Assembly: GCA_902793635.1 (NCBI GenBank) | Contig: CADBEA010000006.1 | Coordinates: forward strand, 1-64,000 | DNA from: an uncultured Erysipelotrichaceae bacterium | GTDB lineage: Bacteria > Bacillota_I > Bacilli_A > Erysipelotrichales > Erysipelotrichaceae | Direction of reading: 5' to 3' | Length of the DNA stretch: 64,000 nucleotides | Shown here: piece after piece, positions 1 to 64,000 of the stretch | How the letters are laid out: every line of letters starts with the position of its first letter | Numbering within the stretch: the stretch's first letter is position 1 | Made by a program: the position numbers and the translations under genes | The notes under the pieces: model-generated | Database searches by the model: none | What the model was told of the DNA's origin: nothing | Seen by the model: only the letters and a program-made list of their open reading frames with translations

Positions 1-35
1 CTCTGTTGGCGACAGGAGAAGACGTAAGTGCTCAT
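1..35 (-). CDS. Possible 5' end of a leftward gene running off the window
   Basis: An ATG at 35 (minus strand) opens a frame with no stop before the window edge, giving only 11 codons (M-S-T-Y-V-F-S-C-R-Q-Q). An AAGAAGG Shine-Dalgarno-like stretch lies four bases upstream. A TATTAT box lies at 47-52 with AAGACA 17 bases further up. However, that promoter would start transcription at about base 40, at the end of the ribosome site, so promoter and ribosome site cannot both be right as drawn. Too little protein is visible to name a family. Confidence 0.25.
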   Translation of the reverse strand, partial: MSTYVFSCRQQ

Positions 36-94
36 CTTGCCTTCTTATAATACCATTCTTTTTCTTCTTTGTCTTTTGACTTTGTCAACAGGCT

Positions 95-116
95 GAAATC
101 TCCCACAGGAGATTTC
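95..116. other. Perfect 9-bp inverted repeat after the GG-leader gene
   Basis: GAAATCTCC and GGAGATTTC are separated by CACA, directly downstream of the small leftward gene ending at 128. Neither side carries a T-run, so it is not a standard intrinsic terminator. It may be a 3' stabilising hairpin or a factor-dependent end. Confidence 0.4.
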
Positions 117-127
117 TCTGTATGATA

Positions 128-427
128 TTACAGCTGGTCGTTTTTGAGAAGATAGATGACGTAATCATTGCCGTACGGCATTCCGTCCGGGGCAATAAAC
201 ATATTCTGCTGATCATCGCTGAAGGCAGGAATGAACTTGTATCCTCTTTCCGCGAAGAACGCCTGCATTCCTTCGATATCCAGAAGATCGTCGCGGTCCT
301 TGTTGACTTTGATAAACGGTCCGTATCCCTTGCCGGCAAGCGCGAACATCAGATCGCATGATTCATGCAGTGTTCCGCCGTTGATCTGATTCATCTGTTC
401 CAGTGTAAGTTCGATTTTGTCAGTCAT
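128..427 (-). CDS. Small protein with double-glycine (bacteriocin-type) leader
   Basis: This 99-residue protein begins with an 18-residue segment, MTDKIELTLEQMNQINGG, matching the double-glycine leader consensus (hydrophobic/acidic L-T-x-E-x-x-x-I-x-G-G). Such leaders are normally removed by peptidase-containing ABC exporters. The remaining 81 residues contain one cysteine, are fairly acidic and aromatic, and are longer than most bacteriocin cores, so a Nif11-like or bacteriocin-type precursor is only one possibility. GGAGG lies eight bases before the ATG. The gene stands alone between the ftsZ terminator and the left edge and has its own strong promoter. No exporter or modification enzyme is visible, though genes beyond the left edge are unseen. 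I recognise the leader, not the function. Confidence 0.7.
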   Translation of the reverse strand: MTDKIELTLEQMNQINGGTLHESCDLMFALAGKGYGPFIKVNKDRDDLLDIEGMQAFFAERGYKFIPAFSDDQQNMFIAPDGMPYGNDYVIYLLKNDQL

Positions 428-466
428 TTTCTGTTCCTCCGTTTTTCTGTCCCTTTGGAGCAGTTC

Positions 467-494
467 ATTATAGCACTGTCATCATACCAATCAA
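467..494 (-). promoter_or_regulatory. Promoter of the GG-leader gene
   Basis: Minus-strand TTGATT (494-489), a 16-bp spacer and TATAAT (472-467), with TG one base upstream of the -10 box (extended -10, TGCTATAAT). It sits between the ftsZ terminator and the small gene, so the gene is transcribed independently. Confidence 0.65.
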
Positions 495-506
495 TATGCG
501 ATTTGC

Positions 507-534
507 AAAAAAAAACCATCCTCGTCAGGATGGT
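507..534 (-). terminator. ftsZ intrinsic terminator
   Basis: On the minus strand ACCATCCT-GACG-AGGATGGT is followed by nine T residues, ten bases after the ftsZ stop. It is a textbook Rho-independent terminator closing the ftsA-ftsZ unit. Confidence 0.9.
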
Positions 535-543
535 CTTAATTGC

Positions 544-1638
544 TTACTTTCTCTTGAAGAAACCTGGGATAATGCTGTCGCTGTCGTCAACACCGAAAGA
601 CAGATCGTCTTCGACGTCTTCATAAACAGCTGTCTGCGGTTTCGGCTGAGCAACCGGGCTCTTTGTAGCAGCCGGTGCGCTTGTTTCGATCAGTGTCGGT
701 TCCGGCAGATCAAAACCTGTCGCGATGACGGATACGATGATAGCATCACCAATCTTGTCATTGATCGCAACACCGAAGATGATGTCGATATCATTGCCGG
801 CAGCCTCACGGATGTAGTCAACTGCTTCACTGGCATCATAAGCAGACATGCTTGTGCCGCCGGTGACGTTGATGATCGCGCTCTTGGCACCCTGGATCTG
901 AGCTTCCAGAAGCGGTGACTGAATTGCTCTTTCAGCTGCTTCTCTGGCTTTGTCTTCACCGTCAGCCATACCGATTCCGAACAGTGCGGAACCCTGGCCT
1001 TCCATAACGCTCTTGATATCAGCGAAGTCAAGGTTGATCATAGCCGGTACGGCGATCAGGTCTGTGATCGTCTGTACGCCCTGACGCAGAATGTTGTCTG
1101 CTTCCTTGAATGCGTCTTCAAACGGAATATGACCGATGACATCCAGAACCTTGTTGTTGGAAATGATGATCAGTGAGTCAACATATTCCTTTAACTGTTC
1201 CAGACCCTGCTCGGCATGGATCATTCTCTTCTTACCTTCGAAAGAGAACGGCTTTGTAACGATACCTACTGTCAGGCATCCGAGTTCTTTAGCGATTTTA
1301 GCGAATAACGGAGAAGCACCGGTACCGGTACCGCCGCCAAGACCTGCTGTCAGGAATACCATGTCGGCGCCTTCCATTGCCTGACGGATCGCGTCTTCAC
1401 TTTCAACTGCTGCCTTACGGCCGTTGTCCGGATTACCGCCGGCGCCAAGACCTTCTCTGCCGAGTTGAATCTTGTTGGCTACAGGTGAAACGTCCAGAGC
1501 CTGAAGATCTGTGTTCGCTACATAGAACTCAACACCCTGCACACCTTCCTGAACCATTCGATTGACTGCATTGCTGCCAGCACCGCCAACACCGAAAACC
1601 TTAATCTTGGCAATCTGATTGTATGTTAAATCTGCCAT
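544..1638 (-). CDS. ftsZ: Cell division GTPase FtsZ
   Basis: FtsZ is the tubulin-like GTPase that polymerises into the cytokinetic ring. This 364-residue protein shows the N-terminal nucleotide-binding segment GVGGAGSN (residues 16-23) and the tubulin signature GGGTGTGASP near residue 100. A short acidic linker leads to a C-terminal peptide ending IIPGFFKRK, the conserved tail that binds FtsA and other partners. I place the start at the ATG at 1638, because GGGGAGAGG lies eight bases upstream. A longer GTG start at 1656 would put the ribosome site inside the coding sequence. It follows ftsA by 18 bp in one transcription unit. The length is slightly below the usual 380-390, the difference being in the linker. 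Confidence 0.97.
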   Translation of the reverse strand: MADLTYNQIAKIKVFGVGGAGSNAVNRMVQEGVQGVEFYVANTDLQALDVSPVANKIQLGREGLGAGGNPDNGRKAAVESEDAIRQAMEGADMVFLTAGLGGGTGTGASPLFAKIAKELGCLTVGIVTKPFSFEGKKRMIHAEQGLEQLKEYVDSLIIISNNKVLDVIGHIPFEDAFKEADNILRQGVQTITDLIAVPAMINLDFADIKSVMEGQGSALFGIGMADGEDKAREAAERAIQSPLLEAQIQGAKSAIINVTGGTSMSAYDASEAVDYIREAAGNDIDIIFGVAINDKIGDAIIVSVIATGFDLPEPTLIETSAPAATKSPVAQPKPQTAVYEDVEDDLSFGVDDSDSIIPGFFKRK

Positions 1639-1656
1639 GTCTTTACCTCTCCCCAC

Positions 1657-2922
1657 TTAGTTCTTTTTTCCTTCGAGAAACAGCCCTTTAAGTTTGTTCG
1701 TTAAGGTATCCTCGCGATAAGTATCATTTTTCTTCTCGCGGTAGGATACGGCTTTGATGAATGCATCCATGTCCAGACTGTCGTCCATGTTACCGGTAAT
1801 CGGCAGTTTGTCCTGATAAGCATAAAATAAACCGAGGCAAGCGGTCAGGCCGCCGTTTCTTCCGCCGAGTGTTTCCGGGATATAGTATCTGGTTTCCACC
1901 CCGAGCCGTTTCTGCAGAAGACGGTCTAATCCCTCTGTCTCGCCACCTTCACCCGTAATAATAACAGTTGTTTCGTCAGCTTGCAAGATTGGACCGCATG
2001 TTTTCTGCACAGCAGCTGCCCATGCATCTATATTCGGACGTACACAGTCGACCAGTTCCTGCTCGCTGATGGTCCTTGTTTCACCGTTCAGTGACCAGAT
2101 GTAAACCGGGTTGTCAGAGCATTTTTCCTGATCGAGACGGGCGCTGTACTTCAGAAGTTCAACCGCGACGTCAGTGCGGATACCATACTGATCGCTCAGT
2201 GTTCCGGCGATCGTGCCGAGTCCAGCCGGCAGCACAGCGGCTGTCGTCAGACGTCCGCGCTTGAGCAGACCGAGCGTCGTTCCTTCTCTTTCCACCTTGA
2301 GGATGACGACCTGACGGTCGACAGCCTGTTCGAACAGAGCCGCTTCCTTGCCTACTGCGTAGACATCCAGGAACAGATCCATGACGGAAAGTCCGGCGTT
2401 TTCGACACAGGTAACCAGATCGAAAGCGAACTGACGGTCAGCACACAGCAGGTCGATATCGACTGTCAGCTGCGAGCATCTTTCGCCCAGCGGCACCCGG
2501 CGGGTGGAAATTCCGTTGACCGTATAGCGTACACATACCGTCTGGATCAGCGCGTAGCCCTTGGCGATTTCCATCTGCTGGGCTTTGCGGATAGCATTTC
2601 TGACATCCTGAACGGTAACCGTGCTGTCAATGCCTTCGACATCGACAGTGGATTTGAAGGAATACTTTCTCATATGATAAGAAGGCATTGCCATGATCAC
2701 CCGCTTCACATCCGCGCCAAGCATCTTCTTGGTATTGGCAACTGCCGTTTTGATGGCTCTTGTCACTTCTTCCGGATCGGTAACCTGATCATAGGTAACA
2801 CCGTTCGAGGCAATTCGTTCGACTTTGATGATATTGAATCTGGTATTGAAAAACTCTCCAACTACCAGTCTTATTTCGTGATCGGCAGCTTCGAGAGCCG
2901 CAAAAATCTGTTTATCACTCAT
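1657..2922 (-). CDS. ftsA: Divergent FtsA-like actin-fold division protein
   Basis: A 421-residue protein immediately upstream of ftsZ with the length and layout of FtsA, the actin-family membrane tether for FtsZ. The nucleotide-binding motifs are eroded. The phosphate-1 loop, normally L-D-x-G-(S/T), reads L-E-A-A-D-H (10-15). The phosphate-2 loop, normally D-I-G-G-G-T-T, reads K-V-E-R-E-G-T-T (209-216). The later adenosine-type motif ITGEGG (about 325) is kept. The C-terminus (KLKGLFLEGKKN) could form the amphipathic membrane-targeting helix. The ATG at 2922 follows AAAGGAGAGG; the upstream in-frame GTG is inside that site. Identity rests on synteny plus fold-level resemblance. A PilM- or MreB-like relative is less likely. 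Confidence 0.8.
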   Translation of the reverse strand: MSDKQIFAALEAADHEIRLVVGEFFNTRFNIIKVERIASNGVTYDQVTDPEEVTRAIKTAVANTKKMLGADVKRVIMAMPSYHMRKYSFKSTVDVEGIDSTVTVQDVRNAIRKAQQMEIAKGYALIQTVCVRYTVNGISTRRVPLGERCSQLTVDIDLLCADRQFAFDLVTCVENAGLSVMDLFLDVYAVGKEAALFEQAVDRQVVILKVEREGTTLGLLKRGRLTTAAVLPAGLGTIAGTLSDQYGIRTDVAVELLKYSARLDQEKCSDNPVYIWSLNGETRTISEQELVDCVRPNIDAWAAAVQKTCGPILQADETTVIITGEGGETEGLDRLLQKRLGVETRYYIPETLGGRNGGLTACLGLFYAYQDKLPITGNMDDSLDMDAFIKAVSYREKKNDTYREDTLTNKLKGLFLEGKKN

Positions 2923-3021
2923 TTCGACCTCTCCTTTCAACACCTTTGATATTCTAACATAATAACGCAGTTAAATATACATTACCAGTTTTAAAAAGCA
3001 ATGTTTTTATGCAGGTTTTTA

Positions 3022-3050
3022 TTGCATTTGAAACTAATGTATGTTATCTT
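3022..3050 (+). promoter_or_regulatory. rpmB promoter
   Basis: TTGCAT (3022-3027), a 17-bp spacer and TATCTT (3045-3050), about 33 bases before the rpmB start. The fit to a housekeeping sigma-factor promoter is reasonable. Confidence 0.5.
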
Positions 3051-3082
3051 TTTTAAGCAATTGTAGTGAAGGAGGTTATGGT

Positions 3083-3298
3083 ATGTCCAGAGTCTGTGCC
3101 GTATCCGGTAAGAAAGCAATGTCTGGTAACAGACGTTCGCATTCCCTGCGTGCTACCCGCCGTAAGTGGAATGTCAATCTGCAGAAAGTTCATATGATCG
3201 TTGATGGCAAGCCCCAGACAGTCAAGGTCTCTGCCCGTGCATTAAAGACATTGAAGGGTCAGGCAAAGAAAGCCGTTAAAGCAGCTTCTGCTGAGTAA
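3083..3298 (+). CDS. rpmB: 50S ribosomal protein L28
   Basis: A 71-residue basic protein beginning [21 protein letters not shown], the L28 signature, with the conserved S-H-S and R-K-W-N-V-N-L blocks. L28 is a late-assembling large-subunit protein. Only one cysteine is present, so the two C-x2-C zinc pairs of C+ paralogues are absent; this is the zinc-independent form. The start is set by AAGGAGG upstream of the ATG at 3083, and an in-frame ATG at 3041 lacks such a site. It is a single-gene unit, opposite to its neighbours, with its own terminator. Confidence 0.97.
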
Positions 3299-3314
3299 CC
3301 GAATAACAAGAGAT

Positions 3315-3346
3315 AAAAAAGGATTCCGCTGACGGAATCTTTTTTT
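3315..3346. terminator. Bidirectional terminator between rpmB and thiN
   Basis: GATTCCG-CTGA-CGGAATC followed by seven T residues on the plus strand. Six A residues precede the stem, so the minus strand also ends in a T-run. It can stop both rpmB and the leftward priA-to-thiN operon. Confidence 0.88.
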
Positions 3347-3382
3347 ATTGTTTCCGGGTCTTTATCAATACCGGATCATTTG

Positions 3383-3997
3383 TCATGAGGCGTCACGGCA
3401 CTGCATGACAAGCACCAGCCCTTCATGAACTTCCAGGATTCCCTCTTCGCTTTCGATTTCATTGGACACGGTGAAGATATCCCGGTGGCTGATCCGTGTT
3501 TCATGCAGCGGATACTTCATACCGGTCAGTGAGATCACTGCCTCCTCGTCGGTGAATACCGAGAAATAGGCATAGCCGTCCTTGCGTATGACATGTCTGC
3601 CTTTTCCGTAAGCCATGATCCGGTTCTGCCGGTCATAGAGGACCGCCTGTTCGGGGAACATCAGGGCGAGACGGAAATTGACCCAGGTATGGTCCATGCG
3701 GCCGCCCATCCGGCAGGCCAGCCAGACTTTGTCATATCCCATACTGACAGCATGGCGCAGTGCTGATTCACTGTCGCTGTCGTCCTTGATCGGATTCAGA
3801 CGAATCACTTCTTCGGCATACTGGCGGATCAAAGCCATATCTTCTTCGGCGACCGAATCGAAATCACCGATCGCCAGTCTCATGCGGATGCCCCTGCGGG
3901 CAAGCCACAAGGCACCGGCATCGGCACCGATATAATCCGCTTCGATATCCGGCAGGCCGTCACAGAGTTTCAGGGTGATTACACAGTTTTCTGACAA
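3383..3997 (-). CDS. thiN: Thiamine pyrophosphokinase
   Basis: A 204-residue enzyme transferring pyrophosphate from ATP to thiamine to make the cofactor TPP. GDFDS (44-48) and the KDDSDSESAL stretch at about 70-80 are the family's metal- and diphosphate-binding motifs. It is the last gene of the priA operon and overlaps rpe by 19 bp. The rsgA-rpe-thiN order is common in Bacillota, which supports the call. The TPP product also serves the pyruvate:ferredoxin oxidoreductase in this window. Confidence 0.93.
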   Translation of the reverse strand: MSENCVITLKLCDGLPDIEADYIGADAGALWLARRGIRMRLAIGDFDSVAEEDMALIRQYAEEVIRLNPIKDDSDSESALRHAVSMGYDKVWLACRMGGRMDHTWVNFRLALMFPEQAVLYDRQNRIMAYGKGRHVIRKDGYAYFSVFTDEEAVISLTGMKYPLHETRISHRDIFTVSNEIESEEGILEVHEGLVLVMQCRDAS

Positions 3998-4638
3998 AGT
4001 GACTTCACCGCTTTCCCGATATCGTTCTTGAATACATAGCTGCCGGCAACCAGCACATCAGCACCGGCATCCCAGCATAACTGAGCGGTATGATCGTTGA
4101 TGCCGCCGTCCACTTCGATCAGTGCTTCCGGATGTGTGTTGTCGAGCCATCTGCGCAGTGTCTGGATCTTGGTAATGCTGGCCGGCAGGAATGCCTGGCC
4201 GCCGAAGCCCGGTTCCACCGACATGATCAGAAACAGATCAAACTGCTTCAGGAACGGACGCACCGAGTCGACCGGTGTGAACGGCTTAATGGAAATACCG
4301 GCTTTGCAGCCGAGTCTGTGAATATGGTCGCACAGGTCGCGGATCGAACGGTCGTCGTTGTCGAGCGCTTCAGCATGGAAAGTAATGTAGTCGGCACCGG
4401 CCCGGGCGAAGACGTCCGCGAAGAAATATGGATCGGTGACCATCAGATGGACATCCTTGACAAGCGGTGACATTTTGCAGAAACCCTTGAGGATATCCGG
4501 ACCGAACGTCAGATTCGGAACGAAATGGCCGTCCATGACATCAAAATGCATCCACTCCGCACCGGAGGCATTCAGTTCATCAACCTGTTCCTTCATGCGG
4601 CTGTAATCCAGAGACAATACTGAGGGAGCGATGATCAT
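3979..4638 (-). CDS. rpe: Ribulose-phosphate 3-epimerase
   Basis: A 219-residue TIM-barrel enzyme interconverting ribulose 5-phosphate and xylulose 5-phosphate in the pentose phosphate pathway. It starts MIIAPSVLSLDYS and carries HFDVMDGHFVPN (31 onward), which supplies metal and catalytic residues. Later come MSVEPGFGGQ, the second catalytic Asp in EVDGGI, and the phosphate-binding loop ADVLVAGS. The length is normal. It overlaps rsgA by 4 bp (ATGA) and thiN by 19 bp, implying translational coupling. Confidence 0.96.
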   Translation of the reverse strand: MIIAPSVLSLDYSRMKEQVDELNASGAEWMHFDVMDGHFVPNLTFGPDILKGFCKMSPLVKDVHLMVTDPYFFADVFARAGADYITFHAEALDNDDRSIRDLCDHIHRLGCKAGISIKPFTPVDSVRPFLKQFDLFLIMSVEPGFGGQAFLPASITKIQTLRRWLDNTHPEALIEVDGGINDHTAQLCWDAGADVLVAGSYVFKNDIGKAVKSLCQKTV

Positions 4639-5498
4639 AAGTATTTTTCCTTTCTCTGCCGGATCATTTCCAGCACTTGAAGATAATTCTCATAACGCAC
4701 ACGGCAGATCTTTCCTTCTGCCACTGCTTCCTTGATCGAACAGCCGGGTTCGTTCTCATGGATGCAGTCATTGAAGCGGCAGCCGCCAAGATACGGAACG
4801 AAGTCGGGCACACAGGCAGCCAGGTCCCTTGCTTCGATATGACTGAAATCAATGGATGAGAATCCCGGGGTATCAGCGACGAGTCCGCCGCATACTTCAT
4901 GCAGTTCGTTGTGGCGCGTCGTATGACGGCCGCGGCCGAGCGCTTTTGATATTTCCTGGGTCGCCAGATGGAAGGACGGCTCCAGTTCGTTGAGCAATGT
5001 GCTTTTACCGGCACCGCTCTGGCCGGTCAGGACTGTGATGCGGCCGCTGAACAGCGAAGCCAGCGAAGGATCCAGAGAACCCTTGGCGGTCCGGATGACC
5101 GGCATCTCACCTGCCTCGTACTCACGGATCCGTTCCTCGAAATCCGGACTGATGCCGAGGTCGCATTTTGTCACGCACAGGATCGGCTGAATGCCGGCAT
5201 GCATGATCAGGATGCTGAGCCTGTCGATCAGGGCCGGTGAGAAATCGGGATCTTTGACGCTCATGATGATCAGTGCCTGATCCACGTTGGCCACAGCCGG
5301 CCTGATCAGCCGGTTGCGCCGCGGCAGGATCTTCTGGATCACCCAGCGGCCGTTGACGAATTCGCTTTCGACGAGATCACCAGCAACCGGAGCATCCTGT
5401 CTTCTGACCTTGCCCATGACGATGGCATCCAGACGTTCGCCCTGATCAGTGAGCAGTGTATATTCCTTTGAAACGATTTTGATTATTCTCGCTTTCAT
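4635..5498 (-). CDS. rsgA: Ribosome small-subunit-dependent GTPase A
   Basis: RsgA is a circularly permuted GTPase that checks late maturation of the 30S subunit. The permutation is visible: the G4 motif TKCD (110-113) precedes the P-loop GQSGAGKST (159-167) and the G3 motif DTPG. An N-terminal OB-fold (about 1-65) precedes the GTPase, and a C-terminal zinc knuckle (CRFNDCIHENEPGC) follows. The 287-residue length is typical. It lies 9 bp after prkC in the operon. RsgA is a known substrate of PrkC-type kinases in other Bacillota, so the adjacency may be functional; that link is inference here. Confidence 0.95.
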   Translation of the reverse strand: MKARIIKIVSKEYTLLTDQGERLDAIVMGKVRRQDAPVAGDLVESEFVNGRWVIQKILPRRNRLIRPAVANVDQALIIMSVKDPDFSPALIDRLSILIMHAGIQPILCVTKCDLGISPDFEERIREYEAGEMPVIRTAKGSLDPSLASLFSGRITVLTGQSGAGKSTLLNELEPSFHLATQEISKALGRGRHTTRHNELHEVCGGLVADTPGFSSIDFSHIEARDLAACVPDFVPYLGGCRFNDCIHENEPGCSIKEAVAEGKICRVRYENYLQVLEMIRQRKEKYL

Positions 5499-5507
5499 TC
5501 TTCCTCA

Positions 5508-7220
5508 TTAATAATAGTAAAGCACGATATAGTTGTTTTCTCTCTGCACATAAGTGGAACCGGGTGAAGGATCGGAACTGATGACGACGCCCCACTTGAG
5601 GCCGTCCAGTTCCGACTGGCTCATGCCGCTGGTGTCGCGGTTGCGCACATCGACCCGCAGGCCCATGCTTTCCAGCTGCTGCTTGGCTTCGTTCAGCGGT
5701 TTGTCAATGATGTCGTCGGGAATGGTGACGCTCAGATACGGCTGATAATACAGGGTCAGTTCACCGGTGGCGGCTGGATTGTACAGAGTTCCCGGCTCGA
5801 TGCCTTCCTGGCGGATGACCATGCCCGGCGAAACACCGGTTTCTTCTTCCTGAATAGTGACCCGCATCAGCGGATACTTTTCAGCGATATATTCCTGGAC
5901 CTGGCCGACTGTCATCTGCATGTTTCCGAAGTTTTCCATTCTTTCGCCGATGCCGCTGGAAACGGTGATCGTCAGGATCGTCCCCTTTTCCACTTCGGTG
6001 TTGAATTCCGGCGAGACGGAAATGATACGGCCGTTTTCGAGATTTTCGGTCAGTTCATAAGTGATATTCACCTCGTCAAGCGACAGACCTCTTTCCTCGC
6101 ATATCACCCGGGCTTCTTCCTTGGTCAGCCCTTCGATATCCGGTACGAGGACCGTCTTGGGGCCGAAGCTGATAATGCCCATCATATACAGTGTCGCGGC
6201 GATACCGATCAGAATAACACCGGCCACGGCGGCGATAATCGCACCAAGATGGCTTTTCTCACCATTGCCGTCATTCTGCTGCTCTTCTTCCGCCGGCTGC
6301 GGCTGTGGTTTCGGACGGGCGGACTGATGTGATGTCTGTTTTCTTTCATTATTCCGGGGCGCGGGATCTTCGAAGACAAGCGGCGCTTCGTTGGCCCGTT
6401 CCGGATTCAGACATGTCTGCAGGTCACGGTACATCTGCACGCAGCTTTCATAGCGCTGACGGGGATCCTTGGCGGTGGCCCGCATGATGATATTCTCAAT
6501 CGGCTGCGGCACTGTCGGGTTGATTTCCCTGACCCGCGGGAACGGCTCACGCATATGCTTGAGGGCGACCTGCACGGCCTGATCAGCTTTGAACGGCACG
6601 TCGCCGGCCAGCATTTCATATAAGACGATACCCAGCGCGTAGATATCGGACTGCGGTGAGGCGGAATCGCCCTTCGCCAGTTCCGGTGCCAGATAATGCA
6701 CGGAGCCCATGACGTTGTTGGCCTGCGTCAATTGCATGCTGCCCTTGGCCATGGCGATGCCGAAGTCGAGGATCTTGACGCTGCCGTCAGCCTTGACGAT
6801 GACATTCTGCGGCTTGATGTCACGATGAATGATATTGCGGCTGTGCGCTTCGGCGACCGCTGAAGTCAGCTGCTTCATGATATCCACGGCTTCTTCATTG
6901 AGAAGCGGACCGCGGCTGCGGATGACCTGCTTCAGGGTGCGGCCCGGCACATATTCCATGACAATGAAATGATGTCCCTTGTAGTCGCCGACATCATAGA
7001 TTTCGACGATATTGGGATGAGCCAGTGCCGTTGCAGCCTGGGCTTCCCTCTCAAAACGCAGGATCGAAACCGCGTCGGTGCTCAGATCGGCGCGCAGGAT
7101 CTTGATGGCGACTTCCCGGTTCAGGATCGTATCGACCGCTTTGAAAACATCCGCCATACCGCCTTTGCCGATATGCTGGACGACTTCATAACGATTCGCG
7201 ATCACATTCCTGCCGGTCAT
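5508..7220 (-). CDS. prkC: PASTA-domain Ser/Thr protein kinase PrkC
   Basis: A 570-residue membrane kinase. The cytoplasmic Hanks-type kinase domain (about 10-270) has the glycine loop IGKGGMA (17-23), the ATP-binding lysine in VAIK (K40), the catalytic loop HRDIKPQN and the DFG motif. A low-complexity Pro/Gln juxtamembrane stretch leads to one transmembrane helix near 327-349. The extracellular part holds about three PASTA repeats, which in this family sense muropeptides or lipid II. It overlaps the phosphatase gene prpC by 4 bp, the usual pairing. With divergent ftsA and MurT/GatD nearby, a role in coordinating growth and division is likely. Confidence 0.96.
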   Translation of the reverse strand: MTGRNVIANRYEVVQHIGKGGMADVFKAVDTILNREVAIKILRADLSTDAVSILRFEREAQAATALAHPNIVEIYDVGDYKGHHFIVMEYVPGRTLKQVIRSRGPLLNEEAVDIMKQLTSAVAEAHSRNIIHRDIKPQNVIVKADGSVKILDFGIAMAKGSMQLTQANNVMGSVHYLAPELAKGDSASPQSDIYALGIVLYEMLAGDVPFKADQAVQVALKHMREPFPRVREINPTVPQPIENIIMRATAKDPRQRYESCVQMYRDLQTCLNPERANEAPLVFEDPAPRNNERKQTSHQSARPKPQPQPAEEEQQNDGNGEKSHLGAIIAAVAGVILIGIAATLYMMGIISFGPKTVLVPDIEGLTKEEARVICEERGLSLDEVNITYELTENLENGRIISVSPEFNTEVEKGTILTITVSSGIGERMENFGNMQMTVGQVQEYIAEKYPLMRVTIQEEETGVSPGMVIRQEGIEPGTLYNPAATGELTLYYQPYLSVTIPDDIIDKPLNEAKQQLESMGLRVDVRNRDTSGMSQSELDGLKWGVVISSDPSPGSTYVQRENNYIVLYYY

Positions 7221-7966
7221 AGACAGCCCTCGCCTTCGAGGTCGATCAGAACGATCGTGATATTGTCAAAACCGCCCGTGTCGAGCGCCGCTTTCAGAAG
7301 CTTGCGGCCGCGCAGGGTCGGATCCATGTGGTGATTCATGACGATGCTCATGATATGTTCTTCGCTGACATAGCCATGCAGACCGTCGGAGCATAACAGC
7401 AGGCCGTCGATCTGTTCCTGATGAACACTGATGTCGCACTTGACCGATTCCCACACGCCCAAAGCGTTGGTCAGAACGTTCTTGCGCGGGAAGTTTTCCG
7501 CTTCCTCACGGGTCAGTTCACCGTGCATCAGCATATCATTGAGCAATGTATGGTCCATGGTCAGCTGGGTCATGCGGCCGTCATTCCACCAGGCGTAAGC
7601 GCGGCTGTCGCCGATGTTGACGATATAGACTGCGTGACGGGTGATCAAAGCGCCGCACAGAGTCGTGCCCATGCCTTTCAGGGCCGGCCGCTTCAGACCG
7701 TACTGGTAGATTTCGGTATTGGCTTTTTCTACCTGTTTTTCGACCCAGGATTTGACCTGTGATTCGCTGCGGAAGGATCCCGTCTCGGAGAACGCCTTGG
7801 AAAAATGGGATACGGCCATGCGGCTGGCGATATCGCCGCCGAGGTTGCCGCCGATACCGTCAGCGACAATCGCAAAAACGTCACGTGCCTCGTTGCTGGC
7901 TATGACGTAGCTGTCCTGGTTATTTTTGCGGATCAATCCCCGGTCCGTGATTCCGTAGTACTTCAT
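7217..7966 (-). CDS. prpC: PP2C-family phosphoprotein phosphatase
   Basis: A 249-residue soluble metal-dependent phosphatase that reverses PrkC phosphorylation. Family metal ligands are visible at D18 (NNQDS), in VADGIGGN (35 onward) and in the C-terminal DNIT segment. The middle motif LLCSDGLH is also present. It is coupled by 4-bp ATGA overlaps to rlmN upstream and prkC downstream, so kinase and phosphatase are made together. Confidence 0.96.
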   Translation of the reverse strand: MKYYGITDRGLIRKNNQDSYVIASNEARDVFAIVADGIGGNLGGDIASRMAVSHFSKAFSETGSFRSESQVKSWVEKQVEKANTEIYQYGLKRPALKGMGTTLCGALITRHAVYIVNIGDSRAYAWWNDGRMTQLTMDHTLLNDMLMHGELTREEAENFPRKNVLTNALGVWESVKCDISVHQEQIDGLLLCSDGLHGYVSEEHIMSIVMNHHMDPTLRGRKLLKAALDTGGFDNITIVLIDLEGEGCL

Positions 7967-9018
7967 GATGAATGTTTTGTCCTCTCATGTTTCGCTCTCA
8001 GCTGACCGCAGGCGGCATCGATATCGTCACCATGCCTTGACCGCAGCGTCGCTTTGACACCATGTTTCATCAAAACATCATAAAAGTGCAGAGCTTTTTT
8101 CTCATTGACGGAGAGATACCCGTTCTCATCGACCTGATTGTAGGGAATCAGGTTGACATAGGCATTCATGCCGCGGATCAGATCCGCCAGCTGAATGGCT
8201 GTTTCGTCACTGTCATTGACGCCGTCGAGAAGAATGTATTCAAAGGTCAGACGGCGGTGGTTGTCAACACTGTAGCGCTTCAGGGCCGCCATCAGTTCAG
8301 CCAGCGGATAAGCGCGGTTGACCGGCATCAGGCGGGAACGAAGTTCGTCGTTCGGCGCATGCAGGGAAATGGCAAGATTGTACTGGTAATGACCGGCCGC
8401 GAAATCGTCGATGCGGGGCACGATGCCGCAGGTCGAAATCGTAATATGACGGGCGCCGATGGCGAGACCATGGTCGCTGTTGACAATCGCGCAGAAATTG
8501 ATGACATTGTCATAATTATCAAACGGCTCACCGGTTCCCATGATGACGATGTTGTCGACTCTTTCGCCGCGGCTGTCCAGTTCTTTCTGAACGTAGAGAA
8601 CCTCGTCCACCATTTCACCGGCTGTCAGGTTCCGCTGCTTCTTCAGAAGTCCGGACGCGCAGAAAGTGCATCCCATGTTGCAGCCGACCTGGGACGTAAT
8701 GCACAGGCTCTTGCCAAAATGAAAATGCATCAGGACCGCTTCGACTGAAGCACCGTCCTGCAGTTCGAATAAAAATTTTGTTGTCTGATCGCGGGCCACC
8801 TGCCGTTCAATTTCCTGAAGGGCATTGATCGTGTAGCGTTCCTTCAGCCAGCTGATCAGGGTCGCCGGCAGGTCACTCATCTCATCAAAGGATGACACCC
8901 GCTTGCGGTATAGCCAGGAATAGATCTGTTTGGCCCGGTAGGGTTTCTGCCCCGCCTCCTTCAGCATCTCTTCCATCTGTTTCAGATTCAGGTCTAAAAT
9001 CGTCTGCATATAGTTCAT
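7963..9018 (-). CDS. rlmN: 23S rRNA (adenine2503-C2)-methyltransferase RlmN
   Basis: A 351-residue radical-SAM enzyme methylating A2503 of 23S rRNA and A37 of some tRNAs. The cluster motif C-x3-C-x2-C is C113, C117 and C120 (GCNMGCTFC). The catalytic cysteine near the C-terminus sits in DAACGQL. It overlaps prpC by 4 bp. The order rsmB-rlmN-prpC-prkC-rsgA is a standard Bacillota arrangement. Confidence 0.96.
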   Translation of the reverse strand: MNYMQTILDLNLKQMEEMLKEAGQKPYRAKQIYSWLYRKRVSSFDEMSDLPATLISWLKERYTINALQEIERQVARDQTTKFLFELQDGASVEAVLMHFHFGKSLCITSQVGCNMGCTFCASGLLKKQRNLTAGEMVDEVLYVQKELDSRGERVDNIVIMGTGEPFDNYDNVINFCAIVNSDHGLAIGARHITISTCGIVPRIDDFAAGHYQYNLAISLHAPNDELRSRLMPVNRAYPLAELMAALKRYSVDNHRRLTFEYILLDGVNDSDETAIQLADLIRGMNAYVNLIPYNQVDENGYLSVNEKKALHFYDVLMKHGVKATLRSRHGDDIDAACGQLRAKHERTKHSS

Positions 9019-9040
9019 TCTACCATACTTGTGTCTGTTT

Positions 9041-10258
9041 TCAGTTTCTTTTTAGCAAGGCCGCCGCATAGAAGCCGTCCGCCCTCTCTTCAAAGGGAAA
9101 CAGGGTTTTTTCCCGCCGCAGTTCAAATTCCGGATGCTTCTTCAGGAAAGCCTGCACCTGCCCGCTGTTTTCCTTGCGGTTCAGGGTGCATGTCGAATAC
9201 ACCAACATTCCGCCTTTTTTCAGATACGGTGCGCTGGCTTCCAGGATGGCCGCCTGCACGGCAACGATCGCGTCGATGTCTTCCGGCTGCAGATGCCAGC
9301 GGATCTCCGGTTTATGGGACAGATCGCCAAGGCCCGAACAGGGTGCGTCGATCAGGATGCGCTCAAAACTTTCCTCTGCGAAACGGTCCGGTACGGAACT
9401 GTCGTTCTGCACGGCGGAACAAATCGTCACACCGCAGCGTTCCATCAGCTGATCGATCAGTCCGACGCGATGCTCATGCAGTTCACAGGCGACGATCTCC
9501 CCTTTGTTTTCCATCGCGCAGGCGATCTGCTGACTCTTGGTGCCGGGTGCCGCGCAGGCATCCAGCACCCGCATGTTCGGCTTCGCTTCCAGAAAGGAAA
9601 CGACCTGCTGGCTGTGCAGATCCTGCAGAAGGATCTCACCGTTCTTCAGATGCGGATCATCAGCCGCCCGGCCGTGATAGACAAATGACGTTTCATCCAG
9701 CCATTCATACCAGTCTTCCATCAGGTCTTCCTTTTTCGCTTTCAGAGTGTTCAGCCGGCCGTAGACACGGGCTCTTTCCTGATCGGCATGGGCAATGCGG
9801 ACGGCGGTTTCTTCTCCGTAATGCGCCTTCCACATCTGCAGGATCCACAGCGGATGGGAAGTATTGAAAGCCACCGCTTCCAGACTGTCTTCTGTCTGTT
9901 TCTTCAGACCCTGATCAATGACGCGGCGCAGGATGGCATTGACAAACTTCCCCTGTCCTTTGCCGGCGATTTCCACCGCTTCATTGACAACCGCATAGGC
10001 GGGAATATTGTCCATCAACAGAAGCTGATACACGCTCATGTCCAAAAGCAGTGCCGTCCGCAGGGCTGTTTTTTTAGCCAGCGGGCGCCACTGTGCTTCC
10101 AGCAGCGAATAATTGCGGATCGTGCCGTAGAGTACTTCCGAAGCAAAAGCCATGTCCTTTGCGGGAATGTTCGCTGTGCGCAGCAGCAGCGAAGCATAGC
10201 CATCATCGCGGAAGACTCTGACGAGCAGATCGAGGATCTGTTTTCTTGTATTTTCCAT
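9041..10258 (-). CDS. rsmB: 16S rRNA (cytosine967-C5)-methyltransferase RsmB
   Basis: A 405-residue two-part enzyme. An N-terminal NusB-like RNA-binding domain (about 1-130) precedes a Rossmann methyltransferase with the SAM loop LDACAAPGTKS. It has the paired cysteine motifs DAPCSGLG and YSTCTLNRKEN, used for C5 chemistry. It begins two bases after priA ends. Many relatives carry def and fmt between priA and rsmB; both are missing here, so N-terminal formylation genes must lie elsewhere. Confidence 0.94.
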   Translation of the reverse strand: MENTRKQILDLLVRVFRDDGYASLLLRTANIPAKDMAFASEVLYGTIRNYSLLEAQWRPLAKKTALRTALLLDMSVYQLLLMDNIPAYAVVNEAVEIAGKGQGKFVNAILRRVIDQGLKKQTEDSLEAVAFNTSHPLWILQMWKAHYGEETAVRIAHADQERARVYGRLNTLKAKKEDLMEDWYEWLDETSFVYHGRAADDPHLKNGEILLQDLHSQQVVSFLEAKPNMRVLDACAAPGTKSQQIACAMENKGEIVACELHEHRVGLIDQLMERCGVTICSAVQNDSSVPDRFAEESFERILIDAPCSGLGDLSHKPEIRWHLQPEDIDAIVAVQAAILEASAPYLKKGGMLVYSTCTLNRKENSGQVQAFLKKHPEFELRREKTLFPFEERADGFYAAALLKRN

Positions 10259-10260
10259 AT

Positions 10261-12426
10261 TCAGTCTAAATATAAAGGATTGATATCGATCTTCAGGCCT
10301 TTCAGATCAAGATCGGTCGTTTCCATGAACTGTCTGATACCGCGGCGGATCTCATCTTCGTTTTTGCCTTTGAGAAGAATGCGGCTGCGGCATCTGTCCT
10401 GTATCTTCAGCAGTGAAACAACGCCGATGACCTGGAAGTCACCGCAAAGACCGGCTTTCAGCGCTAGGGACAGACGGTCGGTCTGCCGCTGGTCCTTGCT
10501 GGCGATGGTCAGCGCCGCGAGATACGTATACGGCGGATACTGACCGGCATGACGGAATTTCATCTCCTGATAGAAGAAAGCTTCATAATCCTGACGGGCG
10601 GCGCATACGACCGCATAATGCGTGGGATCATAGACCTGCAGAACGACTTCACCGTTCTTTTCCCCGCGGCCGCTGCGACCGGATGCCTGCATCAGCAGAT
10701 CGAACGTCACTTCACAGCTGCGGAAATCAGTGCGGCTGAGTCCTTCGTCGCCGTTGACGATGCCGACCAGTGTGACATTGGGATAGTCCAGTCCCTTGGC
10801 GATCATCTGGGTGCCGAGCAGAATATCGGCTTCCCGGTTGGCGAACGATTCGAGGATCTTCTGATGGGCGTTCTTGCGGCCGGTCGTATCAGCGTCCATA
10901 CGGAGGATACGGGCAGCCGGGAAAGCGTTCTGCACTTCTTCCTGCAGCCGCTGGGTGCCAAATCCGTAACTCATGAAGCCCTCACGCGACCCGCACGACG
11001 GGCAGACATACGGCGTCCGCATTTCCGTGCCGCAGGTATGACATTTCAAACGGCGGATATCATGATGCCAGCTCATCGCCAGATCACAGTGCGGGCACTT
11101 CAGTACCTCCTGACAGCTGCGGCAGCGCAGAAGAGAGCTGTAGCCGCGCCGGTTCAATAACAGGATCACCTGCTCGCCACGATCGAGTCTCTCCTGCATT
11201 TTTGTCCGCAGGACGTCGGTGAGAATATAGGAGTCACCTTTGCGGATCGCTTCCCGCACCGGCACAATGGTCACTTCAGGCAATGTACGGTTGACGCGTT
11301 CTTTCAGAACGACGAGATGGTATACATTGCGCAAAGCCCGCGCATAGGAATCCAGGGATGGTGTGGCGGAGCCGAGAATCACTTTGCAGTGATGATATCT
11401 GCCGCGGTAAATGGCGACGTCACGGCAGTGATAACAGGGCTGTGAGTCCTGTTTATAGGATGCGTCGTGTTCCTCGTCCATGACGATCAGGCCGAGGTCG
11501 GCAAACGGCAGGAAAACTGCGCTGCGGGTGCCGACAACGATGGAAGCCCGGCGGGTCTTCACGAGCCGGTACTGTTCGTATTTTTCCTGGTCACTGAGAC
11601 CGCTGTGATAAATGGCCAGACCCTCTTTGAAGCGCTGGCTGACCCGTCTGATCATCTGCGGGGTCAGGGCGATTTCCGGCACCAGGATCAGCACCTGTCT
11701 GCCCTCAGCGAGCGCCTTTGAAGCAAGTTGCAGATAGATCTCCGTCTTGCCGGAGCCGGTCACACCCTGCAGAAGAAAAACGGAATCGTCACTGCAGCTG
11801 ATCTCATCCATGACCTCTTTCTGTTCTTCCGTCAAAGTCAGAGCTGTTTCTTCCGTCAAAGACGCGACGACCTTCCCTTCTCTTTCTTTTTCATAGAGAA
11901 CGACCGCTTCCTTTTCAACCAGGCTGCGGGCCTGGTTGGGATATGCCTTTCGCAGTTCGCGGTAAGTCAGCGGCTGATGTTCACGGACATACAGATATGC
12001 CTCCAGCTGTTTCGGCGTCAGGGACACTTCCTTTTCGCTGAGGCTGACCATCTTCTCACGGACAGCCGCGTCGCTGCGGCCGGACGGTTTGACTTTCCCC
12101 GGCAGCATGGTCTGGAAACAGGCAATGGCGGTGGAAAGCGTATGATCCTTCAGCCAGGCGGCCAGATCAAACAGTTCGTCCGTGATCAGACTTTCCTGAT
12201 CCAGAACCTCGTCGATATCCTTCAGTTTGAAGCCGTATCTGCTTTCGATTTCTTCCCGGCTTTCACTGCTTTCCTCAACGCTGTCGACAAAGCCGATCAG
12301 CTGGCGCGCGCCGAAAGAGATCCGTACCCGGCAGCCGCGTTCGACCTCGCCTTCATACAGATAGGTAAATGTCTGATCCAGTTTTCGCACCGGATGTTCG
12401 ATCCAGCATTGCACGATTTTTATCAT
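10261..12426 (-). CDS. priA: Primosomal helicase PriA
   Basis: PriA reloads the replicative helicase at stalled forks. This 721-residue protein has an N-terminal 3'-DNA-binding domain, Walker A GVTGSGKT (221-228) and the DEEH box VMDEEHDASYKQ. Paired zinc motifs follow (CRSC, CPHC, CHTC, CPSC), then helicase motifs including TQMIAKG and ASGRSGRG. It is somewhat shorter than the roughly 800 residues of Bacillus PriA. It is the first gene of an eight-gene leftward operon. No ribosome-binding site precedes the ATG, and the predicted transcription start is at or next to it, so the message may be leaderless. Confidence 0.96.
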   Translation of the reverse strand: MIKIVQCWIEHPVRKLDQTFTYLYEGEVERGCRVRISFGARQLIGFVDSVEESSESREEIESRYGFKLKDIDEVLDQESLITDELFDLAAWLKDHTLSTAIACFQTMLPGKVKPSGRSDAAVREKMVSLSEKEVSLTPKQLEAYLYVREHQPLTYRELRKAYPNQARSLVEKEAVVLYEKEREGKVVASLTEETALTLTEEQKEVMDEISCSDDSVFLLQGVTGSGKTEIYLQLASKALAEGRQVLILVPEIALTPQMIRRVSQRFKEGLAIYHSGLSDQEKYEQYRLVKTRRASIVVGTRSAVFLPFADLGLIVMDEEHDASYKQDSQPCYHCRDVAIYRGRYHHCKVILGSATPSLDSYARALRNVYHLVVLKERVNRTLPEVTIVPVREAIRKGDSYILTDVLRTKMQERLDRGEQVILLLNRRGYSSLLRCRSCQEVLKCPHCDLAMSWHHDIRRLKCHTCGTEMRTPYVCPSCGSREGFMSYGFGTQRLQEEVQNAFPAARILRMDADTTGRKNAHQKILESFANREADILLGTQMIAKGLDYPNVTLVGIVNGDEGLSRTDFRSCEVTFDLLMQASGRSGRGEKNGEVVLQVYDPTHYAVVCAARQDYEAFFYQEMKFRHAGQYPPYTYLAALTIASKDQRQTDRLSLALKAGLCGDFQVIGVVSLLKIQDRCRSRILLKGKNEDEIRRGIRQFMETTDLDLKGLKIDINPLYLD

Positions 12427-12433
12427 CTATGCC

Positions 12434-12460
12434 ATTATACCCTGTTTTCCCGGATGCCAA
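12434..12460 (-). promoter_or_regulatory. priA operon promoter (predicted leaderless start)
   Basis: Minus-strand TTGGCA (12460-12455), a 15-bp spacer and TATAAT (12439-12434). Only seven bases separate the -10 box from the priA ATG at 12426, which leaves essentially no 5' leader. Confidence 0.6.
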
Positions 12461-12597
12461 CGGACAGGATGAATTATTTACGACAGCGCAAAGAACGACG
12501 ATTTTGGAGAAAATCGCTTCACGGCAGTGTGCAAAAGGTGTTACTGTATAGACAGATGAAATATGAGCAGACGCTGTTCTGTTCAGGGAGAATAATT

Positions 12598-13407
12598 ATG
12601 AGAACAAGCAGAAAATACACTCTCGGTTTTATTGGTCTCGGACATATGGGACTGGCAATCGCCCGCGGCGCTGTACTGAAGGAATATCTGGAAAGATGGA
12701 AGATCTGTGTTTACGATCCGTCTCCGGAAGTCCGGAAAAAGTGCCGGACTGACGGCTTCACTGTTCTCAAAGATGAAAGAGAAGTCGCTGAAGAAGCCCA
12801 CCTCACCCTGCTTGCCGTAACGCCGCAGGACTGTGACGCGGTACTGGAAAAACTGAAAGGCGCCAAAATCGAGTGCCTGGTTTCCATCGTTACCGGTGTT
12901 TCGATCAAACATCTTCAGGAAGTTCTCGATGACGTTCCGGTGATCCGTGTCATGCCGAACACACCGCTGCAGATCAGTCAGGGCTCCACCGCCATGTGCA
13001 AGAGCGACAACTGCCGGGCTGACGAATATGACTTCGTATTCCAGCTCTTCAATTCAATGGGCATTACCAGAACGGTTCCGGAAGACAAAATCAATGTCAC
13101 GGTTTCCGTTCACGGCAGTATCCCGGCTTATGTCTATTACTTCACACAGTGCATCCTCGACGACGTCGTCGCCCGCGGCCTGGATGAAAGAACCGCCCGC
13201 GCTCTGCTTGTTCAGACCATCATCGGAGCCGGCGAACTGATGGCCCAGGATATCAACCGGCCGCTCCAGGATTTCATCGACGAAGTATGCTCGAAAGGCG
13301 GCACCACCATTGAAGCCATCGGCGCCTTCAAGGAAGGAAACCTCAGAGAACTGGTCAAGACAGCCAACGACCGCTGCATTGAAAGAGCGGAAGAACTCGG
13401 CGAATAA
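12598..13407 (+). CDS. proC: Pyrroline-5-carboxylate reductase
   Basis: A 269-residue NAD(P)H-dependent enzyme for the last step of proline synthesis. The Rossmann loop GFIGLGHMG (10-18) opens the protein. The C-terminal signature region includes IGAGELMAQ and SKGGTTIEAIGAF, matching the P5CR family pattern. GGGAG precedes the ATG. The reading frame stays open for 290 codons upstream, antisense to priA, but no homology or ribosome site supports those codons. No proA or proB is visible. Confidence 0.93.
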   Translation: MRTSRKYTLGFIGLGHMGLAIARGAVLKEYLERWKICVYDPSPEVRKKCRTDGFTVLKDEREVAEEAHLTLLAVTPQDCDAVLEKLKGAKIECLVSIVTGVSIKHLQEVLDDVPVIRVMPNTPLQISQGSTAMCKSDNCRADEYDFVFQLFNSMGITRTVPEDKINVTVSVHGSIPAYVYYFTQCILDDVVARGLDERTARALLVQTIIGAGELMAQDINRPLQDFIDEVCSKGGTTIEAIGAFKEGNLRELVKTANDRCIERAEELGE

Positions 13408-13415
13408 GACAAACG

Positions 13416-13446
13416 AAAACCGCGGTTCATACATCACCGCGGTTTT
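13416..13446. terminator. Bidirectional terminator between proC and the GNAT gene
   Basis: AAAACCGCGG and CCGCGGTTTT form a perfect 10-bp stem around an 11-base loop. It serves proC and the convergent acetyltransferase gene, whose stop codon overlaps the right arm. Confidence 0.85.
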
Positions 13447-13942
13447 ATAATGCCTTCCGGTACATGATCTCTTCGGCTTCCAGCGTGCTCTTGCGCCGGC
13501 CGTCCGCTATAAAGCCTGTCTGTTCATAGAACGCGCGGGCTTTTTCATTTGCCGCAAAGACCCAGAGGTAACATTCCGCATATCCCTGCTCTTTCATATC
13601 CGCAAGGACCCGGCTGATCAGTCTGCCGCCAAGACCTCTCCCCTTTTCCTTGGACAGAACATGAATGCAGATAAGCTCCGCGGTGTCCTTCATTTCCGCC
13701 CGGCGGGCGGGACCGTACCAGGCCATGCCGCAGACCTTCCCTTCGCTTTCGATCAGAAAGCCGTGATGATCCGGACTCGAAGCGGCTGCTTCATATACCT
13801 GCCTCAGGCGCTCCGGCTGTGTCTTTCTCTGCATCACTTCTTCACTGATGATATCCCGGAACGCGCTCTGCCATGAGCATTTCTGTATATCAGCGCATGT
13901 TTCTGCATCGGTGATTCCGGCTTTTCTGATGACGATATTCAT
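13445..13942 (-). CDS. GNAT-family N-acetyltransferase
   Basis: A 165-residue acetyl-CoA-dependent acyltransferase. Motif A is visible as V-L-S-K-E-K-G-R-G-L-G-G-R-L (the Q/R-x-x-G-x-G/A pyrophosphate loop). It is followed by YLWVFAANEKARAFYEQTGF, the usual motif B region. The substrate cannot be read from sequence. It is a single gene convergent with proC and divergent from the 34-codon ORF. Confidence 0.88.
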   Translation of the reverse strand: MNIVIRKAGITDAETCADIQKCSWQSAFRDIISEEVMQRKTQPERLRQVYEAAASSPDHHGFLIESEGKVCGMAWYGPARRAEMKDTAELICIHVLSKEKGRGLGGRLISRVLADMKEQGYAECYLWVFAANEKARAFYEQTGFIADGRRKSTLEAEEIMYRKAL

Positions 13943-14000
13943 ATGTTTCCGCCTCCGGTTTCATTGTATGCCCTTTCACAGGAAAACAGGAACGGTTCCC

Positions 14001-14028
14001 TTGCATTTTGAACAGAAAGGTATAAAAT
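14001..14028 (+). promoter_or_regulatory. Promoter of the 34-codon ORF
   Basis: TTGCAT (14001-14006), a 16-bp spacer and TAAAAT (14023-14028), with the ATG about 29 bases downstream of the -10 box. It points into a region with no other rightward gene. Confidence 0.6.
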
Positions 14029-14056
14029 AAGATTCCCGGAAAGAAAGGAGGATATC

Positions 14057-14161
14057 ATGGGATACATCGAATTTGCGGCGTTTATGCTTGCCCAGTACGG
14101 TGTTCTGCATGCCACACTCGGCTATTCAATGAACTACGGAAAACTGAGCGGCAAAAACTGA
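14057..14161 (+). CDS. 34-residue small protein
   Basis: A short ORF with an excellent AAAGGAGG ribosome site six bases before the ATG, its own promoter and a T-tract downstream. The product begins MGYIEFAAFMLAQYGVLHA and ends GKLSGKN. The first half is hydrophobic/aromatic and could lie in or on the membrane; the tail is basic. Nothing in it is recognisable. The complete expression signals around so short a frame make a real gene more likely than chance. A non-coding transcript with a fortuitous ORF is the alternative. Confidence 0.6.
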   Translation: MGYIEFAAFMLAQYGVLHATLGYSMNYGKLSGKN

Positions 14162-14186
14162 TCAGCCGTTATAACGCAAAAGCAGT

Positions 14187-14211
14187 ACAGTAATGAAAAC
14201 TGTTTTTTTTT
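14187..14211 (+). terminator. Weak terminator after the 34-codon ORF
   Basis: ACAGT-AATGAAA-ACTGT followed by an uninterrupted T-run. The stem is only five base pairs, but the T-tract is long. Confidence 0.5.
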
Positions 14212-14218
14212 GCCTTTT

Positions 14219-14249
14219 TTGAAAAAAGAAAAGCAGACTCAGTCTGCTT
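14219..14249 (-). terminator. HAD-gene terminator with the stop codon in its loop
   Basis: On the minus strand AAGCAGAC-TGA-GTCTGCTT is followed by TTCTTTTTT. The three loop bases are exactly the TGA stop codon of the HAD gene, so the last codons form the 5' arm. Confidence 0.8.
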
Positions 14250-14955
14250 GCAGGACATGATATACGTCCGCCGGTCTGGCAACGGAAGGAAAACGGGGAT
14301 CTTCCTTCGTGCGGGGATCGGCAATGCTGAGGGCGCCGTGCATGCCGGTTTTTTCAGCCGCCGCAAGATTCCCTGCCAGATCGTCGATGAACAGGATCTG
14401 ATCTGCCGGCATGCCGGCTTTGCGGACAGCATCTTCAAACATGGCCGGATCCGGTTTTGAACAACCCAGCCGGTAACTGTAGGTCAGCTGATCGAAGTAT
14501 TGGTCAATGCCAAGATAACGCAGCTGGCTTTCGATATTCGGCCAGGTGTCGGAAATGACACCGATCCGGTAGCCGTCTTCCTTCAGCCGGCAGAGTGTTT
14601 CCTTTGCTGTTTCGATCAGATACATGTTCTCATCATTACAGGATATGTCTTCAGCGAGATACCGGGCATCCGCTTCACTGATGTCATAACCGGCTTCCTT
14701 CACCAGCTGCCTGAAAAAGGATGTATAGCGGCTGATCTGCTCGCTCACGTCCTTCATATACGGATTTTCCTGCAGCGGCACATAGGCTTTGCGGAAAGCC
14801 TGCTGCCATCGGGCCTCCGTCCAGGCACCGTAGGTTTCAGCGGGAAACATCTTCTGAAATGCATTTGTGAATGTCCAGTCACCGCTCGACGGCTTGACAA
14901 GTGTCCAGCCGAGATCGAACAGCACACATCTGATATTACGCACAGACCACCTCAT
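14239..14955 (-). CDS. HAD-superfamily hydrolase
   Basis: A 238-residue HAD phosphatase. Motif I is a variant: FDLGWTL, where the second aspartate of D-x-D is replaced by G. Motif II (VISDTW), the lysine in GCSKPDPAMF and motif IV (ILFIDDLAGN) are present. Loss of the usual second Asp (general acid) suggests altered or weak phosphatase activity. The N-terminus overlaps fthC by 20 bp; a GTG start at 14943 with GAGGTGG upstream is an alternative. It is the last gene of the suf-fthC unit. The substrate is unknown. Confidence 0.82.
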   Translation of the reverse strand: MRWSVRNIRCVLFDLGWTLVKPSSGDWTFTNAFQKMFPAETYGAWTEARWQQAFRKAYVPLQENPYMKDVSEQISRYTSFFRQLVKEAGYDISEADARYLAEDISCNDENMYLIETAKETLCRLKEDGYRIGVISDTWPNIESQLRYLGIDQYFDQLTYSYRLGCSKPDPAMFEDAVRKAGMPADQILFIDDLAGNLAAAEKTGMHGALSIADPRTKEDPRFPSVARPADVYHVLQAD

Positions 14956-15457
14956 CCAGATCCACGTCCCAGGGATCTGTTTCTATTCCTTCAACTTTCT
15001 GTTCCGCGAATGCGATGCCGATCTTATACCGGCATCTTTTTAAAATGCTGTCGTAGTAGCCGCGGCCGTAGCCGGTCCTGTGATTCTTTTCATCAAAGGA
15101 AGAAAGCGGCACGATCATGACGTCTGTTTCTTCCGGAGGCACGATGATGTCCGTGACCGGTTCGCGGACGTGGAAACTGCCTTCTTTCAGATCGGCAAAA
15201 GAGCGGATCTCATAGAAGGTCAGCGTGCTTCCCGTTACCTTCGGAACAGCCACCCTGATCTGATGGGCAAAACAGTAACGGATCAGCGGTTCGGTATCAG
15301 CTTCGTCATTGAGGGTCACATAGCAGCCGACACAGTGTGCCCCTTCGATCTTATGAACAAGAATGTCCGTGATGATTCTGTTTTTCTCATCACGGACATC
15401 ATCCGGTATTCTGCGGCGGGCTTCAAGTCCGCGTCCGCGGGCGGTTTGTTTATCCAA
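14936..15457 (-). CDS. fthC: 5-formyltetrahydrofolate cyclo-ligase
   Basis: A 173-residue ATP-dependent enzyme converting 5-formyl-THF to 5,10-methenyl-THF. The signature GYGRGYYDS and the preceding [13 protein letters not shown] match the family. The N-terminal basic segment carries the ATP-binding R/K residues. It overlaps sufB by 8 bp, so it is co-transcribed with the Suf genes. The link between folate recycling and Fe-S assembly is operonic only. Confidence 0.92.
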
Positions 15458-16865
15458 TGGAATCCGACATGTCGATCTTGAGCAGCTGGTTCAGTTCCAC
15501 CGCGTACTCCATCGGCAGTTCTCTTGTGAACGGCTCCAGGAAGCCCATCACGATCATCTCCGTCGCCTGTTCTTCGGAGAGACCTCGGGACATCAGATAG
15601 AAGAGCTCGTCTTCACTGATCTTGGAAACCTTAGCTTCATGTTCAATGATCGAAGTGCTGTTTTCGCTGATATTCAGCGGAATCGTATCGGAACGCGAGA
15701 TCTTGTCAAGGATCAGGGTATCGCATTCGATTTTGGCTTTCGCATAGTCGGCTTTGCGTCCGAAACGAATCCAGTCACGGAAGTTCGTGACACCACCGTT
15801 ACGGGAAATCGATTTGGAAACGATCGACGAGGATGTATGAGGGGCCAGATGAATCATCTTGGCACCGGTATCCTGGAACTGGTTCCGGGAACCGACGGCG
15901 ATGGAAATGCACAGGCCGCGGGCATACTCACCGGCCAGAATGCAGGCCGGATACTTCATGGAAATACGGGATCCGATATTGCCGTCGATCCACTCCATGA
16001 CACCGTGGGCGGCGACTTTCGCCCTTTTCGTGACCAGATTCAGAATATTGGCTGACCAGTTCTGAACCGACGAATAACGGCATTTCGCGCCTTCACCGAC
16101 GAACACTTCGACGACTGCCGCATGCATGGAGTCACGCGAATACTGCGGCGCGGTGCAGCCTTCCACGTAGGAACATTCAGCCCCGTCATCGACGATGATG
16201 ATGGAACGCTCAAACTGACCCATCGCTTCCGAGTTGATGCGGAAATAGGACTGCAGCGGTTTCTCCAGTTTTACACCTTTCGGTACGTAGATGAAGGATC
16301 CGCCCGACCATACGGCACTGTTCAGAGCCGCCAGCTTGTTGTCAGACGGCGGTACGATCGTCGCAAAGTATTTGCGGAAGAGATCCGGGTATTCCTTCAG
16401 GGCGCTGTCGATATCAAGGAAGATGACACCCTTCGAGCGCACTTCGTCCAGCATGTTGTGATAGACGGCTTCCGACTCGTACTGGGTCGTGACACCAGCC
16501 AGGTATTTGCGTTCCGCTTCCGGAATACCGAGTCGTTCGAAGGTCTTCTTGACTTCTTCGGGAACGTCGTCCCAGCTCTTTTCGGTATCCTGGGAAACCT
16601 TACGGTAATATGTGAAATCCTGGAAATCGATGTCGCTGAGATCCGGGCCCCATGTCTGCATTTCCATCTTTTCGAAAGTATGGAAAGCCCTGACACGGAA
16701 TTCCGTCATCCATTCCGGTTCGTTTTTATACGCGGAGATCTTGCGGACGACTTCCTCGTTCAGGCCTTTGCCGGTATCGATGATCGATTCAACGTCGTCA
16801 TGAAATCCGTATTTATAATCATCCTGGGCATAGATGGCCTCATTGTTCTTGTTGGCTTCACTCAT
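15450..16865 (-). CDS. sufB: Fe-S cluster scaffold protein SufB
   Basis: A 471-residue scaffold subunit of the SufBCD complex on which nascent Fe-S clusters form. Characteristic blocks include [12 protein letters not shown], the long beta-helix core, and the C-terminal [22 protein letters not shown] choose the ATG at 16865 (MSEANKN), which overlaps sufU by 8 bp and has GAAAGG upstream. A GTG four codons earlier overlaps that site. It is the last Suf gene in the order C-D-S-U-B. Confidence 0.96.
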
Positions 16866-17316
16866 TGCCTTTCTCACTTTCTTCGATCAGCTCCTGCATG
16901 GCCCGCCAGCCGATGGTGGCGCACTTGATACGGTTGGCCTGCCGGTAGACATTCTTGAAGGCAATGGCTTCCTCGAGAATATCACCGTCATATTCCTTGG
17001 CGTCGACCATGTTGAAATAGTTATTCATGATCTCTTTTGCTTCAGCTGTCGTCTTGCCGCGCAGAAGTTCGGTCATCATGGAAGTGGAGGCCGTGCTGAT
17101 CGTGCAGGCAACACCGTCAAAACAGACATCCTCGATGATGCCGTTTTCGATACGGGCCTGTACCTTGATGTCGTCAATGCAGGAATCGGACGCCATATGT
17201 TTCATCATATAGCGATCGTCTTCTTTCAGTTTATGATGATGCGGATACTGATAATGGTCCATGATCAGTTCGCGCAGGATCTCCGGATCAGCCAGCAGAC
17301 TGTTCGTATTGCTCAT
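16858..17316 (-). CDS. sufU: SufU zinc-dependent sulfurtransferase
   Basis: A 152-residue IscU-like protein which in Bacillota accepts persulfide from SufS and passes it to SufB. The zinc-ligand positions are visible as [14 protein letters not shown] and RIKCATIGW (three cysteines plus an aspartate). The extra insertion between the second and third cysteine is typical of SufU rather than IscU. It starts 11 bp after sufS with a clear AGGAGG. Confidence 0.95.
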
Positions 17317-17327
17317 AAAACAACCTC

Positions 17328-18545
17328 CTAGAAGAAAATACCGATGGCATTTTCAAGTGTGATATCTTTCGCCGCTTCGATAAAACGGTCGACTTCTTCT
17401 TTTGTATTGTAAAAATACAGGGATGCCCGCAGGGTCTGGTCAGTGCCGATGACCTCATGCAGGATCTTGGCGCAGTGATTGCCGGAACGCACGCAGATGT
17501 TTTTACTGCCGAGGTAGCCGGCCGCGTCCTGGGAAAAGACGCCTTTGGCGTTGAACGTGATCGGTCCCGATACGTTGTCAGGATTGTAGAACTCAATATT
17601 GTCCAGTTTCCTGATCTTCTCCGCGAAATAGGCACGCAGTTCCTTTTCGTAAGCCTGGATGTTTTCCATGCCAAGATTCATCAGGTATTCGGCAGCCGCG
17701 CCAAGACCGATGACACCTTCGATATTCGGTGTGCCGGCTTCGAATTTCTGCGGCGCGTCTTTATAGATGATACTGCCGTCCGGCTGGAAGCGGGCGTTCA
17801 TACCGCCGCCGAGGAATATGGGATCCATCTTCTGCAGCAGATCATATCGGCCGTACAGGACCCCGACACCGTCCGGTCCGCACATTTTGTGCGACGAGAA
17901 GCCGAGGAAATCAACATCCAGTTCCTTGACGTCCGTCGGCCGGTGCGGTACTGACTGGGCACCGTCAACGACCATCAGAGCGCCGTATTCATGCGCCACA
18001 GCGGCGATTTCCTTTATCGGCTGCAATGAGCCGAGGACATTCGTGACATGCGCCATCGTGACGACTCTGACGCCGTCATGCATGGCCTTTTTGAAGTCTT
18101 CGATGTGACAGACACCCTGTCTGTCCACCGGCACGTATTCGATCTTGATACCCTTGTCTTCCTGCAGGCGGAACCAGGGCAGAAGATTGGAGGCATGTTC
18201 AGCTTCCGTGGTCAGAACTACATCCCCTTCCTTCAGCCAGCGGCCGATACCGAAAGCGATCTGATTCAGCGAATGGGAAATATTGGCAGTGAAGACAACT
18301 TCCTTCGGATCACAGTTAATAAAGCGGCCGATGATCTCACGGGTATGATCATAGGCACGGTCTGCTTTCACGGCTGTTTCGTAATCACCGCGTTCCACGT
18401 TGGATGTATAGCCGGTCCAGAATTCGCAGACGGCGTCGATGACGGCCTGCGGCTTATAGGTCGTTGCGGCATTGTCAAAATACAGCAGATCAGGACGGTT
18501 TCTCAGCATGGGAAAGTCCTGACGGATCTTTTCTACATCGAACAT
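17328..18545 (-). CDS. sufS: Cysteine desulfurase SufS
   Basis: A 405-residue PLP enzyme taking sulfur from cysteine. The PLP-lysine region is FSSHKMCGPDGVG, and the catalytic cysteine lies in RSGNHCAK (group II desulfurases usually read R-x-G-H-H-C-A). The N-terminal YFDNAATTYKPQ block is standard. It overlaps sufD by 13 bp. The small H-to-N change beside the catalytic cysteine is worth noting but not clearly disabling. Confidence 0.95.
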   Translation of the reverse strand: MFDVEKIRQDFPMLRNRPDLLYFDNAATTYKPQAVIDAVCEFWTGYTSNVERGDYETAVKADRAYDHTREIIGRFINCDPKEVVFTANISHSLNQIAFGIGRWLKEGDVVLTTEAEHASNLLPWFRLQEDKGIKIEYVPVDRQGVCHIEDFKKAMHDGVRVVTMAHVTNVLGSLQPIKEIAAVAHEYGALMVVDGAQSVPHRPTDVKELDVDFLGFSSHKMCGPDGVGVLYGRYDLLQKMDPIFLGGGMNARFQPDGSIIYKDAPQKFEAGTPNIEGVIGLGAAAEYLMNLGMENIQAYEKELRAYFAEKIRKLDNIEFYNPDNVSGPITFNAKGVFSQDAAGYLGSKNICVRSGNHCAKILHEVIGTDQTLRASLYFYNTKEEVDRFIEAAKDITLENAIGIFF

Positions 18546-19339
18546 AATTCGCTGATCTTCCTTTCCATCTCCTGAGCCAGACTGCCGCGCAGTTCCTCGT
18601 TGCTGAGGATCTCAGTGATCGGCATCAGATAACCGGTGCTGATCAGACTGGTGCACTGCTCGATCGAGAGGCCTCTGGACATCATGTAATACAGCTGGTC
18701 TTCATCGACCCGGCCGATCGACATGGCATGGCTTGCCTGCACGTCGTTTTCATCGATCAGCAGCTCCGGCAGAATTTCGGAACGCTGGCCATCAGCAAAC
18801 GAGAGTGCCCGGGAAGTCTGATGGCTTTCCGAACGGTAAGCGCCTTTGACGATACGGCCGATCGCGTCGATCATCAGCCGGCCGTCTGCCAGTACGACGG
18901 CGTAATTGCGGATCTCTCCGAAGGTATGCGGAGCGAGATTGGCGACTTCAATGTTGTATTCCTTGCGCTCATTGACCAGTGAAGCACTGCTGAGCAGCGC
19001 CTTCGCGCCGCTTTCCTTCAGAGCCACACGGCTGTCGCGGTAAACATCACCATGGCTGCATTCGCCATAGGCAATCGTCAGATCGGCGTCTCTGCCCACG
19101 CTGTATGTTTCCTGGGCATGGATAGTTTCGTCACAGCTGTTATAGAACAGAATGGCGGCTTTGATGCCATCTTCGACTTTTGTTTCCAACTTCAGTTCCG
19201 ATGCTTTGCGGATGCGCACGAAAACATCACACGGTCTGGAAATGACGAACTTCAGTTCCGCCGCTTCTTCCGTGTCAATTTCAAAAGCATTGTATCCTTC
19301 CTGCAGAAGAATTTCCTGTGATGCGCGGATGGTTTCCAT
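18533..19339 (-). CDS. sufD: SufD, unusually short
   Basis: The SufB partner in the scaffold complex. At 268 residues it is far shorter than typical SufD (about 420-440). It keeps the C-terminal beta-helix part with NDVQASHAMSIGRVDEDQLYYMMSRG, whose histidine is the conserved SufD residue at the SufB interface. Most of the N-terminal helical domain is missing. The frame shows no sign of a recent frameshift, and both neighbours abut it (1-bp TAATG overlap with sufC), so this looks like a stable short form. Confidence 0.9.
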   Translation of the reverse strand: METIRASQEILLQEGYNAFEIDTEEAAELKFVISRPCDVFVRIRKASELKLETKVEDGIKAAILFYNSCDETIHAQETYSVGRDADLTIAYGECSHGDVYRDSRVALKESGAKALLSSASLVNERKEYNIEVANLAPHTFGEIRNYAVVLADGRLMIDAIGRIVKGAYRSESHQTSRALSFADGQRSEILPELLIDENDVQASHAMSIGRVDEDQLYYMMSRGLSIEQCTSLISTGYLMPITEILSNEELRGSLAQEMERKISELCSM

Positions 19340-20178
19340 TATTCAGCCGCACCTTTCACCGATTCACGTACGGCGCATACGCCGATCGAAGCCGGACGTT
19401 TGCCGGTTTCTTCCGCTTCCGCGGCCGGTACGACATTGTATTCCTTATAGATCCAGTCATAGCCTTCGCTGTCGATCCGCTGCGCCATTTCCGGACCGCC
19501 GCTGCAGATGATGCGGCCGTCCACCAGAACATGGGTGAACTGCGGACGGATCATTTCCAGAAAGCGCTCGTAATGGGAAACGACGATGATCGACATGCCG
19601 GTTTCCTCACGCAGCTTCGTGATCGCGTCACCGACGATCTTGATGGCGTCGACGTCCAGACCGGAGTCAATTTCATCCAGCATGGCCAGGGACGGTCTCA
19701 GCAGTTCCATCTGAACGATCTCGTTGCGCTTTTTCTCACCGCCCGAAAAACCTTCGTTCAGGAAACGGTGCGCCAGATCTTCCTTCATCTGCAGATCGCT
19801 GATCGTCTTTTCCATCGCCTTGATGAACGCGAAAAGAGAAACAGGTGATTCTCTTCTGACATTCATTGCCGCTCTCAGGAAGTCACTGTTAGTGACACCC
19901 GGGATCTCCTGCGGATACTGCATGGCAAGAAACAGGCCGGCGATCGAACGTTCATTGACCGGCATGGCCAGCAGGTCCTTGCCGTCATAGAAGATCTCGC
20001 CTTCCGTCACTGTATACTTGGGATTGCCCATGATGGCTGCCAGCAATGTTGATTTGCCGTTGCCGTTCGGGCCCATTAATGCATGGATCTCATTTTCCCT
20101 GACAGTCAGATCGACACCCTTCAGGATTTCTTTATCTTCAACTTTTACATGCAGATTTCTGATTTCAAGTGTTTTCAT
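19339..20178 (-). CDS. sufC: Fe-S assembly ATPase SufC
   Basis: A 279-residue ABC-type ATPase of the SufBCD complex. Walker A is GPNGNGKST (36-44), the signature is GFSGGEKKR and Walker B is LAMLDEIDSGLD. The protein runs about 30 residues beyond usual SufC, ending in an Ala/Glu-rich tail. The start at 20178 has GAAGG eight bases upstream; an earlier ATG at 20199 would swallow that site. It is first in the operon, directly behind the suf promoter. Confidence 0.96.
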   Translation of the reverse strand: MKTLEIRNLHVKVEDKEILKGVDLTVRENEIHALMGPNGNGKSTLLAAIMGNPKYTVTEGEIFYDGKDLLAMPVNERSIAGLFLAMQYPQEIPGVTNSDFLRAAMNVRRESPVSLFAFIKAMEKTISDLQMKEDLAHRFLNEGFSGGEKKRNEIVQMELLRPSLAMLDEIDSGLDVDAIKIVGDAITKLREETGMSIIVVSHYERFLEMIRPQFTHVLVDGRIICSGGPEMAQRIDSEGYDWIYKEYNVVPAAEAEETGKRPASIGVCAVRESVKGAAE

Positions 20179-20202
20179 TTTACTTACCTTCGCTCGCATC
20201 GG

Positions 20203-20211
20203 ATTATATCA
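20203..20211 (-). promoter_or_regulatory. suf operon promoter (extended -10)
   Basis: TGATATAAT on the minus strand is a perfect TGnTATAAT extended -10 with no good -35 box. Transcription would begin near 20196, leaving a leader of about 18 bases. Confidence 0.6.
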
Positions 20212-20228
20212 TTATTCCACTGCTTCGT

Positions 20229-20249
20229 GTTGTATTACGATTATACAAC
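20229..20249. promoter_or_regulatory. 21-bp dyad, candidate suf operator
   Basis: GTTGTAT and ATACAAC are perfect 7-bp arms around a 7-bp centre, lying at about -33 to -53 relative to the predicted suf start, in place of a -35 element. The position suits a regulator that represses or helps recruit polymerase. The sequence does not match Fur or PerR boxes. Confidence 0.5.
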
Positions 20250-20320
20250 CGCCCTTTTCCGGCAAAAAAGGCAAAATGCCGGAAAACGGCTTTATTTCAC
20301 ATAACTTTCAGATAACAAAA

Positions 20321-20349
20321 TTGCAAAAGCATGTCTCTTATCCTATAAT
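20321..20349 (+). promoter_or_regulatory. Promoter of the foldase pair
   Basis: TTGCAA (20321-20326), a 17-bp spacer and a consensus TATAAT (20344-20349), 33 bases before the ATG of the PPIase gene. Confidence 0.75.
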
Positions 20350-20381
20350 GTAATGGCGTTTTTTTATTAGGAGGCTGAGAA

Positions 20382-21425
20382 ATGAGCGATTTCTTGAAAA
20401 AGAACTGGTTCGTGATGCTGGTCATATGTGTCTTTACAGGCATCAGCATTTTTTACATATACGACACGAACAAAGGCAAACTGCAGGGCAAGACGGTAAA
20501 CGGTGAAGACGTTGTCTATTCCATCACCGGCAAAGACGTCACCGCTTCGCAGTTCTATGACGACCTGTACACTTCCAACGGACAGCAGGCAATGATCCAG
20601 CTGTTCGAAAAGGCAGTTGTTGAAGCAGGCGTCCCGACAACCGATTCCATCAAAGATACCGCCAAGGCACAGACTGAGGCGATCATCGCCAACTTCCAGA
20701 ACAACTACGGCAGTGCCTGGGAAACATATCTGAATTCCGCCCTCAAGGAGACTGGCTTCTCCGATCTGGAAACCTATATGATCTTCCAGCAGAAGATGAA
20801 TCAGGTATCCGCGGATTATGCGAAGGAGCATTTTGACGAACTGAAGATCCGTCAGATCTCCTATATCCTGATCCAGTATGAAAATGCCGATCAGCCGGCA
20901 GCTGAGGCAACTGAAAACGAAAAGGCCCGCATGAAGGCTGTCGATGACGCTCTCGTCAACGGCACGAACTTCGCCGATGCGGCAGTTCAGTTCTCCGAGG
21001 ATTCGTCTTCCGCATCCAGCGGCGGCGTGCTCGGCGTCATTGACAAGAACTCCTCGTCACTTGACTCTTCCTTCCTGGAAGCAGCTCTGGCTCTGAAGGA
21101 AGGCGAAATCAGTGACTGGGTACATTCCGACAACTTCGGTTACTTCCGCATCATGTGCACGGCAGCCACACCGGAAACACTGGCCGCCAACAACGCGGAC
21201 AACGATCCGTATCTGCAGCTGACAAGCCAGTATGACACGACCTTGACCAACAAGGCCATCTGGGCGAAAGCTCAGCAGATCGGCTTTGACTTCAAGGGCA
21301 ATGCCGATCTTGAACAGCAGATCAAGGATGCCCTCGGCATCATCGAAGAAACACCGGCTGACAGCACAACGGATACAACGACCGATACAACGGAAAAAAC
21401 CGACACTACGGAAAGCAATAACTAA
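20382..21425 (+). CDS. Membrane-anchored parvulin-type peptidyl-prolyl isomerase
   Basis: A 347-residue PrsA/SurA-like foldase. One N-terminal transmembrane helix (about 9-27, no cleavage or lipobox) anchors it outside the membrane. A helical SurA-N-like region follows. The parvulin domain (about 155-270) shows RQISYILIQY, the S-E-D-S-S-A-S-S-G-G-V-L-G-V loop and EGEISDWV near its end. The C-terminal tail is Thr/Asp-rich and probably unstructured. GGAGG precedes the start. It is followed 12 bp later by a second, lipoprotein-type foldase-like gene, and the two are probably co-expressed. Confidence 0.88.
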   Translation: MSDFLKKNWFVMLVICVFTGISIFYIYDTNKGKLQGKTVNGEDVVYSITGKDVTASQFYDDLYTSNGQQAMIQLFEKAVVEAGVPTTDSIKDTAKAQTEAIIANFQNNYGSAWETYLNSALKETGFSDLETYMIFQQKMNQVSADYAKEHFDELKIRQISYILIQYENADQPAAEATENEKARMKAVDDALVNGTNFADAAVQFSEDSSSASSGGVLGVIDKNSSSLDSSFLEAALALKEGEISDWVHSDNFGYFRIMCTAATPETLAANNADNDPYLQLTSQYDTTLTNKAIWAKAQQIGFDFKGNADLEQQIKDALGIIEETPADSTTDTTTDTTEKTDTTESNN

Positions 21426-21437
21426 GGAGGCAGAAAA

Positions 21438-22370
21438 ATGAAAAAGATCAATACTGTATTCGCGTCTGCCCTTCTTGTCTCGGTACTGGCAGGATGCACA
21501 GATGCCACCGCGAAACTTCCCGACAGCAATACCGCGCTGTTCTCCGTCGGCAACAAGACAGTTACCAAGGGTGATGTCTACGCGGCCATGGCCGGCACCA
21601 ACGGTGCTTCCCAGGCAGTCAACGACGTCAACCGCTATATCGCCCAGAACGAAATCGAACTGACCGATGAAATGAAGGCGCAGGCGGAAGAATCCCTGAA
21701 CAGCTACAAAACATATTACGGCGATACCTTCATCAAGCATCTTGAACAGATCGGCATGAATGAAGAAGAATATCTGCAGAACTATCTGATTCCGTCTCTG
21801 CAGGCGGAACAGCTGACACCGAAGTACATCACGGAAAACTTTGACACCGTCGCCGCCAACTACGCGCCGGTCAAAGCCACCCTGCTGGAATTCAGCAGCC
21901 AGGACGACGCCAATGCCGCCCTCAGCGAGCTGAAGGACGGATCCAAGGACGCTGCCACAGCCGCCCACGATCACAACTCCGCATCCAAGGGTACTTCCTC
22001 GATCTACACGATTGAATCCACCGACCTGGATTCCACAGTCAGAACCATGCTGCACAGCGCCAAACCGGATGACGGCTGGTTCATCGTTCCGGAAACAGAC
22101 GGCGCCACCTTCATCGTCATGCGCATCGACGACAACGCCGCTGCCAACTTCAAGGATGAAGCCGTATCCGTACTGCAGAACGTGACAGCCATTCAGAATG
22201 ACGCCACGACCTACTGGTTCAAAAAGTACGAATTCCATATCTACGACAAGACACTGTATGATACAGTCGCTTCCGACTATCCGAACAACTTCGTCCAGAA
22301 CCTGCCGGCTGAAGACGAAACAGCCGCTCCGGCCGCCGGAACAGAAAACACGGAAGAATCCGGCAACTGA
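21438..22370 (+). CDS. SurA/PrsA-like lipoprotein
   Basis: A 310-residue protein with a lipoprotein signal (MKKINTVFASALLVSVLAGC; lipobox L-A-G-C, lipidated C20). An N-terminal SurA-like helical part includes the motif FSVGNKTVTKGDVY, as in PrsA. The segment where the parvulin domain would be (about 140-260) is weakly conserved and lacks clear active-site residues, so it may chaperone without isomerase activity. The tail is rich in Glu, Ala and Thr. It is the second gene of the foldase unit, AAGGAGG 11 bp after the first. Confidence 0.8.
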   Translation: MKKINTVFASALLVSVLAGCTDATAKLPDSNTALFSVGNKTVTKGDVYAAMAGTNGASQAVNDVNRYIAQNEIELTDEMKAQAEESLNSYKTYYGDTFIKHLEQIGMNEEEYLQNYLIPSLQAEQLTPKYITENFDTVAANYAPVKATLLEFSSQDDANAALSELKDGSKDAATAAHDHNSASKGTSSIYTIESTDLDSTVRTMLHSAKPDDGWFIVPETDGATFIVMRIDDNAAANFKDEAVSVLQNVTAIQNDATTYWFKKYEFHIYDKTLYDTVASDYPNNFVQNLPAEDETAAPAAGTENTEESGN

Positions 22371-22381
22371 GTTTATCCTGG

Positions 22382-22411
22382 AAAGACCATGCATGATCAT
22401 GGTCTTTTTTT
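22382..22411 (+). terminator. Terminator of the foldase unit
   Basis: AAAGACCATG-CATGAT-CATGGTCTTT followed by further T residues, 11 bases after the stop. Confidence 0.9.
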
Positions 22412-22451
22412 CATCCTTTTCTATAATGAAAGTAACAGGAGATTTTTGTTT

Positions 22452-23045
22452 ATGAACGTATATGAAGCAATTATGACCCGCCGCAGCACCCGCCGTTTTC
22501 AGAAGCGGATGCCGGACGAAGAAACGATCATGAAGATCGTTGAAGCCGGACGCTATGCCCCTTCCGGAGGCAACAGCCAGACATCCCGCTTTTTCATCAT
22601 CCGTGATAAGGAAGTGCTGGATCAACTGGCCGGTATGGCAAAGGACGCCTTTGCGAAAATGGAAGTCACGGAAAGCATGTATCCTTCCCTCGTCTCTTCC
22701 ATCACCCGTTCGAAAAGCGGCGCCTACCGCTTCCACTATGACGCACCCGTGCTGATCGTTCTCGCCAACAAAAAGGACTACGGCAACAACATCGCCGACT
22801 GTGCCTGCGCATTGGAAAACATGATGATCCTGGCCAATGAGATGGATCTTGGCAGCTGCTGGATCAACCAGCTGAAGTGGCTCAGTGAAGATGCCGGCCT
22901 GCTGGCTTATTTCCAAAGCATGGGTCTTGGTGAAGACGAACGCATCTACGGTGCCCTCGCCCTTGGCTATGCCGACAGTGAAAGCGGTCTGCCGGAAAGA
23001 AAAGCCCTGCCGCGCAAAGGCAATCCGGTCGTCATGATCGGCTGA
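22452..23045 (+). CDS. Nitroreductase-family flavoprotein
   Basis: A 197-residue FMN-dependent oxidoreductase. The N-terminal RRSTRRF and the APSGGNSQ loop are the flavin-binding hallmarks, and GSCWINQL and YGALALGY complete the fold. The substrate (nitro compound, quinone or other) cannot be told. AGGAG lies ten bases before the ATG at 22452. A TATAAT at 22422-22427 just after the upstream terminator may be its -10 box. The following HIT gene has its own promoter. Confidence 0.88.
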   Translation: MNVYEAIMTRRSTRRFQKRMPDEETIMKIVEAGRYAPSGGNSQTSRFFIIRDKEVLDQLAGMAKDAFAKMEVTESMYPSLVSSITRSKSGAYRFHYDAPVLIVLANKKDYGNNIADCACALENMMILANEMDLGSCWINQLKWLSEDAGLLAYFQSMGLGEDERIYGALALGYADSESGLPERKALPRKGNPVVMIG

Positions 23046-23071
23046 TACGCCTGCTTTTTTATCCGCCGCGG

Positions 23072-23080
23072 TGCTATAAT
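23072..23080 (+). promoter_or_regulatory. HIT gene promoter (extended -10)
   Basis: TGCTATAAT, a consensus extended -10, 24 bases before the start codon. TGCTTT lies 17 bases upstream as a poor -35 box. Confidence 0.55.
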
Positions 23081-23104
23081 TCTGAACAGGAGGTAACATC
23101 CGTT

Positions 23105-23497
23105 ATGTGCATTTTCTGCAAGATCATCAATCATGAAATTCCTTCTTCCGTCGTTTATGAAGACGATGACGTCCTGGCGATCCTCGACATCTCCCAGGTA
23201 ACCCGCGGTCATACTCTCGTTATGCCGAAGAAGCATGTCCGCAACGTTCTGGAAGCCGATGAGGAAACCGTTCAGAAGTGCGTCCTGACAGCGAAGAAAC
23301 TGGCCGGACAGATCGTTGAAAACCTGCATGCGTCCGGTGTCAATATTCTGACCAACTGCGGTGAATCCGCCGGACAGTCAGTTGACCATCTGCACTTCCA
23401 TATCATTCCCCGCTATGACGAGAAGGATGCCATCAAGATCGTCTTCGGCGAAACTGAGCAGGATCTCGAGAGTGTCCGCAGGGATATCCTCGGCTGA
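23105..23497 (+). CDS. HIT-family nucleotide hydrolase/transferase
   Basis: A 130-residue histidine-triad protein, probably acting on nucleoside phosphoramidates or dinucleoside polyphosphates. The triad HLHFHIIPR is complete, and the N-terminal CIFCKIINHEIPS with its paired cysteines is typical of bacterial Hit proteins that bind zinc. AGGAGG precedes the start. It is a single-gene unit. Confidence 0.93.
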   Translation: MCIFCKIINHEIPSSVVYEDDDVLAILDISQVTRGHTLVMPKKHVRNVLEADEETVQKCVLTAKKLAGQIVENLHASGVNILTNCGESAGQSVDHLHFHIIPRYDEKDAIKIVFGETEQDLESVRRDILG

Positions 23498-23518
23498 TAT
23501 CAGTTAAAATCATCAGAA

Positions 23519-23551
23519 AAAAGATGCGTTGTATGATACACCGCATCTTTT
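23519..23551. terminator. Bidirectional terminator between the HIT gene and gatD
   Basis: AAAAGATGCG and CGCATCTTTT form a perfect 10-bp stem, extended inward by TGTAT/ATACA. It works for the HIT gene and for the long leftward murT-gatD unit. Confidence 0.85.
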
Positions 23552-23565
23552 CTTCATGTCTGTTT

Positions 23566-24297
23566 TCAGATTACCTTCAACCGCTTCAGCATGACTTCCT
23601 GGGCTTTCAGTTCCAAGGTGTCATCGAGCGGTGCGAGGTCCACCTCTCCGTAGTTCCGCTTCAGAGCCCGTTTGATGATCTTGTCAGCCGCTTTCGGATT
23701 CTTCGGCAGCAGCGGTCCGTGCATATAAGTCGCGATCACCTGATCGTTCTGGAATCCTTCAAAGGAACTCTGATAGGTATTGCCGTGGCCGGAAAGCACT
23801 TTGCCGAGCGGTGTTGCCACATCATGGGTCTGACCGCCGTGATTCTCAAAGCCGACCATTTTGAAGGTTTCGCCGTCAATCGTCGCTTCCAGGGCGATAT
23901 TGCCGATGCAGCGGTGATCACGGTCACTGGCGACCGTGTAGTAATCAAAGAAGCCGAGGCTTTCCAGAACATTGCCGTCCTGGTCCTTGTAATACTTGCC
24001 GAACAGCTGGTAGCCGCCGCAGATGAGCAGGAATGCCGTGCCGCTGTCCATCGCTTCCTGAATGCCGTCACGGCGTCCCAGGAGGTCCTTGTAGATCAGC
24101 TGCTGTTCCCTGTCGGCACCGCCGCCGAGGAAGAACAGATCATAATCGCTGATCTTTTTTTCTTCATTCAGCGTGCAGGTATCGACAACGCACTCAATGC
24201 CGCGCTTTTCCGCCCGGCGCCGCAGCACTTCGATATTCCCCTTGTCGCCGTAGAGATCCATCAGATCGTGATACATCCATAAGATCTTCAGTTTCAT
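23566..24297 (-). CDS. gatD: Lipid II isoglutaminyl synthase, glutaminase subunit GatD
   Basis: A 243-residue class-I glutamine amidotransferase that supplies ammonia to MurT, which amidates D-Glu of the stem peptide to D-isoglutamine. The nucleophile is C93 in LLICGGYQ, and the catalytic histidine is in YMHGPLLPKNP (about 191). It overlaps murT by 4 bp, forming the canonical pair. It is last in the operon. Confidence 0.96.
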   Translation of the reverse strand: MKLKILWMYHDLMDLYGDKGNIEVLRRRAEKRGIECVVDTCTLNEEKKISDYDLFFLGGGADREQQLIYKDLLGRRDGIQEAMDSGTAFLLICGGYQLFGKYYKDQDGNVLESLGFFDYYTVASDRDHRCIGNIALEATIDGETFKMVGFENHGGQTHDVATPLGKVLSGHGNTYQSSFEGFQNDQVIATYMHGPLLPKNPKAADKIIKRALKRNYGEVDLAPLDDTLELKAQEVMLKRLKVI

Positions 24298-25604
24298 TTC
24301 TTCGCCTCCTTGCGCAGGATCGCTCTGGTTCTGTGCAGGGCGGTATACGTCGCCATGATATAGGACGGCATGTTCTGCTCGTTCAGCCAGTGAACAGCTG
24401 CCGTGTCTTCTTCAATGACCTTCACACGGTCTTCCAGTCCTTCGTATTTCAGGCGCAGCGCCATGTCATATGCCCTTAGACCCGAACATACGATCGTTTT
24501 GATCTCGGGAATGTTGAGACGCTCGAAATGGGCATCCCAGATCCAGCTGACATCATGGCCGTCCTGATCGTTGTCATTCAGGAAAATGCAGAGATTCCGC
24601 TCGCCTTCCTGGGCCGTGATATATTTCATGACTTCGTTGGCACCGGTCGGATTCTTGATCAGATTGATCACACAGGGCTGCGAAAGTTCAAAGACTTCGT
24701 TGCGGCCTTCCTTGATAATGAAGTTCGCGAACACATCATCAGCACAGGATGGATCAAGCTGCAAAGTCTTGAGAACGGTCAGCACGCCGGCGCAGTTGTA
24801 TACACCGTAGATCGTGTTCATGAAGGAATGGAACGTCCTTCCCTCACACGTAAACACTTCCTTCTCATAATCGACGGACGTCACCCGCACATCAGGCTTG
24901 ATCACGCCGAAGCCGTCATGGTCGCAGTGGAATCTGCCGATATGGGAATACTGGTAATAGTCGTAGACAAGCGGCCGGCCGCAGCGCGGGCAGAACTTGC
25001 CTTCTGAAGCCTCGTCCGTTGTCTTGCGGCTGATCGGGTTTTCATCGACGCTGAAGAAGTGAATGCGGGCTTTCTTCGCGGTGTCGGCAATGCGGATGAC
25101 ATTGGGATCGTCACCGTTGAGAATAATGTCCCCTTCAAAGTCTTCCGTGACTTCCTGGATACGGCGGATAATGGTTTCCATTTCACCGGCCCGATCAAGC
25201 TGGTCGCGGAAGAAGTTGGTCACGATCAGATGGGTCGGATGCAGGTTTCGAAACTGCCGGTAAAGGGTCAGTTCGTCGACTTCAATGACAGCGGCATCCG
25301 CCTGGATATGATAATTACTGTCGGAATTGGCAGCCAGAAGCGAGGCGATACCGACATTCAGATTGTCACCGCGGCGGTTGTTGATGGTTTTGATACCGGC
25401 CGTGCGCAGTGATTCGGCGATCAGGTTATTTGTCGTCGTCTTGCCGTTGGTGCCGGTCACCAGAATGACGGTTTTCGGCATCTGAAAATGGCTGATGAAA
25501 TCCGGATCCATCTTCAGGCCGAGAACGCCGGGAAAAGATCCGCCTCTTCCCGCCTTCTGCAGAAGCCGGTGCGCGAGCTGTACGATTTTCAAACGTATAT
25601 CCAT
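24294..25604 (-). CDS. murT: Lipid II isoglutaminyl synthase, ligase subunit MurT
   Basis: A 436-residue Mur-ligase relative activating the alpha-carboxyl of D-Glu in lipid II. The ATP loop is GTNGKTTT (51-58) and the DUF1727-type C-terminal domain carries NPTGANE. The inserted zinc ribbon reads C205-P-R-C208 and C227-D-H229. Family members usually have four cysteines; here the last ligand is apparently histidine. It is followed by gatD with an ATGA overlap. Confidence 0.95.
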   Translation of the reverse strand: MDIRLKIVQLAHRLLQKAGRGGSFPGVLGLKMDPDFISHFQMPKTVILVTGTNGKTTTNNLIAESLRTAGIKTINNRRGDNLNVGIASLLAANSDSNYHIQADAAVIEVDELTLYRQFRNLHPTHLIVTNFFRDQLDRAGEMETIIRRIQEVTEDFEGDIILNGDDPNVIRIADTAKKARIHFFSVDENPISRKTTDEASEGKFCPRCGRPLVYDYYQYSHIGRFHCDHDGFGVIKPDVRVTSVDYEKEVFTCEGRTFHSFMNTIYGVYNCAGVLTVLKTLQLDPSCADDVFANFIIKEGRNEVFELSQPCVINLIKNPTGANEVMKYITAQEGERNLCIFLNDNDQDGHDVSWIWDAHFERLNIPEIKTIVCSGLRAYDMALRLKYEGLEDRVKVIEEDTAAVHWLNEQNMPSYIMATYTALHRTRAILRKEAKK

Positions 25605-25615
25605 AAAGAATCAGA

Positions 25616-26551
25616 TCATCCTTTCGGTTTGTAGAACTGCCGGTTGTCCATCGAGAACAGACGCTGTGTCCAGCCGCCCGGCTTGACGCCTTCCATGGCC
25701 GCCTTCAGGGTATTCATACGGGCATCGAGATTATCGATCATCGAGAGAGCCTCCGCTTCCATCAGCATCGGCAGAACCGGTGAGCCGTATTCGTAATGGC
25801 CGTGGTGCGAGAGAATCATATGATGCAGAAGGATCGCTTCTTCGGTATCTTCAAGACCCAGCTCGGCCGCCACTTCACTCAGCCAGCCGTTGGCCAGCGA
25901 GATATGTCCTTCCAGCCGGCCGGCCAGTGTATATTCGGTCGTCACTGCTCCGCTCATTTCGGCAGTCTTGCCGATATCATGGATCAGGGCGCCGGCGATC
26001 ATCAGATCGGGATTGAGCTGCGGATAATGCTGACAGACCACTTCGCTCATTTCCGCCATGCTGAGGGAGTGCTCGGAGAGGCCGCCCAGGAAACTGTGGT
26101 GAATGCGGGATGCGGCCGGATAGGTAAAGTATTTCTCGCCTGTCTTGGCCAGCAGGCCCTCCGTCATCTTCCGCAGGTTTTCGTTTCTGATCATGCCGAG
26201 GAAATGATTCAGACGGTCACGGCGTTCCGTTTCCGACACTTCACTGGCAATGACGAAGTTGGACAGATCGACGTCGCTTTCACTGATCTCCTCGACCCGG
26301 TTGATGCGCAGCTGCAGATTCTGATTGTACAGCAGCACCTCAAACGTAAACAGAGCGATACGGCCGACATGAACCTTCTCGGCATCCTGCGGCTTGACGT
26401 CCCAGAACTTGCCGTCGATCGTTCCACTGCTGTCCTGCAGAACCAGATTCAGATAAGGTGCGCCTTTGGAAGTCGTTCCGTTTTTGCATTCCTTCACGAG
26501 CAGCGGCTGCTGCAGACGGTCTTTTTCCGCAAACTCTTTAATCTTCTTCAT
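25616..26551 (-). CDS. yhaM: YhaM-family 3'-5' exoribonuclease
   Basis: A 311-residue protein with an N-terminal OB-fold nucleic-acid-binding domain (about 1-100) and a C-terminal HD hydrolase domain. Metal ligands are visible in SEHSLSMAEM, IHDIGK and HHMILSHHGH. YhaM trims RNA and DNA 3' ends with Mn2+. The start at 26551 (MKKIKEF) has GGAG seven bases upstream and overlaps recX by 14 bp; a longer ORF start at 26581 lacks a site. Confidence 0.93.
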   Translation of the reverse strand: MKKIKEFAEKDRLQQPLLVKECKNGTTSKGAPYLNLVLQDSSGTIDGKFWDVKPQDAEKVHVGRIALFTFEVLLYNQNLQLRINRVEEISESDVDLSNFVIASEVSETERRDRLNHFLGMIRNENLRKMTEGLLAKTGEKYFTYPAASRIHHSFLGGLSEHSLSMAEMSEVVCQHYPQLNPDLMIAGALIHDIGKTAEMSGAVTTEYTLAGRLEGHISLANGWLSEVAAELGLEDTEEAILLHHMILSHHGHYEYGSPVLPMLMEAEALSMIDNLDARMNTLKAAMEGVKPGGWTQRLFSMDNRQFYKPKG

Positions 26552-27341
26552 ACTCAGACTCCATTTCATCCAGAACGGCATTGATCACATCTGCCGCGTA
26601 TCCCTGCTGCAGGCCCCAGCGGTACAGCCGGCTGCGCAGTTCATAGCCGCTGTACTTGCGGCTCAGTCTTTTTTCTGTTTTCCGCATACCGGCTCTCAGG
26701 TTATCATCCTGTTTCTCCGCCAGACCGCTGTAATCCAGATGCTCAGCCGTTTCCGCTGCCAGAGCGACAGAATAGCCGCGCTGCATCAGCTTTGTGCGGA
26801 TCTCCTCCCGCGTCTTGCGCAGTGAGCTGCCAGTACGGCTGCGCAGGATCTTTTCCGCGCAGCGGCGGGCATTGTCCGCTTCGTCATCAAACGTCCGCAG
26901 ACAGTCATCGATCAGCCGCGGTGAGATTCCTTTCCGCAATAAGGTATCACGGATCAGTTTCTCCCCTTTCAGACTGTTCTTCATCGCCGTGATCTGCTCA
27001 CGGCAGTATCTTTCATCATCCAGCCAGCCCAGTCTTTCCAGCCGCTGAATCATCTCATCACGCAGGCTGTCGGAAATCTTCAGGTTATCACTGAGCCAGT
27101 CCTTCATTTCCCTGACGCTGCGGTCATGGGCGGTCAGCTTATGCAGACATTTCGCAAAGACAGCGGTTTTTTCCGCCGCTGCTTTGATTTCCCTGTATCG
27201 CTCCGTGTCGATTTCCATGCCGCTGTGCAGACGGAAGGCATAGAAATCATCAGCGCTCAGCGTGACTTTTTCCTCTTCACCGCCGTCCGTCAGTTTCAGG
27301 ATCACGTTATTTCCGCGGACTTCCGTTTCCTTCAGGAACAT
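26538..27341 (-). CDS. recX: Recombination regulator RecX
   Basis: A 267-residue RecX, which binds and modulates RecA filaments. The three-helix repeats are recognisable (HDRSVREMKDWL, LDDERYCREQI, YSGYELRSRLYRWGL). An N-terminal extension of about 90 residues before the first repeat is typical of Bacillota RecX. The start is uncertain: the ATG at 27341 has a weak GAGCGG site, and 27362 has none. Both overlap the upstream glycosyltransferase. recA is not in the window. Confidence 0.9.
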   Translation of the reverse strand: MFLKETEVRGNNVILKLTDGGEEEKVTLSADDFYAFRLHSGMEIDTERYREIKAAAEKTAVFAKCLHKLTAHDRSVREMKDWLSDNLKISDSLRDEMIQRLERLGWLDDERYCREQITAMKNSLKGEKLIRDTLLRKGISPRLIDDCLRTFDDEADNARRCAEKILRSRTGSSLRKTREEIRTKLMQRGYSVALAAETAEHLDYSGLAEKQDDNLRAGMRKTEKRLSRKYSGYELRSRLYRWGLQQGYAADVINAVLDEMESEYEED

Positions 27342-28521
27342 ACCGCTCACTTTCACATACACGCTGATAGACAGCGATCATGCGCTCATAGAACACTTCG
27401 TTGCTGTAAGGTCTGACTCTTGCCAGGCAGTCGTCCTTCATACCGTCAAGCTGTTCTTTCGTCATCTTTTCAAAAGCCATCAGTTTATCCTTGAGATCGG
27501 CCGCACTGGTAAAGAACCAGCCGGTCTTATCCGGGATCAGCAAATCATCCAGCACGTCATCCGGACGGGCAAACAGCGGCAGACCGCTGGCCAGTGCCTC
27601 GATGAAGGTCATGCCCTGCGTCTCACTCAGTGAAGCTGAAACAAAGGCATCGGCGCTGGCATAGATAGCCGGTACTTCATCGATCGGCTTCGGTCCGGTC
27701 AGCTGAATGTAGGATGTCAGATTGTTCTGCTGCACGAGGTTCTGCAGACGTTCCAGATCAGGTCCGCCGCCAACGATCAGCAGTTTCAGATCAGCACCTG
27801 CCTCGACTGCCATGCGGACACCGCTGATGACCATGTCGAGATCCTTCTCCTCCGCAAGACGTCCGACATAGATCAGGATCCTGTCGTTTTCACTGTAGCC
27901 AAGTTCCTGGCGGCGGGCTTTTACAGCATCCTCTTCCCGCAGTTCAGCGGCGAATTTGCTGAGGTTCAGGCCGGTCGGAATGACGTTGATCGTCTTATTA
28001 ATGCCGTAGTGTTCGAGCAGCTGTTTCGTCTTGTTGGAAGGCGCGATGACTTCCTTCACCGGATCGGTCACCAGTTTGGAATACCAGGCGATGCTGCGGC
28101 GGCCGGCTTTCTCGACGGCCTTCAGATGCATCGGGTTGAAATAATGGGTATAGTCTTCCCATGTTGTATGGTACGTGCTGACGATCGGAATGGCCAGCTG
28201 TTTGGCACAGGTACGGGCAAACAGACCGATGCCGAATTCCGTCTGCACGTGAATCAGATCGAGATGCAGACGGGCGATTTCTCTGATCAGGCTGCGGTGA
28301 AACGGTGAAGCCATGACATAGCCATATAAAAAAGGCAGTTCGACACCGGGGATATGCAGCACGGTGCCGTCTTCATTCCACTGAGGTTTTTTGTTCTTGC
28401 CGGGGCATACGACATAAACAGTATGTCCGTGTTCCTTCAGAATGCTGCAGAGAATACCGGTGCTGTTGGCGACACCGTTGATCTCCGGCAGATATGTATC
28501 AGTAAAAAGTCCGATTCTCAT
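27307..28521 (-). CDS. Diacylglycerol glucosyltransferase-like GT4 (LafA-like)
   Basis: A 404-residue GT-B glycosyltransferase beginning MRIGLFTDTYLPEINGVANS, the signature of monoglucosyl-diacylglycerol synthases (LafA, alMGS and Spr0982 type). The central GLNLSKF and nucleotide-sugar segment (YVGRLAEEKDL) and the E-x7-E motif region (SLSETQGMTFIEALASG) are present. The likely product is alpha-glucosyl-DAG, a membrane glycolipid and LTA anchor precursor. It overlaps the LafC-like gene by 4 bp. The substrate call rests on family resemblance and on the three-gene module. Confidence 0.82.
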   Translation of the reverse strand: MRIGLFTDTYLPEINGVANSTGILCSILKEHGHTVYVVCPGKNKKPQWNEDGTVLHIPGVELPFLYGYVMASPFHRSLIREIARLHLDLIHVQTEFGIGLFARTCAKQLAIPIVSTYHTTWEDYTHYFNPMHLKAVEKAGRRSIAWYSKLVTDPVKEVIAPSNKTKQLLEHYGINKTINVIPTGLNLSKFAAELREEDAVKARRQELGYSENDRILIYVGRLAEEKDLDMVISGVRMAVEAGADLKLLIVGGGPDLERLQNLVQQNNLTSYIQLTGPKPIDEVPAIYASADAFVSASLSETQGMTFIEALASGLPLFARPDDVLDDLLIPDKTGWFFTSAADLKDKLMAFEKMTKEQLDGMKDDCLARVRPYSNEVFYERMIAVYQRVCESERYVPEGNGSPRK

Positions 28522-29645
28522 AGTTTGTCTTCTCCTTCTGTCTGTGTTTCAAATTCCTGCATGGCTTCCGGCGCGTAGGTACGCGGCAGATGTTCCTCTT
28601 CGGTGTTGATTGGCACGTTCGGACGGGTCTTCGCGTACAGGAAGACAATGCCGCCAATGATCAGCGTCTGATAGAACGTGACAAGCCGCCACAATAACAT
28701 GATCGACGTCGCATCAACCTTGCCGAAGATCGTCGAGAACATCAGGACGAACGTCGCCTCGGTGCCGCCGGCACTGCCGGGCATCGGCAGAAAGGCGTTG
28801 ATCATCGCCACAAAGGAACTCAGGGCTATGATGTTCAGCAGCATTGACGGAGTCACGGGAATATTCAGCGCCATGGCGCAGAAATACGGAATGCTGTAAT
28901 AGATCGTCAGACGGCCGGCGTTTTCCAGCGCCAGCAGAGCGATCATTTTCTTATGGGTACGCAGAACGACGATTTCCTTGGCGAACGCGGTCAGCTGTTT
29001 GTCCAGATTGGCAAGCGTCGCTTCCCTGTCCTTGACGATATGCAGTTTCGCGCCGATATTGATGCCGGTCGTGGTCAGCCACGTGTAAAAGCGTGGTGAC
29101 GTCGCCAGCATCCACAGGAAAACGATGATGCCGGAACTGATTGCGAAACCGAGCAGCACGATCAGGAAAAACTGCGAATAATTGGCATAGAAATAATGGA
29201 ATTTCAAAAGAATCAGGACCAGGACGTACAGCGTCATGACCGACTGATAGACAATGAAATCCAGCCAGAGAATGCCGACCGAATGCGATACCGGAATTCC
29301 CTGCTTCCTGAAGAGATAGCCCTGTGCCACCTGACCGCCGGAAGCGCCTGGCGTGATATTGCAGAACAGGCCGGAAGTATAGGCGTTCTGAAAACCCTGC
29401 CAGAGCGTATAGCGGGGATGCGTCTGACGGCATTCATACATCAGTCCCCAGCCGAGCATCAGCCTTTCGAACATCATCAGACCGACCAGCAGGACGACAC
29501 CCCAGACGTTGACTCTGGAGATGATCTCAAGAACCTGATCACCGTCATCTTTCAGGGTAAACCAGAGGACAAGACCGGCCAGGGCAACGATCAGAAAGAC
29601 GTTGAAGGCCGTACTCTGAAACAGTTTTTTAATCTTATTCCACAT
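28518..29645 (-). CDS. YbhN/UPF0104-family membrane protein (LafC-like)
   Basis: A 375-residue polytopic protein with roughly eight hydrophobic segments of the lysylphosphatidylglycerol-synthase transmembrane (flippase-like) family. The family motifs NITPGASGGQ and the PMPGSAGGTEA loop are clear. In Listeria the equivalent gene stands beside lafA and lafB and influences glycolipid and lipoteichoic acid. The start at 29645 (MWNKIKK) has no ribosome-binding site and lies two bases from the predicted transcription start. Confidence 0.83.
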   Translation of the reverse strand: MWNKIKKLFQSTAFNVFLIVALAGLVLWFTLKDDGDQVLEIISRVNVWGVVLLVGLMMFERLMLGWGLMYECRQTHPRYTLWQGFQNAYTSGLFCNITPGASGGQVAQGYLFRKQGIPVSHSVGILWLDFIVYQSVMTLYVLVLILLKFHYFYANYSQFFLIVLLGFAISSGIIVFLWMLATSPRFYTWLTTTGINIGAKLHIVKDREATLANLDKQLTAFAKEIVVLRTHKKMIALLALENAGRLTIYYSIPYFCAMALNIPVTPSMLLNIIALSSFVAMINAFLPMPGSAGGTEATFVLMFSTIFGKVDATSIMLLWRLVTFYQTLIIGGIVFLYAKTRPNVPINTEEEHLPRTYAPEAMQEFETQTEGEDKL

Positions 29646-29653
29646 ACATCTAA

Positions 29654-29682
29654 AGTATACTCTCAAATCGATCCTATCTCAA
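29654..29682 (-). promoter_or_regulatory. Promoter before the LafC-like gene (leaderless)
   Basis: Minus-strand TTGAGA (29682-29677), a 17-bp spacer and TATACT (29659-29654). The ATG at 29645 is nine bases past the -10 box, so the message should have a leader of about two bases. Confidence 0.65.
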
Positions 29683-29715
29683 TCGCGGCCGGTTTCCGGC
29701 AAACCAGGATCATAC

Positions 29716-29747
29716 AAAAAGACAGCAGTCTCAGTGTGACTGCTGTC
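29716..29747 (-). terminator. LafB-like gene terminator with stop codon in the loop
   Basis: GACAGCAGTC-ACACTGA-GACTGCTGTC followed by five T residues on the minus strand. The TGA stop is in the loop, and the final codons of the gene form the 5' arm. Confidence 0.88.
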
Positions 29748-30768
29748 GGTTGGCTGTAATGGTCCGGTACAGACTGATCCATTTTTCGTAAATGATCTCA
29801 TCTGAATAGCTTTCCCTGATCTTCCGGCTTTTTTCCTCCTGCTGAAGATAGAAGTCCGGATCGTCCTTCAGGCGGCGGATATAATTGATGAATTCCTCAT
29901 TGTTCCGGCCGTAAAGCACGTTGTCAAAGTAGATCTTCTTGAAGGTCTCCAGGTCGCGCAGAATGACCGGCTTGTCGGTCAGTGACGCTTCCAGAGCGAC
30001 GAGCGCGAACGATTCGTAATAGGACGGCAGGAAGAAGACATCGGAAATGTTGCAGAGGATGTTGACCTCGTTTCTGTCGATCACGCCGGTGAAGCGCAGA
30101 TTGGCGGGCGGATCGTCATAGACTTTGCGGATTTTCTTGTAGCCTTCGATATATTTGCCGAAATTGAAACCGCCGATCCACAGGAACTGAATGTCGGGAT
30201 TCTGCTTCGCCAGTTCGATAAAATCAAGAACGCCTTTTCCGCGGTGCAGTTGGCCGATACTGACGACGATGAAGTCGTCCTTATCATACCCATACTTTTC
30301 ACGGTATTCCTGTTTCTTTTCATCCGGCAGGACGAAAAAGTTTTCTTCGGAAACATAGTTGGGAATATAGAAAACCTTGTCCCCGTCAAAGCCCATTCTG
30401 ACCATTTCATCCTTGTAATCAGGATTCACGACGACCAGATAATCGGATTTCAGATAGCACCTTCTGACCCACCAGGCATATATTTTCATGAATACTTCCG
30501 GGATCCTCAGAGCGCCGACCAGCGTGTCCGGCAGAAAATGAACGTATGTGAGGGCGACTCCCCGGCTCAGTCTCTGCTTGATATAACTGGCGACATTCAC
30601 CGTGTGCATGTGCAGCACATCGTAGTTCAGCCCTTTATTCGTGACAATCTCAAGATCGTCTTTTCCGTATTTCTTCAGTAATGCGATCAGCTCGTTGTAG
30701 GCTGTTTCGACGCCCTGTCCTTTGACGGAATCAGCGATTGACAGCATATTGACAGTAATTTTTCTCAT
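29731..30768 (-). CDS. Glycolipid glycosyltransferase (LafB/CpoA-like)
   Basis: A 345-residue GT-B enzyme starting MRKITVNMLSIADSVKGQGV. The SADxVKGQGV-like opening is typical of LafB/CpoA enzymes, which add a second sugar to glucosyl-diacylglycerol. Central (SIGQLHRGKGV) and C-terminal (YESFALVALEASLTDKPVI) nucleotide-sugar motifs are visible. I prefer the ATG at 30768 to an earlier frame opening at 30786. It has its own promoter and terminator, so it is uncoupled from the LafC-LafA genes behind it although probably in the same pathway. Confidence 0.82.
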   Translation of the reverse strand: MRKITVNMLSIADSVKGQGVETAYNELIALLKKYGKDDLEIVTNKGLNYDVLHMHTVNVASYIKQRLSRGVALTYVHFLPDTLVGALRIPEVFMKIYAWWVRRCYLKSDYLVVVNPDYKDEMVRMGFDGDKVFYIPNYVSEENFFVLPDEKKQEYREKYGYDKDDFIVVSIGQLHRGKGVLDFIELAKQNPDIQFLWIGGFNFGKYIEGYKKIRKVYDDPPANLRFTGVIDRNEVNILCNISDVFFLPSYYESFALVALEASLTDKPVILRDLETFKKIYFDNVLYGRNNEEFINYIRRLKDDPDFYLQQEEKSRKIRESYSDEIIYEKWISLYRTITANRQQSH

Positions 30769-30784
30769 AAAGTACACCGTTAGC

Positions 30785-30793
30785 ATTATAACA
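30785..30793 (-). promoter_or_regulatory. Promoter of the LafB-like gene (extended -10)
   Basis: TGTTATAAT on the minus strand with no clear -35 box. The predicted leader is only about ten bases and holds no good Shine-Dalgarno sequence. Confidence 0.5.
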
Positions 30794-30851
30794 TCTTTAT
30801 CCTGTTTTCCATCCCCGAACTGAAGAACCTGAAAAGAACCGTGGAGAAACG

Positions 30852-30883
30852 AAAAAGACCCGGGACTTTTTGTCCCGGATCTT
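30852..30883 (-). terminator. Terminator of the pyruvate:ferredoxin oxidoreductase gene
   Basis: Minus-strand CCGGGAC-AAAAA-GTCCCGG within a longer, once-mismatched stem, followed by TTTTT. Confidence 0.88.
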
Positions 30884-30907
30884 AATCATTCATTCAGACA
30901 GAAAGAC

Positions 30908-33900
30908 TCAGTTTTCTTCCTGGATCTTGGCCTTGTTGACAAGCTTGTTGTAGCGTGTCTGAGCGTCGGAGAGTGTCTTCGCGAACATCTTCTCGGCAGC
31001 TTCCTGGCCCTTCAGCTTCGGCAGGTTGAAGTAACGTGCTTCATTCATCAGGAAGTCATGGAACTTGTCCCAGTTCGGAGCCTTGGAATCGATCGTCAGC
31101 GGTTTTTCGTTGCGCGGATCGAAACGGTACAGTGTGACATAACCGCATTCAACGGCTGCTTTCTGTACAAGCGGAGCCTTGACCAGACCGCCCTTGATAC
31201 CCTGTTCTGCGCATGGGCAGTAAGCGATAATGATGGATGGTCCGTCATAGCTTTCAGCTTCTTTCAGAGCCTTGATGGTCTGCATCTGGTTAGCGCCCAT
31301 GGATACGGAAGCGACATATGCGTGACCGTATTCCATAACGATCTGACCCAGATCCTTCTTGGCCAGTGGTTTGCCGCCGGCTGCGAACTTGGCGATGGAT
31401 GCAGCCTGGGAAGACTTGGAGGACTGACCGCCGGTGTTGGAGTAAACTTCGGTATCCATAACCAGAACGTTGACGTTCAGGTTGTTGGCCATAACGTGAT
31501 CGAGTCCGCCGTAACCGATGTCATATGCCCAGCCGTCGCCGCCGACGATCCATACGGACTTGCCGACGAGATCTCTTTCCAGATCGAGCAGTTCCTTGAC
31601 AGCTTCGTTGGAGGAAGCCTTGATGCCGGCAACCAGCTTGTCCTTGAGAGCACGCTGGGTATCACGGTTGTCCTTGGCAGCGATGTAGGCTTCGAAGGAT
31701 TCCTTGAGTTCCGGTTCAACCTTGTCGAGGTTTTCTTCCATCAGACGCAGGATCTTGGCAGCCTTTGTTGTCTGTGCGACAGCCATACCGAAACCGAATT
31801 CGGCATTGTCTTCGAACAGTGAGTTAGCCCATGCGACACCGTTGTTGTCCTTGTCTGTGACGAACGGAGTGGACGGTGTGGAAGAGCAGTAAATCATTGT
31901 ACAGCCGGTTGCGTTGGCAACGATCATGTCTTTGCCGAACAGCTGTGTAGCCAGTCTGTAGTACGGAGCTTCACCGCATCCCGGGCAGCATCCGGATACT
32001 TCAAAGTAAGGCATCATCAGAGATACGCCAGCTTCTGTGTTCGGGTTGCCGTACTGCGGCTTGTATTCTGTTTCCTTGTAGAGGTAATCAGCCAGCGGTT
32101 CCTGGTTGACCTGTGTGGAGACTTCAGCAGCGCCGAGAGCCTTTGTCGGACATACGGTCAGACATACGCCGCAGCCTACGCAGTTCATCGGGGAGAGCTG
32201 GATTCTGTACTTCAGACCTGCTTCCTTGGCGCCCTTGTAAGCCGGTGTCGGATCCTTGTATGTGAATTCGACGCCGTTCTCCTTGGCAATTTCCTCTGCT
32301 TTTGCCAGTTCTTCCGGTGTCATCAGGAACGGACGGATGGTTGCGTGCGGGCACGCGAATGCGCACTTGCCGCACTCGACGCACTTATTGGCATCCCATG
32401 TCGGAACCTGAGCAGCGATGTTTCTCTTTTCACGGAAGGATACGTTCTCCGGAATGGATCCGTCGAGGACGCCGTACTTCAGGAAAGAGGATACCGGCAT
32501 GTCATAACCTTCGAGAGCGTTGATTCTCTGCAGGTTGTTGTCGAAGTATTCGTCACCTGTCTTGACGATCAGGCTCTTGTCATAGGTCAGGTCTGCCCAT
32601 TCCGGCTTGACGGTGATTTCAACCAGACCGCTCTTGCCTCTGTCGATGGCGGCGATGTTGTTGTTGACAACGTCTTCACCCTTACGGGCATATGTGTGTC
32701 TTGCCGAATCCTTCATCAGGTCCATGGACTTGCTGTACGGCATGATCTGCTCGTTGAGGGCGAAGAACGCACTCTGCAGGATCGTGTTGGTATGACGGCC
32801 CATGTGTGTTTCCTGAGCGATGGCGTTGGCGTTGATGATGTAGAACTTGGCATGCTTCTTAGCCAGACCAGCCAGCATTCTGTTCGGCAGTCTGTTTTCG
32901 ATCTCGTCAGCCGGAATCGTTGTGTTCAGCAGGAATGTTCCGCCTTCCTTGAGGTCGCGGACCATGTCGAACTTGAAGCAGTAGGATTCCAGTGAGCAGG
33001 AGATAAAGTCAGCCTTGTCGATGTAGTACGGGCTGTGGATCGGGCTCTTGCCGAATCTCAGATGAGAACGGGTAACGCCGCCTGCTTTTCTTGAGTCATA
33101 TGCGAAATATGCCTGGGAATACAGATCGGTGTTGTTGCCGATGATCTTGACGGTGCTCTTGTTGGCGCCGACTGTACCGTCGGAACCAAGACCGTAGAAC
33201 AGGCAGCTTGTGTAGTCGGAGTCGACTGTAATGTCAACCGGAGCGATGGACAGATTTGTTACATCGTCATCGATACCGATCGTGAATTCTTCCTTCGGAT
33301 CGTCCTTCTTCAGTTCTTCGAAGACACCGTTGATATGGGACGGGTTGGTGTCCTTGGAAGACAGACCGTAACGGCCGCCGACGATCGTCAGATCCTTGTG
33401 CTTTCTCAGCGCGTAGCATACATCCAGGAACAGCGGTTCTCTGGCGCCCTGTTCTTTCGCTCTGTCGAGAACGGCAATCTTCTTGACAGTAGCCGGCAGA
33501 ACATCTTCCAGATACTTCTGGGAGAACGGACGATACAGGTAAACCTTGATCAGACCGACCTTTTCGCCTCTTGCGACCAGTGTGTTGATCGTTTCTGTTA
33601 CTGTGTCAGTAACGGAACCCATAGCGACGATAACGCGTTCAGCATCCGGTGCGCCGACATAGACGAACGGTCTGTAGTCACGGCCGGTGTGTTCGCTGAT
33701 GGCCTTGAAATACTTGGCAGCGATGTCCGGGACTGCGTTATAATGTTCGTTCTGGGCTTCAGCAGCCTGGAAGTAAATGTCGTCATTCTGGGAACCGCCG
33801 CGGGTAATGGCATTGCCGTGCGGGTTCAGAGCAGCGGCGCGGAAAGCCTCGAGCTTGTCCATCGGCAGCAGGCTCTTGAGGAAGTCATAGTCCATGACTT

Positions 33901-34462
33901 CGATCTTGTCGATTTCGTGTGATGTACGGAAACCGTCAAAGAAATGCATGACCGGAACAGCACCGTCAATAGCGATCAGATGAGCGGCACCGGCGAGGTC
34001 CATACAGTCCTGAACGGAATGCGAGCACATCATGACTATACCGGTCTGACGGCATGCATAAACGTCCTGATGATCACCGAAGATCGAAAGTGTGTGAGTG
34101 GCCAGGGAACGTGCGGCAACATGTACGACACCCGGCAGTAATTCACCCTTCAGTTTATACAGGTTTGGAATCATCAGCAGAAGGCCCTGGGATGCTGTAA
34201 ATGTAGCAGCCAGAGAACCTGCCTGCAGAGCACCGTGCACTGCACCGGCAGCTCCGCCTTCAGCCTGCATTTCGACAACTTTTACCTTGTCGCCAAACAC
34301 ATTGGTACGGCCGGCGGTAGCCCAGTCGTCGATGTGTTCTGCCATCGGGGAAGATGGCGTGATCGGATAGATACCGGCTACTTCCGTGAATGCATACGCG
34401 GAATGAGCAGTTGCGGTATTACCATCCATAGCTTCGAAAACTCTTTTGTTTTCTGTACTCAT
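30908..34462 (-). CDS. nifJ: Pyruvate:ferredoxin (flavodoxin) oxidoreductase
   Basis: A single-chain 1184-residue enzyme oxidising pyruvate to acetyl-CoA and CO2 with low-potential electron transfer, the core of anaerobic pyruvate metabolism. N-terminal domains carry the pyruvate-binding YPITPSSPMAEH. Two ferredoxin-type clusters are bound by CVECGKCAFACPHA and CVGCGVCLTVCPTKAL. The TPP domain has CPGCGEAPYYR and GDGWAYDIGYGGLDH, plus the SNTGGQSS loop. AGGAGG five bases before the ATG at 34462 fixes the start. It is a monocistronic, oxygen-sensitive enzyme, consistent with an anaerobe. Downstream uses (hydrogenase, acetate) are not in the window. Confidence 0.97.
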   Translation of the reverse strand: MSTENKRVFEAMDGNTATAHSAYAFTEVAGIYPITPSSPMAEHIDDWATAGRTNVFGDKVKVVEMQAEGGAAGAVHGALQAGSLAATFTASQGLLLMIPNLYKLKGELLPGVVHVAARSLATHTLSIFGDHQDVYACRQTGIVMMCSHSVQDCMDLAGAAHLIAIDGAVPVMHFFDGFRTSHEIDKIEVMDYDFLKSLLPMDKLEAFRAAALNPHGNAITRGGSQNDDIYFQAAEAQNEHYNAVPDIAAKYFKAISEHTGRDYRPFVYVGAPDAERVIVAMGSVTDTVTETINTLVARGEKVGLIKVYLYRPFSQKYLEDVLPATVKKIAVLDRAKEQGAREPLFLDVCYALRKHKDLTIVGGRYGLSSKDTNPSHINGVFEELKKDDPKEEFTIGIDDDVTNLSIAPVDITVDSDYTSCLFYGLGSDGTVGANKSTVKIIGNNTDLYSQAYFAYDSRKAGGVTRSHLRFGKSPIHSPYYIDKADFISCSLESYCFKFDMVRDLKEGGTFLLNTTIPADEIENRLPNRMLAGLAKKHAKFYIINANAIAQETHMGRHTNTILQSAFFALNEQIMPYSKSMDLMKDSARHTYARKGEDVVNNNIAAIDRGKSGLVEITVKPEWADLTYDKSLIVKTGDEYFDNNLQRINALEGYDMPVSSFLKYGVLDGSIPENVSFREKRNIAAQVPTWDANKCVECGKCAFACPHATIRPFLMTPEELAKAEEIAKENGVEFTYKDPTPAYKGAKEAGLKYRIQLSPMNCVGCGVCLTVCPTKALGAAEVSTQVNQEPLADYLYKETEYKPQYGNPNTEAGVSLMMPYFEVSGCCPGCGEAPYYRLATQLFGKDMIVANATGCTMIYCSSTPSTPFVTDKDNNGVAWANSLFEDNAEFGFGMAVAQTTKAAKILRLMEENLDKVEPELKESFEAYIAAKDNRDTQRALKDKLVAGIKASSNEAVKELLDLERDLVGKSVWIVGGDGWAYDIGYGGLDHVMANNLNVNVLVMDTEVYSNTGGQSSKSSQAASIAKFAAGGKPLAKKDLGQIVMEYGHAYVASVSMGANQMQTIKALKEAESYDGPSIIIAYCPCAEQGIKGGLVKAPLVQKAAVECGYVTLYRFDPRNEKPLTIDSKAPNWDKFHDFLMNEARYFNLPKLKGQEAAEKMFAKTLSDAQTRYNKLVNKAKIQEEN

Positions 34463-34489
34463 TATGTCCTCCTGTTTTTTGCCTGTTTT

Positions 34490-34495
34490 ATTATA
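34490..34495 (-). promoter_or_regulatory. Likely -10 box of the pyruvate oxidoreductase gene
   Basis: Consensus TATAAT on the minus strand, 27 bases before the ATG, with no convincing -35 box. Confidence 0.4.
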
Positions 34496-34582
34496 CTCCT
34501 TCAGACGCCAAAAATACACTGCCTGAGGGATGAAAGTTGCCCTTTTCTTCTGCTGTTCAGACAGGAAAAAACATGCATCATG

Positions 34583-34611
34583 AAAAAAGGATCCTGTTAT
34601 CAGGACCCTTT
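34583..34611 (-). terminator. yneF terminator
   Basis: Minus-strand AAAGGGTCCTG-ATAA-CAGGATCCTTT with one mismatch, then a T-run. It begins within the last codon of yneF. Confidence 0.85.
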
Positions 34612-34822
34612 ATTTCTGCATCTGCTTCATGACCTGACGGATCTGCGCCTCGGAAGGCTTGCGGCCCATCTGCATGAACATGGCACGAATCATCTTCTCA
34701 TTGATCGGAGGATTCTCTTTCAGCTGTTTTTCGAAATATCTCTTGGTCAGGAAGAATGTGACGACTGCCGATACAACGGCGCCGAGGATAAACCATAAGA
34801 GAGATGCCCAGAATTCTGTCAT
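34610..34822 (-). CDS. yneF: YneF family (UPF0154) small membrane protein
   Basis: A 70-residue protein with one N-terminal transmembrane helix (about 6-25). The cytoplasmic tail contains the family block NPPINEKMIRAMFMQMGRKPSE. The function of UPF0154 is unknown. The ATG at 34822 follows AAGGTGG by eight bases. It is a monocistronic unit with a strong promoter and terminator. Confidence 0.93.
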   Translation of the reverse strand: MTEFWASLLWFILGAVVSAVVTFFLTKRYFEKQLKENPPINEKMIRAMFMQMGRKPSEAQIRQVMKQMQK

Positions 34823-34853
34823 ATTTAACACCACCTTTTTTTACAACGTGTAT

Positions 34854-34882
34854 ATTCTATCTTCTTTTCCGGCAGGTTTCAA
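34854..34882 (-). promoter_or_regulatory. yneF promoter
   Basis: Minus-strand TTGAAA (34882-34877), exactly 17 bp, TAGAAT (34859-34854). It lies just past the 3' end of the upstream small RNA gene. Confidence 0.7.
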
Positions 34883-34904
34883 TAACCATACCGTGATCAG
34901 ACCG

Positions 34905-35063
34905 TAAAATAAAAGCCGAAGGGTTGATATGTTCCCTCTTATGTAGAGGTGGGTATTCTTGGTCGTCCGTCAGGATTCCCGGCCGTACCGGGCCTTCAAC
35001 ACGGGAGTCGCCAGTCAGAATTCCCTTATATCAAAATGTAGGAAAAATATGTGGTCCTCCGGC
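34905..35063 (-). ncRNA. ssrS: Probable 6S-like regulatory RNA (about 159 nt)
   Basis: A non-coding stretch with transcript signals at both ends. A TATAAT box at 35075-35070 predicts a start at 35063, exactly where GCCGGAGG begins. This pairs (one mismatch) with CCTTCGGC at the 3' end, followed by TTTTATTTT. Internally GATAT pairs with ATATC, GGGAATTCT pairs with AGAATACCC around a mismatch, TGG pairs with CCA, and CCCGG/CCGGG caps the rod. A small hairpin CCTCT-ACATA-AGAGG sits on the 3' strand of a central open region. A long interrupted rod with a 3'-strand hairpin is 6S architecture. The position beside aspS matches 6S-1 (bsrA) in Bacillus subtilis. An unrelated structured RNA is the alternative. 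Confidence 0.6.
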
Positions 35064-35069
35064 AACTTC

Positions 35070-35075
35070 ATTATA
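35070..35075 (-). promoter_or_regulatory. -10 box of the 6S-like RNA gene
   Basis: Consensus TATAAT seven bases from the predicted RNA 5' end. It directly abuts the T-run of the aspS terminator, and the -35 region falls inside the terminator stem-loop. Confidence 0.5.
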
Positions 35076-35112
35076 AAACAAAGGTGTCAGACATTTACAG
35101 TCTTGACACCTT
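35075..35112 (-). terminator. hisS-aspS terminator
   Basis: Minus-strand AAGGTGTCA and TGACACCTT form a 9-bp stem around a 14-base loop, then TTGTTTT. Confidence 0.85.
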
Positions 35113-35117
35113 ATATA

Positions 35118-36875
35118 TTATTCGCTATCTTTTTTTGTTATTTCAATTCCGAGGATATCGAGCTGGGCCTTGTCGACGACGTTCGGCGCTTCGCTCATCA
35201 TGTCGAAGGAACTGTTGGTCGTCGGGAAGGCAACGACATCACGGATGTTGTCAGTGCCGGCAAGAACCATGACCAGACGTTCGAGACCGATGCCGACGCC
35301 GCCGTGCGGCGGTGTGCCGTACTTGAATGCGTCAAGGAAGAAGCCGAAGCGCTGTCTGGCTGATTCCATGGTCAGACCGATAGCCTCGAAGACCTTCTCC
35401 TGCAGATCCTGATCGTGGATACGGATCGAGCCGGAAAGCAGTTCGTAGCCGTTGATGACCAGGTCATAGGCACGTGAGCTGACATGTTCGGGATCGCTGA
35501 ACAGTTTGTCGACATCTTCCGCTTTCGGAGCTGTGAACGGATGATGGCATGCCACCCATCTGCCCTCTTCCTCGCTGTATTCAAACATCGGGAAATCGGT
35601 GACCCACAGGAATCTGTAGACATTCTGAGGAATGATATCCAGTTCATGAGCGAGTCTGACACGCAGGGCACCAAGCGCGCTCAATGCGATCTTCGGTGTA
35701 TCGGCGATGATCAGCACCAGGTCGTTGTCATGCATGTCAAGTTCGCGGACGACGGCTTCTTTTTCGCTTTCGCTCAGCGGCTTGACAATGGAACCGGTCA
35801 GGGTGCCGTTTTCCATCTTCAGATACGCCAGTGCCTTGGCCTTGAAGCCGTGTTTGACGAAATCCTGCAGCTTGTCGAGACCCTTGCGGCTGTATTTGTC
35901 AGCGGCGTTTTCGAAACGCAGTGCACCGATGACGCCATTATTGTCGAGGACATTGCGGAAAACCTGGAATTCCGTGTCTTTGAACAGACCGGAAAGATCA
36001 CAGATCTCATTGCCGTAGCGCAGGTCCGGTTTGTCCGTGCCGAAGCGGCGGATACATTCCGCGTATGGAATGCGGACGAACTGTTCTTCAAGGTCGACAT
36101 TGATCGTTCCCCTGAAGATCTCGCGCATCAGCTTTTCGACGACTGCGAAGACGGTGTCTTCATCACCGAAGCTCATTTCGATATCGATCTGGGTGAATTC
36201 CGGCTGACGGTCGGAACGCAGGTCTTCGTCACGGAAACATCTGGCGATCTGGAAATACTTTTCCATGCCGGCGATCATCAGCAGCTGCTTGTAGATCTGC
36301 GGAGACTGCGGCAATGCCCAGAATTTGCCGTTGTAGATACGGGAAGGAACCAGATAGTCACGCGCTCCTTCCGGCGTGGAACGGGCCAGGATCGGTGTTT
36401 CGACTTCAACGAAGCCTTCCTGATCGAGCACGTTGCGGGCGATCATGCATACCTTGTGTCTGAGCATCAGGATCTGCTGCAGAACCGGTCTTCTGAGATC
36501 GAGATAACGGTATTTCAGACGGTTGTCTTCACTGGTGTCAGTATCATCGGCGATCGTGATCGGCGCTGTTTCGGCCCGGTTGACGATCGTCACGTCGCTG
36601 GCCAGCACTTCGATTTCACCGGTCTTCATCTTCGGATTGGCAGCCGAACGCAGCTGCACGGTGCCGCTGACCTGCAGGATGAATTCACTGCGCACTTCCT
36701 GCACTTTGCCAGCGGTCGTTTCGTCGAAGGTGATCTGGCAGATGCCGGAACGGTCACGCAGGTCGATGAAGACCAGCGAGCCGAGGTTTCTCCGTTTTGC
36801 CACCCAGCCGATCAGGGTGACGTTTTCATTGACGTTGCTGCGGCTCAATTCGCCGCATCCGCATGTACGTTTCAT
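35118..36875 (-). CDS. aspS: Aspartate--tRNA ligase
   Basis: A 585-residue class-II synthetase. An N-terminal OB-fold anticodon-binding domain (about 1-110) is followed by the catalytic core. Motif 2 is ARCFRDEDLRSDRQPEFTQID. A GAD insertion domain, as in bacterial-type AspRS, precedes motif 3, GIGLERLVMVLAG. The ATG shares one base with the hisS stop (TAATG), and AAGGGG lies upstream, so synthesis is coupled to hisS and controlled by the T-box. The C-terminal LGIEITKKD is normal. Confidence 0.96.
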   Translation of the reverse strand: MKRTCGCGELSRSNVNENVTLIGWVAKRRNLGSLVFIDLRDRSGICQITFDETTAGKVQEVRSEFILQVSGTVQLRSAANPKMKTGEIEVLASDVTIVNRAETAPITIADDTDTSEDNRLKYRYLDLRRPVLQQILMLRHKVCMIARNVLDQEGFVEVETPILARSTPEGARDYLVPSRIYNGKFWALPQSPQIYKQLLMIAGMEKYFQIARCFRDEDLRSDRQPEFTQIDIEMSFGDEDTVFAVVEKLMREIFRGTINVDLEEQFVRIPYAECIRRFGTDKPDLRYGNEICDLSGLFKDTEFQVFRNVLDNNGVIGALRFENAADKYSRKGLDKLQDFVKHGFKAKALAYLKMENGTLTGSIVKPLSESEKEAVVRELDMHDNDLVLIIADTPKIALSALGALRVRLAHELDIIPQNVYRFLWVTDFPMFEYSEEEGRWVACHHPFTAPKAEDVDKLFSDPEHVSSRAYDLVINGYELLSGSIRIHDQDLQEKVFEAIGLTMESARQRFGFFLDAFKYGTPPHGGVGIGLERLVMVLAGTDNIRDVVAFPTTNSSFDMMSEAPNVVDKAQLDILGIEITKKDSE

Positions 36876-38140
36876 TATTGTTCCCCTTCCCATTTTCTGA
36901 TTGTTTCAGCCAGTTCTTTCATTGCCACACTGACCTGGCTGCGGTCCGGCAGTTTGACATTTACCGTGCCGTTTTTCACTTCATCCTCACCGATGATGAC
37001 GGTGTATTTCGCACCGCTGCGGTCGGCGCTCTTGAACTGCGCCTTGAGCGAACGCGGCACCATGTTGCCTTCCGCCACGATGCCGGCCTTACGCAGATCC
37101 TGCACCGTCTTCAGCACGGTGCTTCCCACCTGACCAAGACCGATCACATAGGCGGCGCATGCCGGTTCTTCCTTGAAGGCGTGGCCTTCTTCCTTTGCCA
37201 GAGCGATCAGACGCTCCATGCCGATTGCGAAGCCGATGCCGGAAAGATCGGGACCGCCGTAATAGGATACAAAGTGGTCATAACGGCCGCCGGCGAAGAC
37301 GGTCGCCTGGGCACCGGAATCGGGTCTTGTCGAGACGACTTCGAAGACGGTGTGGGTATAGTAGTCCAGGCCTCTGACCAGATGTTCGTCGATCTCATAC
37401 GGAATGCCAAGCTCGTCCAGGCATTTCAGCACCTGATCGAAATAAGCGCGGGATTCCTCATTCAGATATTCGCTGAGCTTCGGGGCTGTCTTCATGCAGT
37501 CTTTGTCATGGTCGACCTTGCAGTCAAGAATGCGCAGCGGATTCTGTTCATATCTTCTCTGGCAGTCACCGCACAACTCGGAAAGATACGGTGCGAAGTG
37601 CTTTTTGAGAGCTTGGCGGTAGGCGGCTCTTGATTCGTCGTCACCCAGCGTGTTGATCAGTACCTTGACTGAGGAAATGTCCATGGACTTGACGATGTCA
37701 TAGCCAAGAGCGATCGTTTCGGCGTCGAGTTCCGGTGATTTGGCACCGATGTTTTCAATGCCGAACTGGGTGAACTGACGCTGTCTGCCCTTCTGGGGAC
37801 GTTCGTGACGGAACATCGCGCCAAGATACCAGAACCTGGCCGGCAGTTCCATGGAACCGTAAAGCTTGTGCTGATCAAAGGCGCGGATGACACCGGCGGT
37901 GCCTTCCGGCCGCAGCGTATAGGATTCCTGTCCCATCGCGAAAGTGTACATTTCCTTGTTGACCATATCGGAACTGTCATTTTCACGCTTGAAGACTTTC
38001 GTATCTTCAAAATACGGGGTTCTGATTTCGCGGTAGCGGTACAGTTCGGTAATGCGGCGGATCTTTTCCTCGGCATCATGCCAGGCAGCGATCTCCTCCG
38101 GCAGGATGTCGTATGTGCCCCTTGGTGTCTGATAGTTCAT
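36875..38140 (-). CDS. hisS: Histidine--tRNA ligase
   Basis: A 421-residue class-II synthetase beginning MNYQTPRGTYDILPEE. Motif 2 is ARFWYLGAMFRHERPQKGRQRQF. The histidine-specific blocks LVRGLDYYTHTVFE and GGRYDHFVSYYGG are clear, and a C-terminal anticodon-binding domain ends the protein. The start at 38140 has AAGGAGG upstream; the longer frame would run into the leader. It is first in hisS-aspS, directly after the T-box terminator. Confidence 0.97.
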   Translation of the reverse strand: MNYQTPRGTYDILPEEIAAWHDAEEKIRRITELYRYREIRTPYFEDTKVFKRENDSSDMVNKEMYTFAMGQESYTLRPEGTAGVIRAFDQHKLYGSMELPARFWYLGAMFRHERPQKGRQRQFTQFGIENIGAKSPELDAETIALGYDIVKSMDISSVKVLINTLGDDESRAAYRQALKKHFAPYLSELCGDCQRRYEQNPLRILDCKVDHDKDCMKTAPKLSEYLNEESRAYFDQVLKCLDELGIPYEIDEHLVRGLDYYTHTVFEVVSTRPDSGAQATVFAGGRYDHFVSYYGGPDLSGIGFAIGMERLIALAKEEGHAFKEEPACAAYVIGLGQVGSTVLKTVQDLRKAGIVAEGNMVPRSLKAQFKSADRSGAKYTVIIGEDEVKNGTVNVKLPDRSQVSVAMKELAETIRKWEGEQ

Positions 38141-38159
38141 GTTTCCTTCCTCCTTAAAA

Positions 38160-38186
38160 TAAAAAGCGTCCTCATCCAAGGACGCT
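38160..38186 (-). terminator. T-box-controlled terminator of hisS-aspS
   Basis: Minus-strand AGCGTCCT-TGGATG-AGGACGCT, a perfect 8-bp stem, then TTTTTATTTT just before the hisS ribosome site. The 5' strand can instead be sequestered by the antiterminator containing the T-box sequence. Confidence 0.92.
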
Positions 38187-38380
38187 GTGCGCGCGGTACC
38201 ACCTTAGTTCATGCTTTCGCATGCCCTTTCTCCTTAACGCGGAATACGTACGTTCCTACTGAATTTCAGAACATCTTCTCAGGAGTGTCTTTCCCGTCCG
38301 CTTCTGCCAATGCTTTCACCGTACCATTGTCGCTGTATCAGTCCTGAGCGGGATCTCTCCGTCATTGAATTTTTGATAAC
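38187..38380 (-). promoter_or_regulatory. T-box riboswitch leader of hisS-aspS
   Basis: The invariant T-box AAGGTGGTACCGCG is at 38205-38192. Stem I is recognisable: CTCAGGA (38348-38342) pairs with TCCTGAG (38284-38278), and the distal loop contains GGTGAAA. The specifier side of the internal loop, immediately before TCCTGAG, reads GACAC (38289-38285). That is GAC for Asp overlapping CAC for His, matching the two synthetases encoded. Uncharged tRNA binding should stabilise the antiterminator and let transcription pass. Confidence 0.9.
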
Positions 38381-38386
38381 GCAGTC

Positions 38387-38415
38387 ATTATAGACCCATT
38401 TGCGGGTTTAAACAA
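38387..38415 (-). promoter_or_regulatory. T-box/hisS promoter
   Basis: Minus-strand TTGTTT (38415-38410), 17 bp, consensus TATAAT (38392-38387). It begins directly after the rsh stop codon. Confidence 0.7.
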
Positions 38416-38418
38416 GCG

Positions 38419-40620
38419 TCACTGCGCGGTGCGGACGACCGACTGCACCGATTCGACCTTGCGGACGTTGGCAATGACATTGTTGACATGTTCAAGATCG
38501 TGGACTCTGACGGTCATCTTGATCGTGCAGGTCAGGGTCTCGTGGTCGACAGTGGCGTTGACTGCCTCCATCGGTGCCTTGCACTGGGAGACGACGGTCA
38601 CGATATCGGTCAGCAGGAAGCTGCGGTCAAAGGCCCGAACCACCAGTTCCGAATCGTAGTATCTTTCCGTGTCGCCTTCGTCCCAGTAGACGTCGATCAG
38701 ACGTGACTTGACGCCCTGGATGTTGGCGCATTCGCGGCGGTGCACCTTGACACCTTCGTTCTTGGTGATATAGCCGACGATATCGTCGCCGTAGACAGGT
38801 TTGCAGCAATGCGACAGCGACATCTTCATCGTGTCGATGCCGGGGATGACCAGACCGCTCTTGGAAATGCGCTTCGGTGCCTCACGGGCGAAGATGTGGC
38901 TCAGTGCCTCGTCTTCGGAAATGCGCGATTTCTGATTGGTCAGCCGCTCGATCACCTTGGTCGTGCTGATTGATTTGACAGCGATGCCGTACATCAGATC
39001 TGTATAGTTGGAAACCCGGAATTCCTTATAGACATGCTCGAATTTCTTCTTGTCCATATAGTCTTTCGGATCAAAGCCGCGGCGCCGCAGTTCGTCACTC
39101 AGCATCCGCTCACCGTCCGTCACCCTTGCCTCATGCTTTTCGGTTTCCTTCCTGGCCAGGTAGCTGCGGATCTTGTTGCGGGCCTGGTTGGTCTTGACGA
39201 ATTTCAGCCAGTCCTCACTCGGACCGGTGCCCTTCATCGTCTTGATCTGCACGACATCACCGGTATGCAGTTCAGTATTCAGCGGCACCATGGCGTCATT
39301 GACGATGGCACCGACCGTGGTATGACCGACATCGGTATGGATGCGGTAAGCGAAGTCAATCGGCGTCGCGCCGCTCGGCAGGTCGATGACCCTTCCCTTC
39401 GGGGTCATGACGTAGACGTTGGCCGAGAAGACATCCTTCTGCAGGGTCTCCATGTATTCGGAAGCTGTCTCGCTGCTCTCCTCTTCGCTGTAGACGGCGA
39501 AGTTCTTGAACCAGGACAGTTTTTCCTCGATTTCGCGCTGTTCGGCTCTCGCGTCGTATTTGCGGCCTTCCTTGTAGCGCCAGTGGGCGGCGACACCGCG
39601 TTCGGCGATGGCGTCCATCTCCTCGGTGCGGATCTGCACTTCGAAGATACGGCCCTCGTCACCGATGATCGTCGTGTGCAGGGACTGATACATGTTCGTT
39701 TTCGGAACGGCGATATAGTCCTTCAGACGGCCCGGGATCGGTTTGTATTTGGCGTGGATATAGCCGAGGATCTCATAGCAGTTCTGCTCGGTCCTGGTGA
39801 CAATGCGGATGGCCAGCAGGTCAAGGATCTCATCGAAGCGCTTGTGCTTGGTGATCATCTTACGGTAGATCGAATACAGATGCTTGGAACGGCCGAAAAT
39901 GCGGAATTCGATGTTGTGCTCTTCCAGCATCTCGCTGATTTCGCGGATCATCGTGTTGACCGATTCGTCACGTTCTGTCTTCTTCGCTTCAACGAGGTGA
40001 GCGATATGATAGTATTCCTCACGGTTCAGATAATAGAAACTGAGGTCTTCAAGTTCGTTTTTGATGGCGCTGATACCAAGCCGGTGGGCGATCGGCGCAT
40101 AGACGTCCAGTGTTTCCGAGGCGATGCGCTTCTGTGATTTCTCCGGCTGATACTGCAGGGTGCGCATGTTATGCAGGCGGTCGACGAGCTTGATGAGAAT
40201 GACACGCACGTCTTTCGCCATGGCAATGAAGATCTTGCGGTGGTTGGCCGCCTGGTATTCGGGATCGTCCTTGCCTTTGTAGGTCAGAGTGCCGATCTTG
40301 GTGACCGCTTCAACCAGCTCGGCGATCTCTTCATCAAAATCCTTCGCCAGTTCCTCACGGCTGATGCCGCAGTCTTCAATTGCGTCATGCAGGAAACCGG
40401 CCGCGATCGTCTGCGGACCGACCCGCAGTGTCGCGAGAATATAGGCAACGTTGATGAGATGAATGAAATACGGTTCACCGCTGCGCCTGAACTGGCCGGC
40501 ATGGTGCTCGGCAGCGTAGTTCGCCGCCCGGCGGATCAGCTCCAGGCTGTTGGCGTCATGAATATAACTGCCTGCTTCCTTCATCACATCTTCCACTCCG
40601 GGATTTACATGATCTGACAT
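38419..40620 (-). CDS. relA: Bifunctional (p)ppGpp synthetase/hydrolase Rel
   Basis: A 733-residue long RelA/SpoT homologue controlling the stringent response. The hydrolase HD motif is intact (AAGFLHDAIEDC). The synthetase domain follows (about 230-350, with RIVTRTEQNCYEILG). Then come a TGS domain (VYVMTPKGRVIDLPSGATPIDFAY), a zinc-finger region (HCCKPVYGDDIVGY) and a C-terminal ACT domain. Both activities should be present. It lies downstream of apt but is separated from it by a terminator. Confidence 0.96.
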   Translation of the reverse strand: MSDHVNPGVEDVMKEAGSYIHDANSLELIRRAANYAAEHHAGQFRRSGEPYFIHLINVAYILATLRVGPQTIAAGFLHDAIEDCGISREELAKDFDEEIAELVEAVTKIGTLTYKGKDDPEYQAANHRKIFIAMAKDVRVILIKLVDRLHNMRTLQYQPEKSQKRIASETLDVYAPIAHRLGISAIKNELEDLSFYYLNREEYYHIAHLVEAKKTERDESVNTMIREISEMLEEHNIEFRIFGRSKHLYSIYRKMITKHKRFDEILDLLAIRIVTRTEQNCYEILGYIHAKYKPIPGRLKDYIAVPKTNMYQSLHTTIIGDEGRIFEVQIRTEEMDAIAERGVAAHWRYKEGRKYDARAEQREIEEKLSWFKNFAVYSEEESSETASEYMETLQKDVFSANVYVMTPKGRVIDLPSGATPIDFAYRIHTDVGHTTVGAIVNDAMVPLNTELHTGDVVQIKTMKGTGPSEDWLKFVKTNQARNKIRSYLARKETEKHEARVTDGERMLSDELRRRGFDPKDYMDKKKFEHVYKEFRVSNYTDLMYGIAVKSISTTKVIERLTNQKSRISEDEALSHIFAREAPKRISKSGLVIPGIDTMKMSLSHCCKPVYGDDIVGYITKNEGVKVHRRECANIQGVKSRLIDVYWDEGDTERYYDSELVVRAFDRSFLLTDIVTVVSQCKAPMEAVNATVDHETLTCTIKMTVRVHDLEHVNNVIANVRKVESVQSVVRTAQ

Positions 40621-40648
40621 TCATCTCACCTCCTCTCACTGTTCGTTA

Positions 40649-40675
40649 GAAAAAATCGAAGATTTCTCTTCGATT
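40649..40675 (-). terminator. Terminator between apt and rel
   Basis: Minus-strand AATCGAAGA-GAAA-TCTTCGATT, a 9-bp stem with a GAAA tetraloop, then TTTTTC. It overlaps the last base of the apt stop codon. Rel expression therefore depends on read-through or an unseen promoter in the 50-bp gap. Confidence 0.85.
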
Positions 40676-41207
40676 ACTGGTCACTCATCTGCAGCAGCGA
40701 CAGAACTTCGTAGTCCGCCAGTACCTTGCGGCCTTCCATACCGTTGCCGTACAGTTCGATGACGAAGGCAAATCCGGCCACGGTGCCACCCAGTTTTTCA
40801 ACCAGTTCGGCAGCTGCCTTGGCAGTGCCGCCTGTGGCAAGCAGATCATCGATGATCAGAACTCTGTCACCAGGCTTGATCGCATCTTTATGGACATGGA
40901 TCTCCGCTGTTCCGTATTCAAGGTCGTAGCTGACGCTGACTGTCTCACGCGGCAGTTTGCCGGGTTTTCTGGCCGGCACAAAACTGAGGCCGAGATCAAG
41001 GGCGACCGGTGCGCCGAAAATGAAACCGCGGCTTTCCGGACCGACGACGACGTTCGCATCGATTTTCTTGGCGAATTCCTCAAATTGATCAGTAGCTTCA
41101 CGGAACGCTTCCGGATGCTGGAGTACAGGTGTGACGTCACGGAACAGAATTCCCTTGATCGGGAAGTCTCTTACGGATGCGATATAGTCTTCAAGATTGA
41201 CTGCCAT
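40674..41207 (-). CDS. apt: Adenine phosphoribosyltransferase
   Basis: A 177-residue purine salvage enzyme making AMP from adenine and PRPP. The PRPP-binding motif VLIIDDLLATGGTA is intact, and GPESRGFIFGAPVA is the adenine-side loop. The ATG at 41207 is preceded by GGGAGG at good spacing; a slightly earlier ATG at 41216 abuts that site. The recJ-apt-rel order is common in Bacillota. Confidence 0.96.
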   Translation of the reverse strand: MAVNLEDYIASVRDFPIKGILFRDVTPVLQHPEAFREATDQFEEFAKKIDANVVVGPESRGFIFGAPVALDLGLSFVPARKPGKLPRETVSVSYDLEYGTAEIHVHKDAIKPGDRVLIIDDLLATGGTAKAAAELVEKLGGTVAGFAFVIELYGNGMEGRKVLADYEVLSLLQMSDQ

Positions 41208-41272
41208 GGCTTTCATTCCTCCCTTGATTAAAGATAATCGTATTATACAACAATGCGGCTGAAATGGCGCAT

Positions 41273-42862
41273 TTATTCCATATTTTCAATTTCAAGCTGA
41301 CAGGCGATCCTACCCTTCCAGCGGTTGATCATCAGATGTCCGTACAGATATCTGATATCAGCGGGAATGGTGATATTCTTGCGCCGGTAGAGCACTGCTT
41401 CGAGCCGCCCGGCCGCGCAGGGAATTTCATATTTGATGACTTTCGGTGTCTCATAGACAGCCAAGGGATGCGAGACCGGCAGTGCGAACAGCGTACTGAT
41501 TTCTTTTGAGAACGGCTGCAGCCCTTCCAGATCCATAATGGCGTCGATCGTGATATCGCTGCCGGAAAGCAGAATGGCCGGTGTCTCTTCGCTGATTTCT
41601 TCAAGACTGACTTCCTGCATCTTCTCCTTCACCCGCGCCAGGAAAGACGGCAGGTCCGCTTCATGCACACTGAGGCCGACCGCCTGTTCATGGCCGCCGA
41701 ACGCGCAGAGTTCGGGAAACGGCGCCAGAAAGGCAAACAGATCGAAGCCCGGCACACTGCGGCCGCTGCCCTTGTACAGATCCTCATTACGGGTCATGAC
41801 CAGCACCGGTTTATGCACCGCCGAGGAGATCCGGCCGGCGATCAGACCGCAGATGCCTTCGTGGAAATCATCCCGGCAGATCACCGGCATGGCATCATCG
41901 CCGATCATTTCTTCGGCGATTTTCGCCTGGGCGTCGGAAAGCGCCTTGCGGGCGTCATTGACCTGGCCGATCTGCAGAGCGTAGGAAGAAACGGTTTTTT
42001 CATCACGGGCCAGCAGATAACGCGGCACCGTGTTGACATTGGAAAGATCATTCATGCGGCCGACGCTGTTGAGCTTGGGAACGATCTGGAAAGCAATCGT
42101 CCGCATCGTTACCGGACTGCCCGGATACAGCAAAGCGTACAGGGAGCGCGGTTTCTTCTGGCGCAGCACGTTCATGCCTTTGAGAATGATACGTCTGGTC
42201 TCGCGCCATACCGGCATGACGTCGGCAATCGCGGCAACCGCCGCCATCGCTGTCAGTTCATCATTGTCACCGATCAGATTGCGGCTGATTTCCAGAGCCA
42301 CGCCGGCCCCGGAAAGATATTCATATTCCGGTTCCATGTAGTCGGGATGGACGACGATATCGGCATCGATTTCCTCTTCGATGCGGTGATGGTCGGTAAT
42401 GATCAGATCCAGATTCAGCTTCCTGGCTTCCGCCATGGCTTCGAACGCCTTGACGCCGTTGTCGACCGTCATGATCAGGGAATAGCCCTTTTCATAAGCC
42501 AGCCGGACGGTGGCGGCGGACAGGCCGTAGCCTTCCCGGAAACGGTCGGGAATATAATAGCCGTTTTCAATATGCAGCAGATCGAGGGTCCGCTTCATGA
42601 TGGCGGTGCTGCAGATGCCGTCAGCATCATAGTCGCCTCCGACAAAGACCTTTTCATGATTGCGCTGAGCAGCCAGGATCCTTTTACAGGCCGCCTTCAC
42701 ACATGGCGCGCTGCTGGTGCGCAGATCGTCGTCACCGCTCAGCAGTTCTTCGATCTGCTCATCGCGCAGGCCGTTGGCGGCGAAAACCTTCGCGCAGAGC
42801 GGCGAAAGTCCGTACTTCTCATATTGTTCCGTATTTCTGATGTCAAGCAGTCGGTAGGTCAT
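41273..42862 (-). CDS. recJ: RecJ-family single-strand DNA exonuclease (short form)
   Basis: A 529-residue DHH/DHHA1 phosphoesterase degrading ssDNA 5' to 3'. Motif I GGDYDADGICS, motif III (ITDHH), GAGVALEI and the DHHA1 motif KGSGRS with FGGHEQAVG are present. Bacillus RecJ is nearly 800 residues, so this one lacks the long C-terminal extension. It overlaps the upstream HAD gene by 4 bp and precedes apt by 65 bp. Confidence 0.92.
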   Translation of the reverse strand: MTYRLLDIRNTEQYEKYGLSPLCAKVFAANGLRDEQIEELLSGDDDLRTSSAPCVKAACKRILAAQRNHEKVFVGGDYDADGICSTAIMKRTLDLLHIENGYYIPDRFREGYGLSAATVRLAYEKGYSLIMTVDNGVKAFEAMAEARKLNLDLIITDHHRIEEEIDADIVVHPDYMEPEYEYLSGAGVALEISRNLIGDNDELTAMAAVAAIADVMPVWRETRRIILKGMNVLRQKKPRSLYALLYPGSPVTMRTIAFQIVPKLNSVGRMNDLSNVNTVPRYLLARDEKTVSSYALQIGQVNDARKALSDAQAKIAEEMIGDDAMPVICRDDFHEGICGLIAGRISSAVHKPVLVMTRNEDLYKGSGRSVPGFDLFAFLAPFPELCAFGGHEQAVGLSVHEADLPSFLARVKEKMQEVSLEEISEETPAILLSGSDITIDAIMDLEGLQPFSKEISTLFALPVSHPLAVYETPKVIKYEIPCAAGRLEAVLYRRKNITIPADIRYLYGHLMINRWKGRIACQLEIENME

Positions 42863-43524
42863 ATGTCTTCCCTGTTTTCCTCCAGCAGCGTGATGACATC
42901 AAGCAGTGAATCGCGCTGCAGATCAAGAGCGGCTTTCATCTCGTCGTCGGGCACGATCGTATCGGGAATGAAGCAGGAACGCATTCCGGCGGCCTTGGCC
43001 GCCAGGATGCCCTGCTTGGAGTCTTCCAGAACCAGGCAGTTCGCCGGACTTACACCGAGTTCAGCGGCGCCGCGCAGAAAGATCTCAGGATCCGGCTTGG
43101 CATGGGTAACCATGTCACCGCAGACGATGACATCGTATTTCAGCGGTTTGGAACAGGTGTTGATCAGTGCTTCGACATAGGCTCTCGCACTGCTGGAACA
43201 GATGGCGACTTTGTAATTATGTTCTTCCAGATAAGTGAACAGTTCGATCAGACCCTTCCGGTTCAGGCAGTCGGTATTGATGCTGCGCCAGAAATCCAGA
43301 TCAAAACGCTTGGCCCGGATCTTTGGCAGAATATCGCCGAGACCGGGAATCGATGCGATATAGCGGGCGTTGTCACGGCCGCCGGCACCGGTGATCTTCT
43401 GGAAGAAATCTTCCGGATAGGTAATGCCGTACTTCTTGCCCTCATCACGCCATATCTGCTGGGCGACGATCTCGGTATCGAACATCAGACCGTCACAGTC
43501 AAAGATAACCGCGTCAATTTTCAT
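42859..43524 (-). CDS. HAD-superfamily phosphatase, beta-phosphoglucomutase-like
   Basis: A 221-residue HAD enzyme. Motif I is FDCDGLMFD, with the D-x-D nucleophile and acid both kept. Motif II is AICSSSARA, and VTHAKPDPEIF and VLEDSKQGILAAKAAGM supply the lysine and the metal-binding acids. A helical cap lies between motifs I and II. The likely substrate is a sugar phosphate or phosphoglycolate. AAGGAGG precedes the ATG at 43524. It is translationally coupled to recJ. Confidence 0.9.
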   Translation of the reverse strand: MKIDAVIFDCDGLMFDTEIVAQQIWRDEGKKYGITYPEDFFQKITGAGGRDNARYIASIPGLGDILPKIRAKRFDLDFWRSINTDCLNRKGLIELFTYLEEHNYKVAICSSSARAYVEALINTCSKPLKYDVIVCGDMVTHAKPDPEIFLRGAAELGVSPANCLVLEDSKQGILAAKAAGMRSCFIPDTIVPDDEMKAALDLQRDSLLDVITLLEENREDI

Positions 43525-43543
43525 AAACTGATTCCTCCTTAGC

Positions 43544-43571
43544 AAAAGACAGCAGGCCAAAGCCCGCTGTC
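43544..43571 (-). terminator. secDF terminator
   Basis: Minus-strand GACAGCGGGC-TTTG-GCCTGCTGTC with one mismatch, then TTTTG. It falls just before the ribosome site of the next gene. Confidence 0.75.
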
Positions 43572-43577
43572 AAAATA

Positions 43578-45872
43578 TTAAGCGTTGATTCCCTTGAAGG
43601 TATATTCGTCGAGTGCTTCTTTCTTCGCCTTCTTCTTTTTGCTGCCCTTGTCCTTCGGTGTGAAGTGCGTTCTGGCATAGCGCCATACCGCCGGAGCGAT
43701 GAAGATGGATGAGAAGGTACCGGCGATCAGACCGACAAACATCGCGAAGATGAATGTGAAGATCGCATTCGAACCGATGGCCAGCATGACTACGACCGGC
43801 AGCATGGTTGAAATGGAGCTGTAAATGGACATCTTGATCGTCGCATCCATGGAATCGTTGGTGATGCGCTTGTAGTCTTCATCCTTGAGGCGTCCCTTGA
43901 CAGTGTTCATGGTTTCACGGACACGGTCGAAGACGACGATCGAGTTGTTGATGGAGTAACCGATGATCGTCAGCAATACGGAGATCAGTTCGGTATTGAC
44001 TTCCAGCCGCAGGATGCCGAAGACAGCAAGCACGATCAGGACGTCATGAACCAGCGCCACGATACAGCCGAGGGCGTAATCCCATTCATAGCGGAACGTG
44101 ACATACAGCATCATTGCGATCCAGGCAACAAGTGTCAGGATGACCGCGTTTCTGACCAGGTCACGGCCGACGACCGGAGTGACGACGTTGTCGCCCGGCT
44201 CTTCGCCGTATTTCTCATTGAAGGCGCTCTTGATTTCCTTGAGCTGATCGGTCGTGAGGGATGTCTTGGTTGTCGCGTAAACGGCGTTTTCACCGCTGGA
44301 CTGATATTTGAAATCACTGTAGCCGAGTTCCTGGAATGTCGCATCGACATCCTCAACCGTTACCGGCTGTTCGGAACTGACGGTGATACGGGTACCGGAC
44401 GCGAAGTCGATACCGAGGTTCAGGAAGCCTTCGCCTTTTGTCATGTTGACGATACCGAAGATCAGTGCAACAGCAAGAACAGCGATGGAAACCTTCGCAA
44501 ACAGCGGCGATTTCGAAGCGTAATCGAAGTGGTGTGTGCCGGTATAGAACTGGGACTCACCCTTGGAAACATCCGGGATCTGATCTTTCTTGACGGAGAA
44601 TAATTCCGGTCTGCCGTCGGCAATGCCGGAAGAAACGACCAGTTTCAGCAGCCATCTGGACAGCGCGACGTTGACGACCAGCGTCATGACGACGGTGATG
44701 ATCAGCATGGTGGCGAAACCCTTGACGGCGCCATTGCCCCAGATATACATGATCAGGGCGGCGATCAGAGTCGTGAACTGAGCGTCGAAGACAGCCGAGA
44801 AGGACTGCTTCTGACCTTCATCAACCGCACTGCGGACACTTCTGCCCTTGTATAATTCCTGACGGATACGTTCGTAGCTGATGATATTCGCGTCGACTGT
44901 CATACCGACACCAAGCACCAGTGCGCCGATGCCGCTCAGTGTGAAGATCGCACCCATGGCTGTATAAAGGCCGAATACGCACCAGATATAGAACACCAGC
45001 ATGACAGCGGCGACAATACCCGGCAGTCTGTATTTAAAGATGATGAACAGCATGATCAGCGCGATGCCGATGGCACCGGCCAGCGCAGTCTTGCTGAGAG
45101 CGTCCTGTCCGAACTGAGCCGAAACGACGTTGGAGGAAATCTCGGTGAGTTTGACAGGCAGCGAACCGGAGTTGATCAGATTGGCCATCGTTCTGGCTTC
45201 CGCTTCGGTGAAATTGCCCTGGATAATGCAGTCATCGGAAAGTGTCTGACGGACGGTAGCGGCGGATACATACTTCGGTTCTTCACCGGCTGCCGCTTTC
45301 TGTGCTTCGGCGGCGTAAGTATCTCCCTCTTCCCAGTCGAGCCAGATGACCATCATGTTCTGGCCATTGCCGCGGGTCGAGATGTCGCTTGTGATCTCGG
45401 CGAATTTGTCATTGTCGGCAATACCGAGGAAAACGATCGGCTGTCCGTCCTGATAGGACAGAGAAGCGCCGCCTTCCTTCAGAATGCTGGCATCCGCAAG
45501 TTCGACGTCATTTATGTCACGGAATGTCAGGTTGGCTGTCGTACCGATCATCTCACGGGCTGATTCCGGATCTTCGACACCGGCCAGCTGGATACGGATG
45601 CGGTTATCGCCTTCGACGGCGATCATCGGCTCACTGACACCGAGGACATTGATACGTTTGGAAATGCTGTTGGTGACAGCTGTCATATCGACTTCGGCGC
45701 TCTCACCGTTCAGCGGTGTTGCTTCATAGAGAATTTCGAATCCGCCCTGCAGATCCAGGCCGAGATTCAGGCTGTTTTTAATGGTGTTGAATGTTGTCGC
45801 AACCAGTACCATGATGGCTGCGGCGACAGCGAGGAATATTGCCAGATTCCCCTTTTTCGCACTGTTATTCAT
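43578..45872 (-). CDS. secDF: Fused SecDF protein translocase accessory subunit
   Basis: A 764-residue membrane protein joining SecD (about 1-430) and SecF (about 460-740), as in Bacillus. It uses the proton motive force to help SecYEG release exported proteins. SecD shows GLDLQGGFE and a large extracellular loop; SecF shows NLGIDFASGT. About twelve transmembrane helices are expected, and the C-terminus is Lys-rich. The ATG at 45872 follows GGAGG, which overlaps the end of comN. It is the partner of the exported foldases and HtrA in this window. Confidence 0.95.
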   Translation of the reverse strand: MNNSAKKGNLAIFLAVAAAIMVLVATTFNTIKNSLNLGLDLQGGFEILYEATPLNGESAEVDMTAVTNSISKRINVLGVSEPMIAVEGDNRIRIQLAGVEDPESAREMIGTTANLTFRDINDVELADASILKEGGASLSYQDGQPIVFLGIADNDKFAEITSDISTRGNGQNMMVIWLDWEEGDTYAAEAQKAAAGEEPKYVSAATVRQTLSDDCIIQGNFTEAEARTMANLINSGSLPVKLTEISSNVVSAQFGQDALSKTALAGAIGIALIMLFIIFKYRLPGIVAAVMLVFYIWCVFGLYTAMGAIFTLSGIGALVLGVGMTVDANIISYERIRQELYKGRSVRSAVDEGQKQSFSAVFDAQFTTLIAALIMYIWGNGAVKGFATMLIITVVMTLVVNVALSRWLLKLVVSSGIADGRPELFSVKKDQIPDVSKGESQFYTGTHHFDYASKSPLFAKVSIAVLAVALIFGIVNMTKGEGFLNLGIDFASGTRITVSSEQPVTVEDVDATFQELGYSDFKYQSSGENAVYATTKTSLTTDQLKEIKSAFNEKYGEEPGDNVVTPVVGRDLVRNAVILTLVAWIAMMLYVTFRYEWDYALGCIVALVHDVLIVLAVFGILRLEVNTELISVLLTIIGYSINNSIVVFDRVRETMNTVKGRLKDEDYKRITNDSMDATIKMSIYSSISTMLPVVVMLAIGSNAIFTFIFAMFVGLIAGTFSSIFIAPAVWRYARTHFTPKDKGSKKKKAKKEALDEYTFKGINA

Positions 45873-45876
45873 ACTT

Positions 45877-46164
45877 CTATCCTCCAATGATATCCGAGAA
45901 ATCTTCTATCGACTGATGCGCTCCGTCGATGACCGCCCGGCTTGACATAAAGCGGACGATATCATCAGCGGGCACCGATAATATTTCATTCGCGGCATCA
46001 TGCAGGGTAAGCGGTACGCTTTTCTTCCACAGGCTGCCGGCGAGATAATCCTCGAGATTTCCGTAGTTCAAGGAAGGCAGGCCGTTTCTTTTCAGCTGCT
46101 GAAGCTTGATAACCATCGTCAACTGGACCAGAGTATTGTTGATGTCATATTTCTCTGAATTCAT
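45877..46164 (-). CDS. comN: Post-transcriptional regulator ComN-like
   Basis: A 95-residue small protein of the ComN/YrzD family, whose gene lies next to secDF in Bacillus. ComN there acts after transcription on competence genes and interacts with DivIVA. The match here rests on length, position (4 bp before secDF) and the L-x-L-x-D-A-A-N-E-I-L and D-I-V-R-F-M-S-S-R segments. It is a DNA- or RNA-binding-sized helical protein with no transmembrane segment. Confidence 0.75.
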   Translation of the reverse strand: MNSEKYDINNTLVQLTMVIKLQQLKRNGLPSLNYGNLEDYLAGSLWKKSVPLTLHDAANEILSVPADDIVRFMSSRAVIDGAHQSIEDFSDIIGG

Positions 46165-46187
46165 GCCTTCCTCCTTGCAATTTATGT

Positions 46188-46196
46188 ATTATAGCA
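46188..46196 (-). promoter_or_regulatory. comN-secDF promoter (extended -10)
   Basis: TGCTATAAT on the minus strand, 24 bases before the comN start, with no good -35 box. AAGGAGG follows near the ATG. Confidence 0.55.
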
Positions 46197-46226
46197 AAAA
46201 TCTTCGTATTTTTATTACAAAAGATA

Positions 46227-46249
46227 TAAAAAAACTGCCCGCAGGCAGT
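46227..46249 (-). terminator. Terminator of the mraZ-mraY cluster
   Basis: Minus-strand ACTGCC-TGCG-GGCAGT followed by seven or more T residues, shortly after the mraY stop. It shows that the division/wall cluster ends here. Confidence 0.88.
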
Positions 46250-46261
46250 AATTGTGTTTTT

Positions 46262-47224
46262 TCAGTGCAGACCGACCCAGAGACCCAGGGCTGCCATGAC
46301 TGCTTCGGCGATCCAGAACATCCTGACGATATTCTGCTCAGCCATGCCGCGCAGGCGGAACGCGTAGTGAATCGGTGTATAGCTGAAGATGCGGCGGTGA
46401 ATCGTTTTGACGGCCAGCACCTGCAGAATGACGCTCATCGTTTCAAGAACCGGCACACCGGCGATCAGGATCAGAAGCAGTTCCGTCTTGGTCACCATCG
46501 CACAGGCCGCAAGTGCACCGCCCAGGGCGAGAGCGCCGCTGTCACCCATGAACACCTTCGCCGGTTTCTTATTGTAATAAAGATAGCCGGCCAGAGCACC
46601 CATCAGAGTCACGATAAACATCTGCAGTCCGTCCCTGCCCTGCAGGAAAGCGAAGACAAGATACGGAATAAAGGCAATGAAGGAAACACCGGCGGCGAGT
46701 CCGTCCATACCGTCCGTCAGATTGACGGCATTGGATGCACCGGCAAACATGAACAGGATCAGCAGGAAGTACCACCAGCCGAGATGAATCACGTGGCCGG
46801 TGAACGGAATGATCACTTCCAGTTTCGCGTGTGAGCGGTACAGGAAGAAGAATACGACCGCCAGCAGGATCTGCAGACCCAGCTTGTGGGAAGCCTTCAG
46901 ACCGTCATTGTTCTTCTTGATGGCAATCAGGTAGTCATCGATGAAGCCGATGATGCCGTAGCCGACAAAGGCGAGAATGACGATCCATATATCAAGATCA
47001 CCGCGGGCCTCACGGGATGCCAGCAGCGTTACGATGACCGGAACGATAATGAAGAGGATACCGCCCATGATCGGGGTGCCGGCTTTCTTCTGATCTTCCG
47101 GCAGCGCGTATTCACTGACTGACTGCCTGAGGCTCTGCTGTTTTAAAAATTTTATAAAGGCGGGCATGACGATCAGCACCATGATCATGCTGACAAGAAA
47201 GCCCAATAAAAGTTTAACTGGCAT
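46262..47224 (-). CDS. mraY: Phospho-N-acetylmuramoyl-pentapeptide transferase MraY
   Basis: A 320-residue integral membrane enzyme making lipid I from UDP-MurNAc-pentapeptide and undecaprenyl phosphate. About ten transmembrane helices are expected. Conserved blocks are GTPIMGGILF, the aspartates in GFIDDYL, NLTDGMDGLAAG and KVFMGDSGALALG. GGAGG precedes the ATG. It is the last gene of the cluster; murD, ftsW and murG, which often follow, are absent. Confidence 0.97.
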   Translation of the reverse strand: MPVKLLLGFLVSMIMVLIVMPAFIKFLKQQSLRQSVSEYALPEDQKKAGTPIMGGILFIIVPVIVTLLASREARGDLDIWIVILAFVGYGIIGFIDDYLIAIKKNNDGLKASHKLGLQILLAVVFFFLYRSHAKLEVIIPFTGHVIHLGWWYFLLILFMFAGASNAVNLTDGMDGLAAGVSFIAFIPYLVFAFLQGRDGLQMFIVTLMGALAGYLYYNKKPAKVFMGDSGALALGGALAACAMVTKTELLLILIAGVPVLETMSVILQVLAVKTIHRRIFSYTPIHYAFRLRGMAEQNIVRMFWIAEAVMAALGLWVGLH

Positions 47225-47260
47225 GGAACCCTCCGCGTACTACAATAACACATTATTTTT

Positions 47261-49447
47261 CTACTGAAAAACAACTTCTATCTGTGTTCCTCTGGAAACG
47301 GCGGTTCCGCCTGGTATATTCTGCGATACAACTTTGCCGTCACCGCTCAGTTTGAAGCCGAATCCGGTGACTGCCCAGAGGGCGCTGACGTCCTTTCTGG
47401 TCCAGCCGGTCATGTCCGGCAGGATGAAGCCGCCGGTATCCGTCAGCAGGAAAACTTTCTGGCCGCTGGTGAGGATGCCTTCCTCCCGCGGATACTGGTC
47501 GATTACGTTGTTTCCTTCCCCGAGGACGATGATTTCCGTCTCGGTTCCGGCCAGCCGGTTCTCTGCGAAGGATACGCTGTGATTGAGAAGTGAAGGCATG
47601 CTGAAGGTCTTCACTTCGTCGACCGGTGCCAGCGGTGAATCGCCGGTGCCGGTGGAATCGTCGCTGAAGCCGTAGGTCATCGCGACTTTGCGGATAAAGG
47701 ATGTTGCCGCGTCGGTATTGTAATGCGCGTCACTGTTGTAAGCCGCGTCAAATGCGAAGTAGACAAGCACCTGGGGATTGTCTGCCGGCAATGCCGCCAT
47801 GACGGAATAGAGGTACTTGCTTTCCGTATAGTGACCGTTCTCGGCCATTTCCGCGGTACCTGTCTTGGCGATGATCCGGCACTCGGGGATGCGGTACCAG
47901 CGGGCCACACCGTCGTCGTCATTGACGCTGCGGTAAAGAAGGCCCTGCACCTGTCTGGCGGTTTCTTCCGTGATCGGTTCCCCTACCACTTCCGTCTTTG
48001 CTTTGTAAATGACGGTATTGTCATAGGCATCGCGGATGGAATCGACGAAATGCGGCTTGATCATCTGGCCGTTGCCGAAGATGGCACTGTAAGCCTGCAT
48101 CATCTGCAGCATCGTCACGGTTGAACCCTGACCGAAGGAAAGCGCGACTTTTTCAGCCGGCCATGTGAAGTTCAATGTTCCCCATGCTTCCGGCAGGCCG
48201 TCGGTTTCGACCGGTTCAAAGAAATGGAATTTCTTCATATATTCAAGATGAATGTCCGGATTGATGACTTCGTTCTGGACAATGGCGGTTACCGTGTTCA
48301 GCGAGAAGATCAGACCGTGGTCGACGTCGATCTCGCCCCACATGCGCTCATTCGCGTTGTATACGCATCCGTAGTTGTCACCGCTGTAGGTGCGCACCGG
48401 ATTGTTGTTTTCGTCGGCGGTAAAGCAGTACTGGTTGCCGTCAGCGGTCATCGAAGGATCGTAATTGCCTTCATTGATGGCGGCAGCGTAGGTAAAGGAT
48501 TTCAATGTCGAACCCGGCTCGTAGGCCAGCTGGGCGCCGATATTGTTGTATTCGGTAATGTTTTCAAGCGTGTTCGGATCAAAGGTCGGTGACTGGCCCC
48601 AGGCAATGATATTGCCGGTGGCGATTTCCATCGCCCCGCCCCAGACACGGGTCGAACCGAACTGGTCGGCAGCGGCGCTCATCGCCTCTTCCAGACTCGT
48701 CTGAATGCCGGCATCGAGGGTCAGCGTGACATTGTTGCCGTTGGTGGCTGAAACGATCGTTTCCTTCATGCCCGGCAGTACATAGCCGTTTTTATCTACC
48801 TGATAGGTACGGGTGCCGTCCTTGCCGGCCAGATAGTTATCAAGATAGAGTTCCAGTCCCATCTGTCCGACGGTGCTGCCGTTTTCGTCCGTCTGGGCAT
48901 AACCGATCAGGTTGCTGGCGAAGACGGAATTCGGATACATGCGCTGAATCGAATCGGTAAAGCCGATACCCGGCAGGTTGTAGCTTTCAATTTCATCCTT
49001 AATAGATTTGGAAAGACGGCGGCCGTTGTTGCCGAGTTCGGTCTGGAAGCGGCCGTCCACTTCATACAGTTTCAGATAATCAAGAACTTCCTCATATTCC
49101 ATATGAAGCAGCGGTGCGAGGATCTTCGCGGTCTTTTCCTTGTCCTTTACATAGGCGATCTCACCTTCCAGGGCGACCCGGTTGGGATCGAGAATGCAGT
49201 AGATGTTGTAAGTCTTGCTGTCCTGGGCAATGACGTTGCCGCCGCGGTCATAAATGGTGCCGCGCATCGCCTTCATGACTTCCGTTACCGTATTGGAATT
49301 GTCAACGTAAGGCGTCAGGTCGGAACCGGAACGCATATGACGGCGTCCTATAGAAACGACAAAAACATCGGAGGCAAGTAATACGAATGCCGCCAATGTT
49401 ACGAAAGCGATCTCTCTTAATGAATGGTTACGCTTTCTGCGTACCAT
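47261..49447 (-). CDS. ftsI: Class B penicillin-binding protein (division transpeptidase)
   Basis: A 728-residue septal-type transpeptidase. One N-terminal membrane anchor (about 12-32) precedes a dimerisation domain. The transpeptidase domain has S-x-x-K in YEPGSTLKSFT, S-x-N in FSLNTVT and K-T-G in IAKTGTAE. Two C-terminal PASTA repeats follow (about 600-728, ending TQIEVVFQ), as in PBP2x-like enzymes. Downstream of ftsL in mraZ-rsmH-ftsL-ftsI-mraY, it is almost certainly the divisome PBP. PASTA repeats here and in PrkC suggest shared control. Confidence 0.95.
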   Translation of the reverse strand: MVRRKRNHSLREIAFVTLAAFVLLASDVFVVSIGRRHMRSGSDLTPYVDNSNTVTEVMKAMRGTIYDRGGNVIAQDSKTYNIYCILDPNRVALEGEIAYVKDKEKTAKILAPLLHMEYEEVLDYLKLYEVDGRFQTELGNNGRRLSKSIKDEIESYNLPGIGFTDSIQRMYPNSVFASNLIGYAQTDENGSTVGQMGLELYLDNYLAGKDGTRTYQVDKNGYVLPGMKETIVSATNGNNVTLTLDAGIQTSLEEAMSAAADQFGSTRVWGGAMEIATGNIIAWGQSPTFDPNTLENITEYNNIGAQLAYEPGSTLKSFTYAAAINEGNYDPSMTADGNQYCFTADENNNPVRTYSGDNYGCVYNANERMWGEIDVDHGLIFSLNTVTAIVQNEVINPDIHLEYMKKFHFFEPVETDGLPEAWGTLNFTWPAEKVALSFGQGSTVTMLQMMQAYSAIFGNGQMIKPHFVDSIRDAYDNTVIYKAKTEVVGEPITEETARQVQGLLYRSVNDDDGVARWYRIPECRIIAKTGTAEMAENGHYTESKYLYSVMAALPADNPQVLVYFAFDAAYNSDAHYNTDAATSFIRKVAMTYGFSDDSTGTGDSPLAPVDEVKTFSMPSLLNHSVSFAENRLAGTETEIIVLGEGNNVIDQYPREEGILTSGQKVFLLTDTGGFILPDMTGWTRKDVSALWAVTGFGFKLSGDGKVVSQNIPGGTAVSRGTQIEVVFQ

Positions 49448-49449
49448 GG

Positions 49450-49773
49450 TTATTCTCCGTCTTCAGAACTGTCGCTGGTGATGGTGATAATTGCGTCCTG
49501 ATTTCTGCTCATGCCGTTGTTGGCTGCGATGTCATCGACACGCTCAGCCGAGGCAAGCTGGGAGATTTCCACTTCAATGGCATCGTTCTGAGTCTCGAGA
49601 ACGGCGATCTGTGATGTGATCTCCTGTTTTCTGGCACTCAGTTCATTGTTGTATGAGCGCAGGAACAATGAGCTGGCAAGGTACAGTAAAGCTGAAAATA
49701 AAAACAGTGTTACGGAAAATGTCAGAATTCTTAAAGATTTCTTGCCCTTTTTACGCTTAACGATCTTTGCCAT
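49450..49773 (-). CDS. ftsL: Cell division protein FtsL
   Basis: A 107-residue bitopic protein: basic cytoplasmic N-terminus (KRKKGKK), one transmembrane helix (about 15-38), then a leucine-zipper-like coiled coil (about 40-85) and an acidic tail. Sequence similarity among FtsL proteins is low, so the call leans on topology and on the position between rsmH and the division PBP. It links FtsI and FtsW to the early divisome. Confidence 0.88.
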   Translation of the reverse strand: MAKIVKRKKGKKSLRILTFSVTLFLFSALLYLASSLFLRSYNNELSARKQEITSQIAVLETQNDAIEVEISQLASAERVDDIAANNGMSRNQDAIITITSDSSEDGE

Positions 49774-49784
49774 ATCTACGTCCC

Positions 49785-50714
49785 TTATACTCTTTCTATT
49801 ACCCGCAGCTTCGCGCTGTGGGACCGGTTGTTCTCTGCAAGTTCTTCCGCCTGAGCTGCCACCGGTTTTTTTGTTACCAGATGGAAGGAGGCCTGCTCCA
49901 TTTGTTCAGCTTTGATCGGCAGTCGCGGCTCAACAAACGGAGCAGTGGAATAACTTTTAAACATATTCTTGACGATCCTGTCCTCCAGTGAATGGAACGT
50001 AATAACGGCACATCTGCCGCCCGGTGCGAGCAGATGCAAGGCATCGTCAAGACCCTTCTCAAGGGCTCCGAGTTCATCGTTTACTTCGATGCGCAGAGCC
50101 TGAAATGTCTGTTTTGCTGGGTGACCTTTCTTGCGGAGTTCCTTTTCCGGCATGGCGGAACGGATGACGTCCACCAACTGAAAGGTCGTTTCGATCGGAG
50201 CAGCTTCCCTCTCTCTGACTATGGCCCTAGCGATGCTTGCCGCATAACGCTCTTCGCCATAGTCTTTGAGGATGCGGATCAGATCCGCCAGGTCATAGCT
50301 GTTCACGATCTGGTATGCGTCCTTTTCCTGCTGAAGATCCATGCGCATGTCCAGCCTGGCGTCGAAACGGTAGCTGAAGCCGCGGGAAGGATCATCAAAC
50401 TGCGGAGAACTGACACCAAGATCCAGCATGATTCCATCGACCCTTTCGATCCCGCGTTTATGAAGTTCCTCCTTCATAGACCGAAAGTCGTTATGGATCA
50501 TGGTGATCCTGTCCAGGCAGTCCGCCAGGTTTACAGCGGATTCCTTTAATGCCTGCTCATCCTTATCGAATGCATACAGGTGTCCTGTTGTAAGCTTCGA
50601 GATCAGAGCACCGGCATGACCGCCCCTTCCGAGGGTTCCGTCAACGTAGGTTCCTTGCGGCCTGACGTTAAGCAGATCGATCGTTTCATGGAGCAGAACG
50701 CTGGTATGCTGCAT
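49785..50714 (-). CDS. rsmH: 16S rRNA (cytosine1402-N4)-methyltransferase RsmH
   Basis: A 309-residue SAM methyltransferase (formerly MraW) modifying C1402 in the decoding site. MQHTSVLLHETIDLL, the SAM loop YVDGTLGRGGHAGALIS, the DLGVSSPQFD motif and the C-terminal ITFHSLEDRIVK are diagnostic. It shares one base with mraZ (TAATG). Confidence 0.97.
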   Translation of the reverse strand: MQHTSVLLHETIDLLNVRPQGTYVDGTLGRGGHAGALISKLTTGHLYAFDKDEQALKESAVNLADCLDRITMIHNDFRSMKEELHKRGIERVDGIMLDLGVSSPQFDDPSRGFSYRFDARLDMRMDLQQEKDAYQIVNSYDLADLIRILKDYGEERYAASIARAIVREREAAPIETTFQLVDVIRSAMPEKELRKKGHPAKQTFQALRIEVNDELGALEKGLDDALHLLAPGGRCAVITFHSLEDRIVKNMFKSYSTAPFVEPRLPIKAEQMEQASFHLVTKKPVAAQAEELAENNRSHSAKLRVIERV

Positions 50715-51151
50715 TACTGCAGAAACTCCGTCAGTGATTCAGCCACGGTCTCGAATGATTCGGATGCTTCCTCATCATAGGTATCCCATGTTTCTTCCGG
50801 CCAGATCTCGACATGGTCGGCGACACCGACGATCACACAGCTCTTTTTGATATTTGCTGTGGCAATCAGAAACTGCGGGAGCTGTATACGTCCCTGGTTA
50901 TCCAAAGAACATTCGACAGCTTTTGATGTCAGACTTCTCAGATATTGACGGGCTTCACGCTTCGTAGCCGGAATTCTTTCCAGCCTGCCGATCATCTCGG
51001 TCCATTTGTCAGCGGTGAAGATCGAAAGGCATCCATCAAGGCCTTTCGTTACGACGAATTCTTCGCCTAACCCATCGCGGAACCTGGCAGGAACGATGAT
51101 TCTGTTTTTGGCATCCAGATTATGTCTGTACTGACCGATAAACATTGTCAT
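50714..51151 (-). CDS. mraZ: Transcriptional regulator MraZ
   Basis: A 145-residue AbrB-like dimer-forming regulator with two SpoVT-type swapped-hairpin repeats (IGQYRHNLDAKNRIIVPARFR and the CSLDNQGRIQLP segment). MraZ binds repeats in front of its own gene and controls the dcw operon. Two starts are possible: ATG at 51151 (4 bases after GGAGG) or at 51145, which matches the usual MF(M/I)G opening. It is first in the cluster. Confidence 0.95.
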   Translation of the reverse strand: MTMFIGQYRHNLDAKNRIIVPARFRDGLGEEFVVTKGLDGCLSIFTADKWTEMIGRLERIPATKREARQYLRSLTSKAVECSLDNQGRIQLPQFLIATANIKKSCVIVGVADHVEIWPEETWDTYDEEASESFETVAESLTEFLQ

Positions 51152-51156
51152 CTATC

Positions 51157-51181
51157 CTCCACTTCTCCCCACTTTCTACCA
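51157..51181 (-). promoter_or_regulatory. Candidate MraZ operator: three TGG repeats at 10-bp period
   Basis: On the minus strand TGGTA, TGGGG and TGGAG recur exactly every ten bases (51181, 51171, 51161), with purine-rich GAAAG and AGAAG between them. MraZ is known to bind tandem TGGGN-type repeats with 5-6 base spacing upstream of mraZ. The last repeat doubles as the mraZ ribosome site (TGGAGG), so binding could also affect translation. Confidence 0.65.
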
Positions 51182-51231
51182 CAATTCTACTACTTCACAG
51201 TGATTTTACAAGAAAAAACGTCAAAAAAGAC

Positions 51232-51257
51232 AAAAAAAGAAGACTTTTTCAGTCTTC
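51232..51257 (-). terminator. rpmF terminator
   Basis: Minus-strand GAAGACT-GAAAA-AGTCTTC followed by seven T residues. It separates yceD-rpmF from mraZ. Confidence 0.88.
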
Positions 51258-51284
51258 CGTTTTTTACCGCTTGTTAAAATCGTC

Positions 51285-51458
51285 TTATTCAGCTTTTGCT
51301 TTGACCGGACCAACGTTGCCGCAGTTCGGGCAGGCATGATGAGGACGCTTCATTTCACCGCATACCGGGCACTTTACCAGTGTCGGAGCAGTCAGCTTGT
51401 AATGCGTTCTTCTCTTATCTCTTCTTGTGCTGGAATTTCTTCTCTGCTGTACAGCCAT
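51285..51458 (-). CDS. rpmF: 50S ribosomal protein L32
   Basis: A 57-residue protein starting MAVQQRRNSSTRRDKRR, with four cysteines in C-P-V-C and C-P-N-C pairs forming the zinc ribbon, so this is the C+ form. AGGAGG lies ten bases before the ATG. It follows yceD, the near-universal pairing in bacteria. Having a zinc-type L32 but a zinc-free L28 in one genome is a small detail of zinc economy. Confidence 0.96.
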   Translation of the reverse strand: MAVQQRRNSSTRRDKRRTHYKLTAPTLVKCPVCGEMKRPHHACPNCGNVGPVKAKAE

Positions 51459-51475
51459 GTATCTGCCACCTCCTG

Positions 51476-51982
51476 TTATTCATTTTCATTGAATTGCTTC
51501 AGTTTCGCCAGACGCGGATCTAAGCGGTCTTTCCGGCTTTCCTGATACTCGGCTTCGCTGTATACCTTCCAGCCGTCGCCTTCGGGATACTCATCTTCAG
51601 CCGCAACCGTCACCTGTAACGGTACTTCCAGCAGAATGTCATCAATGACTGCAGGAAGTAAATCGATGACTTCGTCCGTAACGATACGAACGCCGTCCTC
51701 ATCGCTGTTGATAAAGGAATAGACTTCCTGGCTTTCCGTGTCGAACGGAACTTCGATCTCTTCACCGGTAATCGAATCCGGACAGATCATGATTCCTTCC
51801 ACGTGCAGATCGCACCAGAAGACATTGCCGTCCGCATCCAGGCTTCCGGATCCGTCCGCATGTACGTCAGTGACACCGAGAATACCGCTGTTTCCCGCAA
51901 ATACGGAATCGTCCAGAACGATGTCCTCGTCAAATGTTACACTCTGCGCACCATGCAGAAGTTCAGATCTCGTCCACTTCAA
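51476..51982 (-). CDS. yceD: YceD/DUF177 family protein
   Basis: A 168-residue acidic protein of the DUF177 family, linked to 23S rRNA and large-subunit maturation in plants and bacteria. The C-x-L-x-V-E-G-x-M-x-C stretch is the family's paired-cysteine core. I propose a TTG start at 51982 (then K-W-T-R-S-E-L): GAGGTGG lies at ideal distance from it, whereas the upstream GTG at 51991 lies within that ribosome site. It is transcribed with rpmF from a strong promoter. Confidence 0.9.
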   Translation of the reverse strand: MKWTRSELLHGAQSVTFDEDIVLDDSVFAGNSGILGVTDVHADGSGSLDADGNVFWCDLHVEGIMICPDSITGEEIEVPFDTESQEVYSFINSDEDGVRIVTDEVIDLLPAVIDDILLEVPLQVTVAAEDEYPEGDGWKVYSEAEYQESRKDRLDPRLAKLKQFNENE

Positions 51983-52012
51983 GAAAGCCACCTCGCTCGT
52001 TAACGCTTATAA

Positions 52013-52040
52013 ATTATAGCAAACCGTTTTTCAAAGTCAA
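52013..52040 (-). promoter_or_regulatory. yceD-rpmF promoter
   Basis: Minus-strand TTGACT (52040-52035), 16 bp, TATAAT (52018-52013), with an extended TGC before the -10. It is one of the best promoters in the window, as expected for a ribosomal gene. Confidence 0.8.
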
Positions 52041-52075
52041 CGAAATACCGCATTCTGACGGGGATTTTGGCAACG

Positions 52076-52115
52076 AAAAAGCTGAATGATCCGCTGGGCG
52101 GACCCCTTCAGCTTT
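52076..52115 (-). terminator. Terminator of the alpha/beta hydrolase gene
   Basis: Minus-strand AAAGCTGAA and TTCAGCTTT enclose an inner TCCGC-CCA-GCGGA hairpin, then TTC. It lies 20 bases after the stop. Confidence 0.82.
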
Positions 52116-52134
52116 GCTGTTGTACTGAATACGA

Positions 52135-53034
52135 TCAGCCGTAAACCTTTACGACCTTCTCAAGGATCCAGTCAGCTACATCCGATGCCACTGCATCGCC
52201 TGCCTTCTCCTGCAGCATCTCATGGCGCATGCCCGGATATACCTTGCAGGTAATGCTGCGGTAGCCGGCTTTATCAAGACGGCTGATGCTGTCTTCAAGA
52301 CCCTTCTGACCGCCGGTGCAGGGGTCGTCTTCGCCGGCGATGAAGCGAATCGGCAGATACGGGTTGCTACAGTGGTACTGTTTGACGTCAGCCATCATTT
52401 CCATGCCGTCGAACAGGTCATAATAGCCCTGGGCGGTGAACGGGAAGCCACAGTCTTCATCGGCGATATATCTGTCGACGTTTTCCTCGTTGTAGCTCAG
52501 CCAGTCAAGCTTGGTGCGCGGCTCCTTGATGGAACTGTTGAAAGATCCGGTTGCCAGAGAGTCGAGCAGTGTCGAATGGCTGCGGCCGCCGCGCCTGCTG
52601 ACCCGCTGTTTGGCGATCACACGGCCCAGTTTGGCGCCTGGATTATAATTCGGTGCACCGCTGAGGATCAGGCCCTGGATCATCGCGTCATGAAGCTGGA
52701 TGAACGTTCTTGCCAGCATCGCACCCATCGAATGGCCGAAGCAGACGACCGGTACGTTCGGGAATTCCTTTTTGGCCATCAGGCAGACTTCCGTCAGAGT
52801 CGCTGACAGGATCCGCCAGCCGTTCTTTTCACCGAACCAGCCGCGGTCTTCTTTGGATGATGTCTCGCCGTGTCCCGGCAGATCATAGGTAATGACGGCA
52901 ATGCCGCGGGAAGCCATATATTCCGCAAACTTTTCATAACGCCGCTGATGTTCCTGCATGCCGTGTACGACAAACATCACGGCCTTCACTTCCGTTGTCG
53001 GACGGTAAATACGTGTAGCCAGTGTTTCACTCAT
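52135..53034 (-). CDS. Serine alpha/beta hydrolase (monoacylglycerol lipase-like)
   Basis: A 299-residue cytoplasmic hydrolase of the Hydrolase_4 / lysophospholipase type. The nucleophile elbow is GHSMGAM, the acid is probably in AGEDDPCTGG and the histidine in GMRHEML. No signal peptide is present. Likely substrates are monoacylglycerols or other short esters. It is a monocistronic unit divergent from tmcAL. Confidence 0.88.
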   Translation of the reverse strand: MSETLATRIYRPTTEVKAVMFVVHGMQEHQRRYEKFAEYMASRGIAVITYDLPGHGETSSKEDRGWFGEKNGWRILSATLTEVCLMAKKEFPNVPVVCFGHSMGAMLARTFIQLHDAMIQGLILSGAPNYNPGAKLGRVIAKQRVSRRGGRSHSTLLDSLATGSFNSSIKEPRTKLDWLSYNEENVDRYIADEDCGFPFTAQGYYDLFDGMEMMADVKQYHCSNPYLPIRFIAGEDDPCTGGQKGLEDSISRLDKAGYRSITCKVYPGMRHEMLQEKAGDAVASDVADWILEKVVKVYG

Positions 53035-53101
53035 TTTATTTTTTCACTCCTGTTATTCCGTATTTCATTGTATCATTACACCGGAAAGGACGGCACAGAA
53101 A

Positions 53102-54229
53102 ATGAAAACTTGCGGAATTATCGCTGAATACAACCCCTTCCATAACGGTCATATGTATCAGATACGGAAGACACGGGAAATCACCGGCTGTGACCTGATC
53201 ATCGCCGTCATGTCGGGAAACTTCGTCCAGCGCGGCGAACCGGCTCTGATTGACAAATGGACACGGGCATCGGCCGCGGCTGCCAACGGTGCTGACGTCG
53301 TGATCGAGCTTCCTTATATTTATGCCACCCAGAGCGCCTCGCGCTTTGCGGAAGCGGGTGTGAAGCTTCTGCAGATGGCCGGCGTCGATTATATTTCCTT
53401 CGGCAGTGAATGCGGCAATCTGGAGAACCTTCAGGATATCGCCGATACACCGGTCAATCCCGATCATCTGCATGTCTCCATGGACACCGGCATGTCTTTT
53501 CCGAAAGCTTATAGCCTTCTGACTTCCCAGATGCAGCCGAATGACATTCTGGCGGTATCTTATCTGAAAGCACTGAAGAATACCGGCATACAGCCGATCG
53601 TCATTCCCCGCACATCCAATTACCAGAGCACGGAACTGAGTGAGAACGCCAGCGCCCTGGCCATCCGCACCGCCATCCGGGAAAAGCGTGACGTGAGTGA
53701 AGCGACAATCATGGCAAAGACCCTTCAGGAAGCGGAAACCGCGGCGATGGAACAGCTCTATCCGTATCTGCGCACCCTGCTGCTGACGACACCGAAAGAA
53801 CGGCTGGCGGAATTCTTCCTCTTTTCCGAAGGAATTGAAAACCACCTGAAGAAAAACGCGGCTGAAGCGGACAGCTGGAACAGTTTCCTGCATGCCTGCA
53901 CGACCTACCGTTATACGGCCGGCCGGATCCGCCGCTGCTGTCTGCAGGCCGCCTGCCAGATCACTTCGTACGAGGTGAGCCGGCTGCCGGAACTGGATAC
54001 CCTGCGTATCCTCGCCTTCAATGAAAAAGGCCGCCTCTGGCTCCATGACATGCGCAAAACGGATGTCCGAATCGTCAGCAAATTCTCGGATATCCCCTAT
54101 CCGTGGCGGCAGCTGGAATACCGTACCAGTCTTCTGTACGCTTCGCTTTTTTCCGAATCAGAACGAAGACGCGTCATGGAAGCGGAAATCAAAGGCGCAC
54201 GCTACATCAAAAGTGAGGAAACACTATGA
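53102..54229 (+). CDS. tmcAL: tRNA(Met) cytidine acetate ligase TmcAL
   Basis: A 375-residue nucleotidyltransferase-fold enzyme (YlbM family) that activates acetate with ATP and acetylates C34 of elongator tRNA-Met. The N-terminal GIIAEYNPFHNGH carries the HxGH adenylation motif. VMSGNFVQRGEPALIDKW and the RxSNYQSTELS region are family blocks. In Bacillus it also sits beside yceD-rpmF, so synteny supports the call. It overlaps the ECF gene by 4 bp. Confidence 0.94.
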   Translation: MKTCGIIAEYNPFHNGHMYQIRKTREITGCDLIIAVMSGNFVQRGEPALIDKWTRASAAAANGADVVIELPYIYATQSASRFAEAGVKLLQMAGVDYISFGSECGNLENLQDIADTPVNPDHLHVSMDTGMSFPKAYSLLTSQMQPNDILAVSYLKALKNTGIQPIVIPRTSNYQSTELSENASALAIRTAIREKRDVSEATIMAKTLQEAETAAMEQLYPYLRTLLLTTPKERLAEFFLFSEGIENHLKKNAAEADSWNSFLHACTTYRYTAGRIRRCCLQAACQITSYEVSRLPELDTLRILAFNEKGRLWLHDMRKTDVRIVSKFSDIPYPWRQLEYRTSLLYASLFSESERRRVMEAEIKGARYIKSEETL

Positions 54230-54858
54230 ACAAAAGCAAACATATCAGAGAACTGGCACTGACCGGCTTCTTCATCGCCCTGCAGGTCGTCATGACGATG
54301 ACCCAGATCGGTTATATCCCGATCGGTCCGATCAATGTCACAACCATGCATATTCCGGTCATCCTGGCCGGCATCTTTCTCGGTGTGAAATACGGCGGCA
54401 TCGTCGGTTTCGTATTCGGACTGACATCCATGCTGAGAGCGACATTCGTGCCCGGTGTCACATCGTTTATCTTCTCGCCGTTCATCACCGTCGGCGGTAT
54501 CTCCGGCAACTTCTGGAGCCTTGTCATCTGCTTTGTACCGCGTATCCTGCTCGGCGTCATCAGCGGTTATCTCTTCCGCCTGCTGCGCCGCAGCGGCGTC
54601 CATGACCTGCTTTCCTGCAGTATCAGCGCCGCCGTCAGCACGATTACCCATACCCTGCTGGTCATGGGCATGATCTGGCTGTTCTTCGCACCAGCCTACG
54701 CACAGGCGCTGAATATCGCACCGGAAGGCATCGGGGCCGTGATTCTCGGCGTCATCACTTCCAACGGACTGTTTGAGACGATTGCCGCAGCCATCATTGT
54801 TCCGGCTCTGGATAAGGCTCTGTGGCCGACCATCCGCCGCATGCGTCTTGGTGTATAA
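54226..54858 (+). CDS. ECF transporter S component
   Basis: A 210-residue membrane protein with about six helices and the S-component hallmark A-L-x-x-A-L-Q-V near the N-terminus (LALTGFFIALQVV), plus the PxxxAGxxxG loop (IPVILAGIFLGVKYGG). S components bind a vitamin or other micronutrient and plug into the shared ECF energising module (encoded elsewhere). The overall pattern fits the group that includes pantothenate and similar vitamins, but the ligand cannot be read. It is coupled to tmcAL by ATGA. Confidence 0.85.
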   Translation: MNKSKHIRELALTGFFIALQVVMTMTQIGYIPIGPINVTTMHIPVILAGIFLGVKYGGIVGFVFGLTSMLRATFVPGVTSFIFSPFITVGGISGNFWSLVICFVPRILLGVISGYLFRLLRRSGVHDLLSCSISAAVSTITHTLLVMGMIWLFFAPAYAQALNIAPEGIGAVILGVITSNGLFETIAAAIIVPALDKALWPTIRRMRLGV

Positions 54859-54870
54859 AAACAGAAATAA

Positions 54871-54925
54871 AAAAGAACAGCGGACATTGATCTCCCCAAC
54901 AGGATGATCAGCGTCTGCTGTTTTT
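54871..54925. terminator. Bidirectional terminator between the ECF and FmdE-like genes
   Basis: AACAGCGGAC and GTCTGCTGTT form a 10-bp stem (one G-T pair), extended inward by TTGATC/GATCA. T-runs follow on both strands. Confidence 0.8.
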
Positions 54926-54931
54926 CATTTT

Positions 54932-55462
54932 CTACAATAACGGCCTTGTATATTTTCTGTAGCAGTCGGGACAAAGCCGGCGGCCGTTTTCCAGGTGGAT
55001 GTAGTTTTCTGCCGTCTTCTCATGGCACTGATCACAAACCACCGACTGAAAGATCCTTGCTTCGTCCGGCAGCGTGATCTTTGTCTCCATTACGTCAAAG
55101 AGTTCGTGATAGTCAGTATACCGGTAATAATTCAGAGACTCTTCCCGGCTGCTGCTCTGATGCGGCCGCAGCAACAGACGGAACGATTTTCCGTTTTTCC
55201 GGCTGTAGAAAGAGAAAGCCTGTTTGCCGGTCATATGGAAAATCAGATTTCCTTTGCCGGCGGTACAGCTGAGTATGACCTGAACAGCGTCTACACCGCA
55301 GGCATCGTTTTCACTGACACATACGATTTCTTCATCGGCGGCCTTGTCCTCCTGCAGCAGTTCTTTCGCATACAGAGCGGCTTTGAAGCCGATTGCCAGA
55401 CCACCGCATTCATGACCATGAAATGCTTTGCACGCTTCCCATAATTCATTTTCTGTTTTCAT
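54932..55462 (-). CDS. FmdE-family metal-binding protein with zinc ribbon
   Basis: A 176-residue protein. The N-terminal FmdE domain has the metal-site segment AFHGHECGGLAIGFKA and, later, ENDACGVDAVQ. The C-terminus holds a CDQC...CPDC zinc ribbon. FmdE was first seen beside formylmethanofuran dehydrogenase but is scattered in anaerobic Bacillota without that enzyme; its function is unknown. The ATG at 55462 follows AAGGGG; the frame extends further upstream but without a start signal. It stands alone, convergent to the ECF gene. Confidence 0.85.
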   Translation of the reverse strand: MKTENELWEACKAFHGHECGGLAIGFKAALYAKELLQEDKAADEEIVCVSENDACGVDAVQVILSCTAGKGNLIFHMTGKQAFSFYSRKNGKSFRLLLRPHQSSSREESLNYYRYTDYHELFDVMETKITLPDEARIFQSVVCDQCHEKTAENYIHLENGRRLCPDCYRKYTRPLL

Positions 55463-55499
55463 TATGTTTCCCCTTGTCGCTGGCATCAGTTTAGCGGAA

Positions 55500-55538
55500 A
55501 ACAAAACGTTCCTGAAGCCCCCGGGAGGGTCAGGAACG
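55500..55538 (-). terminator. Terminator overlapping the fusion gene's stop codon
   Basis: Minus-strand CGTTCCTGA and TCAGGAACG form a 9-bp stem around a GC-rich loop, followed by TTTTGTTTT. The TGA stop is in the 5' arm. Confidence 0.82.
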
Positions 55539-56315
55539 CATCCGGTTTTCGTCCGCCCAGAGAATGCGGCAGTCGTAATACTGTTCTTCAAAACCGATCA
55601 GGGAAATGATCGCTTCGTGGGAATAAACCGCCGCGGCCGGCGTGACGATCCACCTTGAGACCTCATCATCCTTCCGGTATACGATACCGGTCACGATGCC
55701 GGTAAACTCTTCGACCGGCTCGGTCGGTCCGATGATGTAGGCATCCTGGAACATGCCTTCCTGCACGGCCAGTTCTCTGATGTATCCGTAGTTGACCGGG
55801 TAGAGAACGTCGGGCAGATGCGGATGGAAGCTGCCATAGGGACGGTCGGTGATCACTGTCACCGTGCGGCCCAGCCATTCTTTCTGCAGCAGATATTCCA
55901 TCGGCACAAACCGCAGTCCTTCACTTTCGCTCGCCTCGCCGCACACTTCAAAACCATAGGCTTCATAAAATGCCCTGGCGGAAAGCGCCGCGTTCAGACG
56001 GATGCGCGGCAGATGCATCTTTCTGCCCCGCTCCATGATCTCATCCAGCAGTGAAACGGCGTGCTTCTCATGCCTGGCATCTTCTGCCGTGGCGAGAAAA
56101 ACGATCCTGAGGCTTTCCGGCTCATAAATCAGAACCCCCCTCAGCCTGTCTTCAAAGACACCCAGCATATCGAAGTCTTCAGTGTATTCCTGCAGGAAGG
56201 ACAGGATCTTCTTCGCCCCTTCTTCACTCCAGCTGCCGTTTTCTTCAAAAAGGACTTTACCGGCAAGAATGAGCGCATCGCTGCGCTCATCTTTTGTCAG
56301 ATTACGGATTTCCAT
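55530..56315 (-). CDS. GNAT acetyltransferase fused to an inorganic-pyrophosphatase-like domain
   Basis: A 261-residue protein with two parts. Residues 1-145 look like a GNAT fold (FLATAEDARHEKHAVSLLDEIM for the acetyl-CoA region; ARAFYEAYGFEVCGE for motif B). The acetyl-CoA loop is poor, lacking a clean R/Q-x-x-G-x-G/A. Residues 150-255 resemble a small soluble-pyrophosphatase-like domain: HPHLPDVLYPVNYGYI, then E186-G187...D191-A-Y-I-I-G, then EFTGIVTGIVYRKDDE. Compared with the D-G-D-P-x-D motif of true pyrophosphatases, only the last Asp is kept, so catalysis may be altered. It shares one base with the SseB-like gene (TAATG). Confidence 0.75.
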   Translation of the reverse strand: MEIRNLTKDERSDALILAGKVLFEENGSWSEEGAKKILSFLQEYTEDFDMLGVFEDRLRGVLIYEPESLRIVFLATAEDARHEKHAVSLLDEIMERGRKMHLPRIRLNAALSARAFYEAYGFEVCGEASESEGLRFVPMEYLLQKEWLGRTVTVITDRPYGSFHPHLPDVLYPVNYGYIRELAVQEGMFQDAYIIGPTEPVEEFTGIVTGIVYRKDDEVSRWIVTPAAAVYSHEAIISLIGFEEQYYDCRILWADENRMRS

Positions 56316-57163
56316 TACAGCTCCAGTTCTCTGTCATACAGAGCAACTGCTTCGCCGATCACTTTCTTCATCAGTTCATCATTGACAAAGGCGGCTTCGA
56401 CCGGCACGTCCTTGGCAAGCGGCAGAGCTGTTTCCAGAATGCCGTCAAGCAATGCCTGATCGTTCCTGTCAGCTTCCACTGCCAGGAAGAAGGAGACGGC
56501 GCCGGCCATCAGCTTCTGCTTGAGCCAGACACGGCTGATTTCCTTCACGCCGGCACAGTGATCATATACAGCGTTGACCATGCGGGTCGGATAAATGGCC
56601 GGTTCACTGAATGTCGCATTGGCGGCAGCCAGGTTCTGGATCGGCGCCGCTGTCTGCTGAACCGGCTTGATGCGGCCGGAGAGAATACCGAGCAGCTGTT
56701 TGGGAATGACGATATTGTCAGTACCCGGATTGATCACGATGCCTTCGGCATTGTTGTTCGCATCTTTCAGCATGTTGTCATAGTCAATGACGGTGCGGAT
56801 AATATTCTGTACTTTCGGATCGTTGTCACCGGACACCTTGAACTTGCTGGCTTCCTCGAGATCGGTAAAGGCCGGGAAGAAGGTCTTGCCGTCATTGGTG
56901 TTGATCAGATAAAAACGGATCTGATTTGGTTTGATATTGGCAATTCTTCCGTCCGGACCCGGCTTGAGCTCAACATCAAAGCCGACCGGTGCGAGCAGTC
57001 TCGCCTTTTTCAGGCCGTTCTGCAGCGCCAGCTGTTTTTCCGGTGAATTGCCGCTCTTCAGCGCTTCAATGGCAGATTTGAGGACCGGGTTGGAAACCGG
57101 GGCCGTCTTCACCTGCTGAGACGCTGGATTCTGCACTTTCTTTTTCTTTTTTCCTTTTGCCAT
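56315..57163 (-). CDS. SseB-family protein
   Basis: A 282-residue protein with a Lys-rich start (AKGKKKKKVQNP) and two domains matching the SseB pattern: an N-terminal half with FYLINTNDGKTFFPAFTDLEEASKF and a C-terminal half ending in a helical segment. SseB in E. coli is tied to serine sensitivity, but the biochemical role is unknown. The ATG at 57163 has GAGGTG upstream. It is co-transcribed with the GNAT fusion gene and driven by one half of the mirror-image promoter. Confidence 0.8.
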   Translation of the reverse strand: MAKGKKKKKVQNPASQQVKTAPVSNPVLKSAIEALKSGNSPEKQLALQNGLKKARLLAPVGFDVELKPGPDGRIANIKPNQIRFYLINTNDGKTFFPAFTDLEEASKFKVSGDNDPKVQNIIRTVIDYDNMLKDANNNAEGIVINPGTDNIVIPKQLLGILSGRIKPVQQTAAPIQNLAAANATFSEPAIYPTRMVNAVYDHCAGVKEISRVWLKQKLMAGAVSFFLAVEADRNDQALLDGILETALPLAKDVPVEAAFVNDELMKKVIGEAVALYDRELEL

Positions 57164-57180
57164 GTTCACCTCTTCATCTG

Positions 57181-57237
57181 CATCATTATATAGTTTCCGC
57201 TCCGTTTGCACAAATAAAACTCTGCTATATAATGATG
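57181..57237. promoter_or_regulatory. Mirror-image divergent promoters (SseB and rhomboid)
   Basis: CATCATTATATAG (57181-57193) and CTATATAATGATG (57225-57237) are a perfect 13-bp inverted repeat, 31 bp apart, each containing a TATAAT box. The central TTTGCACAAA supplies both -35 elements: TTGCAC for the rightward and TTGTGC for the leftward promoter, which overlap by four bases. Spacers are 16 and 17 bp. Confidence 0.75.
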
Positions 57238-57255
57238 GTCAGGAGATTCTGCCAT

Positions 57256-57816
57256 ATGAAAAAGATCGTATTCAATGCGCCGGTCGTGCTGTCCTTCGCG
57301 ATTCTCAGTGCTCTCGCACTGCTGCTGAATTACGTCACCGCCGGCTGGGCGAACACATATCTGTTCTCAGTTTATAAAGGATCCTTTACCGATCCGCTGT
57401 TCTATGTAAGACTGCTGTGCCATGTCCTCGGCCATGCCAGCATCAGCCACTATGCCAACAACATGATGCTGTTTCTGCTGGTGGGACCGCTGCTGGAAGA
57501 AAAATACGGCAGTAAGCAGCTACTCTCGATCATCGTGGCGGTGGCGCTGATCACCGGCCTCTTCCATGTCTTCATCGCCGGCAATACCGCCCTGCTCGGT
57601 GCCTCGGGTGTCGTCTTTGCCTTCATCCTGCTGTCCTCGGTGACCGGCAGCGGCAGAGGCATTCCGCTGACCATGATCATCGTGGCTCTGATCTATATAT
57701 CCCAGCAGGTCTACGAAGGCGTCACAAGCCTTGACAGCATTTCCCAGCTGACACACATCATCGGCGGCACGATCGGTGCCGTCTACGGCATGATGATCCG
57801 CGGCAAGGGACGCTGA
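57256..57816 (+). CDS. Rhomboid-family intramembrane serine protease
   Basis: A compact 186-residue, six-helix rhomboid. The catalytic serine is S117 in LLGASGVVFA, and the histidine is H167 in QLTHIIGG. The oxyanion-side H-x-x-x-N segment is in HASISHYANNMM (60-71). No extra domains are present. It cleaves membrane-protein helices of unknown identity. AGGAG precedes the ATG at 57256. It is divergent from the SseB-like gene. Confidence 0.93.
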   Translation: MKKIVFNAPVVLSFAILSALALLLNYVTAGWANTYLFSVYKGSFTDPLFYVRLLCHVLGHASISHYANNMMLFLLVGPLLEEKYGSKQLLSIIVAVALITGLFHVFIAGNTALLGASGVVFAFILLSSVTGSGRGIPLTMIIVALIYISQQVYEGVTSLDSISQLTHIIGGTIGAVYGMMIRGKGR

Positions 57817-57839
57817 TATACAGAAAAACGGAAGTGTCT

Positions 57840-57862
57840 GCGGCGTATTCTTCGCCGCTTTT
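57840..57862 (+). terminator. Rhomboid gene terminator
   Basis: GCGGCG-TATTCTT-CGCCGC followed by TTTT; strong stem, short T-run. Confidence 0.65.
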
Positions 57863-57905
57863 CATATCCCTTAACAATCACGGAAAACAGAAGTAAAATA
57901 ATCCA

Positions 57906-57955
57906 TGAACAATTTACAGTTTCTTCACTGATTGTTCACATTCACATTCTAAAAT
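57906..57955 (+). promoter_or_regulatory. htrA control region with dyad and hexamer repeats
   Basis: TGAACAAT (57906-57913) and ATTGTTCA (57931-57938) are a perfect 8-bp inverted repeat 17 bp apart. TTCACA is repeated in tandem (57935-57946) and followed by TAAAAT (57950-57955), a possible -10 box. No good -35 box is present, which fits a promoter needing an activator such as a CssR- or CiaR-like response regulator. Confidence 0.45.
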
Positions 57956-57983
57956 CACATTGTAAATCAAAGGAGGCTATGAC

Positions 57984-59162
57984 ATGTCTGAGTTTAATGA
58001 AAACAATTCTTACAACACTCAGTATGGAACACCGAATAGAGAAAACAGATCCCGTCCCATGCTGATGGTGCTGATCTGCGCCGTCACTTCACTGCTGGCA
58101 GGCGCACTGGGAGGCTGGCTTGCCGTCACAAGGCTCGGCAGTTCTTCCCCGGTCATTGTACAGTCCCAGGAAACCGGCACATCACCGGCAACCACCGTGC
58201 AGTCGCAGCAGACGAACAAGACCATATCAGAGGTTGCCGAAGCAATCTCCCCTTCCGTTGTTGAAATCTTCACGGAAGTCACGATGAACAGCTACGGCTT
58301 CTTCGGCGGAACCTATACGTCGCAGGCAGCCGGTTCCGGCGTCATTATCAGTGCCGACGGCTATATCATCACCAACAACCATGTTCTTGAAAGTGCCGAT
58401 TCAATTACCGTCAAGACATATGACGGAACCGAATACGAAGCATCCGTCATCGGCACCGACAGCAAATCCGATATCGGTGTCATCAAGATCGAAGCCGATA
58501 ATCTGACCCCGGCCGTCATCGGTGATTCCTCACTGATCAAGGCCGGCGATACAGCCATCGTTGTCGGCAACCCGCTCGGTACGCTGGGCGGATCCATTAC
58601 CCATGGCATCATCTCATCGGCAAGCCGTGAAATGATCATTTCCAACGAATCAATGGAACTGATCCAGACCGATGCGACCATCAACTCCGGCAACTCCGGC
58701 GGCGGTCTGTTTGACGGCAACGGCAATCTGATCGGCATTGTCAATGCCAAGGACTCCGGCACAACCAGTTCCGGTGCCCTGATCGAAGGCATCGGCTTTG
58801 CCATCCCGATCAACTCTGCCATGGATGTCGCAACCGAACTGATGACTTACGGCAAGGTCACCAACCGGCCGATGCTCGGTGTCTATATCCAGACCCTGCA
58901 GCAGGATACGCAGAAATACAAGGCCGGTGTCTATATCCAGGACGTCATGACCGGCGGCGGGGCCGAACAGGCAGGCCTGAAGCCTCTTGACCGCATCGTC
59001 TCTGTCGACGGTGAAAACATCTCAAGCTATTCCGACCTCTCCATTGTTCTGCGCAACAAGAAAGTCGGTGACAGCGTCAAGGTCACCGTTGAACGTGACG
59101 GCGAAGAGATGAGCTTCGATGTCACCCTGACCGGAAGTATCGAAGAAACGGAAAAAGGCTGA
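57984..59162 (+). CDS. htrA: HtrA-type surface serine protease
   Basis: A 392-residue membrane-anchored quality-control protease. The cytoplasmic N-terminus is Asn-rich, one transmembrane helix lies at about 25-48, and a Ser/Thr/Gln linker follows. The trypsin-like domain has its catalytic triad in ITNNHVLES, KSDIGVIKI and INSGNSGGGLF. One C-terminal PDZ domain runs from about 290 to 385. The residue after GNSGG is G rather than the usual P. AGGAGG precedes the start. It is a single-gene unit acting with SecDF and the foldases on exported proteins. Confidence 0.95.
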   Translation: MSEFNENNSYNTQYGTPNRENRSRPMLMVLICAVTSLLAGALGGWLAVTRLGSSSPVIVQSQETGTSPATTVQSQQTNKTISEVAEAISPSVVEIFTEVTMNSYGFFGGTYTSQAAGSGVIISADGYIITNNHVLESADSITVKTYDGTEYEASVIGTDSKSDIGVIKIEADNLTPAVIGDSSLIKAGDTAIVVGNPLGTLGGSITHGIISSASREMIISNESMELIQTDATINSGNSGGGLFDGNGNLIGIVNAKDSGTTSSGALIEGIGFAIPINSAMDVATELMTYGKVTNRPMLGVYIQTLQQDTQKYKAGVYIQDVMTGGGAEQAGLKPLDRIVSVDGENISSYSDLSIVLRNKKVGDSVKVTVERDGEEMSFDVTLTGSIEETEKG

Positions 59163-59175
59163 TCATTGATCATTC

Positions 59176-59208
59176 AGACACAGTCTGCGGGCTGTGTCTT
59201 TTTTTTTT
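59176..59208 (+). terminator. htrA terminator
   Basis: AGACACAG-TCTGCGGG-CTGTGTCT followed by about ten T residues. Confidence 0.92.
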
Positions 59209-59219
59209 CGGAATCATTG

Positions 59220-59243
59220 AAAAAGCCTGCAGTTCTGCAGACT
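59220..59243 (-). terminator. Terminator of the 280-residue gene
   Basis: Minus-strand AGTCTGCAG-AA-CTGCAGGCT followed by TTTTTC. The loop is tight, so the inner pairs probably open. Confidence 0.65.
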
Positions 59244-59268
59244 TATGAAGTTAAAACAATTATGACAG

Positions 59269-60111
59269 CTACCATTCCTGCAGCTGTTCAGGCCGGTTTT
59301 TCTCATTCAGGACAAAGAGGGCTTTTACATCCGCACTATAATAATCATCGCCGCTTTCATGAACCAGCCGTGAAGGGAATACAAATACAGATTCCGTTTC
59401 AGTCAGTGCATTCAGATTCCTGTATATTTCCGTCATGGCCAGATCATTCATTGCCCTTTGCTGTGCATCATCCAGCTTTTTCAGTCCGTTTGCTGCAAAG
59501 CTGATGGAAAACAGCGGTCTGTAGGCGCCGCTGTACGGGTACAGACTGATGGAAGAATCTGTTGTACGGCATTCAAGCCGATCCCATGTCCTGGAAGGAT
59601 TCTTCTGTTTTGCATTGCGGACTTCTTCAGCTGCCTTTTCGGCAATTGCTACGGCAAATTCATTGGCCGGAGCTGATCCGGAGATTGCCGCAAATGCTTC
59701 ATTGTCAGCGGCAGAGATACTGAGGTCATCCGCAGATTCCCGGCATGCTGCACTGACATATGCAGGAATCCTGTCCAGGGCAGCGGTGAAATGAAACGTA
59801 TGGTTATAGATGTCTTCCCGGTCAAATCCTCTTCTTACGTGCCGCCAGTCAGTATCGTATTCATGTTTCTTCTTTTCCTGAAACAGTATCCCGGCCTCTT
59901 TCAGAGCAGTGCGGGTCCGCATGTTCCTCTCTTCATATTTCCGAAGAATGGCATCCCGGTCTTCGCAGTCAGTATAGATCAGCAGTTTTTTCTTCTGGCC
60001 GATCTTTACCGTATATTCCAGCAGTTCTTCCACTTCACTCAGTTCATTTTTGGCATATTCTTCCCATGTCATTTCAATGGACCGGCCGCCGAGACAATCT
60101 ACTCTCTGCAT
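59269..60111 (-). CDS. Unrecognised 280-residue protein
   Basis: I do not recognise this protein. It has no signal peptide or membrane helix. The N-terminal third is highly charged (KIGQKKKLLIYTDCEDRD and a Glu/Lys/Arg-rich helix at about 50-85). The middle is Ala/Ser-rich, and the last third has alternating strand-like patterns. Cysteines are at about residues 6, 49, 122 and 183. AGGAGG nine bases before the ATG and normal codon usage argue that it is real. It lies 22 bp after a nitroreductase gene and is last in a leftward unit with SGNH hydrolase and GNAT genes. Confidence 0.8.
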   Translation of the reverse strand: MQRVDCLGGRSIEMTWEEYAKNELSEVEELLEYTVKIGQKKKLLIYTDCEDRDAILRKYEERNMRTRTALKEAGILFQEKKKHEYDTDWRHVRRGFDREDIYNHTFHFTAALDRIPAYVSAACRESADDLSISAADNEAFAAISGSAPANEFAVAIAEKAAEEVRNAKQKNPSRTWDRLECRTTDSSISLYPYSGAYRPLFSISFAANGLKKLDDAQQRAMNDLAMTEIYRNLNALTETESVFVFPSRLVHESGDDYYSADVKALFVLNEKNRPEQLQEW

Positions 60112-60133
60112 TTTGAACTACCTCCTCTTCTGT

Positions 60134-60940
60134 TCAGGCGGGAATGACGCTGATGATGTATTCCATATCTGCTTCCTGTCTGTCAGGAAGCTTTTCGGTT
60201 CTGTATTCCTGTCCCTTCTCATCCAGGACGGCACAGAAATGACACAGGGCAATGCCCATGTCCGTCTTCTGCATGTCCGGGCTTCCGGAGGCCTTTAATG
60301 ACCGTTTCAGGAAGAAATGGAAACCGGCATCGTCATGAATGATACGCCATGGCTGATGATTGACTGCCGAAGGTGCCAGCCGCACTGCCTCCACGGCATC
60401 GCAGTATGTTTCATGATCGAGGGCTATATTCCTGACGGAACGCTCGCTGTAGATCTCTTCCGTTTTCAGGCGTTCATCGGCCTTGATGCCTTTGCGCATC
60501 AGACTTTCGCGCAGACTCATTTTGTCAGCCGGAAAGCCGACGGGAGTGACGGCGATCATCACTTCGTCAACCTTGATGCCGGCAGCCTTTTCAAAGGCGT
60601 CACGGTCCATGGTGCCGCCGATCCATACCGTTCCGACGCCGATGCCCGTAAGATACAGGATCAGATCCTCACCGGCATATCCGGCCGCAAGGTCGGCATT
60701 CTCTCCCTTTTTCGCACAGATTGCAAGATACTGTGATGCGCCTCTGATGACCGGTGAAGAAAGATGCGAGGCACCTGCATTCAGAAGCCGGAAAGATACC
60801 CTGCCTCCGAACGGCTCGTGAATGGAAGCCACGCGGCTGCGGATGCTGTCCAGCATTTCTTTGCCCAGCGGTTCGTTTTTGTATGTTCTGACACTTCTTC
60901 TTTCCTGTGCCAGCTGCAGAACGGTTTTCTTTTCTGTCAT
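60134..60940 (-). CDS. Nitroreductase-family protein (TM1586-like)
   Basis: A 268-residue protein with two nitroreductase-like halves, as in TM1586-type putative nitroreductases. The N-terminal RRSVRTY and the mid-protein YLTGIGVGTVWIGG occupy flavin-contact positions. The C-terminal half has LAPSAVNHQPWRI, the second APS-x-x-N-x-Q-like loop, and MGIALCHF. The substrate is unknown. It lies between a GNAT gene and the unrecognised gene, with short gaps on both sides. Confidence 0.85.
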   Translation of the reverse strand: MTEKKTVLQLAQERRSVRTYKNEPLGKEMLDSIRSRVASIHEPFGGRVSFRLLNAGASHLSSPVIRGASQYLAICAKKGENADLAAGYAGEDLILYLTGIGVGTVWIGGTMDRDAFEKAAGIKVDEVMIAVTPVGFPADKMSLRESLMRKGIKADERLKTEEIYSERSVRNIALDHETYCDAVEAVRLAPSAVNHQPWRIIHDDAGFHFFLKRSLKASGSPDMQKTDMGIALCHFCAVLDEKGQEYRTEKLPDRQEADMEYIISVIPA

Positions 60941-60949
60941 GATCTCTCC

Positions 60950-61423
60950 TTATCCGATCTCCCGGCGGTAACAGAGCAGCTTTCCGTCTGTTCCGCTGAG
61001 GACAAATCCGCTGTGTTCCGCCAGTCTGACAGTTGCCTGCTGACAGCGGTCGCATTCGATGATCAGCTTCCTGATTCCCTTTTCTGCCGCAAAGGATACT
61101 GCGGCCTGTGTCAGTTCCGACGCATATCCCCGGTGCCAGACATCCTTTTTCAGGATCCATCCCAGTTCATATCCGTTTTCGTCCCAGGGATGGAAGATCA
61201 GATGGCCGGCAAGGTTTCCGCTTTCCTTTTCCTGTATGGCATAGATGCGCGGCTGTCTGAGAAAGGCATTGGTATTCAGAAATTCCTCGATCTGATTATG
61301 GTCAAACGGTTCTTCGATCCAGCGCATGACCTCCGGATCGGACAGCCATGATTCACACGCTGCCGTATCGAAGCTGCAGAAGTGCCGCACTGTCAGACGA
61401 TCTGTATCAAACAGTGTCTTCAC
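60950..61423 (-). CDS. GNAT acetyltransferase, RimJ/RimL-like
   Basis: A 157-residue acetyltransferase of the Acetyltransf_3 type. ETDRL-like opening FDTDRLTVRHF, acetyl-CoA motif HRGYASELTQAAVSFAA and the C-terminal ECDRCQQATVRLAEHSGF are diagnostic. Possible targets are ribosomal protein N-termini or small amines. It overlaps the SGNH hydrolase gene by 4 bp. Confidence 0.9.
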   Translation of the reverse strand: MKTLFDTDRLTVRHFCSFDTAACESWLSDPEVMRWIEEPFDHNQIEEFLNTNAFLRQPRIYAIQEKESGNLAGHLIFHPWDENGYELGWILKKDVWHRGYASELTQAAVSFAAEKGIRKLIIECDRCQQATVRLAEHSGFVLSGTDGKLLCYRREIG

Positions 61424-62577
61424 TTCAGAAGTTCCTCGGGAACGGCATATGCCATGGCCTTGTATCCTTCTTCCGAAGGATGCAGATGGTCGCCGCTGTC
61501 ATATTCGCTGCGGAAAGCGGCAGGATGTTCCGGATCCCTGACGGCCAGGTCGAAATCGACGCATCCGTCAAGAAGCTCGGTGGTTCTGAGCCAGTCATTG
61601 AACTCGTTCTTGAGATCTTCACGGAACGGTTCATAGGTGCGCCAGCCGTAAATCGGAATCAGGGTGCCACCCCAGACCGACATGCCTCTGTCTCTTGCGA
61701 CCTTAATATAGTAATCGGAAAAGCCCCTGCTTATATCTTCAGCTGTGGGCAGATCACTCCAGGGGCGGAAGATGTTCACATCGGTTCCGACCGGATGAAT
61801 GATGTCATTGATGCCGTGCTGGATCAGCACCGTATCGGCGCCGGCCGTATTGATTTCCAGAGGGAAGCGGGTTTCGCCCTTGATGCCGTAGGCCTTGTAG
61901 GTGATGCAGCTGTATTCCCTCAGAATCCTGGTGCCGCTGACAGCCCGGCGGATGATCGAAACATCATGCCAGCCGTTCTCCCGGCATCTTTTTGTCAGCC
62001 AGTCCGGCCAGGACTGGGCGGTAATGGAATCGCCGTAGCAGATCAGGGCATGATTCTTTTCTTCGGTCAGGATATCGACGGTATTGAGGAAATAAAACCA
62101 GTTGGTATGACGGGACAGATCATCATCAAAGTCTTCTTCGTACATCGCGTTTCCGTAGGCATAATAGCCGCGTGAGAGCGGTCCGGTGATCAGAACTCCC
62201 GAATTCATGTCGGTATAGTCTTCCAGATACAGGGAGACACTGATCCAGCTGCCGGCAGCGATATCGGCATGAATGACATCGCTTTCGATTTCCTCGCCCG
62301 GCTGAATCGTGATCGTTCTGTTTCCGTCCTTTGTGATATCAATGATGCTGCCGGTATCGACCGAGCGTCTTCCCCCGCCCCTGGCAAAGCAGGCCCGGAA
62401 GGAAACCGGATCGTTTCCGGTCAGATTGGAGAAACGGAAACGGAGGGCATTTCCGTCAAAGCACATGAACAGCGGATAGCGGAAGGTTACATCCTTCGTA
62501 TAGCGCAGTTCGGTCTGTTCGCGGATCGATGTGGCATTGCCCCAGCAGGCAACCCATTTTGTATACTTACTTTCCAT
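61420..62577 (-). CDS. SGNH/GDSL hydrolase
   Basis: A 385-residue esterase. An N-terminal beta-sandwich-like region (about 1-165) precedes the SGNH domain. Block I is CYGDSITAQS, block III is LIQHGINDI and block V is SGDHLHPSEEGY with the catalytic Asp and His. No signal peptide is visible, so it is probably cytoplasmic and deacetylates sugars or small esters. The ATG at 62577 has GAGG upstream; the frame extends 15 codons further, probably untranslated. Confidence 0.88.
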   Translation of the reverse strand: MESKYTKWVACWGNATSIREQTELRYTKDVTFRYPLFMCFDGNALRFRFSNLTGNDPVSFRACFARGGGRRSVDTGSIIDITKDGNRTITIQPGEEIESDVIHADIAAGSWISVSLYLEDYTDMNSGVLITGPLSRGYYAYGNAMYEEDFDDDLSRHTNWFYFLNTVDILTEEKNHALICYGDSITAQSWPDWLTKRCRENGWHDVSIIRRAVSGTRILREYSCITYKAYGIKGETRFPLEINTAGADTVLIQHGINDIIHPVGTDVNIFRPWSDLPTAEDISRGFSDYYIKVARDRGMSVWGGTLIPIYGWRTYEPFREDLKNEFNDWLRTTELLDGCVDFDLAVRDPEHPAAFRSEYDSGDHLHPSEEGYKAMAYAVPEELLK

Positions 62578-62599
62578 ATTGTTTTCCTCAGCAGCATCC

Positions 62600-62608
62600 A
62601 TTGTAACA
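62600..62608 (-). promoter_or_regulatory. Possible promoter of the SGNH-GNAT-nitroreductase unit
   Basis: TGTTACAAT on the minus strand, a near-consensus extended -10, 23 bases before the ATG and just after the upstream terminator. No -35 box is seen. Confidence 0.4.
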
Positions 62609-62639
62609 TCAGACACGGACAATGCGGTGATAATGCCGT

Positions 62640-62665
62640 AAAAAAAGCGGCTTCAGAGAGCCGCT
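62640..62665 (-). terminator. Anion transporter gene terminator
   Basis: Minus-strand AGCGGCT-CTCTGA-AGCCGCT followed by TTTTTT. Confidence 0.9.
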
Positions 62666-62668
62666 CAG

Positions 62669-63934
62669 TCATGCATATAACAGCCAGACCAGAATACTTC
62701 CGCTCAGCACGGCTGTCAGTGTAAACGGAATGCCGATGCGCAGGAAATCCTTTGTCGACACCGTGTGGCCTTCCTTCTGCAGAATGCCGATGGCCGTGAT
62801 GTTGGCACTGGCGCCGACCGGCGTGATATTGCCGCCGAGTGTGGCACCGATCAGCAGACCGAAATAGAACAGATACGGTTCCATGCCCATGGCAGCCGAG
62901 ATGCCCTTGACGACCGGCAGCATTGTCGCAACATAGGGAATGTTGTCGACAAATGCCGAGACAGCCACCGATACAGTGACGATCAGCACATACATCAGCA
63001 GCCGGGAACCGCCGCCGATCCTGACAAACAGTCCGGCAACGGCGTCAATGACACCGGCTTCGGTGATGCCGCCGATGACAATGAACAGGCCGGTCAGAAG
63101 CAGAAGCGTTTCATAGTCCACCGACTTCAGAACCCGCATGAGCGGATCGGTGCTTTTTTCACGGATCATGGCCGCTGCCGTTCCCAGAACCGCAAATGCC
63201 ATGCAGATCATGCCGTTGGTCAGTTCCGGCTTGTTTTCAAACTGGGAAGCGGCGATCAGCGAAAGAATGACGCCGGCAAGCAGTGCCGTCGGAATATAAT
63301 CCTTCACTTCCGTTTTCTGATCAGACTGTATCTTTCCGGTTTCCTTTCGGAACAGATACAGCAGCACCGGCACGGTCAGAAGTGCTCCGGCTTCCACCAC
63401 GAAGAACAGTCCGGGACGGCCGTGAAACCAGAAGAAGTCATTGAAGCTCATATTGGCATAGGAGCCGAGCAGGATGCTGGTGGTATCCCCTACCAGTGTG
63501 GCAGCACCCTGCAGATTGGACGAAACGGCAATAGAAATCAGAACCGGTACGGGATCGGTTCTGATCTGTTTTGAAACAGCAAGTCCGAGCGGTGCCACCA
63601 TCAGAACGGTGGCAACATTGTCGACAAAAGCGGAGATGAGACCGGCAAACAGGCTCAGTGCCACAACTGCCCATCTTACATCCGGGACCAGCTTCATCAG
63701 CTTTTCAGCCATCAGTGCCGGCATTTTTGATTCAATGAACAGTTCAACCACTGCCATTGTGCCGGCAATCATCAGGATGACATTCCAGTTCACCGTTTCC
63801 GCCACCTTGCCGATCGGCAGGATTCCGAGAACGACGAACAGCAATGCAGCGGACAATGCAATCTTCCAGCGGTGCTGCGGCAGTGTCAGCAGCAGCACAT
63901 ACATGACTGCAAAGAGGATGAGTGCAGTTGTCAT
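62669..63934 (-). CDS. SLC13/ArsB-NhaD superfamily anion transporter
   Basis: A 421-residue polytopic protein with about eleven helices in two repeats. Each repeat has the superfamily motif: SAFVDNVATVLMVAPLG in the first half and SAFVDNIPYVATMLPV in the second, with GGNITPVGASANITA near the end. Relatives move arsenite, sodium/protons, citrate or dicarboxylates; the substrate here is not evident. It starts four bases after the stop of a gene entering from the right edge, so it is probably the second gene of that unit. Confidence 0.88.
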   Translation of the reverse strand: MTTALILFAVMYVLLLTLPQHRWKIALSAALLFVVLGILPIGKVAETVNWNVILMIAGTMAVVELFIESKMPALMAEKLMKLVPDVRWAVVALSLFAGLISAFVDNVATVLMVAPLGLAVSKQIRTDPVPVLISIAVSSNLQGAATLVGDTTSILLGSYANMSFNDFFWFHGRPGLFFVVEAGALLTVPVLLYLFRKETGKIQSDQKTEVKDYIPTALLAGVILSLIAASQFENKPELTNGMICMAFAVLGTAAAMIREKSTDPLMRVLKSVDYETLLLLTGLFIVIGGITEAGVIDAVAGLFVRIGGGSRLLMYVLIVTVSVAVSAFVDNIPYVATMLPVVKGISAAMGMEPYLFYFGLLIGATLGGNITPVGASANITAIGILQKEGHTVSTKDFLRIGIPFTLTAVLSGSILVWLLYA

Positions 63935-63937
63935 AGA

Positions 63938-64000
63938 TCAGGCAATCACCTCATCATCCGAGAGATCACTGGTCTTGCCGGTAACGGCGCCCTTGCCGAC
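63938..64000 (-). CDS. 3' end of a leftward gene entering from the right edge
   Basis: Twenty in-frame codons (V-G-K-G-A-V-T-G-K-T-S-D-L-S-D-D-E-V-I-A) followed by TGA, with the transporter ATG three bases further on. The frame is open to the window edge. The tail does not identify a family; tight coupling suggests a role linked to the transported anion. Confidence 0.55.
   Translation of the reverse strand, partial: VGKGAVTGKTSDLSDDEVIA

Follow-up and report, generated by a model that had tools for sequence, protein, structure and literature searches.

T-box leaders ahead of hisS-aspS operons have been described before, and the motif GACAC, which holds the overlapping triplets GAC (Asp) and CAC (His), is characteristic of them (PMC5313534). 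Gutierrez-Preciado et al. 2009 are cited in PMC5313534 for the view that GACAC interacts mainly with aspartyl-tRNA, and in PMC4342826 for the suggestion that the hisS-aspS element adopts two alternative structures and senses both tRNA-His and tRNA-Asp. The hisS-aspS T-box of S. aureus has been labelled a histidine T-box (PMC7927825). On a broader scale, several thousand T-boxes are listed in TBDB with two or three candidate specifier frames each, and a T-box of Clostridium acetobutylicum that is read by both tRNA-Asn and tRNA-Glu has been reported by Saad et al. 2013 (via PMC4052509). The literature therefore already contains the GACAC sequence, its association with hisS-aspS and the proposal of two tRNAs.

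Here we examine a leader of this kind in a window of 64,000 nucleotides, the whole stretch of DNA analysed, from an uncultured Erysipelotrichaceae bacterium (contig CADBEA010000006.1). It has the same operon and transcriptional T-box architecture as the hisS-aspS leaders of Bacillota (L. parabuchneri, PMC5313534; B. methanolicus, PMC4342826), and GACAC in the specifier loop is common to both, as PMC5313534 reports for the latter. No difference of substance separates them, and the leader is another member from an Erysipelotrichales-type genome. It resembles the Asn/Glu T-box of C. acetobutylicum in having two overlapping codons in one specifier loop. There, however, by the account of Saad et al. 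available through PMC4052509, binding was reported for both tRNAs, in vitro as well as in vivo, whereas the window leader is known from sequence comparison, which favours one codon.

Register, terminator and operon

The T-box proposed in the initial annotation is the one Rfam match at the gathering threshold within the window (RF00230, E 8.9e-21), and its covariance-model score lies above the cut-off for the family (Table 1). The position first given, 38187-38380, was about right, but it came without a strand, which is minus. T-box, hisS and aspS follow one another on this strand, and Pfam matches bear out the proposed two-gene operon. As annotated, GACAC stands in the specifier loop, 5'-GGGAAAGACACUCCUGAG-3', at 38289-38285. 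In the RF00230 alignment GAC takes the specifier place, model position 94 is A, and C95-U96-C97-C98 are paired with GGAG at positions 15-18. The description of GACAC as lying directly before the lower stem I strand was thus nearly correct, the last C of CAC being already the first paired base of its 3' strand. The T-box motif with its UGGN bulge, GGUGGUACCGCG, is present, as is a competing terminator, whose region folds better than nearly all shuffles (z -2.70). Folded thermodynamically on its own, stem I gave no T-box-like fold (z 0.31), so that the evidence for the register comes from the covariance model and from covariation. The specifier GAC matches the amino acid of the downstream gene aspS, and its presence in the specifier place is not due to chance. 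A plasmid search with the leader as query returned no match.

Table 1. Features of the hisS-aspS leader and its surroundings, in window coordinates.
Feature	Position	Strand	Basis or remark
T-box leader RNA (RF00230), full model 1-219	38374-38175	minus	99.7 bits against a gathering cut-off of 93
GGAG, 5' strand of lower stem I	38357..38360	minus	G38357 pairs with C38285; helix covaries, 96.1% of cells paired
Asp specifier GAC, at Rfam model positions 91-93	38287..38289	minus	RF00230 alignment
Overlapping CAC (His), +2 from GAC	38285..38287	minus	ends in C38285, model position 95
CUCC, 3' strand of lower stem I	38282..38285	minus	RF00230 alignment, covariation
T-box bulge UGGU, pairing partner of the tRNA NCCA end	38198..38201	minus	RF00230 alignment
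Intrinsic terminator	38165..38186	minus	9 pairs, then U-rich tail; bases common to antiterminator
hisS, histidyl-tRNA synthetase	36875..38140	minus	Pfam tRNA-synt_His, PF13393
aspS, aspartyl-tRNA synthetase	35118..36893	minus	PF00152, GAD domain; overlaps hisS end
relA/spoT-type (p)ppGpp synthetase gene	38419-40620	minus	RelA_SpoT, HD, TGS and ACT domains

Two observations concern the surroundings of T-boxes in this genome. The relA/spoT-type gene lies just upstream of the hisS-aspS T-box, which places two amino-acid starvation responses side by side. Just upstream of the metG T-box there is a sub-threshold match to the cspA thermoregulator (L003 1050-1458; 65.6 bits, cut-off 78).

Conservation of GAC and CAC

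We searched for HisRS in 118 genomes of the order and read the upstream DNA of 90 matches, finding a T-box in 81. All 81 leaders keep GAC; CAC at +2 is kept in 71, a difference with p = 0.0015 in a figure that ignores relatedness. The ten leaders lacking it read GACGC (L035, L041), GACAG (L045, L078, L079), GACAA (L083, L098), GACGU (L094), GACCC (L043) and GACAU (L099), where CAU is still a His codon. An IQ-TREE phylogeny built from the 81 HisRS proteins requires 6 changes to account for the losses, at least 5 of them forced by well supported branches, and the leaders that have lost CAC still drive operons with both hisS and aspS. In a two-codon T-box both overlapping codons would be conserved; here one is invariant and the other has been lost repeatedly. 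Another set of hisS-aspS loci in the order (L034, L036, L085, L089, L093, L103, L112 and L134) has no recognisable T-box motif upstream, and L112 carries a different, G+C-rich hairpin-like stretch where the T-box would stand.

Pairing in lower stem I accounts for the frequent retention of the C that ends CAC. In an alignment of 45 leaders, C95 is partnered by G18 in all 41 rows that have it, and in the 4 rows where it is lost the partner is not G in any, one of these being an A-U pair. The four-pair helix exceeds all 500 shuffles in both percentage paired and covariation and beats every slid version of itself on the same two measures. The last C of CAC is thus paired in nearly all leaders, though one pair could open.

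Beyond these leaders, named genomes scanned for the GACAC T-box pattern gave at least 118 loci. Among those listed, 76 lie ahead of hisS-aspS and 20 head aspS without an intervening hisS; for most of these 20, at least 900 bases past aspS were read without meeting hisS. The occurrence of GACAC on aspS-first T-boxes indicates that the motif does not depend on a His gene. A further 15 of the listed loci lie ahead of hisS with aspS not seen, but they do not establish a hisS-only class: in 14 at most about 150 bases follow hisS, too short to judge, and L320 alone extends further, and its roughly 790 bases contain a transposase-like ORF but no aspS. The variable bulge base splits similarly among the GACAC matches listed, with 53 U and 38 C in hisS-first and 11 U and 9 C in aspS-first loci. 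In other families of the class, GACAC is found in 6/6 T-box leaders seen before hisS. In some Mollicutes/Erysipelotrichaceae genomes (L245 and L353, likely also L269 and L287) hisS-aspS is separated from the GACAC T-box by a gene for a protein of about 180 aa, judged by eye to be a GNAT-like acetyltransferase, which from this position would share the T-box control.

CAC in other T-boxes and the acceptor end

The overlap with CAC is in itself weak evidence of anything, since CAC appears at +2 whenever an NNC specifier precedes the usual A and the usual stem I C. In the same genome this holds for the T-boxes of tyrS (UACAC), leuS (CUCAC), ileS (AUCAC) and pheS (UUCAC). Across 12 further genomes of the order, 21/29 T-boxes labelled by their downstream gene have CAC at +2 (20 found by script, and L157, whose AUCAC was read by eye). 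With the four from the own genome this makes 25/33 Tyr, Phe, Ile and Leu T-boxes against 71/81 hisS-aspS leaders (Fisher p = 0.16), on a small baseline of 33 that is biased towards high-scoring T-boxes. In several tyrS leaders the sequence is UACACUUUGGAG, which departs from the common hisS-aspS form GACACUUUGGAG in the first base alone. By this sequence pattern, CAC is probably for the most part a by-product of the RNA stem, where a conserved purine and then the closing C of lower stem I come after an NNC specifier. The T-boxes recorded also include a tandem pair (G010:C17:76661-76874 and 76899-77112; L199, L212), about 25 bases apart and very similar in sequence. Both have GAACGUGUC in the specifier region, and the gene next downstream looks like an amino-acid ABC transporter.

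The acceptor end can be compared in a similar way. In the 81 leaders of the order the variable bulge base is U in 64 and C in 17, never A or G; the single A-type bulge in the output, at L034, was rejected as a T-box because it lies in coding DNA. In the genome of the window tRNA-Asp ends in GCCA (G73) and tRNA-His has C73, so that a bulge U (by wobble) or C (by Watson-Crick pairing) can pair with tRNA-Asp and not with C73, with the caveat that UGGU against G73 gives a U-G wobble only and the perfect match UGGC occurs in just 17/81 leaders.

True His T-boxes are at hand in those ahead of hisZ in the same genome and family, of which we compared 14 (L004, L182 and 12 others). They share with the window leader the T-box architecture and the presence of CAC. 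In hisZ T-boxes, however, CAC is in the canonical place, the stretch from its start through the last base of GAG being 12 bases long, and is followed by A or G; the bulge is UGGA in 13/14 and UGGU in one. In hisS-aspS leaders such as the window's that place is held by GAC, CAC falls two bases downstream of it, and the window bulge is UGGU.

A probable Asp T-box and its alternatives

Taken together, the leader is very probably an ordinary transcriptional Asp T-box with specifier GAC that drives both hisS and aspS. By the established T-box mechanism, uncharged tRNA-Asp would pair at two sites, through its anticodon GUC with the GAC of the stem I loop and through its free NCCA end with the UGGU bulge; an antiterminator would then form in place of the terminator and hisS and aspS would be transcribed, while with charged tRNA-Asp the terminator would stay. 

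The initial annotation had instead proposed a sensor of two inputs, in which lower stem I would take two alternative structures, with GAC facing tRNA-Asp or, once C95-G18 opens, CAC facing tRNA-His. The idea draws on the presence of GACAC, on an operon of exactly hisS and aspS, on its suggestion in print (Gutierrez-Preciado 2009, as cited by PMC4342826) and on the precedent of the Asn/Glu T-box (Saad 2013, via PMC4052509), and it would also predict GACAC in most leaders of the order and in all six from other families. The comparison speaks against it: CAC has been lost several times where GAC and both genes were retained, its last base sits in a conserved pair, the bulge is compatible with tRNA-Asp and in no case has the A typical of hisZ, GACAC occurs on aspS-only T-boxes too, and T-boxes for other amino acids often have CAC at +2. 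We consider it improbable. A reading as a His-only T-box, for which the name given to the S. aureus element (PMC7927825) and the place of hisS as first gene could be cited, is far less credible still, given that the invariant triplet is GAC and that CAC is shifted by two bases from its place in the hisZ His T-boxes. A further reading has Asp as the main input, with a weak second response to uncharged tRNA-His in leaders that keep CAC, the lineages without CAC having become Asp-only. Such a response would require lower stem I to give up its closing pair and the anticodon to shift down by two bases, and we hold it to be about as unlikely as the two-input sensor.

The element is of a known kind, and it is the comparison that may be of use. 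The CAC-less hisS-aspS leaders and the aspS-only GACAC leaders argue against the published two-tRNA suggestion and are at the same time ready-made natural controls for an assay. If the weak tRNA-His response were true, the leaders would form a natural series on which to test how much slippage the T-box register tolerates. The comparison also carries a warning, as an overlapping CAC behind an NNC specifier is to be expected from T-box structure.
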